Assembly (NCBI RefSeq): GCF_029589435.1
Contig: NZ_JARRAG010000002.1
Coordinates: 1,302,001-1,366,000 of the forward strand
Direction of reading: 5' to 3'
Origin: Paludisphaera mucosa
Lineage (GTDB): Bacteria > Planctomycetota > Planctomycetia > Isosphaerales > Isosphaeraceae
Length of the DNA: 64,000 nt
Position 1 is the stretch's first letter. The number at the start of each line of letters is the position of its first letter. Below are positions 1 through 64,000 of the stretch, piece by piece. The position numbers and the translations under genes were made by a program. The notes below the pieces were generated by a model. It saw only the letters and a list, made by a program, of their open reading frames with translations. It ran no database searches and was not told where the DNA came from.

Positions 1-2268
1 GACCCGGCGGTCGGAGGTCAGCCGCTCGCGGTCGTCCTCGACCTGCCGCGTCCAGGTCGGGGCCGCCGGCCGCGTCCCGGGCGACAGCGGCGCGGGCGTC
101 GCGGCGCGGGACGGGGCGGGCGGCGGCGGCTGGTCGAGGATCGGGCCGCGGGCCCGCGCGAGGGCGGCGTCGTAGGTCTCGGGGATCGTGACCGTGAACG
201 TGCTGCCCCGGCCCGGCTCGCTCTCCAGGCGGATCTCGCCGCCGAGCAGCCGCGCCAGCTCGCGCGAGATCGAGAGGCCCAGGCCGGTCCCGCCGAACCG
301 GCGGTTCGTGGTGCCGTCGGCCTGGCGGAAGGCTTCGAAGACCACCCCGTGCTGCTCGCGGGCGATGCCGATGCCGGTGTCGGTCACGGCGAACGCGATC
401 CGGCCGTCGGCCGCGCGGCCGACGGCGATCGTCACCTCGCCGCGCGGGGTGAACTTCATCGCGTTCGAGAGCAGGTTCCGGAGCACCTGCTCGAACCGCT
501 GGCGGTCGGTGACGACGACCTCCGGGCAGCCGGGCGCGAGCTTCGCCTGGAACGCCAGCCCCTTCTGCGCGGCGACGGGCTCGAAGGTGCGGCGGAGGCC
601 GTCCATGAGCCGGGCGAGCGACACCGTCTCGGGCCGGATCTCCATGTGGCCCGCCTCGATCTTCGAGAGGTCGAGGATGTCGTTGATCAGGACGAGCAGG
701 TCGTTGCCCGCGGCCTGGATGGTCTCGGCGTACCGGACCTGCTCGTCCGACAGGTTCCCCTCGGGGTTGTCGGCGAGCAGCCGGGCCAGGATCAGCGACG
801 AGTTGAGCGGGGTCCGCAGCTCGTGCGACATGTTGGCCAGGAAGTCGGACTTGTACTGGCTGGCCTGCTCCAGGTCGCGGGCCTGCCGCAGCAGCGAGTC
901 CTTGGCGGAGACCAGCTCGTCGCGCTGGGCCTCCAGCATCGAGGCCTGCTCCTCCAGTTGCGCGTTGGTCTGCTCCAGCTCGGCCTGCTGGAGTTCGAGG
1001 CGGGTCTGCGACTCCTTGAGGGCCCTCCCCTGCTCCTCCAGCTCCTCGTTGGAGACCCGCAGCTCCTCGGACTGGGTCTGCAGCTCTTCGGACTGGCGCT
1101 GGGTCTCTTCCAGGAGATTCTGGAGGTGGAGCCGGTAGTTGGCCGACTTGACGGCGACGCCGACGGTGCCGGAGACCATCTCCAGGATCTGGATCGCGCG
1201 ATCGTCCAGCGGGTGGACGAAGCCCAGCTCGAGGACCCCCTTCACGGCCTCGTCGGCGACGAGCGGGGCGATGACCAGGTGCCGGGGCTTCCCCTTGCCG
1301 AGCGCCGAGCCGAAGGCCAGGTAGCCGTCGGGGACGTCGCGGACGACCGTGGTCCGGGCGTCGACGGCGGCCTGGCCGAGCAGGCCCTCGCCCGCGCCGA
1401 ACCGCTCGGGGGTGTCGCCCGGCGAGGGGACGCCCAGGGTGGCGACGCGGCGGTAGTCGGCGCCCGACTCGACGAAGAAGGCGCCGGCGTGGGCGTCGAG
1501 GTAGCCGGACAGGAACTTCAGCACGCTCTGGCCGAGCTGCGCCAGCCGCTGCTCGCCGACGATCGCCGCGCTCAGGCCGAGCTGGCCCGCGCGGAACCAG
1601 TCCTGGCGCCGCCGGATGAGCATCGATCGCCGCAGCAGGTAGCCCACCGTCAGCGACAGCAGGGCCCCCAGGACGCCCGTCAGGACGCCGCTGCCGACGG
1701 CCACCTGGTAGGCGAAGTCCATCTCGGCCAGCCGCCGGCCGCGTTCCGCCTCCTCCTCCCCCTGCATCTCGGCGACCAGGGCGCGGAGGGCGTCCATCGC
1801 CGCCTTGCCGCTGTCGTTCAGGACCACGGCCTGCGCGGCCTCGAAGCCCCGGGTCCGCCGCAGGTCCACGGTCTCGCCCAGCTCGCGGCGCTTGGCGTCG
1901 ATGTAGCCCCGCATGGCGGGGATCCGGGCGAGCTGGTCGGCGCTGTCGGCGAGCAGGGTCGAGAGGTCGTTGACGCGCCGGTCGATCTGGGCGAGGGCCG
2001 CCTGATAGGGTTCGAGATACCGCACGTCGCCGGTGAGGACGTAGCCGCGCTGGCCGGTCTCGGCGTCCTTCATGAGCGAGAAGACGTCGGCGAGCGTCGT
2101 GATGGTCCTGTGCGTGTGCATGACCAGCCGCGCGTTGCGGTAGAGCGTCCGCGTGTTGAGGTAGGCGATCAGGCCGCTGACCACGAAGACGGCCAGGACG
2201 GCGGCGACCCCGAGGAAGAGGCCCATGCCGGTCCCGCGTCCGGCGGCGGTCGATTGCTGGTCGGTCAT
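1..2268 (-). CDS. CHASE3/GAF hybrid-type sensor histidine kinase, 3' end cut by window edge
   Basis: The reading frame is open for 756 codons and leaves the window without a stop, so the carboxyl end is missing. An amino-terminal membrane segment (about residues 16-37) is followed by a CHASE3-like extracellular region that includes DAETGQRGYVLTGD, and then a second membrane segment (about 190-210). Next come a GAF-like domain, a long glutamine/glutamate-rich coiled coil, a HisKA box SHELRTPLN with phospho-acceptor His about 482, and an HATPase_c domain (DTGIGI; RRFGGTGLGLSIS). After that a proline-rich linker reaches VEDDRERLTSDRRV, the usual entry to receiver domains in this family. Receivers beyond the edge are therefore inferred. 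The role is membrane-bound signal sensing with phosphorelay output; the signal is unknown. The ATG has an AGGA-type ribosome site. A perfect inverted repeat sits 49-70 bases upstream. Confidence 0.93.
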   Translation of the reverse strand, partial: MTDQQSTAAGRGTGMGLFLGVAAVLAVFVVSGLIAYLNTRTLYRNARLVMHTHRTITTLADVFSLMKDAETGQRGYVLTGDVRYLEPYQAALAQIDRRVNDLSTLLADSADQLARIPAMRGYIDAKRRELGETVDLRRTRGFEAAQAVVLNDSGKAAMDALRALVAEMQGEEEAERGRRLAEMDFAYQVAVGSGVLTGVLGALLSLTVGYLLRRSMLIRRRQDWFRAGQLGLSAAIVGEQRLAQLGQSVLKFLSGYLDAHAGAFFVESGADYRRVATLGVPSPGDTPERFGAGEGLLGQAAVDARTTVVRDVPDGYLAFGSALGKGKPRHLVIAPLVADEAVKGVLELGFVHPLDDRAIQILEMVSGTVGVAVKSANYRLHLQNLLEETQRQSEELQTQSEELRVSNEELEEQGRALKESQTRLELQQAELEQTNAQLEEQASMLEAQRDELVSAKDSLLRQARDLEQASQYKSDFLANMSHELRTPLNSSLILARLLADNPEGNLSDEQVRYAETIQAAGNDLLVLINDILDLSKIEAGHMEIRPETVSLARLMDGLRRTFEPVAAQKGLAFQAKLAPGCPEVVVTDRQRFEQVLRNLLSNAMKFTPRGEVTIAVGRAADGRIAFAVTDTGIGIAREQHGVVFEAFRQADGTTNRRFGGTGLGLSISRELARLLGGEIRLESEPGRGSTFTVTIPETYDAALARARGPILDQPPPPAPSRAATPAPLSPGTRPAAPTWTRQVEDDRERLTSDRRV

Positions 2269-2316
2269 CGATCGTCCTGGGGTGTCAAAGGCTCATCCGC
2301 GGATCGTCGGCCCCCG

Positions 2317-2338
2317 CGGGCGTGGACCTCCACGCCCG
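2317..2338. promoter_or_regulatory. Perfect inverted repeat upstream of the sensor kinase
   Basis: CGGGCGTGGA is followed by CC and then its exact reverse complement TCCACGCCCG. The repeat lies 49-70 bases before the sensor kinase start, between it and the end of the DUF1501 gene. It could be an operator for a dimeric regulator or a hairpin in the kinase leader. GC-rich genomes produce such repeats by chance, so the function is open. Confidence 0.35.
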
Positions 2339-2527
2339 ACCGTAGCACGGGGCGTGCCGCTCTCCGCGATTGCGAGGGAGAGCGGCGAAGGGCCGCCGGC
2401 GGGATCGGCGCCGGGCCGTCGCGTCCGGGGGGCCTCGATGGGGCAGGCCGGAGGAATACGTTCGGACGTCCAGCATACCGGCCCCGACCTCGCGGCGGTA
2501 CGCCTCCGACGGCCGTCGCGCGGGGGC

Positions 2528-3955
2528 TCAGCCGAAGAGGCTGGTGATCGGCTCGCCGTCGGCGAGCTTGTAGGGGCGGCCCTGGGCGTCGCGGATCTCG
2601 CTGGCGGGGTCGAGGCCGAAGCGCCAGAAGATGGTGGCGGCGAGGTCGGCGGGCGAGACGGGGTCGGCGGTCGGGTAGGCGGCGAAGCGGTCGCTGGCGC
2701 CGTGCACCGCGCCGCCGCGGACGCCGCCGCCGGCGAGGGCCACGGTGTAGCAGTCGGGCCAGTGGTCGCGGCCGGCCTCCTTGTTGATCCGGGGCGTGCG
2801 GCCGAACTCGCCGAGGGCGACGATCAGGGTGCTCTCCAGCAGCCCGCGGGCGTCGAGGTCCTCGATCAGGGCCGAGAAGCCGCGGTCCATCGGCGGCAGC
2901 AGGTGCTCGCGGTGCTGCTGGAAGTTCTGGGCGTGCGAGTCCCAGTTCTGGCCCTGTTGGCGGAAGTCGTGGACGTTGACGAACGGGACGCCGGCCTCGA
3001 CCAGGCGGCGGGCCGCCAGCAGGTTTCGGCCCCGCAGGTTGCGGCCCTGGGCCTGCCCCGCCCCGTTCCCCGAGCCCTGGGCCCAGGGGCCGTCGACGGC
3101 CCCGTAGCGGGCCAGCACGCGCGGGTCCTCCCGGCCGACGTCGAGCGCGCGGGCGACGTCGTCCGAGGCCAGCAGGCGGTACGCCTTGTCGTAGTGCCGC
3201 CGCATCGCCGCCTCGTGGGGCGACTCGGACCGGCCCTCGATCGCGTCGAGCAGGTCGCGCCGCCGGCGGCGGCGGTCGGGGCCGACGCCCTCGGGGGCCG
3301 AGAGCAGCTCGGCGCGGTACGAGCCGGCCTCGGGGTCGCCCTCGATGCGGAAGGGGTCGTAGGCCGGGCCCAGGAAGCCGCCCCCCTGGCACGGGGTCTC
3401 GACCACGTTGTGGAACGCGAACGGCAGCGCGGCGCTGGCGACCGGCAGGTCGCGGTCGCGCATCATGTAGGCGACCGTCCCCCCCCAGCTCGGGAAGTGC
3501 TGGGGCACGGCGGCGAACAGCTCGAAGTCGCCCTGGGGGGGCAGCCGGCCGGTGAACGTGTGGATCGACGCCGGGTCGTGCAGCCGGTTCGTGTGGTGCA
3601 TGCTCCGGATCAGGGCGACCTTGTGCATCACCCGGGCCGTCATCGGCAGGTGCTCGGAGACCCGGATCCCCGGCTCGGAGGTGGCGATCGTCGCGAACTC
3701 GCCGCGGATCTCGGCGGGGGCGTCGGGCTTGGGATCGAACGTGTCGAGCTGGCTGGGCCCGCCGTAGTAGAAGATCGCGATGCACGAGCGGATCGGCGGC
3801 GACGCCCCGCCCCGGGCCGTCGGGACGGGCTTCGCCTCCGCCCGCGCGCGGAGCAGCCCCAGGAGGTCGAGGCCCAGCCCCGACGCCAGCGCCGAGGCCA
3901 GGACGCCGCGACGCGTCGGCGAGGCGTCATGGGGTCGCGTTCGATGAAGCGGCAT
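2528..3955 (-). CDS. DUF1501 protein (alkaline phosphatase/sulfatase-like fold, exported)
   Basis: This is a 475-residue protein of the DUF1501 family, which is abundant in planctomycetes and related to the alkaline phosphatase/sulfatase superfamily. The amino end has a twin-arginine-type export signal (PTRRGVLASALASGLGL), so it is probably secreted. Family landmarks are YYGGPSQLDTFDPKP near residue 65, VALGEFGRTPRINK in the last third, and the GRDHWP stretch shortly after. The substrate is unknown. These genes usually sit beside a DUF1549/DUF1553 cytochrome-like gene, and none is adjacent here. The ATG at 3955 follows an AGGGG ribosome site by 8 bases. The gene runs divergently from the glycoside hydrolase at 4144, with 188 bases between them. 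Confidence 0.93.
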   Translation of the reverse strand: MPLHRTRPHDASPTRRGVLASALASGLGLDLLGLLRARAEAKPVPTARGGASPPIRSCIAIFYYGGPSQLDTFDPKPDAPAEIRGEFATIATSEPGIRVSEHLPMTARVMHKVALIRSMHHTNRLHDPASIHTFTGRLPPQGDFELFAAVPQHFPSWGGTVAYMMRDRDLPVASAALPFAFHNVVETPCQGGGFLGPAYDPFRIEGDPEAGSYRAELLSAPEGVGPDRRRRRRDLLDAIEGRSESPHEAAMRRHYDKAYRLLASDDVARALDVGREDPRVLARYGAVDGPWAQGSGNGAGQAQGRNLRGRNLLAARRLVEAGVPFVNVHDFRQQGQNWDSHAQNFQQHREHLLPPMDRGFSALIEDLDARGLLESTLIVALGEFGRTPRINKEAGRDHWPDCYTVALAGGGVRGGAVHGASDRFAAYPTADPVSPADLAATIFWRFGLDPASEIRDAQGRPYKLADGEPITSLFG

Positions 3956-4008
3956 GAGGTCCCCTTCGACACTCGGATTCGACGGATGTTCAACAAATAG
4001 CCGAGCGC

Positions 4009-4033
4009 CGGCCGCCGCGCCAAGGGGCGGCCG
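4009..4033. promoter_or_regulatory. GC-rich inverted repeat in a divergent promoter region
   Basis: CGGCCGCC and GGCGGCCG form an 8-base inverted repeat around a 9-base centre. It lies in the 188-base gap between the divergent DUF1501 and glycoside hydrolase genes. It may be an operator or only a consequence of high GC; there is no further support. Confidence 0.2.
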
Positions 4034-4143
4034 CGGGCGGCTTCCGGCGGGGATCGGCGATCGGGTACGATGCGCGGGGGAGTCGGGCGGCCGTCGGGGG
4101 GCCGCGAGGGCTCGCCGAGCATGGTCCCGCCGGAGCCCTTGCG

Positions 4144-6798
4144 ATGAAGCCTCGCGTGTTCTACTCGCTCTCGCCGGTCGTCGCCCTGGGCCTGGCCTGG
4201 TCGCTCCACCTGCTCGCGGCGGCGGCGGCCCAGCGGGCCGAAGGGCCCGCGCCCAAAATCGAGGGCCGGGACTGGACCTGGCGGATCCAGCCCGACGGCG
4301 GCGTGCGGGTCCTCTGCAAGGGATCCGTGGTCCTGGAGTCGAGCCAGGTCTACTGGGGGGCGAAGTGGGCCTGGAGCGGGGCGCCCGACGCCGCGTTCAA
4401 GCCCGGGGCCGACGGCGGCGGGACGCTGACGGCGACCGTCCCGGGGCTCAAGACCGCGATCGCCGGGGCGTATCGCTCGCCGCGGCCGAACGTCCTGGAG
4501 ATGGAGCTGAAGTACACCTCGACCGAGGCCCTCGCCGGGGTGGTGGGCGGCGGCCTGCACTGGACGTTCCGGCCCCAGTCCCCGGTGCTCGGCGGCCGCG
4601 CGGGGGCGCCGACGGTCCCGCCGGGGGGCCTGGGCTGGACGTGGGAGCCGGCGCGGGGGGCGACGATCCACCTGGCGGTCGCGCCCGCGCTGGCGAAGGT
4701 CGAGGACCGGGGCGGGGTCCGCTTGTACCTGCTGTCCGAGCGGATCGACCCGGGGACGAAGACGTTCCGCATGACCCTGACCCTCCCCGAGGGCGCGACC
4801 CGCGAGCCGAGGCTCGAGGAGCGCTACGACCCGGCGACCCCCGAACGCTGGTTCTCGGGGGCGATGGCCTGGGACGCGAGCCCGGTCGACCTGCGGTTCC
4901 TCAACGCCGACGACCGGCCCGCGGGGCGTCGGGGGCCGGTGCGGGCGGCCGGCGACGGCCTCGTCCTGGGCGACGGGACCCCCGCGCGGTTCTGGGGGGC
5001 CAACCTCGCGGCCTACGCCCTCTTCGCGTCGCCCCGCGAGGCCGTCGCGCCCCAGGCGCGGCGGATGGCGCAGATGGGCTTCAACCTGATGCGGATCCAC
5101 CACCACGACTCGTCGTGGGTGACCCCCAACGCCTTCGGCGTCCGGTCCAAATCCACGCGCCGCCTCGACCCGGCCGCGATGGAGACGCTCGACTGGTGGA
5201 TCAAGTGCCTCAAGGACGAGGGGATCTACGTCTGGCTCGACCTCCACGTCGGCCGCACGATCCAGCCCGACGACGGCCTGACGGAGGGCAAGGACGAGGT
5301 CGCCCAGGCCAAGGGCGCCCTGATCGGCTTCTCCTACTTCAACGCCGAGATCCAGGGCCTCATGCGCGAGTTCCAGGAGGCCTACCTGGCCCACGTCAAC
5401 GCCCACACCGGCCTGGCCTACAAGGACGACCCGGCCGTGGCCGCCGTGCTCGTCACCAACGAGAACGACCTGAACACCCATTATGGGACCATGTTCATCC
5501 CCGTGGCGAACCGGCCCTCCCACACGGCCCGGTTCACGAAGGAGTACCAGGCGTTCGCCCGCGAATACGACCTGCCCGAGGGCGAGATGGCGAAGACCTG
5601 GCAGCCCGGCCCCAGCAAGCTCTTCCTCGCCGACGCCGAGCATCGCTTCAACGGGACCTTCCTCGACGACCTGCGACGCCTGGGGCTCCGGGCCCTGACC
5701 GCGACGACCAACTACTGGGGCAACACGGGGCTGTTCAGCCTCCCGGGCCTCTGCGACGGCGACGTCGTCGACGTTCATTCGTACGGCCTCGCCGAGGCGC
5801 TCGGGACCGACCCCCGGTACGAGGCGAACTACATCTCGTGGACCGCCGCGGCGCAGGTGGCCGGCAAGCCGCTGACCGTCTCCGAGTGGAACGCCCCCTT
5901 CCCCATCGACGACCGCTTCACCGCGCCGCTCTACATGGCGTCCCTGGCCGCGTTCCAGGGCTGGGACGCGCCCATGATCTACAGCTACTCCTTCGAGCGC
6001 CTCGTCAAGCCCCAGGGGCCCTCGGTCTGGTCCACCTACTACGACCCCGCGCTCGCGGGCGTGATGCCGGCGGCGGCCCTGCTCTACCGCCGCGGCCAGG
6101 TCGCGCCGGCCCGCACGACCTACCACCTGGCGCTCACGCCGGCGCAGCTCTTCGACCGCAACCTTACGCCCGAATCCGCGGCCGCGCTGCGCACGATCGC
6201 CGAGCAGGGCCGCCTGACGATCGGCCTGCCCAAGGTCCGCGAGCTCCCCTGGCTGAAGCCGAGCCCGGTCCCCGAGGGGGCGACGGTGGTCGACGACCCC
6301 GACCGCGACATGATCCCCGAGGGGGCGACGTCCGTCCGCTCCGACACCGGCCAGCTCGTCCGCGACTGGAAGCGGGGCGTGCAGGTGATCGACGCGCCCC
6401 AGTGCCAGGCGGCCTCGGGCTGGATCGGCGGCGAGCCGATCGCCACGACCGACGCCCGCTTCGAGATGCTGACCAAGAAGGCCGTCGTCGCCCTCAACAG
6501 CGTGGACGACCGGCCGCTGGCGAAGTCCCGGTTCATCCTGATCACCGCCGTCGCCCGCGCCGTGGCCGACCCGACCAAGCGCTCGGCGTTCGCCTCCGAG
6601 CCGGTCATCGGCACCGTCTCGCTGAAGACCGAGGCGACCGACCTGGAGCTGCTCGCCCTGGCCCCCGACGGCCGCATCGCCGGCCGCTCCCGCCCCAGGA
6701 CCCTCGACGGCGCCCTCCGCATCATCCTCCCCGACGCCGGCGGCACCCACTGGTACGTCCTCAAGCCCCGCGCCCCCGACGCCGCTCCGAAGCCGTGA
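4144..6798 (+). CDS. Secreted clan GH-A (GH5-like) glycoside hydrolase
   Basis: This 884-residue protein begins with a signal peptide (hydrophobic VVALGLAWSLHLLAAAAA). The first third looks like a beta-sandwich. The middle is a TIM-barrel glycosidase of clan GH-A type: it has GDGTPARFWGANLAAY, then NLMRIHHHD, a probable acid/base Glu in LVTNENDLN and a probable nucleophile Glu in LTVSEWNAPFP. The tail of about 220 residues (from RELPWLKPSPVPEG) looks like a separate beta-rich domain. It probably cleaves a polysaccharide or glycoside outside the cytoplasm; the substrate and exact CAZy family cannot be read from sequence alone. The start is supported by GGAG 9 bases upstream. It is monocistronic, and its stop is 12 bases from the stop of the convergent kinase. 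Confidence 0.85.
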   Translation: MKPRVFYSLSPVVALGLAWSLHLLAAAAAQRAEGPAPKIEGRDWTWRIQPDGGVRVLCKGSVVLESSQVYWGAKWAWSGAPDAAFKPGADGGGTLTATVPGLKTAIAGAYRSPRPNVLEMELKYTSTEALAGVVGGGLHWTFRPQSPVLGGRAGAPTVPPGGLGWTWEPARGATIHLAVAPALAKVEDRGGVRLYLLSERIDPGTKTFRMTLTLPEGATREPRLEERYDPATPERWFSGAMAWDASPVDLRFLNADDRPAGRRGPVRAAGDGLVLGDGTPARFWGANLAAYALFASPREAVAPQARRMAQMGFNLMRIHHHDSSWVTPNAFGVRSKSTRRLDPAAMETLDWWIKCLKDEGIYVWLDLHVGRTIQPDDGLTEGKDEVAQAKGALIGFSYFNAEIQGLMREFQEAYLAHVNAHTGLAYKDDPAVAAVLVTNENDLNTHYGTMFIPVANRPSHTARFTKEYQAFAREYDLPEGEMAKTWQPGPSKLFLADAEHRFNGTFLDDLRRLGLRALTATTNYWGNTGLFSLPGLCDGDVVDVHSYGLAEALGTDPRYEANYISWTAAAQVAGKPLTVSEWNAPFPIDDRFTAPLYMASLAAFQGWDAPMIYSYSFERLVKPQGPSVWSTYYDPALAGVMPAAALLYRRGQVAPARTTYHLALTPAQLFDRNLTPESAAALRTIAEQGRLTIGLPKVRELPWLKPSPVPEGATVVDDPDRDMIPEGATSVRSDTGQLVRDWKRGVQVIDAPQCQAASGWIGGEPIATTDARFEMLTKKAVVALNSVDDRPLAKSRFILITAVARAVADPTKRSAFASEPVIGTVSLKTEATDLELLALAPDGRIAGRSRPRTLDGALRIILPDAGGTHWYVLKPRAPDAAPKP

Positions 6799-6810
6799 GG
6801 ACGATGGTGG

Positions 6811-9228
6811 CTAGGGCTTCGGGAGGGCCGCCAGGCGGTTCTGGCAGTTTTGGAGGGCGGTCCGGATCGTCGGATCGTCGGGAGCGCCGGCGACCGCCCG
6901 CCGGTACGCCTGGATCGCCAACTCCAGGGTCCGCCTGACAGTCGGGATGTCCTCGCGTTTCCAGGCGTTCTTGTTCTCCTGGACATACGCGTGGCCGAGC
7001 ATGGCGTGGGAATATGGGTCTCCGGGACGCTCGCGCAACAGGCTTCTCGCGATCGCCGACGTCATCGCGGCGGTCGCGTCCGCCTGATCGATCCGGCCGC
7101 ACTTGCGTTGCTCCGTCGCCAGGAGGAACAGTTCGCCATGAAGTCCATTGATCCCCTGCGACCAGATCGTAGCCTCCCTCCCGGACTTCTCGTGGAAGGT
7201 CATGAGAAGCCTCACGAGACGGTCGGCCTCGCGATCGAAGGCTTTCGGATCGGGCGGGCCGAGGACCTCGTTGCAGCGCCAGTGGCGAATTTCCTGGCGG
7301 AACCAGGTTTCCGCCCCATTTTGAAGGGCCTCGAGGTGCGCGAGTATCGAGAAAGGGACGAACGAGCCCTTCGAGGATGTCAGATCCTCGATCAGGCGAC
7401 GGGCTTCGTGCCAGCGCTCAAGCTCGCTGAGGGCGTTGGCCTTCTGAAGGATCTCGTCCGGTCGGCTGGGGTTGAACGACGTGAGCGGTGCGAGCAACGC
7501 CGTCCGGGACTCATGTGCCCGAGCCGCGTTCGCGCCGTCGCCGACCGCGCCACACGCAGCCTCGGCCTTCCGGTAATGACCGGCGAGAACCAAGGCTAAC
7601 CGCCCCCGCTGTGGATACTGGCTCGTGTCGGCCAGGATGAGCGAGGTCGCCCGGTCCAAATAGTCCAGCGCCTCTTGAACCCGCCCCGCCTCCAATTCCA
7701 GCCTGCCGACCTCGCAATGAGCACCGGGCTCGGCCCAGGGGTATTTCGCCCGCACACCCTCGCGCGTCAGGCATTCGCGAAGCAGATCCAACATCTCCCG
7801 GCCGGCGACTCGCGCCTCGTCGAAGCGTTTCAGCGCACTCAGCCGACCCGCGACCTGGCCGTCGAAGAGGCTTAATTGGATCAAGAGTTCGGCGTCGACC
7901 CCCGGGATCGCCCGCACGGCGCCGATCTGTTCGCGCAGGATGCCGGCCGTCTGCGTCAGCCTCTCACCCGCCAGCGGCTGGTGACCATAGTAGGTGGCCA
8001 GTACCAGGGAGGTGAACTGTTTCATCCCCGTCGTCGCGAGCGCCAGGTGCCGCTCGGCTTCGCGCTTGGCGGCGACGATCGAGGCGACGCCGACGGCCAG
8101 CGCGAGGGCCGCCGCGACGACCGAGGCCGAGGCCCAGGGGTGTCGCTTGACGAGCCGCCAGGTGCGCGTCGCGAGCGGGACCGGGCGGGCCAGGATGGGG
8201 CGGCCGTCGAGACGGCGACGGAGGTCGTCGGCGAGCGCGGCGGCCGAGGCGTAGCGGCGGTGGGGCTCCTTCCGCAGGCACTTCATGACGATGGTGTCGA
8301 GGTCGCGGTCGACCCGCGAGTTGACGGCCCGGGGCGAGGCCGGCTCCTGGTCGCGGACCTGTTCGAGGGTCTCGAACACGGTGGCCGCGCGGAACGGCGG
8401 CCGGCCGGTGAGGGCCTCGTAGAGGATCGCGCCCAGGGCGTGCACGTCGGCCGCCGGCCCGAGCCCGTCGGGGCCGAAGATCTGCTCCGGGGCCATGTAC
8501 GACGGCGTCCCCCGAGGGCCGGCGAGGCTCGACGCCGTGGTGCCCGGGCCCTCGCCGGGCCGGGCCAGGCCGAAGTCGGCGACCCGGGGCGTCGTCGCGG
8601 CCGAGGGGGGGCCGGGAGGGCCGTCGACGAGGATGTTGGACGGCTTCAGGTCGAGGTGTAGCAGGCCGCAGGCGTGGACGTGCTCGACGCCGAGCGCCAC
8701 CGCCGCCACCAACGCGGCCGCGTCGCGGGGCGGCAGCGGGCCGTCCATCCGCTCCCGCAGCGATCCGCCGGGGACGTACTCCAGGACCAGGTAAAGCCAG
8801 CCGCCGGCCTCGCCGTACTCGTGCAGCGACACGACGTTCGGGTGCCGGACGCTCGACGCCGCCCGCGCCTCGGCGAGCCACCGCCGCCGCGCGCCGGGGT
8901 CGTCGCCCGGGCCCGCGTCGCCCCCCACGACCTTGAGCGCGACGAGCCGGTCCAGCCCGTCCCGACGCGCGAGGTAGACCACGCCCATCGCGCCCCGGCC
9001 CAGCTCCCGCTCGATCGCGAAGCCGGGGATCTGCGGCGGCGCGCCGCGGCGCGGGGGGCGGCCCAGGTCGTCCGCGAGGGTGGACGGCCAGTTCCAGGCC
9101 CTCGATTCCAGCTCCGACTGGCAGCGCAGGCAGCCGGCGATGTGGACTTCGAGGTCGGCGTACCGCCCCGGTTCGAGGTCGTCGTCGGCCAGCTGCAGCA
9201 GGGTCTCGTCCGACGGGCAGTCTTGCAT
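6811..9228 (-). CDS. Transmembrane Ser/Thr protein kinase with amino-terminal zinc-binding motif
   Basis: This is an 805-residue PknB-like kinase. Residues 1-40 carry the HxxxCxxC motif of zinc-binding anti-sigma factors (His29, Cys33, Cys36). The kinase domain spans about 68-345: Gly loop GRGAMGVVY, Lys99 in VALK, catalytic loop HLDLKPSN (Leu replaces the Arg of HRD, catalytic Asp193 kept), DFG at 218 and APE in SYMAPEQ. One membrane helix lies at about 366-387. The last 400 residues are helical and TPR-like. It starts 3 bases after the stop of the ECF sigma gene, so the two form an operon. Kinases linked to ECF sigma factors are known in planctomycetes. Here the kinase may also bind the sigma factor directly; that part is inference. 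Confidence 0.92.
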   Translation of the reverse strand: MQDCPSDETLLQLADDDLEPGRYADLEVHIAGCLRCQSELESRAWNWPSTLADDLGRPPRRGAPPQIPGFAIERELGRGAMGVVYLARRDGLDRLVALKVVGGDAGPGDDPGARRRWLAEARAASSVRHPNVVSLHEYGEAGGWLYLVLEYVPGGSLRERMDGPLPPRDAAALVAAVALGVEHVHACGLLHLDLKPSNILVDGPPGPPSAATTPRVADFGLARPGEGPGTTASSLAGPRGTPSYMAPEQIFGPDGLGPAADVHALGAILYEALTGRPPFRAATVFETLEQVRDQEPASPRAVNSRVDRDLDTIVMKCLRKEPHRRYASAAALADDLRRRLDGRPILARPVPLATRTWRLVKRHPWASASVVAAALALAVGVASIVAAKREAERHLALATTGMKQFTSLVLATYYGHQPLAGERLTQTAGILREQIGAVRAIPGVDAELLIQLSLFDGQVAGRLSALKRFDEARVAGREMLDLLRECLTREGVRAKYPWAEPGAHCEVGRLELEAGRVQEALDYLDRATSLILADTSQYPQRGRLALVLAGHYRKAEAACGAVGDGANAARAHESRTALLAPLTSFNPSRPDEILQKANALSELERWHEARRLIEDLTSSKGSFVPFSILAHLEALQNGAETWFRQEIRHWRCNEVLGPPDPKAFDREADRLVRLLMTFHEKSGREATIWSQGINGLHGELFLLATEQRKCGRIDQADATAAMTSAIARSLLRERPGDPYSHAMLGHAYVQENKNAWKREDIPTVRRTLELAIQAYRRAVAGAPDDPTIRTALQNCQNRLAALPKP

Positions 9229-9231
9229 GGT

Positions 9232-9867
9232 TCAGGGCCGCTCCGCGTCCGTCGGCCGGTCGAGCGCCCGGGCCCCCTCGTCCCCCAGGCGCTTTCGCAC
9301 CCGCGCGACGGCCTTGTAGACGTTGGCCTCGCTGGTGCCGAGGTGCCGCGCCGCCTCCTTGACGGTCCAGATCTCCAGGCAGACGAGCCGGAACGCCTCC
9401 CAGGTCTGGGGCTCGACGCGGCGTCGGACCTCGGCCTGGATCCGCTCGGCCTCGCGACGCCGGCCCGCGAACCAGGACGGCCAGCCGTCGCCGTCCGGGT
9501 CGGGCGTCGGATCGACCGAAACCCCGCGGGCGGCGGCGAACTCGTCGCGATCGTCGAGGGGGACCGTCGCCTCGGCCCTCCGCTTCTTGAGGTGGTCGAT
9601 CGCCTCGTAGCGGCAGACCCGCCAGAGCCAGCCCCGGAAGCTGCCGTCGGGGTCGTAGACGAACGACCGCATCCGGTTCGCCACCTGGATCCAGGTCTCC
9701 TGGACGACGTCGTCCGTCGCCGCCGCGTCGAGCCCGAGCCGACGGCAGCAGGCCGAGAGCAGCGGGTCGTACCGCCGCCGGAAGGCGTCCCAGGCCTGCT
9801 GGTCGCCCCAGTCGGCGACCGCCCCCAGCATCGACGGCCTGGTGCTCCCCACTTCGGCGTATAGCAT
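9232..9867 (-). CDS. ECF RNA polymerase sigma factor, kinase-linked type
   Basis: This is a 211-residue sigma-70 family protein of ECF type. Region 2 holds DDVVQETW and RGWLWRVCRYEAIDHLKKR. Region 4 holds WTVKEAARHLGTSEANVYKAVARVRKRL, a helix-turn-helix for the -35 element. The reading frame extends upstream to 10020, but the ATG at 9867 is preferred. It begins MLYAEVGSTRPS, the usual opening of planctomycete ECF proteins, and has GGAG 9 bases upstream. The extra 51 residues do not look conserved. The Ser/Thr kinase follows after 3 bases and is probably its regulatory partner. The upstream region is unusually AT-rich for this window and contains a palindrome. Confidence 0.92.
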   Translation of the reverse strand: MLYAEVGSTRPSMLGAVADWGDQQAWDAFRRRYDPLLSACCRRLGLDAAATDDVVQETWIQVANRMRSFVYDPDGSFRGWLWRVCRYEAIDHLKKRRAEATVPLDDRDEFAAARGVSVDPTPDPDGDGWPSWFAGRRREAERIQAEVRRRVEPQTWEAFRLVCLEIWTVKEAARHLGTSEANVYKAVARVRKRLGDEGARALDRPTDAERP

Positions 9868-10391
9868 GACTCGGCACTCCGAACAGGACAACTTCGAGGC
9901 CTCGTGACGAGGGAATCTCGAGGGAGAAATTTCTCTAGGCGTGTCCAAGGTAAGAGGAGTCCTTACGGAGCAAGTCGTCTCTCGTAATGACGGCGCATGC
10001 GCATGCATTGAATCTATCACTGGCGGTGACGGTCTTCAAGTGACCTGAAGTCACGTTTAGATCTCGATGCGAATCATGAATTCTCTGGGTCGGAGTTCAA
10101 TGGCGCGACTCGTGTTCGTTGAGGAGGCTGCGGCGCGAACACCGTCCCTTAGAAGATTCGTTGCGGGTTCCGCCGTATGACATCGCCGACAAGATCTGCC
10201 CATTCATCGCCATTCTTGGCGCGGCCACCAAGGCGGCCGGGGGCGCACGACAAACGTCCGAAGTGGAGGACCAAGATGCGAAGTGTCTTTGTCCAATGCA
10301 TCGCAGCCTCTAATTTTCGATTCTCATGCCCGCGTCTCTTGCCTTGCCTGGCTTCGTCACTCCGAATAACGTCACAAACAGGAGTATAGTT
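9868..10391. other. 524-base intergenic region of lower GC between divergent genes
   Basis: This gap separates the leftward ECF sigma gene from the rightward PEP-CTERM gene and must hold the promoters of both. Base composition is clearly less GC-rich than in the flanking genes. Short open frames in it have no ribosome site or conserved look and were not called. It contains GCATGCGCATGC (9995-10006), an alternating purine-pyrimidine palindrome, and GTGAC-5-GTCAC (10040-10054). No RNA gene is recognised. Confidence 0.5.
10040..10054. promoter_or_regulatory. Candidate operator palindrome GTGAC-N5-GTCAC
   Basis: GTGACCTGAAGTCAC is a perfect 5-base inverted repeat with a 5-base centre. A further GTGAC-like copy (GGTGAC at 10025-10030) lies 10 bases upstream. 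It sits between divergent promoters and could bind a dimeric regulator. The regulator is unknown and a chance occurrence cannot be excluded. Confidence 0.25.
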
Positions 10392-11030
10392 ATGCGACTG
10401 AAATCGTTCGTCGTGCTCGCTTCTCTCATGGTGGGGCAGGCAAGTGGTGGGGTCCTCGTCGACAATTCCACCCTGGGCTACTACAACTCGGGCATCGGCG
10501 GCCGGCTGGTCAACACGGGGCCCTTCTTCACGGGCGATCCGAGGCTTAGCGTGAGTAGCGCTCCCGATCTATCCGCGGCGGCGACCCAGCTCGGCGGTTG
10601 GCTGACCGAGCCGCTTGATCTTGCCACGCCTGGATCGACCTGGAGTTCCGGCCCGGTTTCGATCCCCACCGCATGGGCCAACGGCACCTCCACGGCGGTT
10701 ATATATTCGATCGGAGAGAGCGGATATAAGCTCGGTGATGTAAGTATCTCGATTGGTGTCGACAACGGTATACTCGTCTGGCTCGACGGGTCATTCGTCC
10801 ACGGCGACATTGCACCCGGACTTCCACATCCTTTGGGTGAATACGTATACAATCTCGGTGATCTGTCTTCTGGGGTGCATCACCTACAACTCCTCCGAGT
10901 AGGCCTCGGCGTCCCGGAGAATTGGAACATTCAAGTGACCGGCACTCTCTCGTCTGTTCCTGAACCGTCCAGCCTCGCTCTCATCGGCCTCGGTGCTTTG
11001 AGCGTGTTCCTCTGCTGGTTACGCCGCTGA
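10392..11030 (+). CDS. PEP-CTERM sorting-signal protein
   Basis: This 212-residue exported protein has a signal peptide (MRLKSFVVLASLMVGQASG). Its carboxyl end is a standard PEP-CTERM signal: VPEPSSLALIGLG, a hydrophobic helix, then LRR. Such proteins are processed by an exosortase and placed on the cell surface or in extracellular matrix. The body is beta-rich and low in charge with no recognised enzyme domain. The ATG at 10392 is chosen over 10326 because it starts the signal peptide and has AGGAG at a good distance. Codon use is more AT-rich than in neighbours, which may mean later arrival or relaxed selection. Its stop overlaps an ATG of the next frame as TGATG. Confidence 0.88.
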   Translation: MRLKSFVVLASLMVGQASGGVLVDNSTLGYYNSGIGGRLVNTGPFFTGDPRLSVSSAPDLSAAATQLGGWLTEPLDLATPGSTWSSGPVSIPTAWANGTSTAVIYSIGESGYKLGDVSISIGVDNGILVWLDGSFVHGDIAPGLPHPLGEYVYNLGDLSSGVHHLQLLRVGLGVPENWNIQVTGTLSSVPEPSSLALIGLGALSVFLCWLRR

Positions 11031-11080
11031 TGCATCAGGCTCGGCCTTCTGGTGGCTGGGTTGCCAGCCCGGATAACGGA

Positions 11081-11986
11081 ATGGCGTCTTTCAAAATCGA
11101 CGACCCGCGGTACGGACGGTTCCTGAAGCCGGGCGAGCCGGCCGGGCCGGCGGATTCGGACGTGGAGCGGAGGCTGCGCGTCCTGGCGGAGTGGCTGCGC
11201 CGCCAGGACCCGCAGGTGCTCGGCGTCCGCCTGGTGGCGGAGGATCAGGAGGCCGGCGGGAAGCCGATGGTGCACGTCGCCTTCCCGCTGGGCCGCAACC
11301 GCGTCCGCGATCCGGCGCGGCTGTTCGACCCCGGGAACCCCGCCATCTCCGACCTGCTCGGGCCCGAGATCGCCGCCGGCAAGCGGCTGAACATCCGGGC
11401 CGACGCCCACTTCGACGAGTCGTACAGCTACCTCCGCATTCCCCCCGAGGCGCTGGGGGACAAGGTCCACGGCGACCGCCGCCGGCTGGAGGACCTCCTG
11501 CGCAAGCTGGACGAAGAGATCCGACCCGCCGTCGCCGCGGTCGTGGCGGCGGCCCAGGGGGAGATCGACCACGCGACGATCGCCGCCCCGCCGGACTGGC
11601 GGACGAACGGGGCGTTCGCCGCGACGCCCGACGAGTCCGACACGCCCTCCACCCACGACCCCCGCGAGCCGGCGTTCGACCCCGCCCGGAAGCTGCGAGA
11701 CTTCCTGACGAGCCGGGGCCTCCGTCCCGACGCCGTCGCCGCCGTCAAGGTCACGACCTTCGTCCGCCGCGACGAGGACTGGCTGCGGATCGACGTCCCC
11801 CGCGGCGGCACCCTCCGCGGCGACGTCCCGATGCACCTGAGCAAGGCCGGCGTCGCCACGATGAAGAACGCCAAAGCCTCCCACGACGACGAGATCCTGG
11901 GCACGATCTACTGCAAGGCCGCCGACGTCCGAAACCTCCTCGCCGACGACCCGAACTCCATGGTCGAGTACCGCCCCAGGCGGTGA
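11081..11986 (+). CDS. Hypothetical protein, no recognised domain
   Basis: This 301-residue soluble protein has no signal peptide and no membrane segment. It opens MASFKIDDPRYGRFLKPGE. The middle contains HFDESYSYLRIPPEALGDK and a charged helix. After a Pro/Asp-rich linker near residue 200, a second segment (KLRDFLTSRGLRP to the end) resembles a small alpha/beta unit. An earlier ATG at 11030 overlaps the stop of the PEP-CTERM gene and would add 17 unconserved-looking residues, so 11081 is preferred. The upstream gene may be co-transcribed. It converges with the gene at 12007 with 20 bases between stops. Function unknown. Confidence 0.7.
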   Translation: MASFKIDDPRYGRFLKPGEPAGPADSDVERRLRVLAEWLRRQDPQVLGVRLVAEDQEAGGKPMVHVAFPLGRNRVRDPARLFDPGNPAISDLLGPEIAAGKRLNIRADAHFDESYSYLRIPPEALGDKVHGDRRRLEDLLRKLDEEIRPAVAAVVAAAQGEIDHATIAAPPDWRTNGAFAATPDESDTPSTHDPREPAFDPARKLRDFLTSRGLRPDAVAAVKVTTFVRRDEDWLRIDVPRGGTLRGDVPMHLSKAGVATMKNAKASHDDEILGTIYCKAADVRNLLADDPNSMVEYRPRR

Positions 11987-12006
11987 GGAGCCGCCGGCGT
12001 CGGGGC

Positions 12007-13464
12007 TCACGGCTTTCGGATCGTGATCCGGTACTCGGGCGTGAACAGGTCGGGGACCTCCGGCGCGGTGAGCACGGCGGCGTCGCCCTCGAGTTCGAGC
12101 GAGAACGGCCGCCCGGTCGCCGGGTCCGCGGGGATCGGGACCTCCTTCACGTCGTCGAGCGATTTCGGCAGGGCCCCGCCGTGGCCGGCGGCGTGGATTC
12201 GGATCGCCTCGACGACCCGCAGCAGGGCGACGCGGCGGGGGAGCCGGGCCTCGGCCTTCTGGACCGGGTAGATCGAAGGGTGGAGCATCACCAGGGCGGC
12301 GAACGGGCCGTCCTTGGCCCCCTCGACGGCCTTCTCATACTCCCCTTGCCGCTCACGGGCCTCGAGGAACGGGAGGTACATCGTCCGGAAGAGCCGGTCC
12401 CAGAGCGTCCGGTAGCCCAGGACCAGGCCGCGGGCGGCGACCTCGTCCTCGCTCATGTCCCGGATCCGTACCGCCGGGAAGCCGCCCGACTCGACGACCC
12501 GCTCCCGGAGCGTCGTGAGGTGCATCCGCTTGTAGGCCGCGAGGTCCGTCCCGATCGCGGCCTTCAGCCGCTTCTCCTCCTCGGTCGGCCCGCCCGGGCC
12601 GCCCCCGAAGGAGACCCGGCCCGCGAGCTTGCGCAGCCGTCCGTCCATCGTCTCCAGGCGCCGGGCCCAGCCCGCGGCGGTCGCCGGCTCGGCGCCGTCC
12701 ACCAGCTCGGGGACCATGTTCTCGGCGATCAGCCGCTCCTGCTCCAGGGCCTCGCGGAGGCTCACGAACGGCTGGGGCAGGGCGGTCAGGGACCAGTAGA
12801 GGTTGGGCGACCCCGGCGCCCCGATCCAGTCCTCGACGCGGTCGAGGTTGATGGAGCCGAGCGCCACGCCGACCAGCCCGCCGATCGCGAACGGCGAGGA
12901 GCCCACCTGCCGCGCGAAGGCGAAGCCGGTCTCCATCGACCGCGCCGCGTCGTCGAACCGGCCCTCGGCGATCTCGACCCTCGCCTTCACGGCGAGGAGC
13001 CGGGCCCAGTTCCGGAGCGACTGGACGTCCCCGAGGGCGATCTCGACCACGTCGACGCGCTGTTCTTCCAGGGGATACGCCCAGTCGCAGGTCGCGCGTC
13101 GGGCGGCGATGGCGAGCAGGTCGAGCTGCCGCGATCGGGCGTCGACGAGGGCCTTCGCCTCCGCGAGCGGGAGTTCGCGGATCGGGAGCTGGAGCCAGCG
13201 CGCGGGCTCCCTGGCCAGCGCGTCCCACTCCTGCTCCTTCACCTCGTACCGGAGCCGCAGGATGATGGGCGCGGCGTCGCCGGGATTGAGCCGGGCCGAC
13301 GAGGGGAGCAGCGGATATCGCAACGACGGGCTCGGCTCCGCGGCCGGCGAGACCGCCAGCGTCACGGGCGTCGCGGCTTTTCGGGCCGCCGGAGCCTGGG
13401 CCCGCGCCGGGGAGGACGCGGCGACGGCCGAAAGGACCAGCAAGGGGATCGAAACGCGTTTCAT
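12007..13464 (-). CDS. Hypothetical exported protein
   Basis: This 485-residue protein begins with a signal peptide ending near PARAQA, followed by an alanine/proline-rich stretch. The rest is mostly alpha-helical with many Glu, Arg and Ala residues, for example WARLLAVKARVEIAEGRF, which suggests a helical-repeat scaffold of TPR type. No catalytic motif is seen. The start has GAGGAGA upstream. It lies 100 bases after the end of the ECF/partner pair at 13565-14547 and on the same strand, so it could be part of that transcript. Function unknown; it looks like a planctomycete lineage-specific family. Confidence 0.72.
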   Translation of the reverse strand: MKRVSIPLLVLSAVAASSPARAQAPAARKAATPVTLAVSPAAEPSPSLRYPLLPSSARLNPGDAAPIILRLRYEVKEQEWDALAREPARWLQLPIRELPLAEAKALVDARSRQLDLLAIAARRATCDWAYPLEEQRVDVVEIALGDVQSLRNWARLLAVKARVEIAEGRFDDAARSMETGFAFARQVGSSPFAIGGLVGVALGSINLDRVEDWIGAPGSPNLYWSLTALPQPFVSLREALEQERLIAENMVPELVDGAEPATAAGWARRLETMDGRLRKLAGRVSFGGGPGGPTEEEKRLKAAIGTDLAAYKRMHLTTLRERVVESGGFPAVRIRDMSEDEVAARGLVLGYRTLWDRLFRTMYLPFLEARERQGEYEKAVEGAKDGPFAALVMLHPSIYPVQKAEARLPRRVALLRVVEAIRIHAAGHGGALPKSLDDVKEVPIPADPATGRPFSLELEGDAAVLTAPEVPDLFTPEYRITIRKP

Positions 13465-13564
13465 CCGATCGTCTCCTCGTCGAACCGACTTAGGGCCGCG
13501 CGGACGGCGACCGCCGCCGCCCGGGGGCGACCCATGAAGATCGTGCGATGTCTCGTCCGGGCGG

Positions 13565-14068
13565 CTACAGGTTCAGGAATCGATCCCGGTCGCCGACCCG
13601 GATGGGGGCGGATTCCGGCGGATCCGCCGACCCCCCGCCCGGGGGCCGGGGCTGGACCTCGGGCTCGAATCTCCCGTCGGCGATCCGGCGGGTCAGCTCC
13701 AGATAGCTCGTCGCCGCGAAGGGGCGTCCGCGCTCGTCGGCGACTTGGGGCCGCGGGGGAGCCGGACGGGCGAGGTCGGGCGTCGATCTCGCGAGCCCCG
13801 CGTCGGGGCGGCCCGCGATCCGCTCGGATTCGGGCGCGACGGCGCGGCGGCGCTCCAGGCCCCACCCGGTCGCGAGGGCGATGGACGCCAGGCCCAGCGT
13901 CAGGGTCGCGGCCGCGAGCGTCCGGAAGGCCCCGCGGCGCTCGGCGGTCGCGGCGGCCCGGCCGGCCTCGTAGAGCATCCGGCCGCGGTCGAGGCCGCCG
14001 GACGCGGGGAGCCAGGCGGCGAGGCGGCCTTCCAGGGCGATCAGGGGGTCGGGTTCGTCGAGGGACAT
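13565..14068 (-). CDS. Small single-pass membrane protein, probable ECF partner
   Basis: This 167-residue protein opens MSLDEPDPLIALEGRLAAWL. It has one membrane helix near residues 52-68 (LAAATLTLGLASIALATG) and a proline-rich outer part ending in DRDRFLNL. Its start lies inside the preceding sigma gene, overlapping by 28 bases, so the two are surely co-expressed. Position and topology (short cytoplasmic head, one helix, variable outer part) fit an anti-sigma factor, but no zinc motif or known anti-sigma domain is visible. The anti-sigma role is therefore inference. Confidence 0.72.
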   Translation of the reverse strand: MSLDEPDPLIALEGRLAAWLPASGGLDRGRMLYEAGRAAATAERRGAFRTLAAATLTLGLASIALATGWGLERRRAVAPESERIAGRPDAGLARSTPDLARPAPPRPQVADERGRPFAATSYLELTRRIADGRFEPEVQPRPPGGGSADPPESAPIRVGDRDRFLNL

Positions 14069-14547
14069 GGTCGTTCCAGCCTTTCCAGGAGCCGGGCGAG
14101 CCCCAGCTTGTAGCGACGATGGGCGGCGGCCGTCGAGCAGCCCTGCAGCTCGGCGACCTGTTCGAACGTCAGCCCGCCCCAGATCCGGGCCGTGACGACC
14201 TCGCGGGCCTCGGGGTCGAGCCCGGCCAGGTGCGCGGCGGCCTCGCGGGCGTCGAGGCGGTCGTCCACCGCCGCGAACCAGGCGTCTCCTTCGGGCCTGC
14301 CGACGCTCGCCTCGCGGGCCTTCCGCCGCCGCGAACCGCGACGGGCCGAGAGGGCCGCGTTCCGCACGACCCGGTGGAGCCAGGCCGCCGGCTGGTCGGG
14401 GAGGGTCGGCCGGCGGGCCAGGGCCACGAAGGCGTCCTGAACCAGGTCCTCCGCCTCGGGCCCTTCGCGCCACTGGCGGGCGTAGAGGATCAGGGCCGCC
14501 GCGTGGGCGTCGAAGAGGCGTCCCAGGTCGTCCGGACCCACCCCCAT
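14041..14547 (-). CDS. ECF RNA polymerase sigma factor
   Basis: This is a 168-residue ECF sigma factor. Region 2 shows EAEDLVQDAFVALARRP and AAWLHRVVRNAALSARR. Region 4 shows LDPEAREVVTARIWGGLTF and QVAELQGCSTAAAHRRYKL. The ATG at 14547 is chosen because GGAGG stands 4 bases ahead of it; a start five codons upstream lacks a ribosome site. The gene overlaps the start of its probable membrane partner by 28 bases. The target promoters are unknown. Confidence 0.9.
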   Translation of the reverse strand: MGVGPDDLGRLFDAHAAALILYARQWREGPEAEDLVQDAFVALARRPTLPDQPAAWLHRVVRNAALSARRGSRRRKAREASVGRPEGDAWFAAVDDRLDAREAAAHLAGLDPEAREVVTARIWGGLTFEQVAELQGCSTAAAHRRYKLGLARLLERLERPCPSTNPTP

Positions 14548-14668
14548 GTCCCCTCCGCCCATCGACAGTGGTCGGACCCCTCTCCCCAGAGTACCAGACG
14601 TCGCGGCCTCGGCGATTTCTCGGGGGGCGGGCGAAATTCTTCCCGATCCGCCCGGCGGGCGGTCGGTC

Positions 14669-14928
14669 GAGCCTCTTGAGGCCCCGGGCGTCGGTCAGCA
14701 CGTGGAGCCCGCAGGCGTCGAGGACCCGACGGCGCGGTCCGTCGCCGCGGACGAGCATGGGCCCCTTCGCGCCGGCCGGCGGCTCGCCGTCGGGAGGGCC
14801 CGGGGATCGTCGCCCACGTACCGGAAGGGCCGGTCCCGGGTGAGTTCGTGGCGGAAGGGGTCGGGGGGCGGCTCGATCGGGCTGCGGGGCGGGATGACGG
14901 CCTCGGGTCGCAGGAATCGTTCGCTCAT
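14669..14928 (-). pseudogene. Small hypothetical gene with a one-base frameshift
   Basis: An ATG at 14928 with GGGAG 7 bases upstream opens MSERFLRPEAVIPPRSPIEP and reads sensibly to RYVGDDPRALP. There the frame must shift by one base, next to the run CCC at 14792-14794, to continue as DGEPPAGAKGPMLVRGD, then RRVLDACGLHVLTDARGLKRL. Unshifted, the frame ends at 14695 with an arginine/serine-rich tail that looks like noise. In the shifted frame no stop follows the last conserved-looking residues, so the end is also damaged or undefined. The pattern resembles short planctomycete proteins with a repeat-like GLYV...L end (from memory). It is a decayed gene or a sequence error. Confidence 0.45.
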
Positions 14929-15131
14929 GGCGGGGCTCCCAAAGGGCCGCGACGGCCGGCTCGGGGCGAGCGGTCGCCCGCCCCCGTAGAACGGGAGGGG
15001 GTCGGCCCTGTCGGAATGGGCAGTCCGGACGAGATCGAACGTCCGATGGAATGGGAATTGCCTTATGGTCCGGGGGCCAGGATGAGGGCCCATGAGATGA
15101 CATCCCGAAGCAGCCGAGGAGGAGCGACGCC

Positions 15132-17237
<2,106 letters not shown>

Positions 17238-17302
17238 GTCGTCTCCCTTCCCGGCCGATGGTCGCCGTACCGTTCGCGATCAACTCGAAGGACCCTCCGA
17301 AA

Positions 17303-17752
17303 ATGCCCCACAGCCGAAGATCCGTCCTCTCCGCGCTCGGCGCCGCGCTCCCCTTCGGGCTGGGCGAGAGCGTCCGGGCCGGGGCCGACGCCTTGAAAGC
17401 CCCGGCCGACGCGGCCCCGACGCTGCGCTTCCGGCCGTTCGAGGACGCCGTCCGCGAGGCCTTCGCCGGCCCCGGCGACGGCCGAGGCTCGACGTGTCGC
17501 CGCGTCGAGATCGGCTGCTCCGAGCAGGTCCAGGCCGGCGTCCAGGGTTGCTGCAACGACCGTCCCTTCGCCGGCTTCCCGGCGGGCCGTCTCCGGATCG
17601 TCCGCAGCGGCTTCGAACCGGGCCCCGTACGCGGGGGCGTCCGGCTCTACGTCGCCACCTTGGACGTGGTCAGGACCGACGGCCGGCCGGCCGATGGGCC
17701 GGGCCGTCCGCTCGATTTCGCCAGCCTCCCCCCCGCCCCGATCCTGGCCTGA
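17303..17752 (+). CDS. Small exported hypothetical protein
   Basis: This 149-residue protein has a signal-like amino end (MPHSRRSVLSALGAALPFG), possibly of twin-arginine type. The mature part holds four cysteines (STCRRVEIGCSEQVQ and GVQGCCNDRP), which could form disulphides or bind a metal. The ATG at 17303 is preferred over 17258 because it begins the signal region and has AAGGA upstream. It lies 65 bases after the catalase gene and may share its transcript. No family is recognised, and a link to peroxide stress would be guesswork. Confidence 0.6.
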   Translation: MPHSRRSVLSALGAALPFGLGESVRAGADALKAPADAAPTLRFRPFEDAVREAFAGPGDGRGSTCRRVEIGCSEQVQAGVQGCCNDRPFAGFPAGRLRIVRSGFEPGPVRGGVRLYVATLDVVRTDGRPADGPGRPLDFASLPPAPILA

Positions 17753-17836
17753 GCCCGGCCGGCGGAGGGCCGATTTCAGGCCTCGATTCTGATATCGATC
17801 GACACGTATCGATCCTTCAACACCAGGAGAATCACG

Positions 17837-18097
17837 ATGACGGAAGCGGTTTTCGAGGGCGTGGGCGTCAAGGCGCGTGAGCACGAGGAAGGCTTCGGGA
17901 CCAAGCTGATCGAGCAGTACACGAGTCAGGTCCCCTCGGGGTTCTACCTCGGCCTGGCCTTCGGCTCGGTGGGGATCTCGCTGGCGCTCAAGCTGAGCGG
18001 GCGCGACCGCGACGCGCAGTTCGTCGGCCAGTGGGTGGCGCCCTTCATGCTGATGGGGCTCTACAACAAGCTCGTCAAACTCCAGGGATCGGACTGA
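17837..18097 (+). CDS. Small membrane-associated hypothetical protein
   Basis: This 86-residue protein has a charged amino half and a hydrophobic segment around YLGLAFGSVGISLALKL, with a second weaker one near WVAPFMLMGLYNKLV. It may be a two-helix membrane protein. The ATG follows AGGAG by 8 bases. It faces the DUF1990 gene tail to tail with 30 bases between. Similar short proteins are seen in planctomycetes as far as I recall; the function is unknown. Confidence 0.75.
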   Translation: MTEAVFEGVGVKAREHEEGFGTKLIEQYTSQVPSGFYLGLAFGSVGISLALKLSGRDRDAQFVGQWVAPFMLMGLYNKLVKLQGSD

Positions 18098-18127
18098 GCC
18101 GACCCGACCCGAAGGCCCCCGGCGCGA

Positions 18128-18832
18128 TCAGCCGGCGGGCTCCGGGTCGGTCCGGACCGGCGCGGGGTCGCCGCGATGGGCGAGTCCGCCCGCCTCGGCC
18201 ACCGGCTTGACGACGGGCTGGTGGGCGACGCGCCGCAGCCTCTCGGGGGCACGCCGACGCCAGAGCGATCGGTAGTGCTCGCCGATCACCCGGAAGCCCA
18301 CCTTCGTCCACAGGTTGGGGAACTGGCCCATCCGCCAGTGCGCCTCGATCTTGAAGTGGACGCCGCCCGTCTCGTGGTCCTTGGTCATCAGGAACCACTC
18401 GAAGCCGCGTTCGACGTGGCCTTCAAGGGTGTCGTAGCGGAACCCGAAGTAGCTCACGTCGCCGAAGTCCTCCTCGCGGAGGCTGTGGACGCGGACGCCG
18501 CAGAGGAAGCGGAACCCCAGGACCTTCAGCTCCAGCAGCATGTCGCGGCCGACCGGCGGGGTGTCGGGGTCGAAGTGCCCCACGACGATGCGGGGGTCGG
18601 AGAAGTCGTAGTTGATGATCGCCTGCTTGGCGCGCTCGAAGACGCCGTCCGGGACCGGCGGGCCTTTCGGCTCGGTGCCGATCTCGTCGTCGCTGCCGTC
18701 GACGATCCAGCCGTTGGCGACCGTCATCTCCTCGAGCGGCGTGTCGAAGTTGACCGTGCGGTCCTTGAGCGCGTCGAGGTAGCCGCGCATCTCGCGGTCG
18801 TTCCACCCCCGGCCGAACCGGAACAGGGCCAT
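18128..18832 (-). CDS. DUF1990 family protein
   Basis: This 234-residue protein matches the DUF1990 pattern. Its centre reads FGFRYDTLEGHVERGFEWF and HFKIEAHWRMGQFPNLW, corresponding to the family's TLPGHPExGEE and SRP blocks. The last 25 residues are a proline-rich tail. DUF1990 has no known biochemical role; related folds bind hydrophobic ligands. It follows a second DUF1990-like gene by 4 bases, so the two form an operon of diverged paralogues or a heteromeric pair. Confidence 0.8.
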   Translation of the reverse strand: MALFRFGRGWNDREMRGYLDALKDRTVNFDTPLEEMTVANGWIVDGSDDEIGTEPKGPPVPDGVFERAKQAIINYDFSDPRIVVGHFDPDTPPVGRDMLLELKVLGFRFLCGVRVHSLREEDFGDVSYFGFRYDTLEGHVERGFEWFLMTKDHETGGVHFKIEAHWRMGQFPNLWTKVGFRVIGEHYRSLWRRRAPERLRRVAHQPVVKPVAEAGGLAHRGDPAPVRTDPEPAG

Positions 18833-18836
18833 CCGC

Positions 18837-19442
18837 TCAGCCCTCGCATTCGAAGGTGGAGCGATCGGGCCCGCCGCAGTCGGCCGCGCCGAGGTCCACG
18901 CGCGACGTCGAAACCCGCACGGGGCCGTCCAGCCGGCCGCCGCAGACCTCGGCGACGCGACCGATGAAGCGGATCCAGCAGCGGGCCTGCATCGTCCGGC
19001 CCAGCACCAGGAACCCGATGTAATGGATCAGCCCGCCCGATCGGGCCCGGCTGCGGATGTGGAGCGTCACCCGCCCCTGGTCGTCGCGTCCGGCCTTGAA
19101 GCTGATCCGCCCGGCCTCGGGATGGCCGCAGAGGGTGCGGAGCGTGAGGCAGAGGGGGTCGACCTGGACGACGCGGACGCCGCAGGGCATGATCCCGGCG
19201 AGCCGGATGGACAGCTCGTCGCCGACCTCCAGCGGTTTGTGCTCTTCGCCCCGGCGCTGGAATGCGGCGGTCTCCGGCGGCCCGAACTCGGTGAAGTGCG
19301 TTCGGACGAGTTTCGCCAGGTCCTCGGGGGAGCAAGGCCCCCCCTCGATCGCCCCGATGTAGTCGCGTTGCAGCAGCGGCCCGGTGCCGGTCGCCGCGTG
19401 GATGACGTCCTGGACCTCCGCTCCGATCGATGCTTCACTCAT
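18837..19442 (-). CDS. Second DUF1990-like protein, paired with its neighbour
   Basis: This 201-residue protein has the core of DUF1990 (LTLRTLCGHPEAGRISFKAG, then HIRSRARSGGLIHYIGF). It differs strongly from the downstream gene elsewhere, with a long helical amino part (SPEDLAKLVRTHFTEFGPP) and a cysteine-bearing tail DCGGPDRSTFECEG. The ATG at 19442 is chosen over 19511 because it gives the sensible start MSEASIGAEVQ and has AAGGACGAG upstream. The stop is 4 bases before the next start. It is not certain that this is a true DUF1990 member rather than a distant relative. Confidence 0.7.
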   Translation of the reverse strand: MSEASIGAEVQDVIHAATGTGPLLQRDYIGAIEGGPCSPEDLAKLVRTHFTEFGPPETAAFQRRGEEHKPLEVGDELSIRLAGIMPCGVRVVQVDPLCLTLRTLCGHPEAGRISFKAGRDDQGRVTLHIRSRARSGGLIHYIGFLVLGRTMQARCWIRFIGRVAEVCGGRLDGPVRVSTSRVDLGAADCGGPDRSTFECEG

Positions 19443-19544
19443 GGTCGTCTCGTCCTTCGATCTCGATGGTTCAATTCCATCGGTTGCGGAGCAAAGGACG
19501 AGCCGAATCACCTCGAAATCCAGTCGAGGGGGCCTTCGGGCGGT

Positions 19545-19850
19545 TCAAGCTCCGTCGTCATCCGCCGCGGCCTCGCGCAGGGCTTGGGCGATTCGCCCGC
19601 GGGCCTCGGCCGACAGGGCCTCGGGGCCGATCGCGTCGGCCTGAGGCCCGGCGGCCCGGCGTCGGCAGGCCTCGCGCAGGAAGCGGATCTGGCCGCGAAA
19701 CCGCCGGCATGACGAGCAGACGAGGAGGTGGCCCGCGAGCGCCAGCCGCTCGGGCGTCGGCAGCGGGCCGTCGAGCTGCTGGGAGGCCAGCTCGGACGCC
19801 GAGGCGCAGCGGAGGGTCAGGATCCGCAGGAGTCGTCGCGGCCCGTTCAT
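19545..19850 (-). CDS. Zinc-finger anti-sigma factor (zf-HC2 type)
   Basis: This is a 101-residue soluble protein. The zinc anti-sigma motif is HLLVCSSC (His41, Cys45, Cys48), followed by RRFRGQIRFLREACRRR. It has no membrane helix. Proteins of this kind hold an ECF sigma factor inactive, and some release it when the zinc-bound cysteines are oxidised. The start codon overlaps the stop of the sigma gene as ATGA, which gives coupled translation and a matched ratio. Neighbouring genes code for two thiol-type exported proteins. Confidence 0.88.
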   Translation of the reverse strand: MNGPRRLLRILTLRCASASELASQQLDGPLPTPERLALAGHLLVCSSCRRFRGQIRFLREACRRRAAGPQADAIGPEALSAEARGRIAQALREAAADDDGA

Positions 19851-20509
19851 GGTCGCCCCGCCGATCTCGGAGGGTCCGTCCCGAACCAGTTCTTCGCCAG
19901 GCACTCGCGGAGCAGGAGCCGCGCCCGGTGGAGTCGGACGCGCAGGTTTCCGGCCCCCACGTCGAGCGCCGCGCGCAGCGCCTCGACGTCGAGCCCCTCC
20001 ACCTCGCGGAGCAGGAAGGCCTCGGCGAGGTGCCGAGGCAGCCGCGCGGCGCAGGCTTCGAACACCCGCCAGAAGTCGGCGTCGTCGAGCGCCGCCTGCG
20101 GGCCACGCCAGTTCGAAGGGGCGTTCCGCCAGTTCCCCTCGGCGTCGAAGGGGGACGACGAGCGGCCCGGGGGGGCCGTCAGGTCGGCCTCGATCGTCGG
20201 CGCGGACGCCCGCTCGCGGCGGTAGAAGTCGGCGATCTTGCGGCGCAGGATCGCCGTCAGCCAGGTGCGGCGGGGCGAGTCGCCGCGGAAGCGATCCGAC
20301 GCCTGGAGCGCGGCCAGCAATGTCTCCTGCACGAGGTCCTCGGCGGTCTCGCGACGGCCGACCCGCGTCCGCGCGAAGCGGTAGAGCGCGTCGCCGTGCA
20401 GGTGGAGCCATCCCGCCGGGTCCGCCGCCTCGTCGGCCGGCCGATCGGGCGTCGCGCCGGGCTCGGGACCCGCCCGGTCAGGGTCCGGGCGGGGGTGGGA
20501 TTTCGACAT
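19847..20509 (-). CDS. ECF RNA polymerase sigma factor with ZAS partner
   Basis: This is a 220-residue sigma factor. After a proline/acid-rich head come region 2 (TAEDLVQETLLAALQASDRF; RRTWLTAILRRKIADFYRRE) and region 4 (CAARLPRHLAEAFLLREVEG; LRAALDVGAGNLRVRLHRA). The carboxyl end RECLAKNWFG is the usual end of sigma factors that pair with small zinc anti-sigma proteins. The ATG at 20509 opens MSKSHPRPDPDRAG; the long open frame upstream of it is chance. It lies 65 bases after the peroxiredoxin gene and overlaps the anti-sigma start by 4 bases. The regulon may include the thiol proteins just upstream (inference). Confidence 0.9.
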   Translation of the reverse strand: MSKSHPRPDPDRAGPEPGATPDRPADEAADPAGWLHLHGDALYRFARTRVGRRETAEDLVQETLLAALQASDRFRGDSPRRTWLTAILRRKIADFYRRERASAPTIEADLTAPPGRSSSPFDAEGNWRNAPSNWRGPQAALDDADFWRVFEACAARLPRHLAEAFLLREVEGLDVEALRAALDVGAGNLRVRLHRARLLLRECLAKNWFGTDPPRSAGRP

Positions 20510-20574
20510 CAAGACGCCTCGCGGCCGTCGGGTCGGGATCGACGAGGGAACGCGCCCGCCCCGGGGGAGGCCGG

Positions 20575-21120
20575 CTACTTGAGGGCTTCGAGGATCTCGC
20601 CGGCCTTGGCCCTCCCGCCGTGGCTGCGGCTGACCCTGGCGAGCACGACCTTGCCCTCGCGGTCGATCACGAACGTCGAGGGATAGGCCGTCTCGCCGGG
20701 GGCGTCCCATCGCAGGTCGTAGCTCTTCGTCAGATCGTAGTCGGGATCCATGACCAGTTGGAAGCCGTCCGGCAGCCCCTTGCCGCGCTCGAATTCGGCC
20801 GCGTGGGCCTTCAGGCCGTCCGCCGGCCCGGGATAGACCAGGACGACCCGGGCCTTGCGGGCTTCGAAAGTCTTGGACTCGCGGACCAGCTCGCGGACCT
20901 GCGCCGTGCAGATCGGGCACTGGTAGCCGGGCCAACCGCGGAGCACGACCAGGACGACCGGGCCGCGCTCCAGGAGCGTCTTCAGGCGGACCGGCTCGTC
21001 GGCGAGCGTCTTCAAGGTGAAGTCGGCGGCCGACTCGCCTTCCCGGGGCGGGGCGGCGTGACACGTCGCCGCAGCGCAGAAGAAGGCGAGGATCGAACCG
21101 AAGAAAGGTCTGCGGGACAT
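20575..21120 (-). CDS. Exported peroxiredoxin/thioredoxin-like protein (AhpC/TSA family)
   Basis: This 181-residue protein has a signal peptide (FFGSILAFFCAAATCHA). The mature part has a redoxin fold, with ADFTLKTLADEPVRLKTLL and then RGWPGYQCPICTAQ, where Cys68 and Cys71 form a CxxC pair. The end reads AYPSTFVIDREGKVVLARVS. It probably reduces peroxides or disulphides outside the cytoplasm. The ATG at 21120 starts the signal peptide; an ATG 8 codons upstream is possible. It lies 51 bases after the DUF1223 gene, 65 bases before an ECF sigma gene and all on one strand, which suggests a redox-linked operon. Confidence 0.86.
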   Translation of the reverse strand: MSRRPFFGSILAFFCAAATCHAAPPREGESAADFTLKTLADEPVRLKTLLERGPVVLVVLRGWPGYQCPICTAQVRELVRESKTFEARKARVVLVYPGPADGLKAHAAEFERGKGLPDGFQLVMDPDYDLTKSYDLRWDAPGETAYPSTFVIDREGKVVLARVSRSHGGRAKAGEILEALK

Positions 21121-21171
21121 CGGGGGGATTCCTGTGTGGTTCATGCGGTCGATGCGAAGTGGCGAGGGTTT

Positions 21172-22005
21172 TCAGCGGCCCGACGCGGCGGGCGATCCCG
21201 TGGCGGGTGCGGCGGGCTTCCAGGGGAGGTCGACCGCCTGGTGGACCGCGGCCGTGCGCTTGTCCTGCACGAAGACGGCCAGGCGCAGCTTGTCCCGCTT
21301 CCACGAGGGGTCGATCGTGAAGGCGAACTCCTTCGCGGCCGGGAGGTCGTCCTTCAGCTCGACGTCGTCGTACTCCGTCCGCCGCGCCGGGAACCGCGCG
21401 ACGAGGGTCTTGCCGGCGTTCTCGCCCGAGGGGACGTCGGTCGCCACGCCGTCCTCGCGCAGCACCGCGCAGACCAGCAGCGGCGCCTTGCCGACGCGGG
21501 CCGAACGCCGGGTCACGCGGATCTTGACCTTGCCCGACAGCTCGTCCGCGGCGAGGTCGAGATCGACGTCGAGCCTCACCCCGGGCGGTTTCGAGCGGGC
21601 CGCGCGGATCGCGGCGACGGCGGCGGCCGGGTCGCGGCCGTTCACCGAGCGTTCGCCGTCGATCATGAGCATGGGCGTGTAATACAGGCCGTACGACTCC
21701 GGCTTGGGCCCGGCGTAGACCTCGTTGTAGGTCGCCTGCCGGCGGCTGTACAGCGGGTCCGAGAAGACGTCCCGCCAGGGCGTGTTGAAGTAGTCGACGT
21801 GGAAGGCGACGGGGACGATCCTCGAGTCCTGCGCGGCGAGCTTCCCCAGGATCTCCTCGGCCGTCGGGCACATGTCGCACCCCTGCGAGGTGTACAGCTC
21901 GACGAGGACCATCCGCTTCGAGGGGTCGGGGTCGGCGGCCACGCAGGGGCGGCAGACGCCGGCCGCGAGGACCAGCGCGAGGAGCGTTCGGCGGCGAAGG
22001 TTCAA
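21172..22005 (-). CDS. DUF1223 thioredoxin-fold exported protein
   Basis: This 277-residue protein starts, on the best reading, at TTG 22005 with GGGAGG 5 bases upstream; this start gives an immediate signal peptide (NLRRRTLLALVLAAG). No ATG gives a signal at the amino end; the frame opens further to 22143. The family mark is LVELYTSQGCDMCPTAEE, a CxxC site with Cys43 and Cys46 in a thioredoxin-like fold, followed by VAFHVDYFNTPWRD. DUF1223 proteins are secreted and their substrate is unknown. The second half is beta-rich. It heads a row of four same-strand genes (DUF1223, peroxiredoxin, sigma, anti-sigma). Confidence 0.85.
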   Translation of the reverse strand: MNLRRRTLLALVLAAGVCRPCVAADPDPSKRMVLVELYTSQGCDMCPTAEEILGKLAAQDSRIVPVAFHVDYFNTPWRDVFSDPLYSRRQATYNEVYAGPKPESYGLYYTPMLMIDGERSVNGRDPAAAVAAIRAARSKPPGVRLDVDLDLAADELSGKVKIRVTRRSARVGKAPLLVCAVLREDGVATDVPSGENAGKTLVARFPARRTEYDDVELKDDLPAAKEFAFTIDPSWKRDKLRLAVFVQDKRTAAVHQAVDLPWKPAAPATGSPAASGR

Positions 22006-22271
22006 GGGGGCCTCCCGGTTGGTTCGCCAGGGATCCGAAGCCGGGGCGATCCGGTCGCCTCGGCGTCGCGCCGGGCGAGGGCCCCGGTCGCGGTCGATCA
22101 CCAGACGACGCCCGCCGTCGGGATATTCGAGGCCGAGCCGCACGAAAAAAAGATCGGGTCGACCCCGTAACGCTACGTGGACCCTCGCGACTAATGCGGA
22201 GGCGACGGCCGTCGGGCCGTGCCATTCCCAGGAGCCCGGATCCGACCCGGATCGACAAAAAAGGACGATTC

Positions 22272-23087
22272 ATGCTGAACACCCACGCTTGGCGGGCCCG
22301 CTCGCTCGCGCTCGTCGCGCTCCTCTCGCTTCTCGGGGGGGCGTCCGCGGTCGCCGGCCCGCTCGCGGTCACGGTCACGAACAACCAGCCGGGGGGCGGG
22401 TTCGGGATCTCGCCCGTCTGGCTCGGCGTGCACGACGGGACCTACCGGACGTTCACGCCCGGCGAGGCCGTCGGGCCGGCCCTGCAGGCGCTGGCCGAGC
22501 TGGGCGACCCGTCCGCGCTCGCGGCGGCGTTCGCGGGCCACGGCTCGGGGGCGGTCGCCGGCTCGGCGCCGATCGGCCCGGGGGGCTCGGCGTCGACGAT
22601 CCTGGACGTCGCCGACCCGACGACCCAGCAGTACCTGAGCTTCGCGTCGATGGTCGTCCCCTCCAACGACTTCTTCTTCGGGAACGCCGACCCGCTCGCG
22701 TTCCGGCTGTTCGACGCCCAGGGCCGGTTCACCGGGCCGATCACGATCCAGATCTTCGGCGCCGGCGCCTGGGACGCGGGGAGCGAGGTGAACGACATCG
22801 GCTTCGGGGCCGCGTTCATCGCCGGCGACGACGCGCACGACCACGTGGCCGAGGGGGGCGTGATCACCCGGGTCTTCGGCGGATCGATCGATCAGTCGGC
22901 CTATCTCGCCAGCATCGACGGCCGGGCGACCCCGTACGGCTACAATATCTCCCACCTCATCAGCCCGGGCGACCTGATCGCCACGATCACCATCACGTCG
23001 GTGCCCGAGCCCTCGACGTTCCTGATGCTCGGCGTCGCCGCCGTCGGCGTGGGCCTCGCGGCCCGTCGGTCGCGGCCCCGCGGCTGA
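22272..23087 (+). CDS. Spondin-domain PEP-CTERM surface protein
   Basis: This 271-residue protein has a signal peptide ending near ASAVAG and a spondin amino-terminal-like domain. Landmarks are VTVTNNQPGGGFGISPVWLG, VHDGTYRTFTPGEAV and an Asp/Glu pattern typical of bacterial spondin-domain proteins. It closes with the PEP-CTERM signal VPEPSTFLMLGVAAVGVGL and an arginine-rich tail. It is expected to be exported, cut by an exosortase and attached to the surface or matrix. The ATG at 22272 follows AAGGA; the frame further upstream is not used. It diverges from the DUF1223 gene. Confidence 0.86.
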   Translation: MLNTHAWRARSLALVALLSLLGGASAVAGPLAVTVTNNQPGGGFGISPVWLGVHDGTYRTFTPGEAVGPALQALAELGDPSALAAAFAGHGSGAVAGSAPIGPGGSASTILDVADPTTQQYLSFASMVVPSNDFFFGNADPLAFRLFDAQGRFTGPITIQIFGAGAWDAGSEVNDIGFGAAFIAGDDAHDHVAEGGVITRVFGGSIDQSAYLASIDGRATPYGYNISHLISPGDLIATITITSVPEPSTFLMLGVAAVGVGLAARRSRPRG

Positions 23088-23249
23088 CGCCCGACGGCCG
23101 GCGTGGGTCGGGAATCCGCCGAATCTCCATACCTCCCCGACCCTCGCCGCGCCGTATTGCGAACGTCGGCACGACCGATGCGAGGAGATCCCGCCGTGTC
23201 CCGTCCGGGGCGACCCCGGGCCGGCCGATCCTCGCACGAGGTTCACGCG

Positions 23250-24494
23250 ATGCACGATCCGATCGAGGCGGCCACGCGCCGCGGGTTCCTGGCGGCCGGC
23301 GCGGCGGCGGCGGTCGCCTCGCAGGCGACGGCCCCAAAAATCGACGAGCCGCCGAAGGCCGTCGAGGTCCCCGGCATGAAGGCGAAGACCGAGGCGCAGG
23401 CCGGCCCGCCCCCCGCTCCCGCGCCGCCGGCGAAGCGACTGGGGTTCGCCGTCGTCGGCCTCGGCGAGCTGGCGCTCGGCGAGGTGCTCCCCGCCTTCGG
23501 CCGCTGCAAGTACGCCCGCCCGACGGCCCTGGTCAGCGGCGATCGCGCCAAGGCCGAGAAGGTCGCCGACCAGTACGGGATCGGCCCCGAACACATCTAC
23601 GATTATCAGAATTTCGACCGGATCGCCGACGACCCGACGGTCGACGTCGTCTACATCATCCTGCCGAACTCGATGCACCGCGAGTTCACCGTCCGCGCGG
23701 CGAAGGCCGGCAAGCACGTCCTGTGCGAGAAGCCGATGGCGAACACCTCGGCCGAGTGCGAGGCGATGATCGCGGCCTGCGAGTCGGCCCGGCGGCTGCT
23801 GATGATCGCCTATCGCTGCCAGTACGAGCCCCACCACCGCGAGATGATCCGCCTGGCCCGCTCGGGCGAGCTGGGGCCGATCCGCATGATCGAGGCGTCC
23901 AACGGCCAGAACCAGGGGCCGGCCGACCAGTGGAGGCACAAAAAGGCCCTCGCCGGCGGCGGCTCGCTCCCCGACGTCGGCATCTACTGCCTCAACGCGG
24001 CGCGGTACATCACCGGCGAGGAGCCCGTGCAGGTGACGGCCCAGATCGCCGTCGACCCGTCCGACCCGCGGTTCCGCGAGGTCGAGGACCGAATCAGCTT
24101 CCAGCTCCGCTTCCCCTCGGGCGTCCTGGCGGTCTGCCAGAGCTTCTACTCCGCGCACGAGTCGCGCCGCTGCCGGGTGCTCGCCGAGAAGGGCTGGATC
24201 GACATGGACCCCGCCTTCGCCTACCACGGCCTGCGGATGAAGACGTCGCGGGCCCGCGACGAGGCCGAGCTGACCACCGCAATCGCCCTGCCCGAGCACG
24301 ACCAATTCGCCCTCGAAATGGACCACATGGCCCGCCGCGTCGCCGCCGGCGAACGTCCCCACACGCCCGGCGAGGAAGGCCTTCAGGACATCCGGATCAT
24401 CGAGGCGATCTACCGCGCCGCCCGCGAGGGGAAGCCCGTCGACCTCGCCGCCGTCGAGGCCCGGGACGCCACCCGCGGCCCCGCGCCGGGCTGA
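23250..24494 (+). CDS. Exported Gfo/Idh/MocA family oxidoreductase
   Basis: This 414-residue protein starts with a twin-arginine-type signal (ATRRGFLAAGAAAAVAS). The NAD(P)-binding Rossmann part opens FAVVGLGELALGEVLPAFG. The family EKP motif is HVLCEKPMAN, and the catalytic region is GGSLPDVGIYCLNAARYITG, with the usual Asp and a Tyr in place of the His. The cofactor would be folded in the cytoplasm and exported, as in glucose-fructose oxidoreductase. The substrate is probably a sugar or polyol and is unknown. The ATG at 23250 begins the signal. The last 85 bases overlap the convergent PEP-CTERM gene on the other strand. Confidence 0.92.
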   Translation: MHDPIEAATRRGFLAAGAAAAVASQATAPKIDEPPKAVEVPGMKAKTEAQAGPPPAPAPPAKRLGFAVVGLGELALGEVLPAFGRCKYARPTALVSGDRAKAEKVADQYGIGPEHIYDYQNFDRIADDPTVDVVYIILPNSMHREFTVRAAKAGKHVLCEKPMANTSAECEAMIAACESARRLLMIAYRCQYEPHHREMIRLARSGELGPIRMIEASNGQNQGPADQWRHKKALAGGGSLPDVGIYCLNAARYITGEEPVQVTAQIAVDPSDPRFREVEDRISFQLRFPSGVLAVCQSFYSAHESRRCRVLAEKGWIDMDPAFAYHGLRMKTSRARDEAELTTAIALPEHDQFALEMDHMARRVAAGERPHTPGEEGLQDIRIIEAIYRAAREGKPVDLAAVEARDATRGPAPG

Positions 24495-25237
24495 GGCGTG
24501 TCCGTCCGACGGCGCGAGGCGAGCCACGCGATCGAGGCCGCGCCCACCGCCATGAGGACGAGCCCCGCGGGCTCGGGCACGGCGGCGGCGGTGCGGAGCT
24601 GGAGGCCGTTGACGAGGACCCCCGTGTCAAAATCGGCGGAGCCCGTGATGCGGATCGACTGGCTCGCGGAGTCGGCGACGAACGAGCCCACGACGAACTG
24701 GCCCAGGCCGCCGTCCACACCCGACGGGTTCCAGTCCAGGTCGACCGAGCCTCCCGATTCCAGGCTCGCGCTCCGGCTGCCGGCGTCCGAGAAGTTGGAC
24801 CAGATCTGGATCTCGTAGGCCTGCCCGACGGCCAGGCCGTCCAGGGTCAGCGTGAGCGTCGATTGCCAGATGGTGAAGCCGCCCGACCGGAGCATCGCCT
24901 GGTACGCCGACGACAGGTCGGTGAACGGGGCCGAGGCCGAACCGAAATAATCGTCCAGGCCGAGCAGGATGCCGGGAGACTCCGCGATGGTGACGCCCCC
25001 GTGGGTGCTGGGGTTGCCCGCGACCGCGAACGGCTGGAACGCGACGCCGTTGATCGTCGCGACGCCGACGTCGCGGCCGCCGAAGTTGTAGGCCGCCACC
25101 AGGCTCCCCCCGGTGCGGACGTCGGCGTCGCCGGCGATGTTCGTCGCCGGCCCCCAGGTGATCGACGCGGCCCGGCTCGCGCTGCACCCGAGGGTGAGCG
25201 AGGCCAGGGCCATCGTCATGGAGAGGATGCGCTGCAT
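24410..25237 (-). CDS. PEP-CTERM protein with extended carboxyl tail
   Basis: This 275-residue exported protein has a signal peptide (MQRILSMTMALASLTLGC) and a beta-rich body. Its PEP-CTERM signal is VPEPAGLVLMAVGAASIAW then LASRRR. Unlike normal members, where the arginines end the protein, about 31 further residues follow (TDTPQPGAGPRVAS onward). They lie on DNA that also codes for the end of the convergent oxidoreductase. The original stop was probably lost and the frame ran into the neighbour; whether exosortase still processes it is unclear. The ATG at 25237 has GGAG upstream. The body may be a carbohydrate-binding-like sandwich. Confidence 0.82.
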   Translation of the reverse strand: MQRILSMTMALASLTLGCSASRAASITWGPATNIAGDADVRTGGSLVAAYNFGGRDVGVATINGVAFQPFAVAGNPSTHGGVTIAESPGILLGLDDYFGSASAPFTDLSSAYQAMLRSGGFTIWQSTLTLTLDGLAVGQAYEIQIWSNFSDAGSRSASLESGGSVDLDWNPSGVDGGLGQFVVGSFVADSASQSIRITGSADFDTGVLVNGLQLRTAAAVPEPAGLVLMAVGAASIAWLASRRRTDTPQPGAGPRVASRASTAARSTGFPSRAAR

Positions 25238-25465
25238 CACGACCGCTCCTCCCGGACGTTCCGGGTCTGGGGCCCAGGGCCACTCGACGACCGACCGCGA
25301 CGCGGCCCGATTCGGAAATGTTTCGAACGATACGCCGTCGCCCCTCGGGTCTTACAGGGCCGATCGCGGATCGACGCCATGGCCCCGCGCGGCGGGACGG
25401 GATACGATGCCCGGATCGGAGCGTCGCGTCCCACGTCGTCGTCATCCCTTCCGCGAGGAGCCGTC

Positions 25466-26434
25466 ATGGACCTTTCTCGACGCCAGTTCATCCAGGCCGC
25501 GGCCGCCGGGGCCGCCGTCGCGCCGGCGATGGGCGCGGGGGCCGCGGGCAAGCTGCCGACGCGGGCGTTCGGCAAGACGGGGCTCGAGGTGTCGATCATC
25601 GGGTTCGGCTCGGGCAGCCGGTTCCTGATGTACGACGACGAGAAGGCCCTCGAGGCGCTGACGCGGGCGCTCGAGCTGGGCATCACCTACATCGACACGG
25701 CCAACGGCTACGGCGACGGCAAGAGCGAGGAGCGGATCGGCCGGATCCTGCCCGCCTGGCGCGACAAGGTGACGGTCGCCACCAAGCTCGGGGCCCGCAA
25801 GGGGGACGACGCCAGGCGGCAGCTCGAGGCGAGCCTCAAGCGTCTGAAGACCGACCACCTGGACGTCGTCCACATCCACGCCCTCTCCGGCGACGAGGAC
25901 CTCGCCCGGATCGAGGCGGCCGACGGGGTCCTGAAGGCGCTCTACGAGGCCCGCGACCAGAAGGTCGTCCGCGCCGTGGGGATCAGCTGCCACGCCGCGC
26001 CGGCGACCCTCAAGACGGCCCTGGAGCGGCACGACTTCGACGCCACCCAGATGGCCCTCAACGCCGCGATGGCCCGCATGGCCGACGCCAAGGGGGGGAT
26101 GAAGGCCACGCCGATGGCCGAGGGGAGCTTCGAGGAGCTGGCCCTGCCGGTCGCCGTCCGCAAGGGCCTCGGCGTCATCGCCATGAAGGTCTTCGCGCAG
26201 GAGCAGATCCTGGGCGCCGCGCCGGTCGAGAAGCTGATGGCCTACGCGCTGTCGCTCCCCGTCAGCCTGGCGAGCCTGGGGATGCCGAAGCTCGAATTCA
26301 TCGACCGCAACATCGAGATCGCCCGCGCCTTCGCGCCGATGCCGGCCGACGAGCGCAAGCGCCTGAGCGACTCGATCGCGACCGAGCGCAAGGCGGCCGT
26401 GGTCGAATTCTTCCGCGACCATCGCGACGCCTGA
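25466..26434 (+). CDS. Exported aldo/keto reductase
   Basis: This is a 322-residue aldo/keto reductase with a twin-arginine-type signal at the start (MDLSRRQFIQAAAAGAAVAP). The barrel follows: TRAFGKTGLEVSIIGFG, then catalytic Asp and Tyr in TYIDTANGYGDGKSEERIG, Lys in KVTVATKLG and His in LDVVHIHAL. It is thus a complete NADPH-dependent oxidoreductase, probably exported folded. Substrate unknown. The ATG is preceded by GCGAGGAG. It lies divergently from the PEP-CTERM gene with 228 bases between, and is followed by a small gene on the same strand after 67 bases. Confidence 0.93.
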   Translation: MDLSRRQFIQAAAAGAAVAPAMGAGAAGKLPTRAFGKTGLEVSIIGFGSGSRFLMYDDEKALEALTRALELGITYIDTANGYGDGKSEERIGRILPAWRDKVTVATKLGARKGDDARRQLEASLKRLKTDHLDVVHIHALSGDEDLARIEAADGVLKALYEARDQKVVRAVGISCHAAPATLKTALERHDFDATQMALNAAMARMADAKGGMKATPMAEGSFEELALPVAVRKGLGVIAMKVFAQEQILGAAPVEKLMAYALSLPVSLASLGMPKLEFIDRNIEIARAFAPMPADERKRLSDSIATERKAAVVEFFRDHRDA

Positions 26435-26501
26435 GCCGCGTTGCGATGGACCGGCCCGCCCCCCGCTCAAGACGTACGGCCCTCCCCGGGAGGGGATCGT
26501 C

Positions 26502-27029
26502 ATGATGAGTCCGCAGGAAGCGCTCGCCGAGCTGCTCGCGTCGCTCGACTCCGACAAGACCCAAGGCTACGGGCCGGGCCCGATCCCGGACGCGGTCGAC
26601 GACCTGGTCCGCCGGCTCGTCGGGCGGATCCGGGGGGCGGACCCGGCGACCCGCGATGAGCTGTGGCGGAAGCTCGGCGACCGCCACGGGATGCTCTGCC
26701 TGCTCTTCGCCGAGCGCATGGCCGCCCTGGCCGTCCGCACGGGCGACCCCGAGCACGTCCGCGAGGGCCTCGAAGCCGCGACGCTCGGCGCCCGGGCCGT
26801 CGAGCCCCGCGACGGGATCCTCCGCCTGGCCCCGCTGTACGACGCCCTGATGAAGCTCGGCCGGAATCCCACGCCCTACTTCGCGGCGGCCGAGGACCTC
26901 GCCGATCGGTACTTCGTCGCCGACCTCCAGGGCTTCCCCTTCCGGGCGGAGGCGGATCGATCGCTCGCCTCGATGGGCTACGTCGAAGGCTTCGACCGCG
27001 ACGGCTTCCGCTACGTCCAGGAATGGTGA
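26502..27029 (+). CDS. Hypothetical helical protein
   Basis: This 175-residue soluble protein has no signal or membrane segment. It is largely helical, with blocks such as LWRKLGDRHGMLCLLFAERM and AATLGARAVEPRDGILRLAP; this could be a small TPR- or HEAT-like scaffold. GGGAGGGG stands before the double ATG. It may be co-transcribed with the aldo/keto reductase. Function unknown. Its stop is 7 bases from the stop of the convergent gene. Confidence 0.7.
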   Translation: MMSPQEALAELLASLDSDKTQGYGPGPIPDAVDDLVRRLVGRIRGADPATRDELWRKLGDRHGMLCLLFAERMAALAVRTGDPEHVREGLEAATLGARAVEPRDGILRLAPLYDALMKLGRNPTPYFAAAEDLADRYFVADLQGFPFRAEADRSLASMGYVEGFDRDGFRYVQEW

Positions 27030-27036
27030 TCGCCCC

Positions 27037-28008
27037 TCAGGCGAGCCGCCGGGCGACGCCGCGGAGGCCGAGCCAGGCGAGGATCCCCGTCGTCGCCAGG
27101 GCCAGCAGGACGGCCCGCGTTTGGGCCTCCGCGGGGCTCGCCGGCGGGGGGGGCTGCGTCGTCTCGTCGGCCGGGAGCGAGGGGATCGCGGCGGTCTCGA
27201 TCGCGGTGTCGGGCGGCCCGAGGGGCGTCGCGTCGGGCGTCGCGTCGGGCGTCGCGTCGGGCGGGGCGGCCGGGCGGAGGACTTCTCCCAGGTCGCCGAG
27301 GTCCCGGAACGACGTCGCGCGGAATCGGCTGGACCAGGTGCGCCGGCGGGATTTCGGGGCGGCCTGAAAGGCGCCGCCGAGGAGCCAGAGCTTGCCGCGC
27401 CACTCCGTCGGCACGAACCCGCCCGAGGCGCAGCGGCGGGCTTCCACCAGCTCGATCTCGCGGCCCTGTTCCATCTCATCTTGGCGGTGGGTTTCGATCA
27501 GGCGGAGCCACCTCGGGAGCCAGCCGACGGACGGGTCGTAGGCGACCACGAGGTCGACCCGTCGGTCGGCCTCGTCGATGCGGTAGTTCTCCACCGTCAC
27601 GCGCCGGCCGTCCCGCACGCCCGGCTGGCGAATGGGATCCACCCCGGCGAAGCGGGCCTTGAGGATGCTCGGGAGGTCCTGGCCCAGGCTGCCGAAAGGG
27701 GACGGTCCCTCGTTCCCGTACGCCTCGCCCCCTCCGCCGCGCGGAATCTCCGTCCACCGGCTCCGGGAGCTTCGACCCTGGTACAGGCCCGGGCGGTAGT
27801 ACTCCGCGGCCCCGTCGCAGGCCCACGCCCCGACGGTCGGCCTGTCCACGTCCTCGAGCCAGGCAGGCTCCTCGCCTGCGGGCGGCGGATCGTGCTCGAG
27901 GACGTATTCCATCTCGGCCCGGATCAACGCGTAATTGGCCCGGAAGCGTTCCAGCGGGGTCGGGTCGCTCGCCACCAGGCCGAGCAGCATCACCGTCGCG
28001 ACGTGCAT
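27037..28008 (-). CDS. Hypothetical protein with signal and carboxyl membrane anchor
   Basis: This 323-residue protein opens with a short signal-like segment (MHVATVMLLGLVAS). The body includes FRANYALIRAEMEYVLEHD and DEADRRVDLVVAYDPSVGW, which resemble lipoprotein-carrier-like beta structure in planctomycete DUF families (weak recall only). A proline/threonine-rich stalk follows with three PDAT repeats coded by a 12-base tandem repeat. One membrane helix (AVLLALATTGILAWLGL) ends the protein. GGAGG precedes the ATG by 9 bases. It is probably anchored at the membrane with an outer body; function unknown. Confidence 0.72.
   Translation of the reverse strand: MHVATVMLLGLVASDPTPLERFRANYALIRAEMEYVLEHDPPPAGEEPAWLEDVDRPTVGAWACDGAAEYYRPGLYQGRSSRSRWTEIPRGGGGEAYGNEGPSPFGSLGQDLPSILKARFAGVDPIRQPGVRDGRRVTVENYRIDEADRRVDLVVAYDPSVGWLPRWLRLIETHRQDEMEQGREIELVEARRCASGGFVPTEWRGKLWLLGGAFQAAPKSRRRTWSSRFRATSFRDLGDLGEVLRPAAPPDATPDATPDATPLGPPDTAIETAAIPSLPADETTQPPPPASPAEAQTRAVLLALATTGILAWLGLRGVARRLA
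27224..27259. repeat. Three tandem copies of a 12-base unit inside a gene
   Basis: The unit GGCGTCGCGTCG occurs three times in a row and codes, on the minus strand, for the PDAT repeats of the stalk region of the gene at 27037-28008. Copy number could vary between strains by slippage without breaking the frame, since the unit is a multiple of three. Confidence 0.85.
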
Positions 28009-28238
28009 CGAGGCCGCCTCCGGACGGGGGGGTCTTATAAGTTTCGGATCGACATGCGTCGTCGATCTTGGTCGCGGCGCGTCGCGATGTCAAGCTCGTC
28101 GGCGAGGGAATTTTTACATTTGTAGTAGGTAGTGGCGTCGAGGCCGGCGGCCGTCGTGCTCCGCCGGCCGCGAGTGGTACGATGGTGCGTCCCGGCGAGG
28201 CGTCGGGCCTCGCGTCTCGACGACTGGGAGAAGTCATC

Positions 28239-28715
28239 ATGGCCGAGCCGAACCGGGCCGAACTCGAAGGCCTCATCGACGACCTCCGCCGCGGGTATGA
28301 CGGCGAGCCGTGGCACGGGCCCTCGCTGCGCAAGGTGCTCGAAGGCGTGACCGCCGAGGCGGCCGATGCGCGGCCCGTCCCGGGCGGGCACACGATCCGC
28401 GAGCTGGTCGCCCACCTCGCGGCCTGGGACGACGTGGTCGCGCGTCGCATCGCCGAGCGCCGCGCGATGGAGGAGCCCGACGTCGGCGACTTCCCCGCGG
28501 TCGTCGGCGCCGGCCCCGAAGCCTGGGCCGCCGACTTCCGCGAGCTGGACGCCCGCCACGCCGCCCTGCTCGACGTCCTCGCCGACCTCGACCCCGCGCG
28601 GCTTCCCGAGACGGTGGCCGGCAAGGATTATTCGATCGCCCACATGGTCCGCGGTGCGGCCCAGCACATGGCCTACCACGCGGCGCAGATCGGGCTCCTG
28701 AAGAAACTGATGTGA
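28239..28715 (+). CDS. DinB-family metal-binding protein
   Basis: This 158-residue four-helix DinB-like protein has metal-ligand histidines in the expected places: His59 (ELVAHLAAWDD), then His143 and His147 (AAQHMAYHAAQIGLL). Members include thiol-dependent transferases and nickel or zinc enzymes, so a thiol-dependent transferase role is possible but not shown. The ATG at 28239 follows GGGAG. It stands alone and converges with the GH16 gene, with 10 bases between stops. Confidence 0.86.
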   Translation: MAEPNRAELEGLIDDLRRGYDGEPWHGPSLRKVLEGVTAEAADARPVPGGHTIRELVAHLAAWDDVVARRIAERRAMEEPDVGDFPAVVGAGPEAWAADFRELDARHAALLDVLADLDPARLPETVAGKDYSIAHMVRGAAQHMAYHAAQIGLLKKLM

Positions 28716-28725
28716 CGCAGCGGCG

Positions 28726-30483
28726 TCACTCCTTCGCGTACACCCGCACGTAGTCGACGATCATGATCGACGGGTCCGGCGTCTTGTCGACGGGCCAGCC
28801 GCCGCCGAGGGCCAGGTCGACGAGCAGGTACAGGGGGACCTTGGCCTCGGGCGGCGTGGGGTGGGTCCGGAGGGGGACGCCGTCGAAGTAGTAGGTGATC
28901 ACGGCGTCGTCGACCATCACGCCGTAGGTGTGGAAGTCGGCGGTCATGTCGGGGACGAGCGCGACGTCGCCGTCGCCCGTGTGGGGGGCGACGGGGGGCC
29001 AGAGGTGGGTCGTGGTGTGCAGCGCGTTGTCGTTGACGCCGTACTGCTCGACGACGTCCAGCTCGATCTGCGTGAGCGTCTTTTTATCCTTCGGCTCCTG
29101 CAGTTGCGGGACGCCCAGCAGCCAGAAGGCGGGCCAGGTGCCGGGGCCCTTGGGGAACTTCGCCCGCATCTCGAAGTAGCCGAACTTCTGCGAGAAGCCC
29201 TCGCCCTTCGCGTCGACCGACGACAGCAGGCCCGACCGCCACCGACCCTCGACCTTCTTCGCCTCGATGCGCAGGAGATCGTCCTTCACGGTGAACGGGA
29301 AGTCGGGCTGGGGGTCGGCGAAGCCGGCGTCGCCGAAGTCGCCGCCGTACGGCGTGTGGGCGATCCAGCGCGTGCCGGGCCCCCAGGCCGAGACGCTCAG
29401 CGGGCCGTCGAACTCCTCGCCGAAGGTCCGCTTCCAGCCCGATAGGTTCAGGCTCGGCGGCGGCAGCGTCGGCAAGGGGGCGTCGGCGCGGACGTCAAGA
29501 TAGCCCACGCGGCAGGCGTCGGGCTCGACCATCGCAAGGTTCGAACCCGCCCCGGCGCGGAAGGTCTTGCGGCCCCCTCCCTTGGCGACGGGCTTGCCCG
29601 ACCAGAAGCCGAGGACGACCTCGTAGCGGCCGGGCGGCGTCTCGCTCGGCACGACGATCGTCTTCGCGTACTCGACCCGCCCGCTCCAGCGGCTGGTCGG
29701 CGCTCCCGGGTCGTGGTCGGCCTGGAAGACCATCTGGCCCTTCTCGTTGCGGAAGTGGACGAAGACGCTGCAATCGATCCCCAGCGGCTCGGCGTCCCAG
29801 GCGTAGGTCATCCGCGATCCGAAGCCCGGCCGGCACGCGGTCGGCTCGATCGTGCACGAGACGAGCGTCGGCGTCCCCGCGGCGACCGGGACGGCGGTCA
29901 GGTCGTCCAGCCACAGGCTGCTCCGTCCGCCCTCGCCCTTCACCACGTCCTTGCCGACGTTCAGGCCCAGGCCCTTCGCCGGGCCGTGCCACTTGCCGTC
30001 GTTCGCGCCTCCCCAGTGCTCGCCGCCGACGAGGTCGGCCACGTTCAGCACCAGCTCGCGCCAGCCGCCCTCCGCGCCGTCGGGGATCGTCGCCCGCCCC
30101 TGGTGGCACTGGCCCGTGGCATCGACGAGCCGCACGCCGAGGCCGTTCAGGTCGCGGACCCGCACCCACACACGGAACTGGTCGACGTCGGGAAGATCCA
30201 GCCCGTCAAGGTCCTTCCATGACCCCACGTAGGCCCCGCCGCCCCGGAAATCGCCGTCCAGCCGCAGCGACTCCTTCCCCGCCCGCGCCGCCGTCGCGTC
30301 GCGTTCAAGGGCCCCCTTCGCCCCCGGGAACTCCTCGCCCCCCACGAACTTCCAGCCCTTGAGGTCGGACTCGAAGTCGTCGATCGGGATCGCCGCGGGC
30401 TTGGGGGCCTGCGCGGGCGCGGTCGCCGCAACGAGGGACAACAGGCCGAGGGCGAGGAGCGGTCGGGGAAAAGCGGGACGCAT
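28726..30483 (-). CDS. Secreted GH16 beta-glucanase-type enzyme with amino-terminal carbohydrate-binding-like part
   Basis: This 585-residue protein has a signal peptide ending near TAPAQA. Residues of about 35-205 look like a carbohydrate-binding beta-sandwich (FESDLKGWKFVGGEEFPGAK). A second sandwich follows to about 345. The GH16 domain runs from about 350 to the end: GWKRTFGEEFDGPLS, GYFEMRAKFPKGPGTWPAFW and the catalytic box IELDVVEQYG with its two glutamates and Asp. It ends DPSIMIVDYVRVYAKE. It probably cleaves beta-1,3- or mixed-linked glucans, or algal galactans, outside the cell; the exact specificity is not readable. The upstream region carries a two-armed repeat element. Confidence 0.93.
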   Translation of the reverse strand: MRPAFPRPLLALGLLSLVAATAPAQAPKPAAIPIDDFESDLKGWKFVGGEEFPGAKGALERDATAARAGKESLRLDGDFRGGGAYVGSWKDLDGLDLPDVDQFRVWVRVRDLNGLGVRLVDATGQCHQGRATIPDGAEGGWRELVLNVADLVGGEHWGGANDGKWHGPAKGLGLNVGKDVVKGEGGRSSLWLDDLTAVPVAAGTPTLVSCTIEPTACRPGFGSRMTYAWDAEPLGIDCSVFVHFRNEKGQMVFQADHDPGAPTSRWSGRVEYAKTIVVPSETPPGRYEVVLGFWSGKPVAKGGGRKTFRAGAGSNLAMVEPDACRVGYLDVRADAPLPTLPPPSLNLSGWKRTFGEEFDGPLSVSAWGPGTRWIAHTPYGGDFGDAGFADPQPDFPFTVKDDLLRIEAKKVEGRWRSGLLSSVDAKGEGFSQKFGYFEMRAKFPKGPGTWPAFWLLGVPQLQEPKDKKTLTQIELDVVEQYGVNDNALHTTTHLWPPVAPHTGDGDVALVPDMTADFHTYGVMVDDAVITYYFDGVPLRTHPTPPEAKVPLYLLVDLALGGGWPVDKTPDPSIMIVDYVRVYAKE

Positions 30484-31091
30484 GGGAGGGGCCTCGGGGA
30501 ACGGCGGGGGGACGACACGCTTTCCCGGAGTTTGCGCCTGTGGGCCGGCGACGACAAGTCGCCGCCGCGGACCCGTCGACGTCCGATCGACCTTCTCCCC
30601 TCACGGCCCCCTGCCGAAAAGTCGTTCGCGAGCCCGGGCGATCGTCCTTCTCCCCGCCGTGGGAGAACGTGGCCGGAGGCCGGACGAGGGGCTCGTCATT
30701 CGACGCCGGCCCTTCGCAATTCACATCGCCGCATCGGCCTCGAAGTCCGAGGACCCCACGATTGGGGGCCCCCTCATCCGGCCCTTCGGGCCACCCTCTC
30801 CCACCAGGGGAGAAGGAGGCTCGCGAATGGCTTCTCGACAGAGCACCACGAGGGGAGAACGATGATTCGCCGCGGCGGTTGCGACGCATACGACATCCCT
30901 GGGCTCCTCGCAGCCCGACGCCCCTCCTCCAGTCGTTCCGATCGGCTTGCTCCGGCGTGGAGAGCGAGGTCCGGCCCCGACGCGAAGGGGGCGGGGGCTC
31001 CCCAGGCGGGGCGGGCTGTGCCATAATCGCGGGGTGGATTCCGGGCGTCGATCCCGCGGCGGGCGGCGCGCCGGATGGGAGGGGGTTGGGG
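30484..31091. other. 608-base intergenic region with a repeat element
   Basis: The gap lies between the divergent GH16 and comB genes. The two-armed inverted-repeat element fills 30646-30816, and a third CTTCTCCCCTC arm-like end (30591-30601) lies before it. A short arginine/proline-rich open frame after the element (from ATG 30862) looks like noise rather than a protein. No RNA gene is recognised. Confidence 0.6.
30646..30816. repeat. Two-armed inverted-repeat element, copy 1
   Basis: The left arm begins CCTTCTCCCC and contains GTGGGAGAACGTGGCCGGAG and GGACGAGGGG. The right arm is close to its reverse complement and contains CCCCTCATCCGGCCCTTCGG and ends CCAGGGGAGAAGG. Each arm itself holds a hairpin (GGCCGGAGGCC; GGCCCTTCGGGCC). 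About 75 bases lie between the arms and share GGGGCTCGTCAT and GACGCCGG with copy 3. There is no coding content or terminal duplication, so it is more like an intergenic repeat family than an insertion sequence. Confidence 0.8.
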
Positions 31092-31868
31092 ATGGTCTCG
31101 GTACATCTGCTGCCGTCTTTGATACCGTCGGGGGCCTTGCGCGGGGGGGTGGCGGTCGTGATCGACGTCCTGCGGGCCTCCACGACGATCGTCCACGCGC
31201 TGGCGCACGGCTGTACGGCCGTGATCCCGTGCGGCGAGATCGACGAGGCCCGACGGGTCGCCGCCGGGCTGCCCCGGGGCTCGGCGCTGCTGGGCGGCGA
31301 GCGCCACGGCGTTCCGATCGAGGGGTTCGACCTGGGGAATTCGCCGGGCGAGTACACGGCCGAGGCCTGCCGCGGCAGGACGCTGGTGATGACCACCACC
31401 AACGGCACCCGCGCCCTGCTCGCCAGCCTGGAGGCCGAGACGGTCCTGGTCGGGTCGTTCGTCAACTTCGCGGCGACCGTGCAGCGGCTGATCCACGAGG
31501 AGCGGCCCGTCCACCTCGTCTGCGCCGGCACCGAGGGGGCGGTCAGCTACGAGGACGCCCTGCTCGCCGGCGCGTTCGCGGGCCGGTTCGTCGACCTGGA
31601 GCACGAGCTGGGCAACGACGAGGCCGAGATCGCCCGCGGCCTCTGGGAGCGGGTGCAGGAGAACGTCTGGTCGCACGAGGACCACGGCCTCCGGCCCGGC
31701 GAGGAGCCCCCCCTGGTCCGCTACCTGAAGCGCGGGGCCGGCGGCCGGCGGGTGATCGAGCTGGGCCTGGCCGACGACGTCGAGGCCGCCGCGACCCTCA
31801 ACCGGCCCGACTGCCACCTGGTCGTCGAGCTGGCCCGCGACCCCCTGCGGCTGTTGGCGTCGGACTAG
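31092..31868 (+). CDS. comB: 2-phosphosulfolactate phosphatase family protein
   Basis: This 258-residue ComB family protein has VAVVIDVLRASTTIVHAL, then GCTAVIPCGEIDEAR, GNSPGEYT and TLVMTTTNGTRALL. In methanogens ComB removes phosphate from 2-phosphosulfolactate during coenzyme M synthesis. In bacteria the family is widespread, and its role is usually tied to sulfolactate or is unknown. No other coenzyme M or sulfolactate gene is in this window. The ATG at 31092 has GGAGGG upstream. Glycyl-tRNA synthetase follows on the same strand after 114 bases. Confidence 0.92.
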   Translation: MVSVHLLPSLIPSGALRGGVAVVIDVLRASTTIVHALAHGCTAVIPCGEIDEARRVAAGLPRGSALLGGERHGVPIEGFDLGNSPGEYTAEACRGRTLVMTTTNGTRALLASLEAETVLVGSFVNFAATVQRLIHEERPVHLVCAGTEGAVSYEDALLAGAFAGRFVDLEHELGNDEAEIARGLWERVQENVWSHEDHGLRPGEEPPLVRYLKRGAGGRRVIELGLADDVEAAATLNRPDCHLVVELARDPLRLLASD

Positions 31869-31982
31869 GGCCGCGACCGCCCGATCCGACCGGCCGCGAC
31901 GCGCCTCGGGGCGGGGTTTTCCGTTTCAAATTCAAGAGATCGACGACGACCGGATCGGCCTCAGGGGAAAGTGGGAACGACG

Positions 31983-33506
31983 ATGGAACTGGAAATGGAC
32001 AAGCTGGTCTCGCTGTGCAAGCGGCGAGGGTTCATCTTCCCCTCGAGCGAGGTCTACGGCGGGATCAACGGGTTCTGGGACTACGGCCCGCTGGGCGTCG
32101 AGCTGAAGCGGAACATCAAGGACGCCTGGTGGCGCGACAACGTCCAGATGCGCGACGACATGGTCGGCCTGGACTGCTCGATCATCATGAACCCGCGGGT
32201 CTGGGAGGCGTCGGGCCACGTCGGCGGGTTCAGCGACCCGATGGTCGACTGCCGCGCCACGAAGGAGCGCTACCGCGCCGACCAGATGTACGTCTTCGCC
32301 TACGTCTTCCCGGCGACGAACTCCAAGGGCGAGCCGACCGAGGCCTGGCTCGCCGGGCTGGGGGGCTCGCCCGAGGAGGCCGCCGAGCCCGTCGAGAAGC
32401 GCGCGGCGAAGCTCGCCAAGAAGTTCGGCAAGCCGGCCGACCCGCCGGTCGTCACCCCCTATCTGCAGATCGCCGCCGACGACCGCATCAAGGTCGTCGG
32501 CCCCTCGACCGACGAGACCGGGACGCTCACCGAGCCCCGCTCGTTCAACCTGATGTTCAAGACGTTCGTCGGCGCGCTCGAATCGGAGTCGAACGTCGCC
32601 TACCTGCGGCCCGAGACGGCGCAGGGGATCTTCGCCAACTTCAAGAACGTGGTCGACACGGCGCGGGTCAAGCTGCCCTTCGGCATCGCCCAGGTCGGCA
32701 AGAGCTTCCGCAACGAGATCAACCCCCGCAACTTCACCTTCCGCTCGCGCGAGTTCGAGCAGATGGAGATCGAGTTCTTCTGCCGGCCCGAGGAGGCGAA
32801 GGACTGGTACAAGTACTGGCGCGACCTGCGGTTCGCCTGGTACACGGGCCTGGGCCTGAAGTCGGAGAAGCTGCGGCTCCGCGACCACGACCCCGAGGAG
32901 CTGGCCTTCTACTCGACGGCCACCGCCGACATCGAGTACGCCTTCCCCTTCGGCGTCAGCGAGCTGGAGGGCATCGCCCACCGCGGCGCGTACGACCTGA
33001 CCCAGCACATGAAGTTCAGCGGCAAGGACCTGTCCTACTTCGACGAGGAGAAGAAGGAGCGGTTCACCCCCCACGTCATCGAGCCCTCGGCCGGGGCCGA
33101 CCGCGCCACGCTGGCCTTCCTGTGCGAGGCCTACGTCGAGGACGAGGTGGCCGGCGAGACCCGCACCGTCCTGAAGTTCCACCCCCGGATCGCCCCCGTG
33201 AAGGCCGCCGTCTTCCCGCTGGTCAAGCGCGACGGCATGCCCGAGAAGGCCGAGGCGATCTACCGCGAGCTGAAGCGCTCCCAGAACGTCTACTACGACG
33301 AGAAGGGGGCGATCGGCCGCCGCTACCGCCGCCAGGACGAGGCCGGCACGCCGTTCTGCATCACCATCGACAGCCAGACCGCGACCGACGACACCGTGAC
33401 CTTCCGCGACCGCGACAGTTGCCGCCAGTGGCGCGTCCCGGCCGCCGGCGCGGTGCAGGCGCTGCGGGACCTGCTCGACGGCAAGGCCGTCCCCGGGGCC
33501 GAGTGA
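31983..33506 (+). CDS. glyQS: Glycine--tRNA ligase, dimeric alpha2 class II type
   Basis: This 507-residue single-chain glycyl-tRNA synthetase is of the archaeal/eukaryotic/Thermus kind rather than the alpha2-beta2 GlyQ/GlyS kind. The amino part is LCKRRGFIFPSSEVYGGING and DYGPLGVELKRN. Motif 2 is SFRNEINPRNFTFRSREFEQ and the motif 3 region is GVSELEGIAHRGAYDLTQH. The anticodon-binding domain closes the chain (KFHPRIAPVKAAVFPLVKRD to the end). An insertion of about 45 residues (about 110-155), rich in Glu, Ala and Lys, lies between blocks. The ATG at 31983 is preferred; a GTG four codons earlier is possible. It charges tRNA-Gly in the cytoplasm. Confidence 0.95.
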   Translation: MELEMDKLVSLCKRRGFIFPSSEVYGGINGFWDYGPLGVELKRNIKDAWWRDNVQMRDDMVGLDCSIIMNPRVWEASGHVGGFSDPMVDCRATKERYRADQMYVFAYVFPATNSKGEPTEAWLAGLGGSPEEAAEPVEKRAAKLAKKFGKPADPPVVTPYLQIAADDRIKVVGPSTDETGTLTEPRSFNLMFKTFVGALESESNVAYLRPETAQGIFANFKNVVDTARVKLPFGIAQVGKSFRNEINPRNFTFRSREFEQMEIEFFCRPEEAKDWYKYWRDLRFAWYTGLGLKSEKLRLRDHDPEELAFYSTATADIEYAFPFGVSELEGIAHRGAYDLTQHMKFSGKDLSYFDEEKKERFTPHVIEPSAGADRATLAFLCEAYVEDEVAGETRTVLKFHPRIAPVKAAVFPLVKRDGMPEKAEAIYRELKRSQNVYYDEKGAIGRRYRRQDEAGTPFCITIDSQTATDDTVTFRDRDSCRQWRVPAAGAVQALRDLLDGKAVPGAE

Positions 33507-33561
33507 CCGCCCCCGGCCCGGTCGCGTCCCCCCTGCCCCCCCGCGGGAATCGGTGCCGCCC

Positions 33562-34431
33562 ATGAAGCCCTGCATCAGCCAAGCCACGACCATGAACGCC
33601 CCGCTCGAGGCCGATTTCCAGGCCTACGGCCGGGGCGGCTGGTCGCTCGTCGAGCTCTGGCTGACGAAGGTCGAGGGCTACCTCCGCGACCACTCCGTCG
33701 CCGACCTGCTCGGGCTCCTGGAGTCGAACGGCCTGACTCCGGCCGCCGCCGCCGGCCAGGGGGGGCTCCTCCTCTCGCGGGGCGCCGAGCGGGGCGTCCA
33801 CTGGGACCTCTTCCGCCGCCGCCTGGCCCTCTTGAAGGAGCTGGACGTGCCGGTCATGGTCGTGGCGGTCGACTTCAACCGCACCCTGACCGACGACGAC
33901 TACCCGCTGGCCGCGGCCTCGCTCGCCGAGGCCGGCGCGCTGGCGGGCTCGCACGGGGTGAAGATCGCCCTCGAGTTCCAGAAGGGGGCCGCCTTCTGCT
34001 CCAGCCTGGACACGACCCTGGCCCTGATCGCCCAGTGCAAGTCGCCGCACGTCGGCGTCTGCCTGGACCTGTTCCACTACTACACCGGGCCCAGCAAGTT
34101 CGAGGACTTCGCCTACCTGAACCGCGAGAACCTGGCCTGGGTGCAGGTCTGCGACCTGGCCGGGACGCCGCGCGAGCTGGCCGGCGACGCCGACCGGATC
34201 TTCCCCGGCGAGGGCGACTTCCAGATCGCGCCCATCCTCGACCACCTGGGGGCGATCGGCTACGACGGCCCGGTGTCGCTGGAGGTGCTCAACCCGTCGC
34301 TCTGGGCCGCGCCCGTCGACCGGATCGCCGACTTCGGCCACCAGGCGATGACCCGCACGCTGGGCCGCTGGGGCGATGGGGACGGGCCCGACGCCGGCCG
34401 CGAGTCCGCCGCGGGGCGGGGGGGGCGTTGA
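33562..34431 (+). CDS. Sugar phosphate isomerase/epimerase-like TIM-barrel protein
   Basis: This 289-residue protein belongs to the xylose isomerase-like / AP endonuclease family 2 fold. Metal-site blocks include VKIALEFQKGA (Glu), HVGVCLDLFHYY (Asp, His), LAWVQVCDLAG (Asp), FPGEGDFQIAPILDHLGAIG and VSLEVLNPSLW (Glu). Family members isomerise or epimerise keto-sugars or inositols; the substrate is unknown. The ATG at 33562 is used, with a GTG 3 codons earlier as an alternative. It follows glyQS by 55 bases, and the next gene begins almost at its stop. Confidence 0.87.
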   Translation: MKPCISQATTMNAPLEADFQAYGRGGWSLVELWLTKVEGYLRDHSVADLLGLLESNGLTPAAAAGQGGLLLSRGAERGVHWDLFRRRLALLKELDVPVMVVAVDFNRTLTDDDYPLAAASLAEAGALAGSHGVKIALEFQKGAAFCSSLDTTLALIAQCKSPHVGVCLDLFHYYTGPSKFEDFAYLNRENLAWVQVCDLAGTPRELAGDADRIFPGEGDFQIAPILDHLGAIGYDGPVSLEVLNPSLWAAPVDRIADFGHQAMTRTLGRWGDGDGPDAGRESAAGRGGR

Positions 34432-34451
34432 GCGTGTCGAGCGTGGCGACG

Positions 34452-34973
34452 ATGCGACCCGCCGCGGCCCTCTTCCACGAAGAGCAATACTTCGACTGGA
34501 AGGTCTACGCGCTCATCGGCTCGCTGGAGGCCCTCTGCGGCCTGGCGATCCTGGGCTGGACCCACCGCGCCGACGTCGCCGGCCTGCTGACGCACGCCTG
34601 GTCGCTGGAGTTCCTGCTGGGGCTCTCCGCCGGCCTGGGCCTCCCCTTCCTGCTGATCGTCTCGGTCCTGCACATGACCACCGAGGCCGCGGCCGACGTG
34701 GTGACCGTCTGGTACGGCTGGGTGCCGATCTACCGCCGCACGATCAACCTGGCCGACGTCAAGTCGTGCGAGGTCGTCCGCTACCGGCCGATCGCCGACT
34801 ACGGCGGCTGGGGCGTCCGCCGCCTCGCCGACGGCGACCGCGCCCTCACCGCCCGCGGCGACCGCGGCGTCCGCCTCGTCCTCGCCGACGGCTCCCGCCT
34901 CCTCATCGGCAGCCAGCGCCCCGAGGACCTCGCCGACGTGCTCGCCCGCTCCGCCCGCCCCGACGCGGCTTGA
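34452..34973 (+). CDS. Small two-helix membrane protein with PH-like tail
   Basis: This 173-residue protein has two membrane segments (YALIGSLEALCGLAILGW; LEFLLGLSAGLGLPFLLIVS). A compact beta-rich tail follows: TVWYGWVPIYRRTINLADVK, then GWGVRRLADGDRALTARGD and VRLVLADGSRLLIGSQRPED. The tail resembles the bacterial PH-type domain found behind membrane helices. Starts at GTG 34434 or TTG 34428 would overlap or abut the previous stop and cannot be excluded. It is probably in one operon with the isomerase-like gene. Function unknown. Confidence 0.72.
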   Translation: MRPAAALFHEEQYFDWKVYALIGSLEALCGLAILGWTHRADVAGLLTHAWSLEFLLGLSAGLGLPFLLIVSVLHMTTEAAADVVTVWYGWVPIYRRTINLADVKSCEVVRYRPIADYGGWGVRRLADGDRALTARGDRGVRLVLADGSRLLIGSQRPEDLADVLARSARPDAA

Positions 34974-35002
34974 ATCCGCGATCGAGGGGGCGGCCGGGCG
35001 GC

Positions 35003-37309
35003 TCAGGACGTGAAGGGCTTGAAGATCAGCGAGAACTCGAAGAGGCCCTGTACGATGCTGCTCGAGGTCGGCTCGGCGTAGTTCACCGCGCCCCTCGGGT
35101 TCTGCTGGTCGCGGTTGAGCGACCAGATGGCCACCTGGCCGAGGCCCGTCTTGTCGGCGAACGCCAGGAGCTTGCGGGCGTCGTCCTGAGTGAAGGTCTC
35201 CGTGACGACGTCGTTCAGGCCGATCATCGGCGTGACGCCGATCATCGCCCAGATTTGGGCGTCGGTCGCCGCCGCGCCGAACAGGGGCCGGAGTTGGCCG
35301 AAGGTGGACGTGGCCGCCTGGATGGCGTAGTCGCCCATCCGTCCCCGGGGGGAGGGCGCCGCGCTATCGCCGTAGTCCATCGCCATGACGTTGACGCCGC
35401 CGAGCTTCACGCCGGCCTTGAGGGCCGACTGCACGACGTACAGCCCGTCGGGCGTCAGGCCGGTCGGGAGGACGGGCAGGGTGAACCAGACCTGCAGCGG
35501 CCGGCCCGCGGCCGCGAGGTCGCGCTGCAGGCCGGCCAGGGCCTGCGAGCGGCGGTCGACCGAGGCGCGGTCGGCGACGGCCGCGCCCTCGACGTCGAAG
35601 TCGGCGCGGGTCAGCCCGTAGGCGTCGACCACGGTCCGGTAGGCGGCCTTGAGGGCGTCGACGTCGGTGATCGACTGGGCCAACTCCGAGCCCGACGCGC
35701 CGCCGAACGAGACGGCGACGTCGCCTCCCATGCCCCGCAGCGCGTTGATCTGGGCGCGGGCGGCCATGTCGAACGCGCCGCCGTCGACGGCGGCGAAGCC
35801 GCCCCAGCTCGGGCGGCCCGCATCGGCCACGATGAACGCCAGGTTGAAGTACTTCAGCCCCTGGGACTTCGCCGCGGCGACCAGGTCGTAGGTCGGGTAG
35901 AGCCCCATGTCGACGTAGGGCGCGAACACGTGGGCCGGCCACGCGAGGTTCGAGACGGTCAGGGTCACGGTGGCCGTCGCCGTCGCGGCGCGGCCGTCGG
36001 AGATCGTGTAGGTGAAGGAATCGGGGCCGGTGAAGCCGGCGGCCGGGGTGTAGGTGATCGCGCCGTCGGCGCCCACGGCGGTCGTGCCGTGCCGTCCCTG
36101 GGCCGCGGCCGCGACCTTCAGGGGGTCGCCGTCGGCGTCCGCGTCGTTGGCCAGGACGGTCGTCGTCACGGGACGACCGGGCGCCGTCCACGCGGCGTCG
36201 TCGACCGCGACCGGCGCGTGGTTCACGGGGCCCCCGCCGCGGACGACGTAATTCGTCGGCCCCGCGGCCGGGTGGCCGGGGCTCGCGGTGAAGCCGAAGC
36301 TCGCCGACGCGCCGGGATCGACGCCGCCGTTGTACGAAGCGTTGGCGACGACGTAATGGTTCCCGACGTGCGAGACGACGACCGCGTCCCAGACCGAGGT
36401 CAAGGCCCCGGCGTAGTCGAACTCCAGCGTCCAGGCGGTCCAGGCGTTGCGGCCGCTGTTCCGCACGGTGATCCGGCCGTTGTAGCCGCCCCCCCAATCG
36501 TTCGTGACCTGGAACGAGAAGTCGCCCCCGGCCGGCGGAGGCGCGGGCGCGGCGTCGCGGATGACGCCCGCGCCGCGGGCCTTCGCCAGGGTCGCGCCGA
36601 CCGGGGCGGAGAGGGTCAGGCTGAGCGTCTCGTCGCCCTCGACGAGCGCGTCGGCCAGCACGGCGGTCGTCAGGGTCTTCGCGGTCTCGCCCGGGGCGAA
36701 CGTGAGCGTGCCCGAGGCCGCGACGTAGTCGGTCCCCGCGACGGCCGTGCCGTTGGACGTGGCGTAGCGGACGGTCGCCGCCGAGGCCGAGGGCGACGAG
36801 AGGCTCACGGTCCACGCGAGCGGGGTCGAGCCCGAAGACGGCTCGACGGCCGCGGCGTCGTCGACCCTGAGCGTCGGCGTCGCCGGAGGCGGCGCGGCGC
36901 CGTCGAGCGGGGCGCCGTTGAGGCGGTAGTTGGACGGGGCGGCCGTCGACCCGCCCGGACTCGCGATCAGGCCGAAGGCGACCGTCCCGCCCCCCGCCAG
37001 CGTGCCGTTCCAGCCCGCGCCGCGGATCACGTAGTGGGAGCCGACGTGGCTCACGACCTGCGCGTCCCAGATCTGAGTGATCCCGGCCGTGTAGTCGAAC
37101 TCGAGGACCCAGTCGGCGACGGCCGCCGACTGGCGGTTCGTGAGGGTGACGGTCGCCTGGAGCCCCGAGCCCCAGTCCTGCGTGACGGCGAAGGCCGCGG
37201 CGACGCCCGAGAGGACGGTCCGCACCTCCAGCGTCTCCTGGCTCGGCCGAGAGCCGCGCCTGCTCCGCCCACGCCGATTCCGGCCGTCGAATCCGAGGAA
37301 ACTCGTCAT
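35003..37309 (-). CDS. Modular extracellular GH18-type protein with two CBM2-like domains
   Basis: This 768-residue protein has no classical signal peptide but the planctomycete extracellular motif RPSQETLEVRTVLS at residues 21-34. Domains in order are CBM2-like (35-133; SHVGSHYVIRGAGWNGTL), Calx-beta-like (145-252), a second CBM2-like domain (262-358; SHVGNHYVVANASYNG), a cadherin/Big-type repeat (365-452; VLANDADADGDPLK, FTYTISDGRAATATATVTL) and a GH18-type barrel (458-768). The catalytic block is TRADFDVEG with Glu574 at the expected place. It probably binds cellulose or chitin and may cleave chitin-like polymers. The ATG follows AAGGA, and a strong hairpin lies just upstream in the leader. 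Confidence 0.9.
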   Translation of the reverse strand: MTSFLGFDGRNRRGRSRRGSRPSQETLEVRTVLSGVAAAFAVTQDWGSGLQATVTLTNRQSAAVADWVLEFDYTAGITQIWDAQVVSHVGSHYVIRGAGWNGTLAGGGTVAFGLIASPGGSTAAPSNYRLNGAPLDGAAPPPATPTLRVDDAAAVEPSSGSTPLAWTVSLSSPSASAATVRYATSNGTAVAGTDYVAASGTLTFAPGETAKTLTTAVLADALVEGDETLSLTLSAPVGATLAKARGAGVIRDAAPAPPPAGGDFSFQVTNDWGGGYNGRITVRNSGRNAWTAWTLEFDYAGALTSVWDAVVVSHVGNHYVVANASYNGGVDPGASASFGFTASPGHPAAGPTNYVVRGGGPVNHAPVAVDDAAWTAPGRPVTTTVLANDADADGDPLKVAAAAQGRHGTTAVGADGAITYTPAAGFTGPDSFTYTISDGRAATATATVTLTVSNLAWPAHVFAPYVDMGLYPTYDLVAAAKSQGLKYFNLAFIVADAGRPSWGGFAAVDGGAFDMAARAQINALRGMGGDVAVSFGGASGSELAQSITDVDALKAAYRTVVDAYGLTRADFDVEGAAVADRASVDRRSQALAGLQRDLAAAGRPLQVWFTLPVLPTGLTPDGLYVVQSALKAGVKLGGVNVMAMDYGDSAAPSPRGRMGDYAIQAATSTFGQLRPLFGAAATDAQIWAMIGVTPMIGLNDVVTETFTQDDARKLLAFADKTGLGQVAIWSLNRDQQNPRGAVNYAEPTSSSIVQGLFEFSLIFKPFTS

Positions 37310-37783
37310 GATGGTCCTTCGTAGGATACGATCGGCGCGACGTCGGGACGCCCCGACGCCTTCGCGCCGATCGGGGGACGCGGGGCCGTCGCGGCCCTCG
37401 CCCTCTCTCGCTGCTACGGCCTCGCAAGTTCGGCGGTTCGCCCGCGGCACGGGCCGGCCGGGCTCGTGGCTTTTTCGGATCGGAGCACGTCGTGATTCCG
37501 CAACGCCGGCCCCGCCGATGTGGCTTCGCGTCGAGCCTCGGCCCCGGGCGACTTCGGCGCGGTTTCGCCCGGGACTCATGCACAAGGCCGACGTCCCGCA
37601 CGCCGAAGTGCCGGTTCCGGCGTCATTCGCCCGCGGCGCCCGGGCCCCGCGTCCCGGCGAGTCTCCCGGGGTTCGACGCTTTGAACCCGTGGGGCCGTCG
37701 ACTACACTGGTCCCCGTGCCGCCGGCTCGTCGCGAGGCGAGGCGGGCGGCGGTGAGGTTCGATCCCGGGCGAGGGGGCCCCCG
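37310..37783. other. 474-base intergenic region between divergent genes
   Basis: The gap holds the leader and promoter of the leftward GH18-type gene and the promoter of the rightward creatininase gene. Apart from the strong hairpin at 37329-37373 I see nothing specific: no RNA gene, no convincing open frame and no repeat copy. Confidence 0.5.
37329..37373. promoter_or_regulatory. Strong hairpin in the leader of the GH18-type gene
   Basis: The left arm CGATCGGCGCG and right arm CGCGCCGATCG pair over 11 bases. Inside them CGTCGGG pairs with CCCGACG over 7 bases around a 4-base loop, with small internal bulges. It begins 20 bases before the ATG of the GH18-type gene, just beyond the AAGGA ribosome site. 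It could shield or expose the site, stabilise the message or act as an operator. Confidence 0.5.
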
Positions 37784-38557
37784 ATGCGACTGCAAGACCT
37801 GAAATGGCCGGAGGTGGACGCGCTGTCGCGCGACGTGCCGATCGTCGCGCCGATCGCGGCCGTCGAGCAGCACGGGCCGCACCTGCCCGTGTTCACCGAC
37901 AGCATGCTCCTGGGCGAGGTCGCCCGCCGCGCCGAGGAGGCGCTGGGCGACCGGGCCGTCTGGGCCCCCCTGCTCTGGCTCGGCAACTCGCATCATCATA
38001 TGGACTTCCCCGGGACCGTCTCGGCCGAGCCGCGGACGTACCTCGACGTCCTCGCCGGCCTGGTCGAGAACTTCCTGCACCACGGCTTCCGGCGGATCGT
38101 CTTCCTGAACGGCCACGGCGGCAACATCGTGCCGTCGAGCCAGGCCGTCTTCGAGGCCCGCCAGCGGCACCGCGACCGCAAGGACCTGCTGCTGCTCTCG
38201 GCGACCTACTGGGCGACCGGGCCGCAGCCGCCGGACCTCGGGCCGGACTTCGAGCAGGACCACATGGAACACGCCTGCGAGTGGGAGACGTCGATGATCC
38301 TCCGGCTCGCGCCCCACCTCGTCGGGCCGATCGACTCGCTGAAATTCGTCAGCGGCTCCGACGGCTTCGCCCCCGCCGCGCACGGGTGGACCACCAGGGA
38401 CCGGAGCGAGGCCGGCTACATCGGCCGGCCCCGGCACGCCGGCGCCGAGAAGGGCGAGCGGCTGTTCCAGCACTTCTCCGCCGAGGTCGTCGCCTTCCTG
38501 GAGAAGGTCGTCGCCTGGGACGGCCGCACGTGGGCCGGGAACGAGGGCCGCGCATGA
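37784..38557 (+). CDS. Creatininase family metal-dependent amidohydrolase
   Basis: This 257-residue protein has the metal-site blocks of the creatininase family: AAVEQHGPHLPVFTDS (Glu28, His30, Asp39), WLGNSHHHMDFPGTVS, FLNGHGGNIVPSS and HACEWETSMILRL with its Glu. The family hydrolyses cyclic amides (creatinine, formamide intermediates, mycofactocin-like steps); the substrate here is unknown. Its last codon overlaps the start of the MFS gene as ATGA, so it probably acts on what that transporter moves. The first ATG after the purine-rich CGAGGGGG is used. Confidence 0.9.
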   Translation: MRLQDLKWPEVDALSRDVPIVAPIAAVEQHGPHLPVFTDSMLLGEVARRAEEALGDRAVWAPLLWLGNSHHHMDFPGTVSAEPRTYLDVLAGLVENFLHHGFRRIVFLNGHGGNIVPSSQAVFEARQRHRDRKDLLLLSATYWATGPQPPDLGPDFEQDHMEHACEWETSMILRLAPHLVGPIDSLKFVSGSDGFAPAAHGWTTRDRSEAGYIGRPRHAGAEKGERLFQHFSAEVVAFLEKVVAWDGRTWAGNEGRA

Positions 38558-39813
38558 GCACCACCGACGAGGCGACCGCGACGTCCGCCCCCCCCATCGG
38601 CTGGCGGACCTGGGCCGCGTGCGGCCTGATGCTGCTGGCGACGGCGCTCAATTACATGGACCGCCAGGCCCTGGCGCAGCAGGCGAGCGAAGTCCAGGCC
38701 GAGCTGGGCCTCAGCAACGAGCACTACGGCAACCTCGAATTCTGGTTCGGGATCGCCTTCGCCGTCGGCGGCGTCGCCACCGGGTTCCTGGTCGACGCGC
38801 TCAGCCTGCGCTGGCTCTACCCGGCGATCCTGCTGGCCTGGTCGGCGGTCGGCTACCTCACCGGCGGGGCGCGGTCGTATGAAGAGTTGCTGATGTATCG
38901 AGTCCTGCTCGGGTTCTTCGAGGCCGGCCAGTGGCCGTGCGCGTTGGCGGCCTCGCAGCGGCTGCTCTCGCGCGGCAACCGGGCGCTGGGGAACAGCATC
39001 CTGCAGAGCGGGGCGTCGCTGGGGGCGATCGCGACGCCGCTCATCGTGCTGGCCCTGAACTCGGGCGGCCTGGGCGGCTGGCGGACCCCCTTCCGCGTGA
39101 TCGGCGCGCTGGGGGCCGTGTGGGTCGTCGCCTGGCTCGTGCTGATCCGCCCCCGCGACCTGGAGGCGCCCGACCGCGCCTCGGCCCCGGGCGAGGCCGG
39201 CGACGTCGCGCCGTCGGACCGGGCGACGGCGATCCGCCGCATCGCCGTCCTGATCGTGGTGGTGATCGCGATCAACCTCTGCTGGCAGTACTTCCGGGCC
39301 TGGATGCCGAAGATGCTGGAGAAGGAGCACGGCTACGGCAAGCGGGACGTCCAGCTCTTCTCCTCGGCGTACTACCTGGCGGCGGGCGTCGGCTGCCTGG
39401 CGGCGGGCGTGCTCTCGCGGCGACTGGCGACCGGCGGCCGGTCGGTCCACGGCGCGCGGATGGCGACGTTCGCCGCCTGCGTCGCGCTGACGGGCCTGAG
39501 CTGCCTGGCGGCGTTCGCGCCCGCGTCGTGGCTGCTGCTCGGCCTGCTGCTGGCGATCGGCTTCGGCTCGCTCGGCCAGTTCCCGACCTACTACGCGTTC
39601 ACCCAGGAGATCTCGACGCGCTGGATGGGCCGCGTCACGGGCGTGTTGAGCTTCACGACCTGGATCGTCTCGGGCGCGATGCACAAGGCCATCGGCCAGT
39701 GGATCGACCGGACCGGCTCCTACGCCGAGCCCACGTTCCTCGCCGGGCTCGTCCCCGTCCTCGCCCTGATCGCCCTCCTCGCCTTCTGGAACGCCCCCCG
39801 CCGGGCGGCCTGA
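38554..39813 (+). CDS. MFS transporter, anion:cation symporter (hexuronate/glucarate-like) type
   Basis: This 419-residue protein has about 12 membrane helices. The first helix ends in LNYMDRQAL, the hallmark of the ACS branch of the major facilitator superfamily (hexuronate, glucarate and galactonate carriers). The second-helix region is FWFGIAFAVGGVATGFLVD, and the loop signature YRVLLGFFEAGQWPCALAA also fits. It probably imports an organic acid with protons. The start overlaps the creatininase stop by 4 bases, giving coupled translation and a two-gene uptake-and-hydrolysis unit (inference). Confidence 0.93.
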   Translation: MSTTDEATATSAPPIGWRTWAACGLMLLATALNYMDRQALAQQASEVQAELGLSNEHYGNLEFWFGIAFAVGGVATGFLVDALSLRWLYPAILLAWSAVGYLTGGARSYEELLMYRVLLGFFEAGQWPCALAASQRLLSRGNRALGNSILQSGASLGAIATPLIVLALNSGGLGGWRTPFRVIGALGAVWVVAWLVLIRPRDLEAPDRASAPGEAGDVAPSDRATAIRRIAVLIVVVIAINLCWQYFRAWMPKMLEKEHGYGKRDVQLFSSAYYLAAGVGCLAAGVLSRRLATGGRSVHGARMATFAACVALTGLSCLAAFAPASWLLLGLLLAIGFGSLGQFPTYYAFTQEISTRWMGRVTGVLSFTTWIVSGAMHKAIGQWIDRTGSYAEPTFLAGLVPVLALIALLAFWNAPRRAA

Positions 39814-40109
39814 TCGACGCCGCCGTCGCGAATCGACCCTCTATGATTTTCGGACACGCGCCGAAAGTTCGGGGACGGCCCGCGTCCGGATGTCGCTCAA
39901 GATTTTAAGAGACCCGCCCCGCCCCAGGGGCGGTCGCATTCCCGGTCGTCGCACGACGACGCCCGGCCCGTTTTCGTCCACGCCCCGCGAGGATTGCGGG
40001 GCCCGTCGTCGATCCGTCCACGCCGCCCGCCGCGGCGAGGACGCGCCGTCGCGTTTATTTATTTATGAAGTTGTGATTTTATGATCACGACGCATTCGGA
40101 GGTCCGCGC

Positions 40110-40280
40110 ATGGAACCGCTTCTCGCCTACTTCGGCCCCGAGGTCCAGATGCCGCTCGCCTCGCTGCTGGCGTCGGTCGTCGGCATGCTGATGATCGCGG
40201 GCGCCGCGCCGGCGCGTGCGGCCCGGCGGTTGTGGGAGCGGGTGGGGGCGTCGAGCCTGCGTCGAGGCTCTCGCGATTGA
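40110..40280 (+). CDS. 56-residue membrane protein upstream of the sulfatase-fold enzyme
   Basis: An ATG with GGAGG 7 bases ahead opens MEPLLAYFGPEVQMPLASLL, then one membrane helix (ASVVGMLMIAGAA) and a basic tail ending RRGSRD. The helix-plus-basic-tail pattern means the tail should lie in the cytoplasm. Its stop is 13 bases before the sulfatase-fold gene, so the two are almost surely co-transcribed. The sequence before it is AT-rich (TTTATTTATTTATG) and probably holds the promoter. I recall similar GPE-containing small proteins in planctomycetes but cannot name a family. Function unknown; it may be a partner of the membrane enzyme. Confidence 0.72.
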   Translation: MEPLLAYFGPEVQMPLASLLASVVGMLMIAGAAPARAARRLWERVGASSLRRGSRD

Positions 40281-40293
40281 CGCCCCCCGGCCG

Positions 40294-42174
40294 ATGGTGG
40301 GGCGGGGCCGGTCGTCGCGGCTCCCGGCCGCCCTCGACGCCTTCCGCACGGCCCTCTGGTTCGGGCTGGCGGCCGGGTTCGTCGAGCTGCTCCTGCTGGT
40401 CCTCCGGGTGGAGGTCCAGGAGGGCGGGTTCATCCTGCGGAGCCGGCATTTCGTCTGGATGGTCCCGACGTCCGTCCTGATCCTGTTCGCGGCCGAAGGG
40501 GGCTTCGCGACGGCTCTCGTCGCGTGGGCGGGGCCGCGGGCGTCGGCCCGTCGCGCGGTCCTCGGGCTGTACGTCTTCACGGCGTTCCTGGGCTGGTTCC
40601 TGCTGGTCCGCGGGCTCGAGGCGGTCGCCTGCGGGCTGATCGCCCTGGGGTTCGCGGCGCGGGGGGCGCCGTGGCTCGACGCCCGCCGCGAGGGCCTGCG
40701 TCGGGTCGTCGATCGCAGCCTGCCGACGCTCGGCGTCGTCCTCGCGGGCCTGGCGGTCGCGAGCTTCGTCCGCGACGCCCGCGAGGCGTTTTGGCGGGAC
40801 GGCGACGTCGAGGAGGCCCCGAGCGACGTCCGCAACGTCCTGCTCGTCGTCCTCGACACGGTCCGCGCCGATCACCTGAGCCTGTACGGCTACGACCGCG
40901 AGACCACGCCCAACCTGGCGCGGCTGGCGCGGGAGTCGACGGTCTTCGACCAGGCCCGCGCGGCGGCCTCGTGGACCTTGCCGTCGCACGCCACCCTGTT
41001 CACCGGGCGATGGCCCGGCGAGCTGAGCGTGGAGCGGCGGGGATGGCTCGACGGGTCGGCCCCGACCGTGGCCGAGCGGTTCCGCGACGCCGGCTTCGCG
41101 ACGGCCGGATTCGTCGCCAACCCCTTCTTCTGCGGCCGGGGCTCGGGCCTGGCGCGAGGGTTCCAGGTCTACGCCGACTATCCGATCACGCCCGGCGAGG
41201 TCCTCCGCTCGTCGAGCCTGGGCTGGCTGCTGGCCCGGTCGTGGCTCCGGCTCAACGCCCGGATCGAGGCCCACGCGACCGCCGGCGCGGTCCGCGACGT
41301 CGACCTCGACTTCTCTCGCAAGGACGCCGCGGCGGTCTCGCGCGAGTTCCTCGGCTGGCTGGGGCGTAACGGCGGCCGGCCCTTCTTCGCCTTCCTGAAC
41401 CTCTTCGACGCCCACGACCCGTACATCCCGCCCCCGGGCTTCGATCTCCGGTTCGGCCGATCGTCGCGGCCCGACACGCCCCATCTGCTCCGCGACTGGC
41501 AGCGGGTGGACAAGGCGAAGCTGACCCCGGGCGACGTCCACGCCGCCCGCGACGCCTACGACGACTGCCTCGCGGCCCTCGACGCCCAGCTCGGCGACCT
41601 GATCGAATCCCTGCGCGCCCGGGGCGTCCTGGACCGGACCGTTTTGATCGTCACGGCCGACCACGGCGAGCAGTTCGGCGAGCACGGCGGGTTCGGCCAC
41701 GGCCTGAGCCTGTACGACGAGGAGGTCCGCGTCCCGCTCCTGATCCGCGCCCCCGGCCTGGTGCCCGCCGGCCGGGTGGAGCGCGACGACGTCAGCCTGC
41801 GCGACGTCGCCGCCACCGCGCTCGACCTCTCGGGGGTCCCCATCGAGATGCCCCCCCTGCCCGGCGACTCGCTCGCCGCCCGCCTGCGCGGGGAGGGCCC
41901 GGGCGTGATCTCCCCCGCCTTCTCCGAGCTGCTCGGGCCGGTCGATGAGCGCGTCGCGCGGCCGGCCGCCGCGGACGACCCGGCGTCGGGCCCGTGGGAG
42001 AGCGTCGTCGTCGACGGCCGGGTCTACATCCGCCGCGGCGATGGCCGCGAGTCGCTCTACGACCTGGCGACCGACCCGTCGGAGGCCCGGGACCGCAGCG
42101 ACGACCCCGCCCTGGCCGAGGCGCTGGAGGCCGGGCGACGGGCCGTGGATCAGCTGATCTCCGACACCCGCTGA
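40294..42174 (+). CDS. Membrane-anchored sulfatase-fold enzyme with threonine nucleophile
   Basis: This 626-residue protein has about four membrane helices in residues 18-160. A large alkaline phosphatase/sulfatase-superfamily domain follows. Metal and active-site blocks are LLVVLDTVRADHLSLYGY (Asp188), SWTLPSHATLFTG, FFAFLNLFDAHDPYIPP and VTADHGEQFGEHGG. At the nucleophile position stands Thr228 (WTLP) in place of the Cys or Ser that is turned to formylglycine in true sulfatases. Threonine is used by phosphotransferases such as LtaS. Transfer or hydrolysis of phospho-head groups is therefore at least as likely as sulfate ester cleavage. The 56-residue gene precedes it by 13 bases. Confidence 0.88.
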   Translation: MVGRGRSSRLPAALDAFRTALWFGLAAGFVELLLLVLRVEVQEGGFILRSRHFVWMVPTSVLILFAAEGGFATALVAWAGPRASARRAVLGLYVFTAFLGWFLLVRGLEAVACGLIALGFAARGAPWLDARREGLRRVVDRSLPTLGVVLAGLAVASFVRDAREAFWRDGDVEEAPSDVRNVLLVVLDTVRADHLSLYGYDRETTPNLARLARESTVFDQARAAASWTLPSHATLFTGRWPGELSVERRGWLDGSAPTVAERFRDAGFATAGFVANPFFCGRGSGLARGFQVYADYPITPGEVLRSSSLGWLLARSWLRLNARIEAHATAGAVRDVDLDFSRKDAAAVSREFLGWLGRNGGRPFFAFLNLFDAHDPYIPPPGFDLRFGRSSRPDTPHLLRDWQRVDKAKLTPGDVHAARDAYDDCLAALDAQLGDLIESLRARGVLDRTVLIVTADHGEQFGEHGGFGHGLSLYDEEVRVPLLIRAPGLVPAGRVERDDVSLRDVAATALDLSGVPIEMPPLPGDSLAARLRGEGPGVISPAFSELLGPVDERVARPAAADDPASGPWESVVVDGRVYIRRGDGRESLYDLATDPSEARDRSDDPALAEALEAGRRAVDQLISDTR

Positions 42175-42905
42175 GCCCCGCCCGGGCCCGGTTCGAGGTG
42201 GAAGTCGATGACCAGCGGCAGGTGGTCGGAGGCGTCGCGGGCCAGCCGCGAGCGGGCGATGCGGGCGTGGCGGACGGCGATGGGGCCGCGGGTGTAGGCC
42301 TTGTCGAGGGCCGTCATCGGCAGGTAAGAGGGGAACGAGCGGAACCGCGACCGGGGCGCGGTGACCTGGTGGAAGCCGTCGCGGCCGAGCGCGCCGCGGC
42401 GGCCCAGTGTGTTGCGCCAGTCGTTGTAGTCGCCGATGATCAGGGTCGGCAGGTGGCACGACTCGCGGAAGAGGGCGTGCTGGAGCAGGTGCTCGGCCTG
42501 CCAGTGCCGCTCCTTCTCGGCCAGGCCGAGGTGCCAGTGGACGAGGTGCAGCGGCCCCTCGGGCGTCGCCACCACGCACATCTGCGCCCCCCGGGGCTTG
42601 CGCCTCTCCTGGCGGAGGGAGACCTGGTGGTGCGCCTGGAAGGGCCACCGCGAGAGGACGAGGTTGCCGTAGCCCCCCTCCTTCAGCTTGACGTTGAGCT
42701 GGTACAGGTGGGCGGCCGGGCGGAAGGCCTCGATGAACCGCCGGGGCTGGTCGTCGTGCCGGGTCCGCTTGACCGCGCGGTCGACCTCCTGCAGGCAGAT
42801 CAGGTCCGGGTTCTCGTGCTCGACGACCTGCATGACCCGGTCGAGCTTGTAGCGGCGGTCGCGGCCGCCGATCCCCTTGTGGATGTTGTAGCTCAAGATG
42901 CGCAT
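42150..42905 (-). CDS. Endonuclease/exonuclease/phosphatase family protein
   Basis: This 251-residue protein of the EEP fold opens MRILSYNIHKGIGGRDRRYK with the first metal Asn. It continues PDLICLQEVDRAVKR (catalytic Glu), LVHWHLGLAEKERHWQAEHL, TLIIGDYNDWRN (Asp, Asn) and ends ASDHLPLVIDFHLEPG (Asp-His). All key residues are present. Members cut DNA or dephosphorylate lipids and nucleotides; there is no signal peptide, so it acts in the cytoplasm. The ATG at 42905 begins the conserved part. Its stop overlaps the end of the convergent sulfatase-fold gene by 25 bases. The gene at 42944 lies upstream on the same strand, 38 bases away. Confidence 0.9.
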   Translation of the reverse strand: MRILSYNIHKGIGGRDRRYKLDRVMQVVEHENPDLICLQEVDRAVKRTRHDDQPRRFIEAFRPAAHLYQLNVKLKEGGYGNLVLSRWPFQAHHQVSLRQERRKPRGAQMCVVATPEGPLHLVHWHLGLAEKERHWQAEHLLQHALFRESCHLPTLIIGDYNDWRNTLGRRGALGRDGFHQVTAPRSRFRSFPSYLPMTALDKAYTRGPIAVRHARIARSRLARDASDHLPLVIDFHLEPGPGGAQRVSEIS

Positions 42906-42943
42906 GGGCTTGGTCGCGGGCTCCGTTCGTGGCTGGCGTGGCG

Positions 42944-43657
42944 TCACGCCTTGCCGGAAGGCTGGACGTCCGTGCCGGCGGGGTCGTCCTGGTCGTCGTG
43001 GGGGTGGGCGTCGACGTCGTCGGACGCCTTCCGGCGTTCGATGTAAAGGCGGAGGTTCGCGGCGTCCTCCACCGCGTCGTGCGCGGGGGCGTCGTCTTCG
43101 GCCTCGCGCACGGGCTCGTCGAGGGCCTCGTCGGCCTCGAACGTCGTCGGGGGCGGGCGCCAGCGAGCCCGCCGGATGGCCCGGACGATCGTGTAGTGGT
43201 TGATCGCCCGGTAGGTGAACCAGAAGCCGACGACGTTCGGCCCCGGCAAGAGCCAGAGGGCCAGGCCGGTCACCGGGGCGAGGATCCCGTCGACGATCAG
43301 CCAGAACAGGTGGGTGCTCGCCCGGGCCGTGAGGTAGCGCTTCCAGGCCGAGCGGGCCTTCTTCTCGGGCATCGAGGCGGGGTGGCGGATCGCGATCGAC
43401 TCGGCCGTGCCCAGCCGCGTGAGCAGGGGCTCGTCGGGCCGGCTCCAGGTGTGCAGCCAGTCCCAGAGCCGCCGCGACGACCTGGCCGCGACCCCCTCGG
43501 CCCCCTTCCAGCGGGCCTCCAGGTCGTTCCACTTGCGCCCGGCCCAGCCCCAGGCGCCCGTCGGCCGCGTCGACTCGTCGGCCGCCGCCGCGACCTCGGA
43601 CGGTTCGGCGTAGAAGAACGGGCGGCCTTGCTCGTGCTTGAGGTAGAGGATCTTCAC
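42944..43657 (-). CDS. Possible mitochondrial K+/H+ exchange-related (KHE1-like) protein
   Basis: This 237-residue protein opens MKILYLKHEQGRPFFYAEP from a GTG start. A helical basic region follows, then EPLLTRLGTAESIAIRHPAS, and a hydrophobic hairpin that includes LIVDGILAPVTGLALWL and LPGPNVVGFWFTYRAINHY. The tail is acidic. The PGPN...YRAxxH pattern recalls the family of yeast mitochondrial potassium/proton exchange proteins, which has planctomycete members as far as I remember. This is a recall-based suggestion, not a search result. It could instead be an unnamed planctomycete membrane protein. It probably forms an operon with the exonuclease/phosphatase-fold gene. Confidence 0.55.
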   Translation of the reverse strand: MKILYLKHEQGRPFFYAEPSEVAAAADESTRPTGAWGWAGRKWNDLEARWKGAEGVAARSSRRLWDWLHTWSRPDEPLLTRLGTAESIAIRHPASMPEKKARSAWKRYLTARASTHLFWLIVDGILAPVTGLALWLLPGPNVVGFWFTYRAINHYTIVRAIRRARWRPPPTTFEADEALDEPVREAEDDAPAHDAVEDAANLRLYIERRKASDDVDAHPHDDQDDPAGTDVQPSGKA

Positions 43658-43785
43658 GGCGCGAGCGGGGCTCCAGCGGGACCGGGGGCGGGGCGTCGAC
43701 GTTACCTGGGAATAGGACGCCCGCCGGGTCCAGGATAGCCGCGGAGTCCGCCGGGCGGGAAGACGCCCGGGGCCGCGGCCGCCCC

Positions 43786-45636
43786 TCAGGGGGTCGCGGG
43801 GGTCGCGCCCGCACGCCGGGCGAGCAGGCCGAGCCGGTGGTCGACGAGGACGCCCGGGACGTCGACGCGGCCGGCGAGATAGGCGGCGTCGAAGAGGCGG
43901 ATGAGGCCCATGAGCTGGTCGAGGTCGCGGGCGACGTCCTCCGCCGGGCGGCCGTTGCGGCGGGCGACGGCGGCGGTCAGGCGGTCCTTGTGCTTGACGG
44001 CGAGCTCGCCCAGCGCCGCGAGGTCGACGCAGGCGAAGGCCTCGCAGTCCGGGAAGGCCGCGGCCTGGAAGCCCCGGAAGCGGGCCCCGGCGTCGGCGCG
44101 CGCGCCGGCCTGGAGGTAGCGGGCGACCGCCTCGATCGAGGTGCCCACCGAGAGGAACCGGCCCTGGGGGTCGATCGCGAAGGCGAACGGATAGGGGACG
44201 TCGAGCGCGGCGACGCCGTCGCGGACGACGACGTTGGCCGTCGCCGGCACCCGCTTCTCGTCGAGCGCGAGCGCCGTCAGCACCCCGTTGAGCGCGTTGT
44301 GGACCGCGGCGGCCGTCGAGGCGCGCGGGACGCCGCCGTCGCGGTCCAGGGCGGCCTCTTCGTCGATCTCGATCGAGGCCACGATCGGGAACGGAAAGCC
44401 GCCCACACTCGCCTCGGCCGTCCGCTTAGGGGCGGAGAGGTCGGCCGCGTCGGCGTAGACGACCAGCCGGGGGCCGAGCGTCGGCAGGATCCGGTTGCGG
44501 AGGTCCTGGCCCAGCAAGAGGACGCCCGCGATCGACTCCAGCTTGGCGATCCGGGCCTGGTCCTTCGCGGGGACCAGGTCCATGAGGAACCTGTACATCC
44601 CGGCGACGTCGACGCGGAGCGATGCGGCCGCCACGGCCGTCGCCGGCAGCGCCATGAGCCGAGGCCCGGGCCCGGGCCGCTCCACGCCCGGCTGGTAGGC
44701 GGAGAGGATCGAACCGCCCAGCCGGCGGAACGAGCCGGCCTTGAACGCCTGCACGAGCTGGAGCTGGATTTTCGCGTCCTCGACGACCAGCGCCGCCCCG
44801 GCGCGGCTCATCGCCCCGAGGTACGCGCGGCCCGCGTCGACGACCCGCCGCAGCTCGGGATCCGCGGCCGGCGGCAGGCCGGCGAAGACCCGGGCGACGA
44901 AGTCGGGCGAGACGAACGCGCGGGCCAGCGGGCGGCCCGACAGGGCCTTCGACGCCTCCGCGAAGCCGGCGGCCTCGACGAACGACGCCCCTCGGCCCTT
45001 GCCGTTCCCCTCTCCGCTCGGCCCGGCCTTGCGGTCGATCACCTCCTGGATCAACGGCTCCGCGTTCGAGAACGCGAAGACGCCGTCGGGGAAGATCGCG
45101 AACGATTCCGGGATCTGCCCGGAGCCCTCCGGGAACCGACGCGTGAAGTAGCCGACGCCCGCCCGCTGGACCTCGACGACCTCGGCCAGCTCGCCGTTCT
45201 GCTTCTGGACGGCGTTGATCTGGTCCACGAGCCTTCTGAGCAGCTTCGGATCGCGGGCCTTCAGCAGCATCAGCCCCCGCGACTGCGAGGCGTCGAGCGC
45301 GGGGTCTTCCGGCGGCAGGATCGCCAGGACCACGGCGTCGCCCAGGATCTCGTCGCGGATCTCGCGATGCGAGGTCTGGAGGAACCCCATGATCCGGTCG
45401 CGCGCCTCGAGGAAGTCGCCGGCGCTCCGCGAGTCGAGCCAGGCGCGGAAGGCCGGCAGCTCCTGGACGTCCCGGGCCAATCGCGACCCCGCGATCGCCG
45501 CCCAGCGGTCCCGCAAATCGTCCACCGCCAGCACCGCCCCGGCCTCGGCGGGGACCAGCTTCAGCAGCGCGTCGGCCGACGCCGTCGCCTCCTCGCCGCG
45601 GGCGGCGGAGGCGAGGACGAGGACCAGGCACGTCAC
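43786..45636 (-). CDS. Large exported hypothetical protein (DUF3352-like flavour)
   Basis: The product is about 616 residues with a signal peptide (LVLVLASAARG). The opening ADALLKLVPAEAGAVLAVDD and the later DPKLLRRLVDQINAVQKQNGE and DGVFAFSNAEPLIQEVID resemble planctomycete DUF3352-like proteins, which have no known function. The start is uncertain. The frame is open back to 45876 through the repeat element. The GTG at 45636 gives a short signal; an ATT at 45651 directly after GGAAGGGA is another option. The repeat arm stands immediately upstream and may have replaced the original start region. It lies after an ECF/anti-sigma pair on the same strand. Confidence 0.68.
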   Translation of the reverse strand: MTCLVLVLASAARGEEATASADALLKLVPAEAGAVLAVDDLRDRWAAIAGSRLARDVQELPAFRAWLDSRSAGDFLEARDRIMGFLQTSHREIRDEILGDAVVLAILPPEDPALDASQSRGLMLLKARDPKLLRRLVDQINAVQKQNGELAEVVEVQRAGVGYFTRRFPEGSGQIPESFAIFPDGVFAFSNAEPLIQEVIDRKAGPSGEGNGKGRGASFVEAAGFAEASKALSGRPLARAFVSPDFVARVFAGLPPAADPELRRVVDAGRAYLGAMSRAGAALVVEDAKIQLQLVQAFKAGSFRRLGGSILSAYQPGVERPGPGPRLMALPATAVAAASLRVDVAGMYRFLMDLVPAKDQARIAKLESIAGVLLLGQDLRNRILPTLGPRLVVYADAADLSAPKRTAEASVGGFPFPIVASIEIDEEAALDRDGGVPRASTAAAVHNALNGVLTALALDEKRVPATANVVVRDGVAALDVPYPFAFAIDPQGRFLSVGTSIEAVARYLQAGARADAGARFRGFQAAAFPDCEAFACVDLAALGELAVKHKDRLTAAVARRNGRPAEDVARDLDQLMGLIRLFDAAYLAGRVDVPGVLVDHRLGLLARRAGATPATP

Positions 45637-45652
45637 GAGACCGGCGGCAATT

Positions 45653-45839
45653 CCCTTCCCCCCTCGCGGGGGAAGGTGGCCGAAGGCCGGATGAGGGAAG
45701 GACGCATCAAATGGTCGAGGATGGTGCATACGGCCGTCTTCCGATGGGCACGGCCGCCGACCTCGAGCACCAAGAGCCGTCGTGCTCGTCCCCCCCTCAT
45801 CCGGCCCTTCGGGCCACCTTCCCCCGCGAGGGGGGAAGG
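45653..45839. repeat. Two-armed inverted-repeat element, copy 2
   Basis: The left arm CCCTTCCCCCCTCGCGGGGG runs on to GGTGGCCGAAGGCCGGATGA, and the right arm CCCTCATCCGGCCCTTCGGG runs on to CGCGAGGGGGGAAGG. The arms are near-perfect reverse complements about 90 bases apart, and each contains its own hairpin. This copy lies between the anti-sigma gene (stop at 45878) and the exported hypothetical gene and seems to fill the start region of the latter. Confidence 0.85.
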
Positions 45840-45877
45840 ACGTCGGACGCCGGACTTGGTGCGAGGTCGTCGTCATC

Positions 45878-46624
45878 TCAGGCTCCCTTGGAGGAGGCGG
45901 GCGGGCCGGGGGCTCGCTCGGGCTTGTCGAAGGTGGGCGAGCGGAGGAACCCGAAGGCCTGCCGCGCGGCGGCGGAGAGCGGGCGGGCGCCGGCGGCGGC
46001 GTAGCCGCCGACCTGGTCGAGCAGCGCCGGCGGCGAAGCCCAGGGGTCGAGCGCCGAGGTCGGCGAGGCCTCGGCCGCCGGCGCGTCGTCGCCGGCCAGC
46101 GAGGCGTCGAGCATGGCCAGGCCCAGCCGGGCGGCCGGCTCCGAGGCCGTCCGGGCCAGCCGCCACGATGCGGCGCGGGCGTCGGCCACCGCCACGTTCA
46201 GCGAGCGGGGCGCGGGGGCCCCGGCCGCGACCTGGGGTCGGCGCACGTCCCGGGGCGGATCGGATTTCAGCACGAACAGCGCGAGCATCGCGGCCGAGGC
46301 GAGGGCCCAGGCGGCGAGGCCCACCCGCCGCCCTTGCCGTCGCGGCCGGGCCGTCAGGATCTCGGGCTCGGCGGCGGCCCGCAGGATCCGCTCGGCGACC
46401 AGGGGCGAGACCTCGGCCGCCGGCCGGGGCCGCGCGGTCCAGGCCCGCATCGCGACGCGGAGGGCCTCGAACTGGCGGTGGCGGAGCCGGCACGACGGGC
46501 ACGCCTCGGCGTGCTCGCGGAGGCTCGCCTCGCGTTCGAGGCGGATCCCCGGGTCGTCGCGGCGGGCGGCCGACTCGGCGTCGAGCAACTGGTTCCAGAT
46601 CTGGTCGAAATCGCGGCAGTTCAT
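45878..46624 (-). CDS. Membrane zinc-finger anti-sigma factor
   Basis: This 248-residue protein opens MNCRDFDQIWNQLLDAE and has the zinc motif HAEACPSC (His38, Cys42, Cys45). After a helical linker a single membrane helix spans about 102-119 (GLAAWALASAAMLALFVL). An alanine/proline-rich outer part completes it. This layout is that of a membrane-bound ZAS anti-sigma factor: the cytoplasmic head holds the ECF sigma factor and the outer part senses or is cleaved. The sigma gene lies 46 bases upstream on the same strand. Confidence 0.87.
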   Translation of the reverse strand: MNCRDFDQIWNQLLDAESAARRDDPGIRLEREASLREHAEACPSCRLRHRQFEALRVAMRAWTARPRPAAEVSPLVAERILRAAAEPEILTARPRRQGRRVGLAAWALASAAMLALFVLKSDPPRDVRRPQVAAGAPAPRSLNVAVADARAASWRLARTASEPAARLGLAMLDASLAGDDAPAAEASPTSALDPWASPPALLDQVGGYAAAGARPLSAAARQAFGFLRSPTFDKPERAPGPPASSKGA

Positions 46625-46670
46625 GGTCCGTGTCCGGTTCGGGGCGTCGAATTCGGATCCGCCGAATCAC

Positions 46671-47210
46671 TCAGCAATGGACCCCGCGGCTGGCGAGGTG
46701 GGCGGCGAGCTCGCCGCGGGCGCGGTGCAGCCAGGTCTTGACGGTCCCCACCGGCCGATCGACGGCCCGGGCGACCTCCTCGTACGACAGGCCCTGCTCG
46801 TGGAAGAGCGCGAAGACCCGGCGGTAATCGGGGCGGAGCCGGCCCAGGGCCAGCTCCAGTTCGCCGGCCAGGTCGTCGGGGTCGGGCGGCGCGGCGCGGG
46901 CGTCGGTCTGGTCGCCGAACCAGGCGGGCTCGGCCGGCGTGGGCCGTCGGGACCGCGAGGCCAGGGCGGTGCGGCAGCGGTTGGCGGCGATCTCCAGGAG
47001 CCAGGGCCGGATCGGCCGCGTCGCGTCGAAGCCGAAAATCCCCCTCAGCGCCCGGACGAAGGTCTCCTGCATCGCGTCCTCGGCGTCGTGCCGATGGTCG
47101 AGCATCCGGTAACAGAGGCCGAAGACCACCCCCTGGAACCGCGCGATCAGCTCGCGAGGGGCCTGGGGGTCGCCCGTCCGGATCGCCTCGACCAGCAAGC
47201 GGTCGTCCAT
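46671..47210 (-). CDS. ECF RNA polymerase sigma factor
   Basis: This 179-residue ECF sigma factor shows region 2 as CYRMLDHRHDAEDAMQETFV and IRPWLLEIAANRCRTAL. Region 4 is LRPDYRRVFALFHEQGLSYE followed by VARAVDRPVGTVKTWLHRAR. The protein is complete and of usual length. The anti-sigma gene follows after 46 bases. The exported hypothetical gene beyond the repeat element may be a third member of the transcript. Confidence 0.92.
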   Translation of the reverse strand: MDDRLLVEAIRTGDPQAPRELIARFQGVVFGLCYRMLDHRHDAEDAMQETFVRALRGIFGFDATRPIRPWLLEIAANRCRTALASRSRRPTPAEPAWFGDQTDARAAPPDPDDLAGELELALGRLRPDYRRVFALFHEQGLSYEEVARAVDRPVGTVKTWLHRARGELAAHLASRGVHC

Positions 47211-47456
47211 CGTCGATCAGCCCGCCCGGTGCGTCGCCCGTCCGTCCTCCCCCGGGCGTTCGCCGACCACGCGCCGGTCGAGGGGTGTTACCCGGGGGCG
47301 GGGGGCCTCGTTTCAGCGATTCGCCCATTCTCGCCGATTCTTGCCGGGCCGGCGATCGGCGGGCCCGGAAACGCCGGTCGGCGGCGCGTCGGTCCCCAGA
47401 GGGCCGAGGCGCCGCCGACGGTTGCGGGCGGGCGATCGGGGGTCGGTCGGCTCGGC

Positions 47457-47849
47457 TCAGGAGCCCACGGCGGCGCCGAGGTCTTCCAGGTCGAGCAGGG
47501 CCGTCAGCTCCTCGGCCGAAAGCTCGCCGAAGGAGCGCCCCTGCCGTTCCAGGCCGGCGTCGAGCCGCTCGGCGATCTGGGCCAGTTCCGGGAGGTCGAC
47601 CCGGAAGGCCAGCTCGGCGAGGTCGTCGGCGTCGAGGTCCCCGAGCTCGCGCTGCATCGCCTCGAGTTCGAGTTCGATCCGGATCACGGCCTCGCGCATC
47701 GCGTCGTGGGTCTCCTCGGAACCGCCGACGACCAGGCACTGGGCGCTCCGCGTGAGGCGCTGCAGGTCGTCGCCGCCGTCGAGCCCGAATCCGATGATGG
47801 CGGCGCGGAGGCGACGAGGGCGGGCTGTCTCGGGCTGAATCGTGATCAT
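47457..47849 (-). CDS. Hypothetical acidic helical protein
   Basis: This 130-residue protein opens MITIQPETARPRRLRAAIIG and then becomes mostly helical and acidic (AVIRIELELEAMQRELGDLD, DLPELAQIAERLDAGLERQG). It has no signal or membrane segment, and coiled-coil pairing is possible. It stands alone, 246 bases upstream of the ECF gene. The early part could form a small Rossmann-like strand but no family is recognised. Confidence 0.62.
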   Translation of the reverse strand: MITIQPETARPRRLRAAIIGFGLDGGDDLQRLTRSAQCLVVGGSEETHDAMREAVIRIELELEAMQRELGDLDADDLAELAFRVDLPELAQIAERLDAGLERQGRSFGELSAEELTALLDLEDLGAAVGS

Positions 47850-48024
47850 CGCGGAGGGGGCCTTTCGCGTGGGGTCGCCGACGGTGGAGGGATGGCGAAC
47901 GGGGGGCGTTTCCCTCGACCGGCATCGGCCAGGTTCGTCAGGCTTCTTATCGGATCCCCCGCGCCGCTCGAACAGGGTCGGGGTGGAGAATCCCGACCCC
48001 CGTCGGATGCGACCGGCATCGGTC

Positions 48025-48234
48025 TTACGATCCGCCCAGGCATTCCTTCGCGACGTTGCGGGCGACGCGGTAGGCGATCTTGATGGTCAGGCCGCGGCCG
48101 TCGATCTGGTCCTCGGTGAAGGGCCGGCCCTCGCTGGTGTGGAGCCCGGCCAGGGCGATGGTCAGGGGCAGCAAGTCGAGGAACTGACGGTACTTCTGCT
48201 GGAGGTCGGGGGACTGGGGCGTGGGCTCGGGCAC
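48025..48234 (-). CDS. Small hypothetical protein, GTG start
   Basis: This is a 69-residue protein. GTG at 48234 is chosen because AAAGGAG stands 7 bases ahead; the frame to 48339 continues without a better start. It reads VPEPTPQSPDLQQKYRQFLD, then LLPLTIALAGLHTSEGRPFT and KIAYRVARNVAKECLGGS. It is amphipathic helical with no signal peptide. It is divergent from the DEAD-box gene. Function unknown. Confidence 0.65.
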   Translation of the reverse strand: MPEPTPQSPDLQQKYRQFLDLLPLTIALAGLHTSEGRPFTEDQIDGRGLTIKIAYRVARNVAKECLGGS

Positions 48235-48410
48235 GTCGGGTCTCCTTTCGCATGTCGTGGTCGGGGGCGGGCCTCGGGGCGACGCACGCGCCTCGGAGCC
48301 CCGCCCCCGATTGTCCATCGCCGGCCGCGCCCAGGGCAAGCGCCCGGCGACGATTTCCCTCGGACCGGCGGCCCCGGGCGAACCGTCGGAGGGCGAGTTT
48401 CGTCTTGCCT

Positions 48411-48439
48411 TTGACGAGGACGTCGCGATCTGCTAGATT
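48411..48439 (+). promoter_or_regulatory. Sigma-70 type promoter of the DEAD-box helicase gene
   Basis: TTGACG (48411-48416) and TAGATT (48434-48439) are spaced by exactly 17 bases, and TGC before the second box gives an extended -10. Transcription should start near 48446, leaving a leader of about 100 bases before the TTG start at 48550. This is the clearest promoter in the window. The box sequences are seen directly; activity is inference. Confidence 0.65.
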
Positions 48440-48471
48440 CCACCATGGAGAATTGAATCGAAACGGAACGC

Positions 48472-48502
48472 GGGCCGCGGCGAGACAAGCCGCAGGCGGC
48501 CC
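48472..48502 (+). promoter_or_regulatory. Hairpin in the helicase leader
   Basis: GGGCCGC pairs with GCGGCCC, and within it GGC pairs with GCC around GAGACAA, leaving a small bulge. It lies in the transcribed leader between the promoter and the GGAGG ribosome site. Cold-induced helicase genes often have structured leaders, so a temperature- or helicase-responsive control is possible but untested. Confidence 0.4.
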
Positions 48503-48549
48503 TCACACTTCATCCCAAATCGCAATCGCAGAGTTTTTCGGAGGATTTT

Positions 48550-49776
48550 TTGATTCGCCCAGTTCAGGAGGATCCCGCCTCGGGCTTCCGCTCGATGGCC
48601 TTGAGCCCGAGCATGCTCAAAGCCCTGGCCCTCGCCAGGTATCACACCCCCTCGCCGATCCAGGCCGAGTTCATCCCCAAGGCCCTCGACGGCCTCGACG
48701 TCCTGGGACAGGCCAAGACCGGCACCGGCAAGACCGCCGCCTTCGGCATCCCCCTCATCGAGATGCTCGAAGCCCGGGGACGGGGGCCGCAGGCCATCAT
48801 CTTGGCTCCGACCCGCGAGCTCACCCAGCAGATCGTCGTCGAGATCAAGAAGCTGGCGCAGAACCGCGCCGACGTCGCGATCTGCGGGCTCTACGGCGGC
48901 GAGCCCATCGACCGCCAGATCCGCGCGCTCAGCCAGGGGATCGACATCGCCGTCGGCACGCCCGGCCGCGTCCTCGACCACATCGAGCGCCACACGCTGT
49001 ACCTCGGGGACATCTTCCACGTCGTCCTCGACGAGGCCGACCGCATGCTCGACATCGGGTTCCGGCCCGACATCGAACGCATCCTGCGGAAGGTCCCCAC
49101 GCCCCACCAGACGATGCTGCTCTCGGCGACCATCAGCCCCGAGATCCGCACGCTCAGCCACCGCTACATGCACGAGCCCGTCGAGCTGAACCTGTCGACG
49201 GACGAGCCCTCGGTCGAGACGATCCAGCAGTTCTACATCTCGGTCAACCACGACCGCAAGATGGAGCTGCTCGTGCACCTGCTGCGGCGCGACAAGCCCC
49301 GGCAGTGCATCGTCTTCACCCGCACCAAGCGGGGCGCCGACCGGCTGGCCGAGCGGCTGCGGCGGACGGTCCCGGGCGTCGCGGCCATCCACGGCGACCT
49401 CGCCCAGACGGCCCGCGACCGCGTCATGGCCGGTTTCCGCGCCGGGTCGATCCCGATCCTGGTGGCGACCGACGTCGTCGGCCGCGGCATCGACGTCGCC
49501 GGCATCAGCCACGTCGTCAACTACGACATCCCCGACGACCCCGAAAATTACGTCCACCGCATCGGCCGCACCGGCCGCATGGGCAAGGACGGGATCGCCT
49601 ACCTGTTCGTCGGCCCCGATCAGGGCGAGCCCCTGACCGAGATCGAGACCCTGATCAACAAGGTCATCCCGGTCCACCACGTCGAGGGCTTCGAGGTCGT
49701 CCGGCAGTCCGCCACCGCCCCCAAGGCCCGCGAGCTGTTCAACACCGTCACCAAGCGTTCGTTCGCCTCCCGCTGA
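48550..49776 (+). CDS. DEAD-box ATP-dependent RNA helicase
   Basis: This 408-residue helicase is complete through both RecA-like domains. Landmarks are the Q motif (TPSPIQAEF), Walker A AKTGTGKT (55-62), PTRELTQQ, TPGR, the DEAD box in VVLDEADRMLDIGF (about 161-164), the SAT motif in LLSATIS, ATDVVGRGIDVAG and HRIGRTGRMG. There is no long basic tail, so it is of the short RhlE type. It unwinds RNA duplexes, probably in ribosome assembly or RNA decay. The start is TTG with GGAGG 7 bases ahead; no ATG fits the Q-motif spacing. Its end overlaps the convergent batD gene by 29 bases. Confidence 0.95.
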   Translation: MIRPVQEDPASGFRSMALSPSMLKALALARYHTPSPIQAEFIPKALDGLDVLGQAKTGTGKTAAFGIPLIEMLEARGRGPQAIILAPTRELTQQIVVEIKKLAQNRADVAICGLYGGEPIDRQIRALSQGIDIAVGTPGRVLDHIERHTLYLGDIFHVVLDEADRMLDIGFRPDIERILRKVPTPHQTMLLSATISPEIRTLSHRYMHEPVELNLSTDEPSVETIQQFYISVNHDRKMELLVHLLRRDKPRQCIVFTRTKRGADRLAERLRRTVPGVAAIHGDLAQTARDRVMAGFRAGSIPILVATDVVGRGIDVAGISHVVNYDIPDDPENYVHRIGRTGRMGKDGIAYLFVGPDQGEPLTEIETLINKVIPVHHVEGFEVVRQSATAPKARELFNTVTKRSFASR

Positions 49777-51055
49777 CCCGCCACCCCCGACCCCGACCGC
49801 CGCCGCGCCCGAGGGCTTCGAACAGCTCCTGGGCGTCTCTCCTCAGGCGGTCCGACTCGTCCCGACCGCCGTCCGGCCCCCGGGCGGCGAACAGGACCCG
49901 ATCGCATCGCGCGGCGAGGCCCGCCGCGCGGCGACCCAGCTCGTCCGAGCCGCTCGCCCCCGCCACCGCCGCGCCGGCCTCCTCGGGCGTCAACGCGCCC
50001 GGCGGGCGTCCGACCCCCAGTCGGGCGTACTCGATCAGCGCGTCGATCGCCGCCTGCGCCGGGTCGTCGCCCGAGCCGTCGCTCTTATGAAACCGCCGCG
50101 CGGCCTCGCCCGCGTATCGCCGCGCGCCGCGTCCGCCGACGAGCCGACGACGCAGCCACTTCGCAACTCGGCGTCGGAAGGCGACGAGCCCCAGCACGGC
50201 GAGGACCCCGACGATGAGCCCCACGACCGCGGCCAGCCTCCAGGGCGAAATCCCGGGCGAGGGCGGGTGGTAATCGAGCCCGCCGGCGTCGAACGCGGGG
50301 ACGGCGACGACCTTGAGCGGCACGCCGTTGGTCGCCCGGGTGATGTAGCGGCCGATCCGGGGGTCGAACGCCGCGATCGAGACCGGCGGCAGCACGACCT
50401 CGCCCGGCTTCATGGGCCGGACCCGGTAGACGAAGGCCCGCTCGGGGGGCTCGTCGGTCGTCTCGTCGGGCCGATCCTCGACCCGGGGCTCGACCGCCAG
50501 CGCGCGGAGCCGATCGAGGCCCGGCCGGGTCGTCATGCCCCACGCGCCGGGGCCTTCGATCCGGATCCGGTACGTCACCTCCTGCCCGACGCGCGCCTGG
50601 GCGGGCTCGACCTCGGCCCAGGCGTCGAAGTCGCCGACGCCGCCGAGGAATCCCGGCGGCCGGCCCGCGACGGGCGGATTCTCGGCCGTGAGCCGCAGCG
50701 GCGCCGACCGGCCCGACCGCTCATCGAGCCGCGCCGCGACCGGCGGCACGTCGAGCCGGCCGGGCGCGGTCGCGACCAGGCGGAGCCGCGTCGAGAAGAC
50801 GTTGTCGCTGGCGACGGTCTCCCCGATCGCGCTCATCCCCATCGGCCGGAACGACTCCTCCACGGGCCACATCCGCGCGTCCCTGAGCGTCGGCAACTCC
50901 AGCTTCGGCCGCCGATCCCGCGCCGGGACGTCCACGAACACGTCCACCCCCTGCCCCACCAGCACCCGCACCCCCCGCGTCCGCATCCGGACCGTCAGGT
51001 CCTCGGCCTGCGCGATCTTCGAAAACAGGAAAAGCGTAATCGCGATCCGGATCAT
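49748..51055 (-). CDS. batD: BatD-like protein
   Basis: This 435-residue protein has a signal peptide (IRIAITLFLFSKIAQAEDL), then BatD-type beta-rich repeats. Landmarks are RGVRVLVGQGVDVFVDVPAR, AWAEVEPAQARVGQEVTYRI and FVYRVRPMKPGEVVLPPVSI. One membrane helix (LAAVVGLIVGVLAVLGLVAF) and a helical cytoplasmic tail follow. BatD proteins (oxygen tolerance family) work with BatA/B/C at the membrane; their molecular task is unresolved. It is the last of three bat genes on this strand, separated from the BatB-BatC fusion by a repeat element. The ATG at 51055 starts the signal. Confidence 0.82.
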   Translation of the reverse strand: MIRIAITLFLFSKIAQAEDLTVRMRTRGVRVLVGQGVDVFVDVPARDRRPKLELPTLRDARMWPVEESFRPMGMSAIGETVASDNVFSTRLRLVATAPGRLDVPPVAARLDERSGRSAPLRLTAENPPVAGRPPGFLGGVGDFDAWAEVEPAQARVGQEVTYRIRIEGPGAWGMTTRPGLDRLRALAVEPRVEDRPDETTDEPPERAFVYRVRPMKPGEVVLPPVSIAAFDPRIGRYITRATNGVPLKVVAVPAFDAGGLDYHPPSPGISPWRLAAVVGLIVGVLAVLGLVAFRRRVAKWLRRRLVGGRGARRYAGEAARRFHKSDGSGDDPAQAAIDALIEYARLGVGRPPGALTPEEAGAAVAGASGSDELGRRAAGLAARCDRVLFAARGPDGGRDESDRLRRDAQELFEALGRGGGRGRGWRVSGRRTNAW

Positions 51056-51109
51056 CTTCTTCCCGGATGGTGCTCCGTCGAAGACGCCCGAGCGGGCGTG
51101 GCGAAACCT

Positions 51110-51308
51110 CTTTCTCCCCTCCGTGGGAGAAGGTGGCCCGGAGGGCCGGATGAGGGGCTCGTCATCCGACGCCGGGCTGTTCGCATCGCGGGCTCTGGCG
51201 GCCTCGCGGTCCGAGGATGCGGCGGGTCGCTGGGGCGGCGGCGATGGGACGATCATGGTCCCCCTCAACCGGCCCTCCGGGCCACCTTCCCCCACCAGGG
51301 GAGAAGGG
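51110..51308. repeat. Two-armed inverted-repeat element, copy 3
   Basis: The left arm CTTTCTCCCCTCCGTGGGAG runs on to GGTGGCCCGGAGGGCCGGAT, and the right arm CCCCTCAACCGGCCCTCCGG runs on to CCACCAGGGGAGAAGG. About 100 bases lie between the arms and share GGGGCTCGTCAT and GACGCCGG with copy 1. The outer flank GGTGCTCCGTCGA is close to the reverse complement of the outer flank of copy 1 (TCGACAGAGCACC), so the family unit may be longer than the arms. It stands between batD and the BatB-BatC fusion gene. Confidence 0.85.
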
Positions 51309-51341
51309 ATCGAGATATCCATGGATCGTTCCGTCATCGCC

Positions 51342-53117
51342 TCACCAGTCCTTGCCCTCGGCGCGGGGGGCGTCGGGCGGGGGTTCGTCGGGGAGGCGTC
51401 GGCGGCGAGCGTCGCGGATCTGTTCGAGGGCGTCGTCGAGGCGGGCGTCGGGGGATCCGCCGGGCGGGCTGGGGTCGTCGCCGCCGGCCCCGCCGCGCTT
51501 GCGGGGGCTGGGGCGGTCGGTCTCGCGGCCGCCGGACGGGTCGGCGTCGCCGGAGCGGCCCTCGGGGTCGTCGCCGGGGCCGTCGTCCGGTTTGGCCTCG
51601 CCGCCTCGGGGCGTCCCGTCGGGCGTGTCCTTGCGGTCGGATGGGTCGTCGGGGGCCGGCTCGTCCTGGCGGGAGATCGCCTCCTGGAGCTGTTCGAGGG
51701 CGAAGCGGCGATTGATCGCGGCGTCGCTCCGCACGGCGTCGAGGGCCTCGCCCGGGGCGGTCGACGCCAGGCACGCATCGTAGTGCCGGACCGCGTTGGG
51801 CAGGTCGCCGAGGCCGATCGCGGCGTTGCCCAGGGCGTAGTCGATCTTGGTCCGGAGCGCGGCGTCGGCGCGAACGCGGGCTTCCTGATAGCGCGCGACC
51901 GCCTCGGCGTGACGATCCATCTGGTAGAGCGTCGCGGCGACGTCGTAGGCGGGGACGGCCCGGTCGGGAGCCCTCGCGGCGGCGGCCTCGAACGCCGCAA
52001 GCGCCTCGGCGAACCGGCCGGCGTCGTAGGCGGTGCGGCCCCGCGCGACGGCCGCGGCTGCCGTCTCGGGCGCGGGATCGGCTCCGACCTGGGTCAAGGC
52101 GAGCCCGAGTATGACGGACCTCGCGGCGTTTCGTGGGAATCGTCGCGGCCGGCGCACGCGGTCGCCCGGGCGGCAGGCGGCGATCAGGAAGCCGAGCGAC
52201 GCGGCCAGGAAGAGCGGGAACCGCTCGGGTCGATCCGCGGCCTTCGACGCGCGGCGGCGGGCGAGGGCCACCGGCGCGATCCGCTCGCGGTACAGCAGCC
52301 CCAGGTCGGCCGTCGCCAGCCCGAGCTTGAGCACGGCCCCCCCGCTCCGCTCGGCGATGGCGTCGAGCGCGGCGTCGTTCCGCCTCGAGACCACCGGCTC
52401 GCCCCGGTAGGTCAGGGGCTGATCGGGCGTCCCCGAGGGGACCGGGTTGCCGTCCTCCGCGTCTCCCAGGGCGATCGCGTGGACGACCACCCCGCGCGCG
52501 ATCGCCCGCTCCAGGGCCTCCTCCCAGCGGCCCTCGTGGTCCTCGCCGTCGGTGAAGACGACGACGGTCCGGCCCTCTTCGGACTCGGTCGGGTCGAAGG
52601 CCTCGACCGCCGCGTCGAGCGCCGCGGCCAGGTCGGTCCCGCCGGGCTTGACGTCGCCGGGGCGGAGGCGGTCCATCGCATCGACGACCGCCCCCATGTT
52701 CTGGGTGAGCGGGCAGCGCAGGACGCCGCGGCCGGCGAAGGCGACGACCCCCGCGCGGTCGGCGGGCTCGCGCGCCAGGACGTCGACCAGGCTCCGCGCG
52801 GTCTCGACGGCCAGGCCCAGGCGGTTGGGCGTGGCGTCCTCGGCGGCCATGCTGCGGCTGACGTCGAACGCCAGGATCACGTCCTGGCCCGGGCCGATCG
52901 GCTCGTCGGGCGCGAAGCCGATCCTCGGCCGCGCCAGCGCCAGCACGGCGAAGGTCAGGGCGATCAGGATCCCGACCGACCGGTCCCGCGGCGGGGCCCC
53001 CCACTGGCCGAGGACCTTCCATCCCCGGGCGCGCAGCCGGGCGGCCCGCCAGGCCCAGAGGATGAGCGGCGGCAGGCCGAGCAGGAGCCAGAGGCGTTGC
53101 GGGTTCTCGAAGTCCAT
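51342..53117 (-). CDS. BatB-BatC fusion (VWA membrane protein with TPR tail)
   Basis: This is a 591-residue protein. Residues 1-330 are BatB-like: an amino-terminal helix near 8-24, a second near 48-62, then a von Willebrand A domain with metal site FDVSRSM (Asp85), GGTDLAAALDAAVEAFD and VVVFTDGEDHEG, closed by a third helix. Residues of about 345-480 are TPR-like (ARGRTAYDAGRFAEALAAFE; YALGNAAIGLGDLPNAVRHY), as in BatC. A proline/glycine/aspartate-rich tail ends it. In most genomes BatB and BatC are separate, so this is a fusion. The BatA gene lies 18 bases upstream on the same strand. Confidence 0.87.
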   Translation of the reverse strand: MDFENPQRLWLLLGLPPLILWAWRAARLRARGWKVLGQWGAPPRDRSVGILIALTFAVLALARPRIGFAPDEPIGPGQDVILAFDVSRSMAAEDATPNRLGLAVETARSLVDVLAREPADRAGVVAFAGRGVLRCPLTQNMGAVVDAMDRLRPGDVKPGGTDLAAALDAAVEAFDPTESEEGRTVVVFTDGEDHEGRWEEALERAIARGVVVHAIALGDAEDGNPVPSGTPDQPLTYRGEPVVSRRNDAALDAIAERSGGAVLKLGLATADLGLLYRERIAPVALARRRASKAADRPERFPLFLAASLGFLIAACRPGDRVRRPRRFPRNAARSVILGLALTQVGADPAPETAAAAVARGRTAYDAGRFAEALAAFEAAAARAPDRAVPAYDVAATLYQMDRHAEAVARYQEARVRADAALRTKIDYALGNAAIGLGDLPNAVRHYDACLASTAPGEALDAVRSDAAINRRFALEQLQEAISRQDEPAPDDPSDRKDTPDGTPRGGEAKPDDGPGDDPEGRSGDADPSGGRETDRPSPRKRGGAGGDDPSPPGGSPDARLDDALEQIRDARRRRLPDEPPPDAPRAEGKDW

Positions 53118-53135
53118 CGGGTCGGCCTCGTCGCG

Positions 53136-54140
53136 TCAGGGGAGGCGTCGCAGTCGGCCGCAGGTCAGGAGGCGGTCGAGGGTCAGGAGGCCCACCGCGG
53201 CGGCGGCCCAGGGCGCGAACCGCTCGTCGTACCGGGTGCGGACCTCGTCGCGGATCCGGCTCTTTTCCAGCGAATCGATCGTGCGGAAGACGGCGTCCAG
53301 GGCGTCGGCGTCGTTGGCGCGGAACGACCGGCCGCCGGTCGTCGCCGCGAGCCGTTCGAGCAGCTCGACGTTCGGGCCCTCGCGCTCGGCGAGTACCGGG
53401 CGGCCCGCCTTGTCGAGGCCGTGGACGACGCCCCCCTCGCGGCCTACGGCGATCGTATGCAGCGTCACGCCGAGGTCGCGGGCCAGCGCGGCGGCGCGGT
53501 CGGGATTCAAAGGGTTCGGGACGGCGGGCGCGTCGTTGCCGTCGGTCAGGAGGATGAGCACCTTCTTCGCCGGCGCCGCGCGGCGGAGGGCTTCGAGCGA
53601 CCAGGCCAGCGCGTCGCCGATGTTCGTGCCGTCGTCCCCCGGCCGGGCCGGCCGCACGGCCGCGGCGGCCTCCAGCAGGAAGCGGTGGTCGAGGGTCGGC
53701 GGGCAGGCGAGGTCGGGGTAGTTCGCGAACGCCGTCAGCCCGATCAGGTCGTCGCGGCGACCCGCCACGAACCGCGCGAAGGTCTCGCGAGCGGCCTCCA
53801 GCCGGCTGATCCGCCGCGAGTCGAGGTCGGCCGGGAAGTCGACCGTGCTCATGCTCGAGGATTGATCCATCGCGACCATGATCGCCACGCCTTGCGACGC
53901 GATCCGCACCACGCCGCCGATCGCCTGCGGCCTCGCCAACGCCACGGCCGTCGCGGCGATCGCCAGCCCCTGCAAGGCCGCCGGCAGCCACGCGACCCAA
54001 ACCCAGGGCGACGCCCCCGCCCCGCCGCCGCCGAACGGGGCCAGGCTCGGCCAGGCCGTCCGCCCCCGCAGCCGCTCGCGCACCAGCGGCAGGGCCGCGA
54101 AGGCCAGCAGGATCAGCCAGAAGGGCTGGGCGAGTCGCAT
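53136..54140 (-). CDS. batA: BatA-like VWA-domain membrane protein
   Basis: This 334-residue protein has an amino-terminal helix pair (PFWLILLAFAALPLV; AALQGLAIAATAVALARP). The von Willebrand A domain has a complete metal site: MDQSSSM (Asp92, Ser94, Ser96), DDGTNIGDALAWSLEAL and ILLTDGNDAPA. A third helix near the carboxyl end anchors it. BatA forms a membrane complex with BatB. Normally a MoxR ATPase and a DUF58 gene precede it; here the space upstream holds a repeat element and then purK, so those partners must be elsewhere or absent. Confidence 0.88.
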   Translation of the reverse strand: MRLAQPFWLILLAFAALPLVRERLRGRTAWPSLAPFGGGGAGASPWVWVAWLPAALQGLAIAATAVALARPQAIGGVVRIASQGVAIMVAMDQSSSMSTVDFPADLDSRRISRLEAARETFARFVAGRRDDLIGLTAFANYPDLACPPTLDHRFLLEAAAAVRPARPGDDGTNIGDALAWSLEALRRAAPAKKVLILLTDGNDAPAVPNPLNPDRAAALARDLGVTLHTIAVGREGGVVHGLDKAGRPVLAEREGPNVELLERLAATTGGRSFRANDADALDAVFRTIDSLEKSRIRDEVRTRYDERFAPWAAAAVGLLTLDRLLTCGRLRRLP

Positions 54141-54189
54141 GCGGTGCCTCGCAAATCAGGTGCGGGTCGAAGTGCGTTCGACTCAAGGG

Positions 54190-54332
54190 CCCTTCTCCCC
54201 CCCGGAGAAGGTGGCCCGGAGGGCCGGATGAGGGTCATGGGATTTCGGGGGCGCCCTCGCGAACCAAGCTCCTCGCGAACTCCGACGACCCTCATCCGCC
54301 GCTGCGCGGCACCTTCTCCCGGCGGGAGAAGG
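54190..54332. repeat. Two-armed inverted-repeat element, copy 4 (shortened and diverged)
   Basis: The left arm CCCTTCTCCCCCCCGGAGAA runs on to GGTGGCCCGGAGGGCCGGAT, and the right arm CCCTCATCCGCCGCTGCGCG runs on to CACCTTCTCCCGGCGGGAG. The right arm has a changed inner hairpin (GCCGCTGCGCGGC), so it is a variant arm type. Only about 55 bases lie between the arms. It separates batA from purK. Confidence 0.8.
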
Positions 54333-54370
54333 ATGATCGATTCGAGCCGTCGCCTACAGATCTTCGCCCA

Positions 54371-55524
54371 TCAACCCCGCTCCGTCAGCGCCCTCCTGGC
54401 GGCCAGGGCCCGCGCGAGCGCCTGGGCCGGGTCGGGATCCAGGACGGTGATGTGGCCCATCTTGCGGCCGGGCTTGGCGGTGCGCTTGCCGTAGAGGTGG
54501 AGCTTGACGCCGGGGTCGCCCAGGGCCTGGTCCCAGCGCGGCTCGCCGCCGGCCCAAAGGTCGCCCAGCAGGTTCACCATGGCGGCCGGCGAGGTCAGGT
54601 CGCACGAGCCCAGGGGCAGGCCGCAGAGGGCCCGCACCTGCTGCTCGAACTGGCTCGTGTACGCGGCCTCGATCGTCAGGTGGCCCGAGTTGTGGGGCCG
54701 GGGCGCGATCTCGTTGACGAGCAGCCGGCCGGCGGACGTCAGGAAGAACTCAACGCAAAGCACGCCGACGGCGCCGAGCGCCTGGGCCACGGCCAGGGCC
54801 GTGTCGTGGGCCTCCTGAGTCACGATCGGGCCGACGGCCGCGGGGGTCGTCGTGGTCGCCAGGATGTGCCGCTCGTGGTGGTTCAGGCCGACCGGGAACG
54901 CCACGGCCCGGCCGTCGCGGCCGCGCGCGACGACCACCGAGGCCTCGGCGGCGAACTCGACCCAGCCCTCGGCGACGCACGAGGTCCGCCCCAGGCTGCT
55001 CCAGGCGTTTTCGGCGTCGCCGTCGCGCTCGACGAGCACCTGCCCCTTGCCGTCGTAGCCCGAGTCCGACGTCTTGAGGATCAGCGGCGTCTTCAATTCG
55101 CGGACGGCCGTCGCCAGCTCGTCGGCGGTGCGGACCGGCCGCCAGGGGGCGTGGGGGATGCCGTGGCGGGCGAGGAACGTCTTCTCGCGGAGCCGATTCT
55201 GGCTCACCCAGAGCGTTCGCCAGCCCGGCCGGACGATCCGCCGCCGCGCCAGCCAGCGCAGGGCCGGGGCCGAGACGTTCTCGAACTCGACCGTCACGGC
55301 CAGCGCGCGGTCGGCCAGCGCCCGCAGCGCCGGCAGATGGTCGGGCGGGCCGAGGACCGTCCAGTCGGCGACCTGGGCGGCGGGGGTCTCGGCCGTCGCG
55401 CTGAGCACGCCGGCCTCGTAGCCCATCCGCTGGGCCGCCTGGATGAACATCCGCCCGAGCTGGCCGCTGCCGACGACCGCGATCGACGCCGGGGGATGCA
55501 AGACGCCGTCCGGCGCGTCGGCCG

Positions 55525-55528
<4 letters not shown>
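54371..55528 (-). CDS. purK: 5-(carboxyamino)imidazole ribonucleotide synthase
   Basis: This 385-residue ATP-grasp enzyme converts AIR, ATP and bicarbonate to N5-carboxy-AIR in purine synthesis. It opens [20 protein letters not shown], then [34 protein letters not shown] (ATP lysine and Gly loop), VCVEFF-type strand [40 protein letters not shown] and [10 protein letters not shown]. All key blocks are present. Its start overlaps the purE stop as ATGA, giving coupled translation. The gene order is MOSC, purE, purK. The protein acts in the cytoplasm. Confidence 0.97.
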
Positions 55529-56028
<500 letters not shown>

Positions 56029-56050
56029 GGGCTTCCCGCGGCTCTCCGCG

Positions 56051-56545
56051 TCACGCGTCGGGGCGTCGATCGGCCGCCGCGACGGGGTCGCCGACGCGGA
56101 TGACGCCGCCTTCGAGGACCTGCGCCCGCAGGCCGCCGCGGTCGGCGAGGGCCTTGCAGACGCCCGGTCGGGTCAGTTTCTCCAGGTGGTCGCAGGGGTC
56201 GCACAGGCGGATCCCCCGCAGCAGCACGGGGCCGACCCGGAACTCGCGGCCGACCAGGGGGTTGAGGGCCACGCCCCGGGTCAGGATGTTCCGCCGCGAC
56301 TCGATCGCGTCCAGCTCGATCCCGTCGCGGTTCACGGCCTCGACGGCCTCGGCCTCGATCAGGGTGACCTCGCGGTCGGGACCGTCCTTCCGCGCGGGAC
56401 GGCCCTCGCGGCGGAACTTGCGGTCGCCTTCCAGCCCGTGTTCGGCCACCGCGACGACCTCGCCCACCGATTGCATGGGCTTGCTGGGCGTCGGGCCGAC
56501 GAACAGGGCCGTGACCGAGGCGGACCCGGCTGGCGATTCGAGCAT
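56051..56545 (-). CDS. MOSC domain protein
   Basis: This 164-residue stand-alone MOSC protein is related to the carboxyl domain of molybdenum cofactor sulfurase. It has [60 protein letters not shown] and the conserved cysteine region [14 protein letters not shown]. Such proteins can act as molybdenum-enzyme partners or N-hydroxylated base reductase parts; the substrate is unknown. GGGAG precedes the ATG by 9 bases. It heads the purEK transcript, with no known functional link. Confidence 0.88.
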
Positions 56546-56763
56546 GGCGCGTCTCCCGGGTGGTGACGATCGACGTCGGCGTCGGGGGTCCCCCTCTTTT
56601 CGGACGTCCCGCCCCCCGTCTTCAACCTATTATCCGCCTCGGGCCCGCCGGTGCCCACCCTGTCTCGGGATGCGCCGCGGGTTTCGTGCGATTTGACCGG
56701 GCCGGCCGTCGCGGCGACAATGAGCCCCTTATCCAGGGCGAGGCCGATCAGGAGGTGCGACGG

Positions 56764-57891
56764 ATGACGGACCAGGGCGATCTGCGGGTCGGGGTCGTGG
56801 GCTGCGGGGGCTTCGGGCTCTACGCGCTGCAGCAGTACGTGCAGGTGCCGGGCGTGCGGCCGGTGGCGATGGCCGGCACGGCGCGCGAGGCCTCGATCGC
56901 CGCGGCGAAGCGGTTCGGCATCCCCGACGTCGAGTCCGTCGACTCCCTCCTGGCCCGCGACGACGTGGATCTCGTCTACATCGCCACGCCGCCGTTTTTG
57001 CACTTCCCCCAGGCGATGCAGGCGCTGCGAGCGGGCAAGCACGTCGTCTGCGAAAAGCCGCTGGCCATGACCGTCGAGCAGGCCGACGCGATGATCGCCG
57101 AGGCCAAACGCGGCGACCTGCTGCTGACGGCGAACCTCATGCAGCGCTACAACCCGGTGTACGACGCCGTCGCCACGCTGATCGCCGACCGGGTGCTCGG
57201 CGAGCCGATCCACGGGTTCTTCGAGAATTACGCGTCCGACGAGAACCTCGGCCCCGAGCACTGGTTTTGGGACCGGGCCAAGAGCGGCGGCATCTTCGTG
57301 GAGCACGGCGTCCACTTCTTCGATTTGCTCGCCGGCTGGCTCGGCGCGGGCGAGGTCGTCTCCGCCCAGCGCGGGATCCGCCCGGGCTCTTCGCCGCCGA
57401 TCGAGGAGCAGGTCCAGTGCGCCGTGAGGTACGCGGACGACGTGCTGATCAACTTCTACCATGGCTTCCACCAGCCCGGCCGGATGGATCGCCAGGAGCT
57501 GCGGCTGGTGTTCGAACGCGGCGACGTGACGCTCTACGGCTGGATCCCGACCGTCGTCAAGATCCACGCCGTCGCCGACGAGGCCCAGACCCGGGCGCTC
57601 GCCGGGCTCTTCCCCGGGGCGCGGATCGACTGCACGGCCAGCTACGCCCCCAAGGATCGCGCCTGCGCCGCCCGCCACAAGATGCTCGACGTCTACCAGA
57701 CGCTGGAGCTGTCCTGGGGCGAGGGCGTGGTGAAGTCGCACCGCTACGGCGAGTTGCTGCGGAGGATGATGGCCGATCAACTCGCCTGGATCCGGGATCG
57801 CTCGCACGTGCGGAAAGTGGCCGACTCCAACGGCCGCGACTCCCTGGTGCTCGCCTGCGAGGCCGACCGCCTGGCGCAGGCGTCGGCCTGA
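56764..57891 (+). CDS. Gfo/Idh/MocA family oxidoreductase, cytoplasmic
   Basis: This 375-residue oxidoreductase has no export signal. Rossmann part RVGVVGCGGFGLYALQQYV; EKP motif KHVVCEKPLAMTVEQADAMI; catalytic region KSGGIFVEHGVHFFDLLAGW with Glu, His, Asp. It probably oxidises or reduces a sugar or inositol with NAD(P); the substrate is unknown. The last 60 residues after AVEL-type strands form a helical tail. The ATG at 56764 has AGGAGG 8 bases ahead and is far better than upstream starts. It is divergent from the MOSC-purE-purK operon across 218 bases. Confidence 0.93.
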   Translation: MTDQGDLRVGVVGCGGFGLYALQQYVQVPGVRPVAMAGTAREASIAAAKRFGIPDVESVDSLLARDDVDLVYIATPPFLHFPQAMQALRAGKHVVCEKPLAMTVEQADAMIAEAKRGDLLLTANLMQRYNPVYDAVATLIADRVLGEPIHGFFENYASDENLGPEHWFWDRAKSGGIFVEHGVHFFDLLAGWLGAGEVVSAQRGIRPGSSPPIEEQVQCAVRYADDVLINFYHGFHQPGRMDRQELRLVFERGDVTLYGWIPTVVKIHAVADEAQTRALAGLFPGARIDCTASYAPKDRACAARHKMLDVYQTLELSWGEGVVKSHRYGELLRRMMADQLAWIRDRSHVRKVADSNGRDSLVLACEADRLAQASA

Positions 57892-57897
57892 GGGCCG

Positions 57898-58095
57898 TCA
57901 GGCCATCGGGCCGGGAGGCGAGGACGAGGGCGGGCTCATCGGCGTGGGCGAGCCGGGCGAGGGGTCGGGGTGGGCCGGGAACGGCGACCGCGGCTCCTCG
58001 GGCTTGGGCATGAAGGGGAAGTCGGGCGTGGGAGGCGGCGCGGGGGCCGGCTCGTTCGGGGTCGGGATCGCGTCGGGGACGGGCTTGTCCGGCAT
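57898..58095 (-). CDS. 65-residue proline-rich protein
   Basis: The ATG at 58095 has GGAGG 7 bases ahead. The product MPDKPVPDAIPTPNEPAPAP and onward is about one third proline with few charges and no helix or membrane segment. It is probably disordered. It follows the DUF2171 gene on the same strand with 71 bases between. Such proteins can be linkers or spore- or wall-associated; nothing further can be said. Confidence 0.62.
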   Translation of the reverse strand: MPDKPVPDAIPTPNEPAPAPPPTPDFPFMPKPEEPRSPFPAHPDPSPGSPTPMSPPSSSPPGPMA

Positions 58096-58166
58096 CGGAA
58101 ATCCTCCGAAAAAAGCAAGGCCGGGGACGAACCCCGGCCGGATGGTCGCGAGGCCCGGGCGGGCGG

Positions 58167-58451
58167 TCAGGCCGGCTGCCACTGGCTCTCGACTTCCTTG
58201 TGATCCACGTTCAGGTGGATGTGGTCGTGGACCTTGGCGACCCACGAGAGCGGGATGCGATGGTGCTGGCCGTCGGCGCTGTCGCGCTTGGTCAGCTTGA
58301 TGGAATCGCCCTCGACGTGATCGACCACGCCGACCTTGGTGCCGCAGGAGGCGTAGACCTCCATGTGCTCGCGGATGTCCGCGGGCGAGCCCGTCGGGCC
58401 CGTGCTTTCGTCCAGGGAGGCGCCCGACTTGTTGGGATGTTCGTCGTGCAT
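58167..58451 (-). CDS. DUF2171 family protein
   Basis: This 94-residue protein has the DUF2171 pattern IREHMEVYASCGTKVGVVDH, VEGDSIKLTKRDSADGQHHR and IPLSWVAKVHDHIHLNVD. It is a small beta-barrel (PRC-barrel-like) type domain without signal peptide. The amino 25 residues are a variable serine/threonine-rich head. Members are common in environmental bacteria and often linked to stress; the exact role is unknown. Confidence 0.86.
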   Translation of the reverse strand: MHDEHPNKSGASLDESTGPTGSPADIREHMEVYASCGTKVGVVDHVEGDSIKLTKRDSADGQHHRIPLSWVAKVHDHIHLNVDHKEVESQWQPA

Positions 58452-58632
58452 GTCGTCCTCGTGTACGTCGTGGAATGTCGTACCGCCCGGCGGCGGATCG
58501 TCCTGAGATTCCCTAACGCAAGAGGCGTGCCGGCCCGGCGGCGAATCGCGGAGGTCGCCGCGGGGCTACGGCGTCGATAAGCTGAGGGACGGACCTGGAC
58601 CGAGCACGCCTCGCTACACGACGGAGCGACCC

Positions 58633-59697
58633 ATGATCCTGACCCGGCGATTCGAGAAGCTCCTGCTCACGCCCGCCGACGTGAAGCCCTCGCGCGAGGA
58701 TTTCGAGGTCGTCGGCGCGTTCAACCCGGGGGTGATCCGGTTCGGGGACGAGGTCGTGATGCTCGTCCGGGTGGCCGAGCGGCCGCGCGAGGTGCGTCCG
58801 GGCTACACCGCCCTGCCCCGCTGGGACGTCGACGCCGGGCTGACCGTCGACTGGGTCGCCGACGACGAGCTGCGGCCGATCGACCCCCGCGTCGTCGAGG
58901 GCAAGGCCGACGGCCTGGTCCGGCTGACGTTCACCTCGCACCTGCAAGTCGTCCGCCTGGGCGACGGCCGATCCGTCGCCGCGACGACCGACGTCCGGTT
59001 CGTCCCCGAGGGACCGATGGAGGAGTTCGGCGTCGAGGACCCCCGGATCACGGAACTCGACGGCCGCTACTATTTCACGTACGTCTCCGTGTCGCGGCAC
59101 GGGGCGTCGACGTCGCTGGCCTCGACGTCCGACTTCCGATCGTTCGAGCGGCACGGCGTGATCTTCTGCTCGGAGAACAAGGACGTCGTGCTCTTCCCCG
59201 AGCGGATCGGCGGCGAATTCGCGGCGATCCACCGACCCAACCCGGCGACCCCGTTCAACCGCCCCGAGATGTGGATCGCCCGCTCGCCCGACCTGATCCA
59301 CTGGGGCCGCCACGCCCCCCTCCACGGCGGCGGCGGCTCGTGGGAGACCGGCCGCGTCGGCGCGGGGACGCCTCCCGTTCGGGTCGCCGACGGCTGGCTG
59401 GAGATCTACCACGGCAACCGTCGCCCCACGAAACCCGGCGAGGTCGGCGCCTATTCCACCGGGGTCCTCCTGCTCGACGCCGACGACCCCTCGCGCGTGC
59501 TCCGCCGCACCCCCGACTCGATCTTCGAGCCGACCGCCGACTTCGAGCGCAAGGGCTTCGTCTCCGACGTCGTCTTCCCCACCGCCCTCGTCGAGACCTC
59601 CGACGGCTATCTCGTCTACTACGGCGCCGCCGACTCCTCCTCGGCCGTCGTCGAGTTCCGCCGCGACGACGTGCTGGGGGCGCTGGTGGAGGTGTGA
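58633..59697 (+). CDS. GH130 family glycoside phosphorylase-type protein
   Basis: This 354-residue five-bladed propeller protein is of GH130. Key stretches are VVGAFNPGVIRFGDEVVML, RVAERPREVRPGYTALPRWD, EEFGVEDPRITELDGRYYFT with the catalytic Asp136, NKDVVLFPERIGGEFAAIHR and GAGTPPVRVADGWLEIYHGN. GH130 enzymes use phosphate to split beta-mannosides, releasing mannose 1-phosphate. Some members are hydrolases. A second, longer GH130 gene lies at 61892. The start ATG follows ACGGAGCG. The enzyme is cytoplasmic (no signal). Confidence 0.93.
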   Translation: MILTRRFEKLLLTPADVKPSREDFEVVGAFNPGVIRFGDEVVMLVRVAERPREVRPGYTALPRWDVDAGLTVDWVADDELRPIDPRVVEGKADGLVRLTFTSHLQVVRLGDGRSVAATTDVRFVPEGPMEEFGVEDPRITELDGRYYFTYVSVSRHGASTSLASTSDFRSFERHGVIFCSENKDVVLFPERIGGEFAAIHRPNPATPFNRPEMWIARSPDLIHWGRHAPLHGGGGSWETGRVGAGTPPVRVADGWLEIYHGNRRPTKPGEVGAYSTGVLLLDADDPSRVLRRTPDSIFEPTADFERKGFVSDVVFPTALVETSDGYLVYYGAADSSSAVVEFRRDDVLGALVEV

Positions 59698-59741
59698 AGC
59701 TCGGCGACCATCCCAACGGCGCGGAACTCCGGAGGGCGAGC

Positions 59742-60434
59742 ATGGGCAGGTGGCTGCCGGGCCTGGCGATCCTCATGGTGGTCGGCGGTTTCGGGCTGGT
59801 CGCGGTCGGGCCGGGGACGGCGGAGGGAGGCCGTTTCGCCATCCCCTCGGGCATGACGCTCTACACGGCCGGCTGGCTGCTCGGCGGCGTCCTCGCAGGC
59901 TGTCGGACGCGACGTCGGAACCGGTCCGAGCCGTGGTCGTCCGGCTCCGAAGGCGATGCTGCCAGGCCATTCGCGGCCGTTTCCCGCGCCCTGGCGGCGA
60001 GCAGCCGGACGGGCCTCGTCCTGATGCTCGTCGGCTCGTGGATCGCGCCGGCCGCGATCCGCGGGCTGCTCGGGATCCCGACGTTGCTGGCGGAGGCCGT
60101 CGCCTGCTTCATCGCCTCGACGGCGATCCGGCGGCCGGGGAACTTTGCGCCGGCGGTCGGGGCCGTCCTCCTCGTCGTGGGATGGCTGCTCGCCGCCTTG
60201 GCGGCGATGGAGGTCGCCCAGGTCGCCGGCGACGCCCGCGCCGGGGGAAGGGGCGTCCCGGCCCTCCTCCCCTTCGCGGTCGCGGCCCCGATCCTGGTCG
60301 GCGTCGGCTTCGGCCTTCACGCCGGGGCCGGCCGCCGCGATCGCCTGGGCCGGGCGGCGGTCGTCGTGGGCCTGCTCCTCGCCGTGGCCCTCCTGGCCGC
60401 GCTGACGCGGGGCTTCCCGCCCCGGAGCCTCTGA
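59742..60434 (+). CDS. Multi-pass membrane hypothetical protein
   Basis: This 230-residue protein has about six membrane helices (LAILMVVGGFGLVAVGPG; GMTLYTAGWLLGGVLAG; GLVLMLVGSWIAPAAIRGLL; VGAVLLVVGWLLAALAAM; LPFAVAAPILVGVGFGLHAG; VVVGLLLAVALLAALT). An arginine-rich loop follows the second helix. The ATG at 59742 has GGAGGG 6 bases ahead; a GTG at 59694 overlapping the GH130 stop would add 16 residues. Family unknown. It may be translated with the GH130 gene before it. Confidence 0.7.
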   Translation: MGRWLPGLAILMVVGGFGLVAVGPGTAEGGRFAIPSGMTLYTAGWLLGGVLAGCRTRRRNRSEPWSSGSEGDAARPFAAVSRALAASSRTGLVLMLVGSWIAPAAIRGLLGIPTLLAEAVACFIASTAIRRPGNFAPAVGAVLLVVGWLLAALAAMEVAQVAGDARAGGRGVPALLPFAVAAPILVGVGFGLHAGAGRRDRLGRAAVVVGLLLAVALLAALTRGFPPRSL

Positions 60435-60478
60435 CCTAACCCTTCGACCGTCAAGCGAATGGGAGCCGTTCGGACCAA

Positions 60479-60979
60479 ATGATGTGGGGCTTCCTGCGGA
60501 TCTTCGGCCTGGTGGGGCTGCCGTGCCTGGCGATCGCGGCTTGCTGGATTTGGGGGCCGATCGCTTCAGAGAAGAGGGCGCGTCCGTCCGTGGGGCGGCG
60601 TGCCGCGGCCACGGTGACGGCGCTCGTGTTCTGCTGGATTCTGCCCTTCGGGTCGGTCGTCCTCCCCGCCCTCGCCTGGCGGATCTGGAGACGACCCGTC
60701 GAGGCACCGAAGTCGCTCGCGGACCGCATGGCCTGGACGTGGTTCGCGCTGGGAATCGGCCTCATGCTCTCGATGTACGGTCTCGCGGCGACGCAGGAGG
60801 GCGACGGCGACTGGCGGCCCCGCGCGACGATCCGCCTCCACACGCGGATCTTCCTGGCCCTGGCCTCGATCTCGCTCGCCGGTCCCCTGGCGGCCTATCT
60901 GTGGAAGCGTCGCGAGGGGAGGAAGCGGATCGACGACCCGCTCGAAGCGCCGGTCGGAAGCCCGGGCGAGTCGACGTGA
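60479..60979 (+). CDS. Small membrane hypothetical protein
   Basis: This 166-residue protein has about four membrane helices (FLRIFGLVGLPCLAIAACWI; AAATVTALVFCWILPFGSVV; AWTWFALGIGLMLSMYGLAA; IFLALASISLAGPLAAYL) with short charged loops and a basic tail. GGGAG lies upstream of a double ATG. It follows the previous membrane gene by 44 bases, so the two may be one unit. No family recognised. Confidence 0.68.
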   Translation: MMWGFLRIFGLVGLPCLAIAACWIWGPIASEKRARPSVGRRAAATVTALVFCWILPFGSVVLPALAWRIWRRPVEAPKSLADRMAWTWFALGIGLMLSMYGLAATQEGDGDWRPRATIRLHTRIFLALASISLAGPLAAYLWKRREGRKRIDDPLEAPVGSPGEST

Positions 60980-60990
60980 TCTCGATCGAT

Positions 60991-61206
60991 TCAGGGCTTC
61001 GGACCCGGATCCGGCCGGTTCGCCGGGACCTCGGCGAGGGCGTCGCGGACGGTGCGGTGAGCCTCCTCGGCCTCCTGTTCCGTCTGGTTCTCGGCCTTCC
61101 AGAGCGTGAGGACTTCCGCGAGCGTGAGGTCGTTGCCGGGATCGGCGAGCTTGGCGTCGAGGAAGGCGCGGAAGGCGGCCAGGTCGTTGAGACGATCGGT
61201 CGGCAT
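60991..61206 (-). CDS. Orphan antitoxin-like protein, paralogue of the next antitoxin
   Basis: This 71-residue protein opens MPTDRLNDLAAFRAFLDAKL and continues DLTLAEVLTLWKAENQTEQE. It clearly resembles the opening of the antitoxin at 61575-61826 (MQTDRFNDPVAFRDFLDAKL; WELENQADRGE), but its carboxyl part is shorter and different and lacks the toxin-binding end RRKIRPLPPR. It lies 44 bases behind the damaged toxin gene on the same strand. AAAGG precedes the ATG. It may be a duplicated antitoxin that neutralises other ParE-like toxins, or a remnant. Confidence 0.68.
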   Translation of the reverse strand: MPTDRLNDLAAFRAFLDAKLADPGNDLTLAEVLTLWKAENQTEQEAEEAHRTVRDALAEVPANRPDPGPKP

Positions 61207-61250
61207 GAAGAGGGCCTTTCACGTTCGCGGCCGGCACGGCCTCGATTGGC

Positions 61251-61578
61251 TCAGGGTTCGACGTCCTCCGGCTCGACGGGGCCTTCCCTTGGCGCCCGGA
61301 CGGCGAGGACGACGACCGTGCCGCCCCGCACCACGAAGATCGCCCGGTGCTTCCGTTTGGGATGACTCCAGAACAGGATGTGCCGCAGGTCTTCGGGAAA
61401 GGCGTCGGCTTCGTAAGCCCGACCGCAAGACAGGGGGGAAGTCGCGGAGCCTCATCAGGGCTTGCTCGAAGCTGTCGTTGAGCCGCTCGGCGGCCCTGGT
61501 CGAGAATGCGGCGAACTCGGTCAGCCGGCGCTCCACGTCGGCCTCGGCGCCGTCGGTGAGGCGGACGTCGTAGGTCAT
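61251..61578 (-). pseudogene. ParE/RelE-type toxin, frameshifted at a homopolymer run
   Basis: The ATG at 61578 overlaps the antitoxin stop as ATGA. The frame gives MTYDVRLTDGAEADVERRLT, then FEQALMRLRDFP, where it reaches a run of six C on the coding strand (61433-61438). Reading on unshifted gives arginine-rich noise to a TGA at 61219. Removing one C gives a normal ParE end: LSCGRAYEADAFPEDLRHIL, FWSHPKRKHRAIFVVRGG, VVVLAVRAPREGP and a stop at 61251. So the gene is a ParE/RelE-family toxin (a gyrase- or ribosome-targeting fold) with a one-base insertion. It is inactivated, phase-variable or an assembly error. The antitoxin is intact. Confidence 0.8.
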
Positions 61579-61826
61579 CTCGGGGGGAGCGGACGGATCT
61601 TGCGTCGCATCCGCTCCACGAACTCGAAGGCGTCCACCGTCTTCCCGGCTTCGAGGCTCTCGAAGCCGCGTCGGACCGCTGCCAGGCTCTCGCCTCGATC
61701 GGCCTGGTTCTCCAACTCCCATTGGGCGAGGGCGTCGTGCAGCGTGAAATCCGGGGGGGCCCCGGCGAGCTTGGCGTCCAGGAAGTCCCGGAAGGCGACG
61801 GGGTCGTTGAAGCGGTCGGTCTGCAT
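61575..61826 (-). CDS. Antitoxin of a ParE/RelE-type toxin-antitoxin pair
   Basis: This 83-residue protein opens MQTDRFNDPVAFRDFLDAKL, then FTLHDALAQWELENQADRGE, and ends FEFVERMRRKIRPLPPR, a likely toxin-binding tail. Its stop overlaps the toxin start by 4 bases. The gene order (antitoxin first) and coupling are those of a type II module. It is neutral in look, not a classical ribbon-helix-helix opening, and its DNA-binding mode is unknown. A shorter paralogue lies at 60991-61206. Confidence 0.8.
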   Translation of the reverse strand: MQTDRFNDPVAFRDFLDAKLAGAPPDFTLHDALAQWELENQADRGESLAAVRRGFESLEAGKTVDAFEFVERMRRKIRPLPPR

Positions 61827-61891
61827 GGATCGTCCCCCTCTCTAATCCCAAGGATAGCATGAGCGCCGTCCCGAGGCGACCGCGTCGGGGC

Positions 61892-63391
61892 TCAGACCAT
61901 CGCCGCGATGACGTCGTCGACGGGGACGGTGGCGAAGGTGCTGGCGTAGTCGGACATGGCGTAGGGGATGATCAGAACCCCCTCGTGGACGAGCGCGCCG
62001 CAGGAGTAGACGACGTTGGGGACGTAGCCCTCGCGCTCGTTGGCGTTGGGCTCCAAAAGGGGCTCTTCGAGGCGGCCGATGAGCCGCGAGGGGTCGTCCT
62101 TGTCGAGCAGGAAGGCGCCCATGGCGTACTTGCGCATGGCGCCGACGCCGTGGGTGAGGACGAGCCAGCCGGCGTCGGTCTCGATGGGCGAGCCGCAGTT
62201 GCCGAGCTGGACGAACTCCCAGGCGTAGGTCGGCTTGGCGATCGGGACCTTGGTGTACCAGAAGTGGAGCATGTCCGAGTACATCAGGAAGATGTTCTCG
62301 TTGTCCTGCCGCGAGAGGGTGGCGTAGAGGCCGTTGACCTTGCGGGGGAAGATCGCCAGGCCCTTGTTGCGGACCTCCGGGCCGTTGAGGGTGCTGGCCT
62401 TGAAGCGGAGGAAGTCCTTGGTCTCGAGGATCTGGGGGAGGACGACCTTGCCGTCGAACGCGGTGTAGGTGGCGTAGTAGCTGGTCGAGCCGTCGTCCTC
62501 GCGGAACTCGACGAAGCGGGCGTCCTCGATGCCGTTGGTCTCGGTCGGCGACGACGGGAAGATGATCCGCTCGGAGACGTTGAGGTCGGGGTCGAAGGCG
62601 ACCTCGTAGTTGGCGCGGACGAGCGTCCGCATGCCCTGCGCCAGGGGCTCCAGCTCGTGGTGCCGCGGCCGGCTCAGGTTCAGGGCGCGGTCGATGGCCG
62701 CCTCGAGCTGCTCCAGCGTGAAGCGGTCGCCCAGGGTCTCGATCACCTGCTCGGCGAACGGGCCGTCGATCCGCAGCTCGACGAGCTTGCGCAGGAACAG
62801 GAACTTGTCGTACAGGGTGTTGGGGACGAGGTCGGGGGCCGTGACGAACCGGGTGGGCTCGTCCATGTGGATGCGGTGGGCCGCGTCGACGAGGCCGCTG
62901 CGGAAGGTGATCGAGGAGATGTGGCCCTCGCCGGTGGCCCGCAGGCTGATGATGAACCGCTTCGAGCCGTCGGGCACGCCCGACTGGTCCGGGGCCCAGA
63001 TCATCGACGGGTTGAAGAGGGCCGCCGACTCGAGCGCGTACTCCTGCGTGAAATACGCGCCGATGAGCAGCCGCCGGCCCTCGCCGATGGGCTGGTCGGT
63101 CAGGAGGAGGCGTCGGACGTTCTCGAACCGCTCCAGGAAGTACTGGCGGATCTTCTGGTGGCGGTCGCGGAACTCGCGCATGACCTCTTCGAGCTGGGCT
63201 TCGACCTGGGCCTCGGACAGGGCGCAGATCCGCCCCAGGATCCGCTCGACGCGATGGTCGTCGGCCGGCTGGAAGGGGCGGATCACGACGCGGCTGTTGT
63301 TGGGCCGCAGCACGATGCCCGTGCGTTCGACCTTCGGCGGGGTGCGGCTTCCCGAGACGTTGGGGCGGGCCGTGGTCGTAGTGACGTCCAT
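61892..63391 (-). CDS. Long GH130-type glycosidase/phosphorylase
   Basis: This 499-residue protein of the GH130 superfamily has a helical extension of about 200 residues at the amino end (VERILGRICALSEAQVEAQL; IRQYFLERFENVRRLLLTDQ). The propeller contains ESAALFNPSMIWAPDQSG, NGIEDARFVEFREDDGSTSY with the family Asp, VLPQILETKDFLRFKASTLN, KGLAIFPRKVNGLYATLSRQ and LGNCGSPIETDAGWLVLTHG. It probably phosphorolyses or hydrolyses mannosides in the cytoplasm. It follows the glycosyltransferase-associated gene by 85 bases on the same strand, so the two act on the same glycan. Confidence 0.9.
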   Translation of the reverse strand: MDVTTTTARPNVSGSRTPPKVERTGIVLRPNNSRVVIRPFQPADDHRVERILGRICALSEAQVEAQLEEVMREFRDRHQKIRQYFLERFENVRRLLLTDQPIGEGRRLLIGAYFTQEYALESAALFNPSMIWAPDQSGVPDGSKRFIISLRATGEGHISSITFRSGLVDAAHRIHMDEPTRFVTAPDLVPNTLYDKFLFLRKLVELRIDGPFAEQVIETLGDRFTLEQLEAAIDRALNLSRPRHHELEPLAQGMRTLVRANYEVAFDPDLNVSERIIFPSSPTETNGIEDARFVEFREDDGSTSYYATYTAFDGKVVLPQILETKDFLRFKASTLNGPEVRNKGLAIFPRKVNGLYATLSRQDNENIFLMYSDMLHFWYTKVPIAKPTYAWEFVQLGNCGSPIETDAGWLVLTHGVGAMRKYAMGAFLLDKDDPSRLIGRLEEPLLEPNANEREGYVPNVVYSCGALVHEGVLIIPYAMSDYASTFATVPVDDVIAAMV

Positions 63392-63476
63392 GCGGGGGAG
63401 ATCCTGAAACGTGGGGATGCGTTGCGACGTCCGCGGCGACGCGGGGGTCGGAGGCTCGGGCTCCGGTCGGGTCGGG

Positions 63477-64000
63477 TCAGGTCGACTGGACCTGGCGCTG
63501 GTGCGACAGGACGCTCTCGATGAGCTTCATCTCGGCGAGGGAGAGGAGGAAGGCCAGGGTCGATTCGGCGCCCTGGTTCTGGTTGATCCGGTCCTCCTGG
63601 AGGCCGTCGCGGCAGCCGCCGGACTTGGCGTCGTAGATCTCCAGGCCGAGGTCGTTGCCCCCCAGGAACCATTCCAGCGCGCGGCGGGCCTCGGCGAGCC
63701 ACGAGGGGTCCTCGGTGGCGCGGTAGGCCTCCAGGCAGGCCGAGACCATGGCCTGGGCCTCCACCGGCTGCTGGTCGAACTGGGCGCGGATCCCGTTGCG
63801 GACGTAGAAGCCGTTGCAGCCGATGGGCCGGAAGCAGCCCGAGGGGGCCTTGTGATGCTCGACCAGCCACGAGAGCGAGTCGAGCCCGGCCTGGAGCGCC
63901 TCGGGGGGGCCGCCGTTGCGGGCGGCGGCGATCAGGCCCTGCGAGAGCCGGGCGTTGTCGTAGGTCAGGCGGTCCTCGAACCAGCGCCACTCGTCGGTGG
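63477..64000 (-). CDS. Carboxyl end of a glycosyltransferase-associated six-hairpin protein, cut by window edge
   Basis: The frame is open from the right edge to a stop at 63477, giving about 173 carboxyl-terminal residues; the true start lies outside. It contains WRWFEDRLTYDNARLSQGLI, FRPIGCNGFYVRNGIRAQFD, QQPVEAQAMVSACLEAYRAT and EIYDAKSGGCRDGLQEDRIN. These are alpha-alpha barrel (six-hairpin) repeats as found behind a GT4 glycosyltransferase domain, often next to GH130 genes. The transferase part itself is not visible, so the name is inference. It heads the unit with the GH130 gene. Confidence 0.7.
   Translation of the reverse strand, partial: TDEWRWFEDRLTYDNARLSQGLIAAARNGGPPEALQAGLDSLSWLVEHHKAPSGCFRPIGCNGFYVRNGIRAQFDQQPVEAQAMVSACLEAYRATEDPSWLAEARRALEWFLGGNDLGLEIYDAKSGGCRDGLQEDRINQNQGAESTLAFLLSLAEMKLIESVLSHQRQVQST

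Follow-up and report, generated by a model that had tools for sequence, protein, structure and literature searches.

The window, by which we mean the whole stretch of 64,000 nucleotides of Paludisphaera mucosa DNA that was analysed, carries on its forward strand a small gene (40110 to 40280) for a 56-residue membrane protein with a single helix, predicted to lie with its N terminus outside and its C terminus inside. A GGAGG ribosome-binding site at 40098 to 40102 stands 7 bases 5' of its ATG at 40110. The stop at 40280 is followed after 13 bases by the ATG (40294) of a 626-residue membrane enzyme of the PF00884 fold, encoded on the same strand at 40294 to 42174 (E value of 5.8e-40; 137.9 bits against a cut-off of 25), and in these 13 bases a Shine-Dalgarno-like stretch was looked for and none was seen. 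An earlier note on this DNA had described a missed small gene with a strong ribosome site 13 bases before a 626-residue enzyme, and this description holds. On the reverse strand, the window also encodes a surface-type protein with CBM_2 (two stretches), Calx-beta and cadherin-like domains at 35006 to 37336 and, at 42944 to 43657, a PF10173 (mitochondrial K+-H+ exchange-related) protein that scores above the cut-off; PF10173 relatives (cluster c17) adjoin the locus of the small gene and enzyme elsewhere in the genus.

The small gene and its protein family

The 56-residue frame is a real gene. It lies directly 5' of the enzyme orthologue in five of the six genus genomes and is therefore not a chance frame; the gaps are 13, 19, 5, -8 and 22 bases, as given by our own codon-usage gene calls, in which some starts are late. 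Absence of the small frame in relatives, which the earlier note had put forward as evidence against its own reading, was looked for and did not refute that reading. The sixth genome (G003) offers no closer relative of the enzyme than one at 46%, and its single small gene is an unlinked copy. Values of pN/pS for the small gene were 0.30 to 0.40 among the four closest orthologues and 0.55 to 0.72 against two more distant ones, while orphan copies of the gene evolve less tightly (0.31 to 0.84).

When 59 genomes were searched with the single sequence, matches at an E value of 0.01 or lower came from 29 of the 37 Isosphaeraceae genomes. A hidden Markov model (HMM) built from 54 matches and run over the 136 regions around small-protein and enzyme matches detected 59 copies, all scoring at least 49.0 bits, whereas the best remaining match reached 10.9. 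When the 37 Isosphaeraceae genomes were searched in full by HMM with a 41-row alignment, 59 copies in 29 genomes were again returned, and this count is therefore independent of a start from the enzymes. Tyr7, Pro10, Pro15 and Ser18, which fall within the motif AYFGPEVQMPLAS (residues 6 to 18 of the window protein), are invariant in all 59 copies, and Ala21 and Gly25 are kept in 55 and 58 of them. We refer to these proteins as the AYFGPET family; the window protein has the four invariant residues, the one helix and the basic C-terminal side. Lys and Arg average 0.07 up to the end of the motif versus 5.88 in the 22 residues past the helix, with an excess on the C-terminal side in every one of the 59 copies, and the predicted topology is accordingly N outside and C inside. 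The A21xxxG25 spacing may be of the kind used in helix packing. An AF2 model of the small protein built on 13 sequences (pLDDT of 71; pTM of 0.36) has a helix at residues 10 to 30 and a basic helix at 32 to 51.

The window protein has no match in Pfam or NCBIfam, nor have four further family members, one of which gave NCBIfam rows at E values of 0.13 and 0.34 that we regard as noise. Searches of the PMC literature yielded no paper for "YIGPGAG" or "YFGPET" and none on Paludisphaera with phosphoethanolamine. As judged from these literature searches and the scans of five members, the family is undescribed. Matches of the small-protein profile to the ErbB-2 transmembrane segment in a PDB search (E value of 0.018) were judged to be due to chance.

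The enzyme: catalytic site and class

Enzyme relatives were collected at E values of 1e-60 or lower (122 rows). The enzyme contains WTLPSHATLFTG, in which T is residue 228 (codon 40975 to 40977), the predicted nucleophile. Thr228, His232 and His374 are kept in 122/122 relatives; Asp188 and the predicted metal ligands Asp456, His457 and His469 of a DHGE...H segment (41659 to 41700) are each kept in 121, the other row having a gap. Cys or Ser, as expected of formylglycine sulfatases, occurs at the nucleophile position in none of the 122. The earlier note had read this position as Thr rather than Cys/Ser and had asked whether the enzyme might group with Cys/Ser sulfatases; the first was confirmed throughout the family and the second was not seen. 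The motif is TLPSH and not TXNXE. In PMC5066984, formylglycine formation from Thr is described as never having been shown, Thr is present in 30 of the 59 PF00884 seed sequences, and the SulfAtlas authors advise that Thr-bearing (TXNXE) PF00884 proteins not be called sulfatases without proof. The presence of Thr in all 122 relatives argues against a formylglycine sulfatase, and we rejected assignment as an ordinary sulfatase.

An AF2 model of the enzyme built on 11 sequences (pLDDT of 76 and pTM of 0.79, with residues 461 to 469, including His469, at a pLDDT under 50) predicts a membrane part of five helices in residues 9 to 170 (40318 to 40803), at 9 to 41, 53 to 79, 83 to 102, 110 to 130 and 132 to 170. 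The four helices of the earlier note, a number also given by a hydropathy scan, must accordingly be revised to five on this prediction. Across the 122 rows, the two inside loops carry 2.98 Lys/Arg in 10.2 residues and 4.21 in 18.0, while the outside stretches carry 2.98 in 19.4, 0.57 in 7.8 and 2.57 in 17.3; the number per residue is higher in both inside loops. This charge pattern fits a predicted N terminus inside and catalytic domain outside.

LtaS and the EptA-MCR enzymes, which transfer phosphoglycerol and phosphoethanolamine, have five N-terminal helices, an outside AlkP-fold domain, a Thr nucleophile and a D-H...H metal pattern. The predicted layout of the window enzyme would be the same, and its predicted Thr nucleophile and Asp/His ligands, equated with those of the known LtaS/EptA enzymes, are kept in 121 or 122 of the 122 relatives. 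Nevertheless, the window enzyme lies far below the cut-off of the phosphoethanolamine transferase domain model (NCBIfam NF028537; 46.6 bits against 500), no other transferase model among those listed reaches its NCBIfam cut-off, and no LtaS model is present among the best 25 of the 29 NCBIfam rows for the enzyme. The likeness to LtaS-type enzymes proposed earlier thus stands as regards the predicted five-helix layout with an outside AlkP domain and not as regards assignment by any listed transferase model. We know of no small partner of the AYFGPET kind in LtaS or EptA-MCR systems.

The best solved-structure matches by sequence and by fold are sulfatases and phosphonate monoester hydrolases, with 4uph and 4upi among the sequence matches. 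In the fold comparison, sulfatases came first (Z up to 36.4), phosphonate hydrolases scored 31.9 to 33.1, and an LtaS/EptA chain was absent among the 50 fold matches listed, which excludes nothing. The catalytic folds of 4uph, 2vqr and 4upl (phosphonate monoester hydrolases and formylglycine sulfatases; Z of 33.1, 31.9 and 36.4) are among the closest to that of the window enzyme, but those proteins are not known to have membrane helices and form formylglycine from Cys or Ser where the window enzyme has Thr. PbgA/YejM (6xlp) aligned with nearly the whole model, helices included (Z of 31.6 over a 467-residue span, at an rmsd of 19.4). Unlike YejM, which is taken as regulatory, the window enzyme family keeps its catalytic residues in 121 or 122 of 122 rows. 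On these models, the window enzyme would have the layout of LtaS, EptA and PbgA with a complete Thr site, but would fall outside those curated families. Its probable activity at the envelope is the transfer or hydrolysis of phospho-groups; phosphotransfer is plausible, and hydrolase and transferase are indistinguishable here.

The Thr-type membrane enzyme family is much expanded in some Isosphaeraceae, with at least 17 matches in G009; as up to 21 of the best candidates per genome were scored, copy numbers may be undercounts.

Genes adjoining the small gene

The gene that follows the small gene was examined for all 59 copies. It is a same-strand PF00884-type gene of the window enzyme family in 24 cases and a same-strand PF01663-type gene, of two subtypes, in 23; the remainder comprise nine other genes on the opposite strand, two other genes on the same strand and one contig edge. 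The earlier note had supposed a private partner, but the small protein is not private to the enzyme, since a PF01663-type gene comes next in 23 of the 59 cases. A single orphan copy, found in a common setting in all six genus genomes, accounts for six of the nine opposite-strand cases. Of the two same-strand others, that at L141 is in fact a piece of an enzyme gene truncated by the contig end. At the other (L191, 445 to 6543), the small gene heads a co-directional run of a PMT_2 glycosyltransferase, a methyltransferase, a GT2 gene and a window-family enzyme, a hint of envelope glycan or lipid modification. A same-strand AlkP-type gene just 5' of the small gene was found in only 2/59 cases. Chance adjacency should be rare, because there are only 28 PF00884 matches above the cut-off in the 8.2 Mb of the window's genome.

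Viewed from the enzymes, the association is looser. Among 124 enzyme genes or fragments, the small gene is immediately 5' in 24 and within the co-directional upstream run in 37, and strict pairing with every enzyme, which the earlier note had proposed to check, was rejected; 61 of the other upstream runs are without it and 26 end at a contig or locus edge. By our own gene calls, some other pairs of small gene and enzyme are separated by gaps of several hundred bases. The neighbours of the enzyme family are mixed and no single pathway stands out. One run (L102, 2420 to 12073) has three PF01663-type genes, an acyl-carrier-like gene (PF00550 at an E value of 0.0098, below its cut-off) and a small membrane gene, followed by two window-family enzymes, and looks like one pathway. 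At three further loci, window-family enzymes adjoin epimerase/NmrA-like genes, assigned by Pfam at L075 and by similar N termini only at L078 and L153.

A tree of the 59 small proteins clusters them by partner: it requires 15 changes of partner label, compared with a mean of 26.7 for shuffled labels, and none of 200 shuffles was as low as 15. With 48 columns, this tree is too short to establish that the copies arose only once or to place the root of the split.

A fused counterpart on PF01663 enzymes

A search for PF01663 relatives in 199 genomes of the phylum gave matches in 85 at 1e-30, the window's own included, and from the 84 others 29 loci of other families, one per genome, were available for examination. 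In 27 of the 29, the catalytic domain is preceded in frame by (A/G/T)Y(I/V)GPGAG, then by a helix of hydrophobic residues and a basic stretch; in the other two (L216 and L219) the fused segment was not seen. These type I phosphodiesterase-like proteins of other planctomycetes carry the equivalent of the small protein in one chain with an AlkP-superfamily enzyme, as a membrane segment at its N-terminal side, whereas in the Isosphaeraceae the segment is a separate gene. The 29 main PF01663 orthologues of the Isosphaeraceae begin directly at the catalytic domain, with a YIGPGAG segment ahead of it in 0/29, and 20 of them have the small gene within 1.5 kb 5' on the same strand. The nine without an adjoining small gene are those of the six genus genomes, G016, G033 and G026, the last at a contig end. 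In the six genus genomes, no small gene lies within 1.5 kb of the PF01663 orthologue and an unlinked copy is present elsewhere. In one assembly (G009), a second PF01663 copy with a fused YIGPGAG segment (L275) is present beside the split one elsewhere in the assembly; it may be foreign, because the assembly has an estimated contamination of 9%.

Comparison of the small-protein family with the YIGPGAG module by hhalign gave a probability of 76.5 and a score of 26.1 over 28 columns, and a wider alignment lowered the probability to 54. The score was not reached by shuffled controls, the best of which were 19.0 for full shuffles (0/150) and 22.1 for half-wise shuffles (0/150). The likeness of the two profiles therefore exceeds that of shuffled controls, by which we judged homology. 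Scans of three fused proteins found the YIGPGAG module without a Pfam or NCBIfam entry.

Co-occurrence and spread

The enzyme family is present in 30 of the 37 Isosphaeraceae genomes (E value of 1e-60), the PF01663 orthologue in 29 (1e-100) and the small protein in 29, and at these thresholds all three are absent from the same seven genomes (P of 7.8e-7, a statistic that ignores kinship). Both mismatches are located at the end of a contig: in G012 the small gene is followed by a PF01663 fragment, and in G026 only 331 bases of contig remain 5' of the PF01663 gene. In two genera (G028/G011 and G035/G023), all three are present in one genome and missing from another.

An HMM search for the small protein across 294 genomes of the phylum, in which the best 20 candidates of each were scored and distant ones may have escaped, pointed to three genomes outside the Isosphaeraceae. 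Two of these matches (G172 and G109) look like chance, since the frames shown there contain no small gene that matches. The third genome (G305), of another family of the same class, has a small gene scoring 53.4 bits and then, opening 64 bases past its stop, the frame of a Thr-type enzyme (WTLPSHASMFTG; 32% identical to the window enzyme over 374 residues), inside which the locus (L210) ends. The pair is therefore not confined to the Isosphaeraceae.

Discussion

Our results lead us to favour, with modest confidence, the view that the small protein is a split-off single-pass membrane anchor or subunit of AlkP-superfamily enzymes that has been re-used by a five-helix enzyme with a Thr nucleophile. 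The starting point would be the arrangement of other planctomycete families, in which AYIGPGAG, a helix and basic residues are fused ahead of a PF01663 enzyme. In the Isosphaeraceae, this segment would have become a separate gene, usually just 5' of a PF01663 enzyme that lacks it, the direction presumably being from fused to split. Copies of the small gene may then have been duplicated and re-used by five-helix Thr-nucleophile PF00884 enzymes, including that of the window. Translation of the small gene and the enzyme may be coupled. The small protein would most likely reside in the inner membrane beside the enzyme helices, as a lasting subunit, with its YxxP...P..S segment outside and near the active domain; contact with the enzyme would perhaps be made through the A21xxxG25 face of the helix and this outside segment. 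The enzyme itself would form a phospho-threonine intermediate and may act, by transfer or hydrolysis, on a phosphate ester in a lipid or glycan of the envelope. Against a subunit stand the facts that most enzymes of the family have no small gene nearby, with none in 61 of the 124 runs, that the PF01663 orthologues of the six genus genomes, G016 and G033 are not accompanied by one, that the orphan copies are less tightly conserved, and that the match to the YIGPGAG profile covers only 28 columns at a moderate probability (54 to 76.5%). The subunit model is weakest, and also most interesting, as regards topology: the PF01663 domain is predicted to be cytoplasmic and the PF00884 domain outside, and hence, if the same subunit serves both, its contact would lie mainly in the membrane.

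As to the reaction, a serious alternative, if not the one we would choose first, is that the window enzyme is a hydrolase and not a transferase, and would cleave scavenged or envelope esters as a phosphodiesterase or phosphatase. Its best solved-structure matches, being sulfatases and phosphonate monoester hydrolases, are in keeping with hydrolysis, whereas the five-helix anchor resembles the known layout of LtaS, EptA and PbgA, and the L191 run, although from one genome, suggests envelope glycan building because it joins the small gene and the enzyme with PMT_2, methyltransferase and GT2 genes.

The nearest rival to a lasting subunit is a transient helper. It is possible, although we think it unlikely, that the small protein is a chaperone for the membrane insertion or folding of AlkP-type enzymes: the small gene is found just 5' of two AlkP classes, is unlinked from the PF01663 gene in the window's genus and is not beside every enzyme gene, all of which would suit a helper. 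We favour a structural part because the equivalent module is fused to the enzyme elsewhere, and the fused form keeps the module on the enzyme. We are similarly doubtful that the resemblance between the small protein and the YIGPGAG segment is convergent, arising from two unrelated short membrane segments. Only 28 columns are aligned, with the range of probabilities given above, and short membrane profiles can match unrelated helices, as the ErbB-2 match illustrates; nevertheless, the two segments are placed alike with respect to one and the same orthologous enzyme and 0/300 column shuffles reach the score. Still less probable, and in our view very unlikely, is that the small frame is translated only as a leader, to couple translation of the enzyme, and that its peptide has no function of its own. 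The strong ribosome site of the small gene with none visible for the enzyme, the 13-base gap and the 8-base overlap in one orthologue are what such a leader would predict, but residues are conserved over 59 copies, the orphan copy without an enzyme behind it occurs in six of six genus genomes, an equivalent segment is fused in 27/29 loci, and some other pairs are several hundred bases apart by our gene calls. Finally, an ordinary formylglycine-dependent sulfatase, as the PF00884 match and the leading place of sulfatases in the sequence and fold lists might imply, is close to refuted by the Thr found in 122/122 relatives and by the statement in PMC5066984 that no formation of formylglycine from Thr has ever been demonstrated.

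The anchor or subunit that we favour would allow a more speculative and rather unlikely extension, in which one interchangeable membrane subunit serves enzymes at both faces of the inner membrane, a PF01663 phosphodiesterase in the cytoplasm and Thr-type PF00884 phosphotransferases outside, in an envelope phospho-modification system, mainly of the Isosphaeraceae, that was born by splitting and duplication.

Small proteins of the membrane readily escape both gene callers and family libraries. The AYFGPET family can be tied to a clear class of partners and to a fused form, and its role is therefore directly testable. Its anchor module is seen both fused and separate, and with two enzyme classes, and the family would give a handle on the function of the Thr-type "sulfatases" of planctomycetes.
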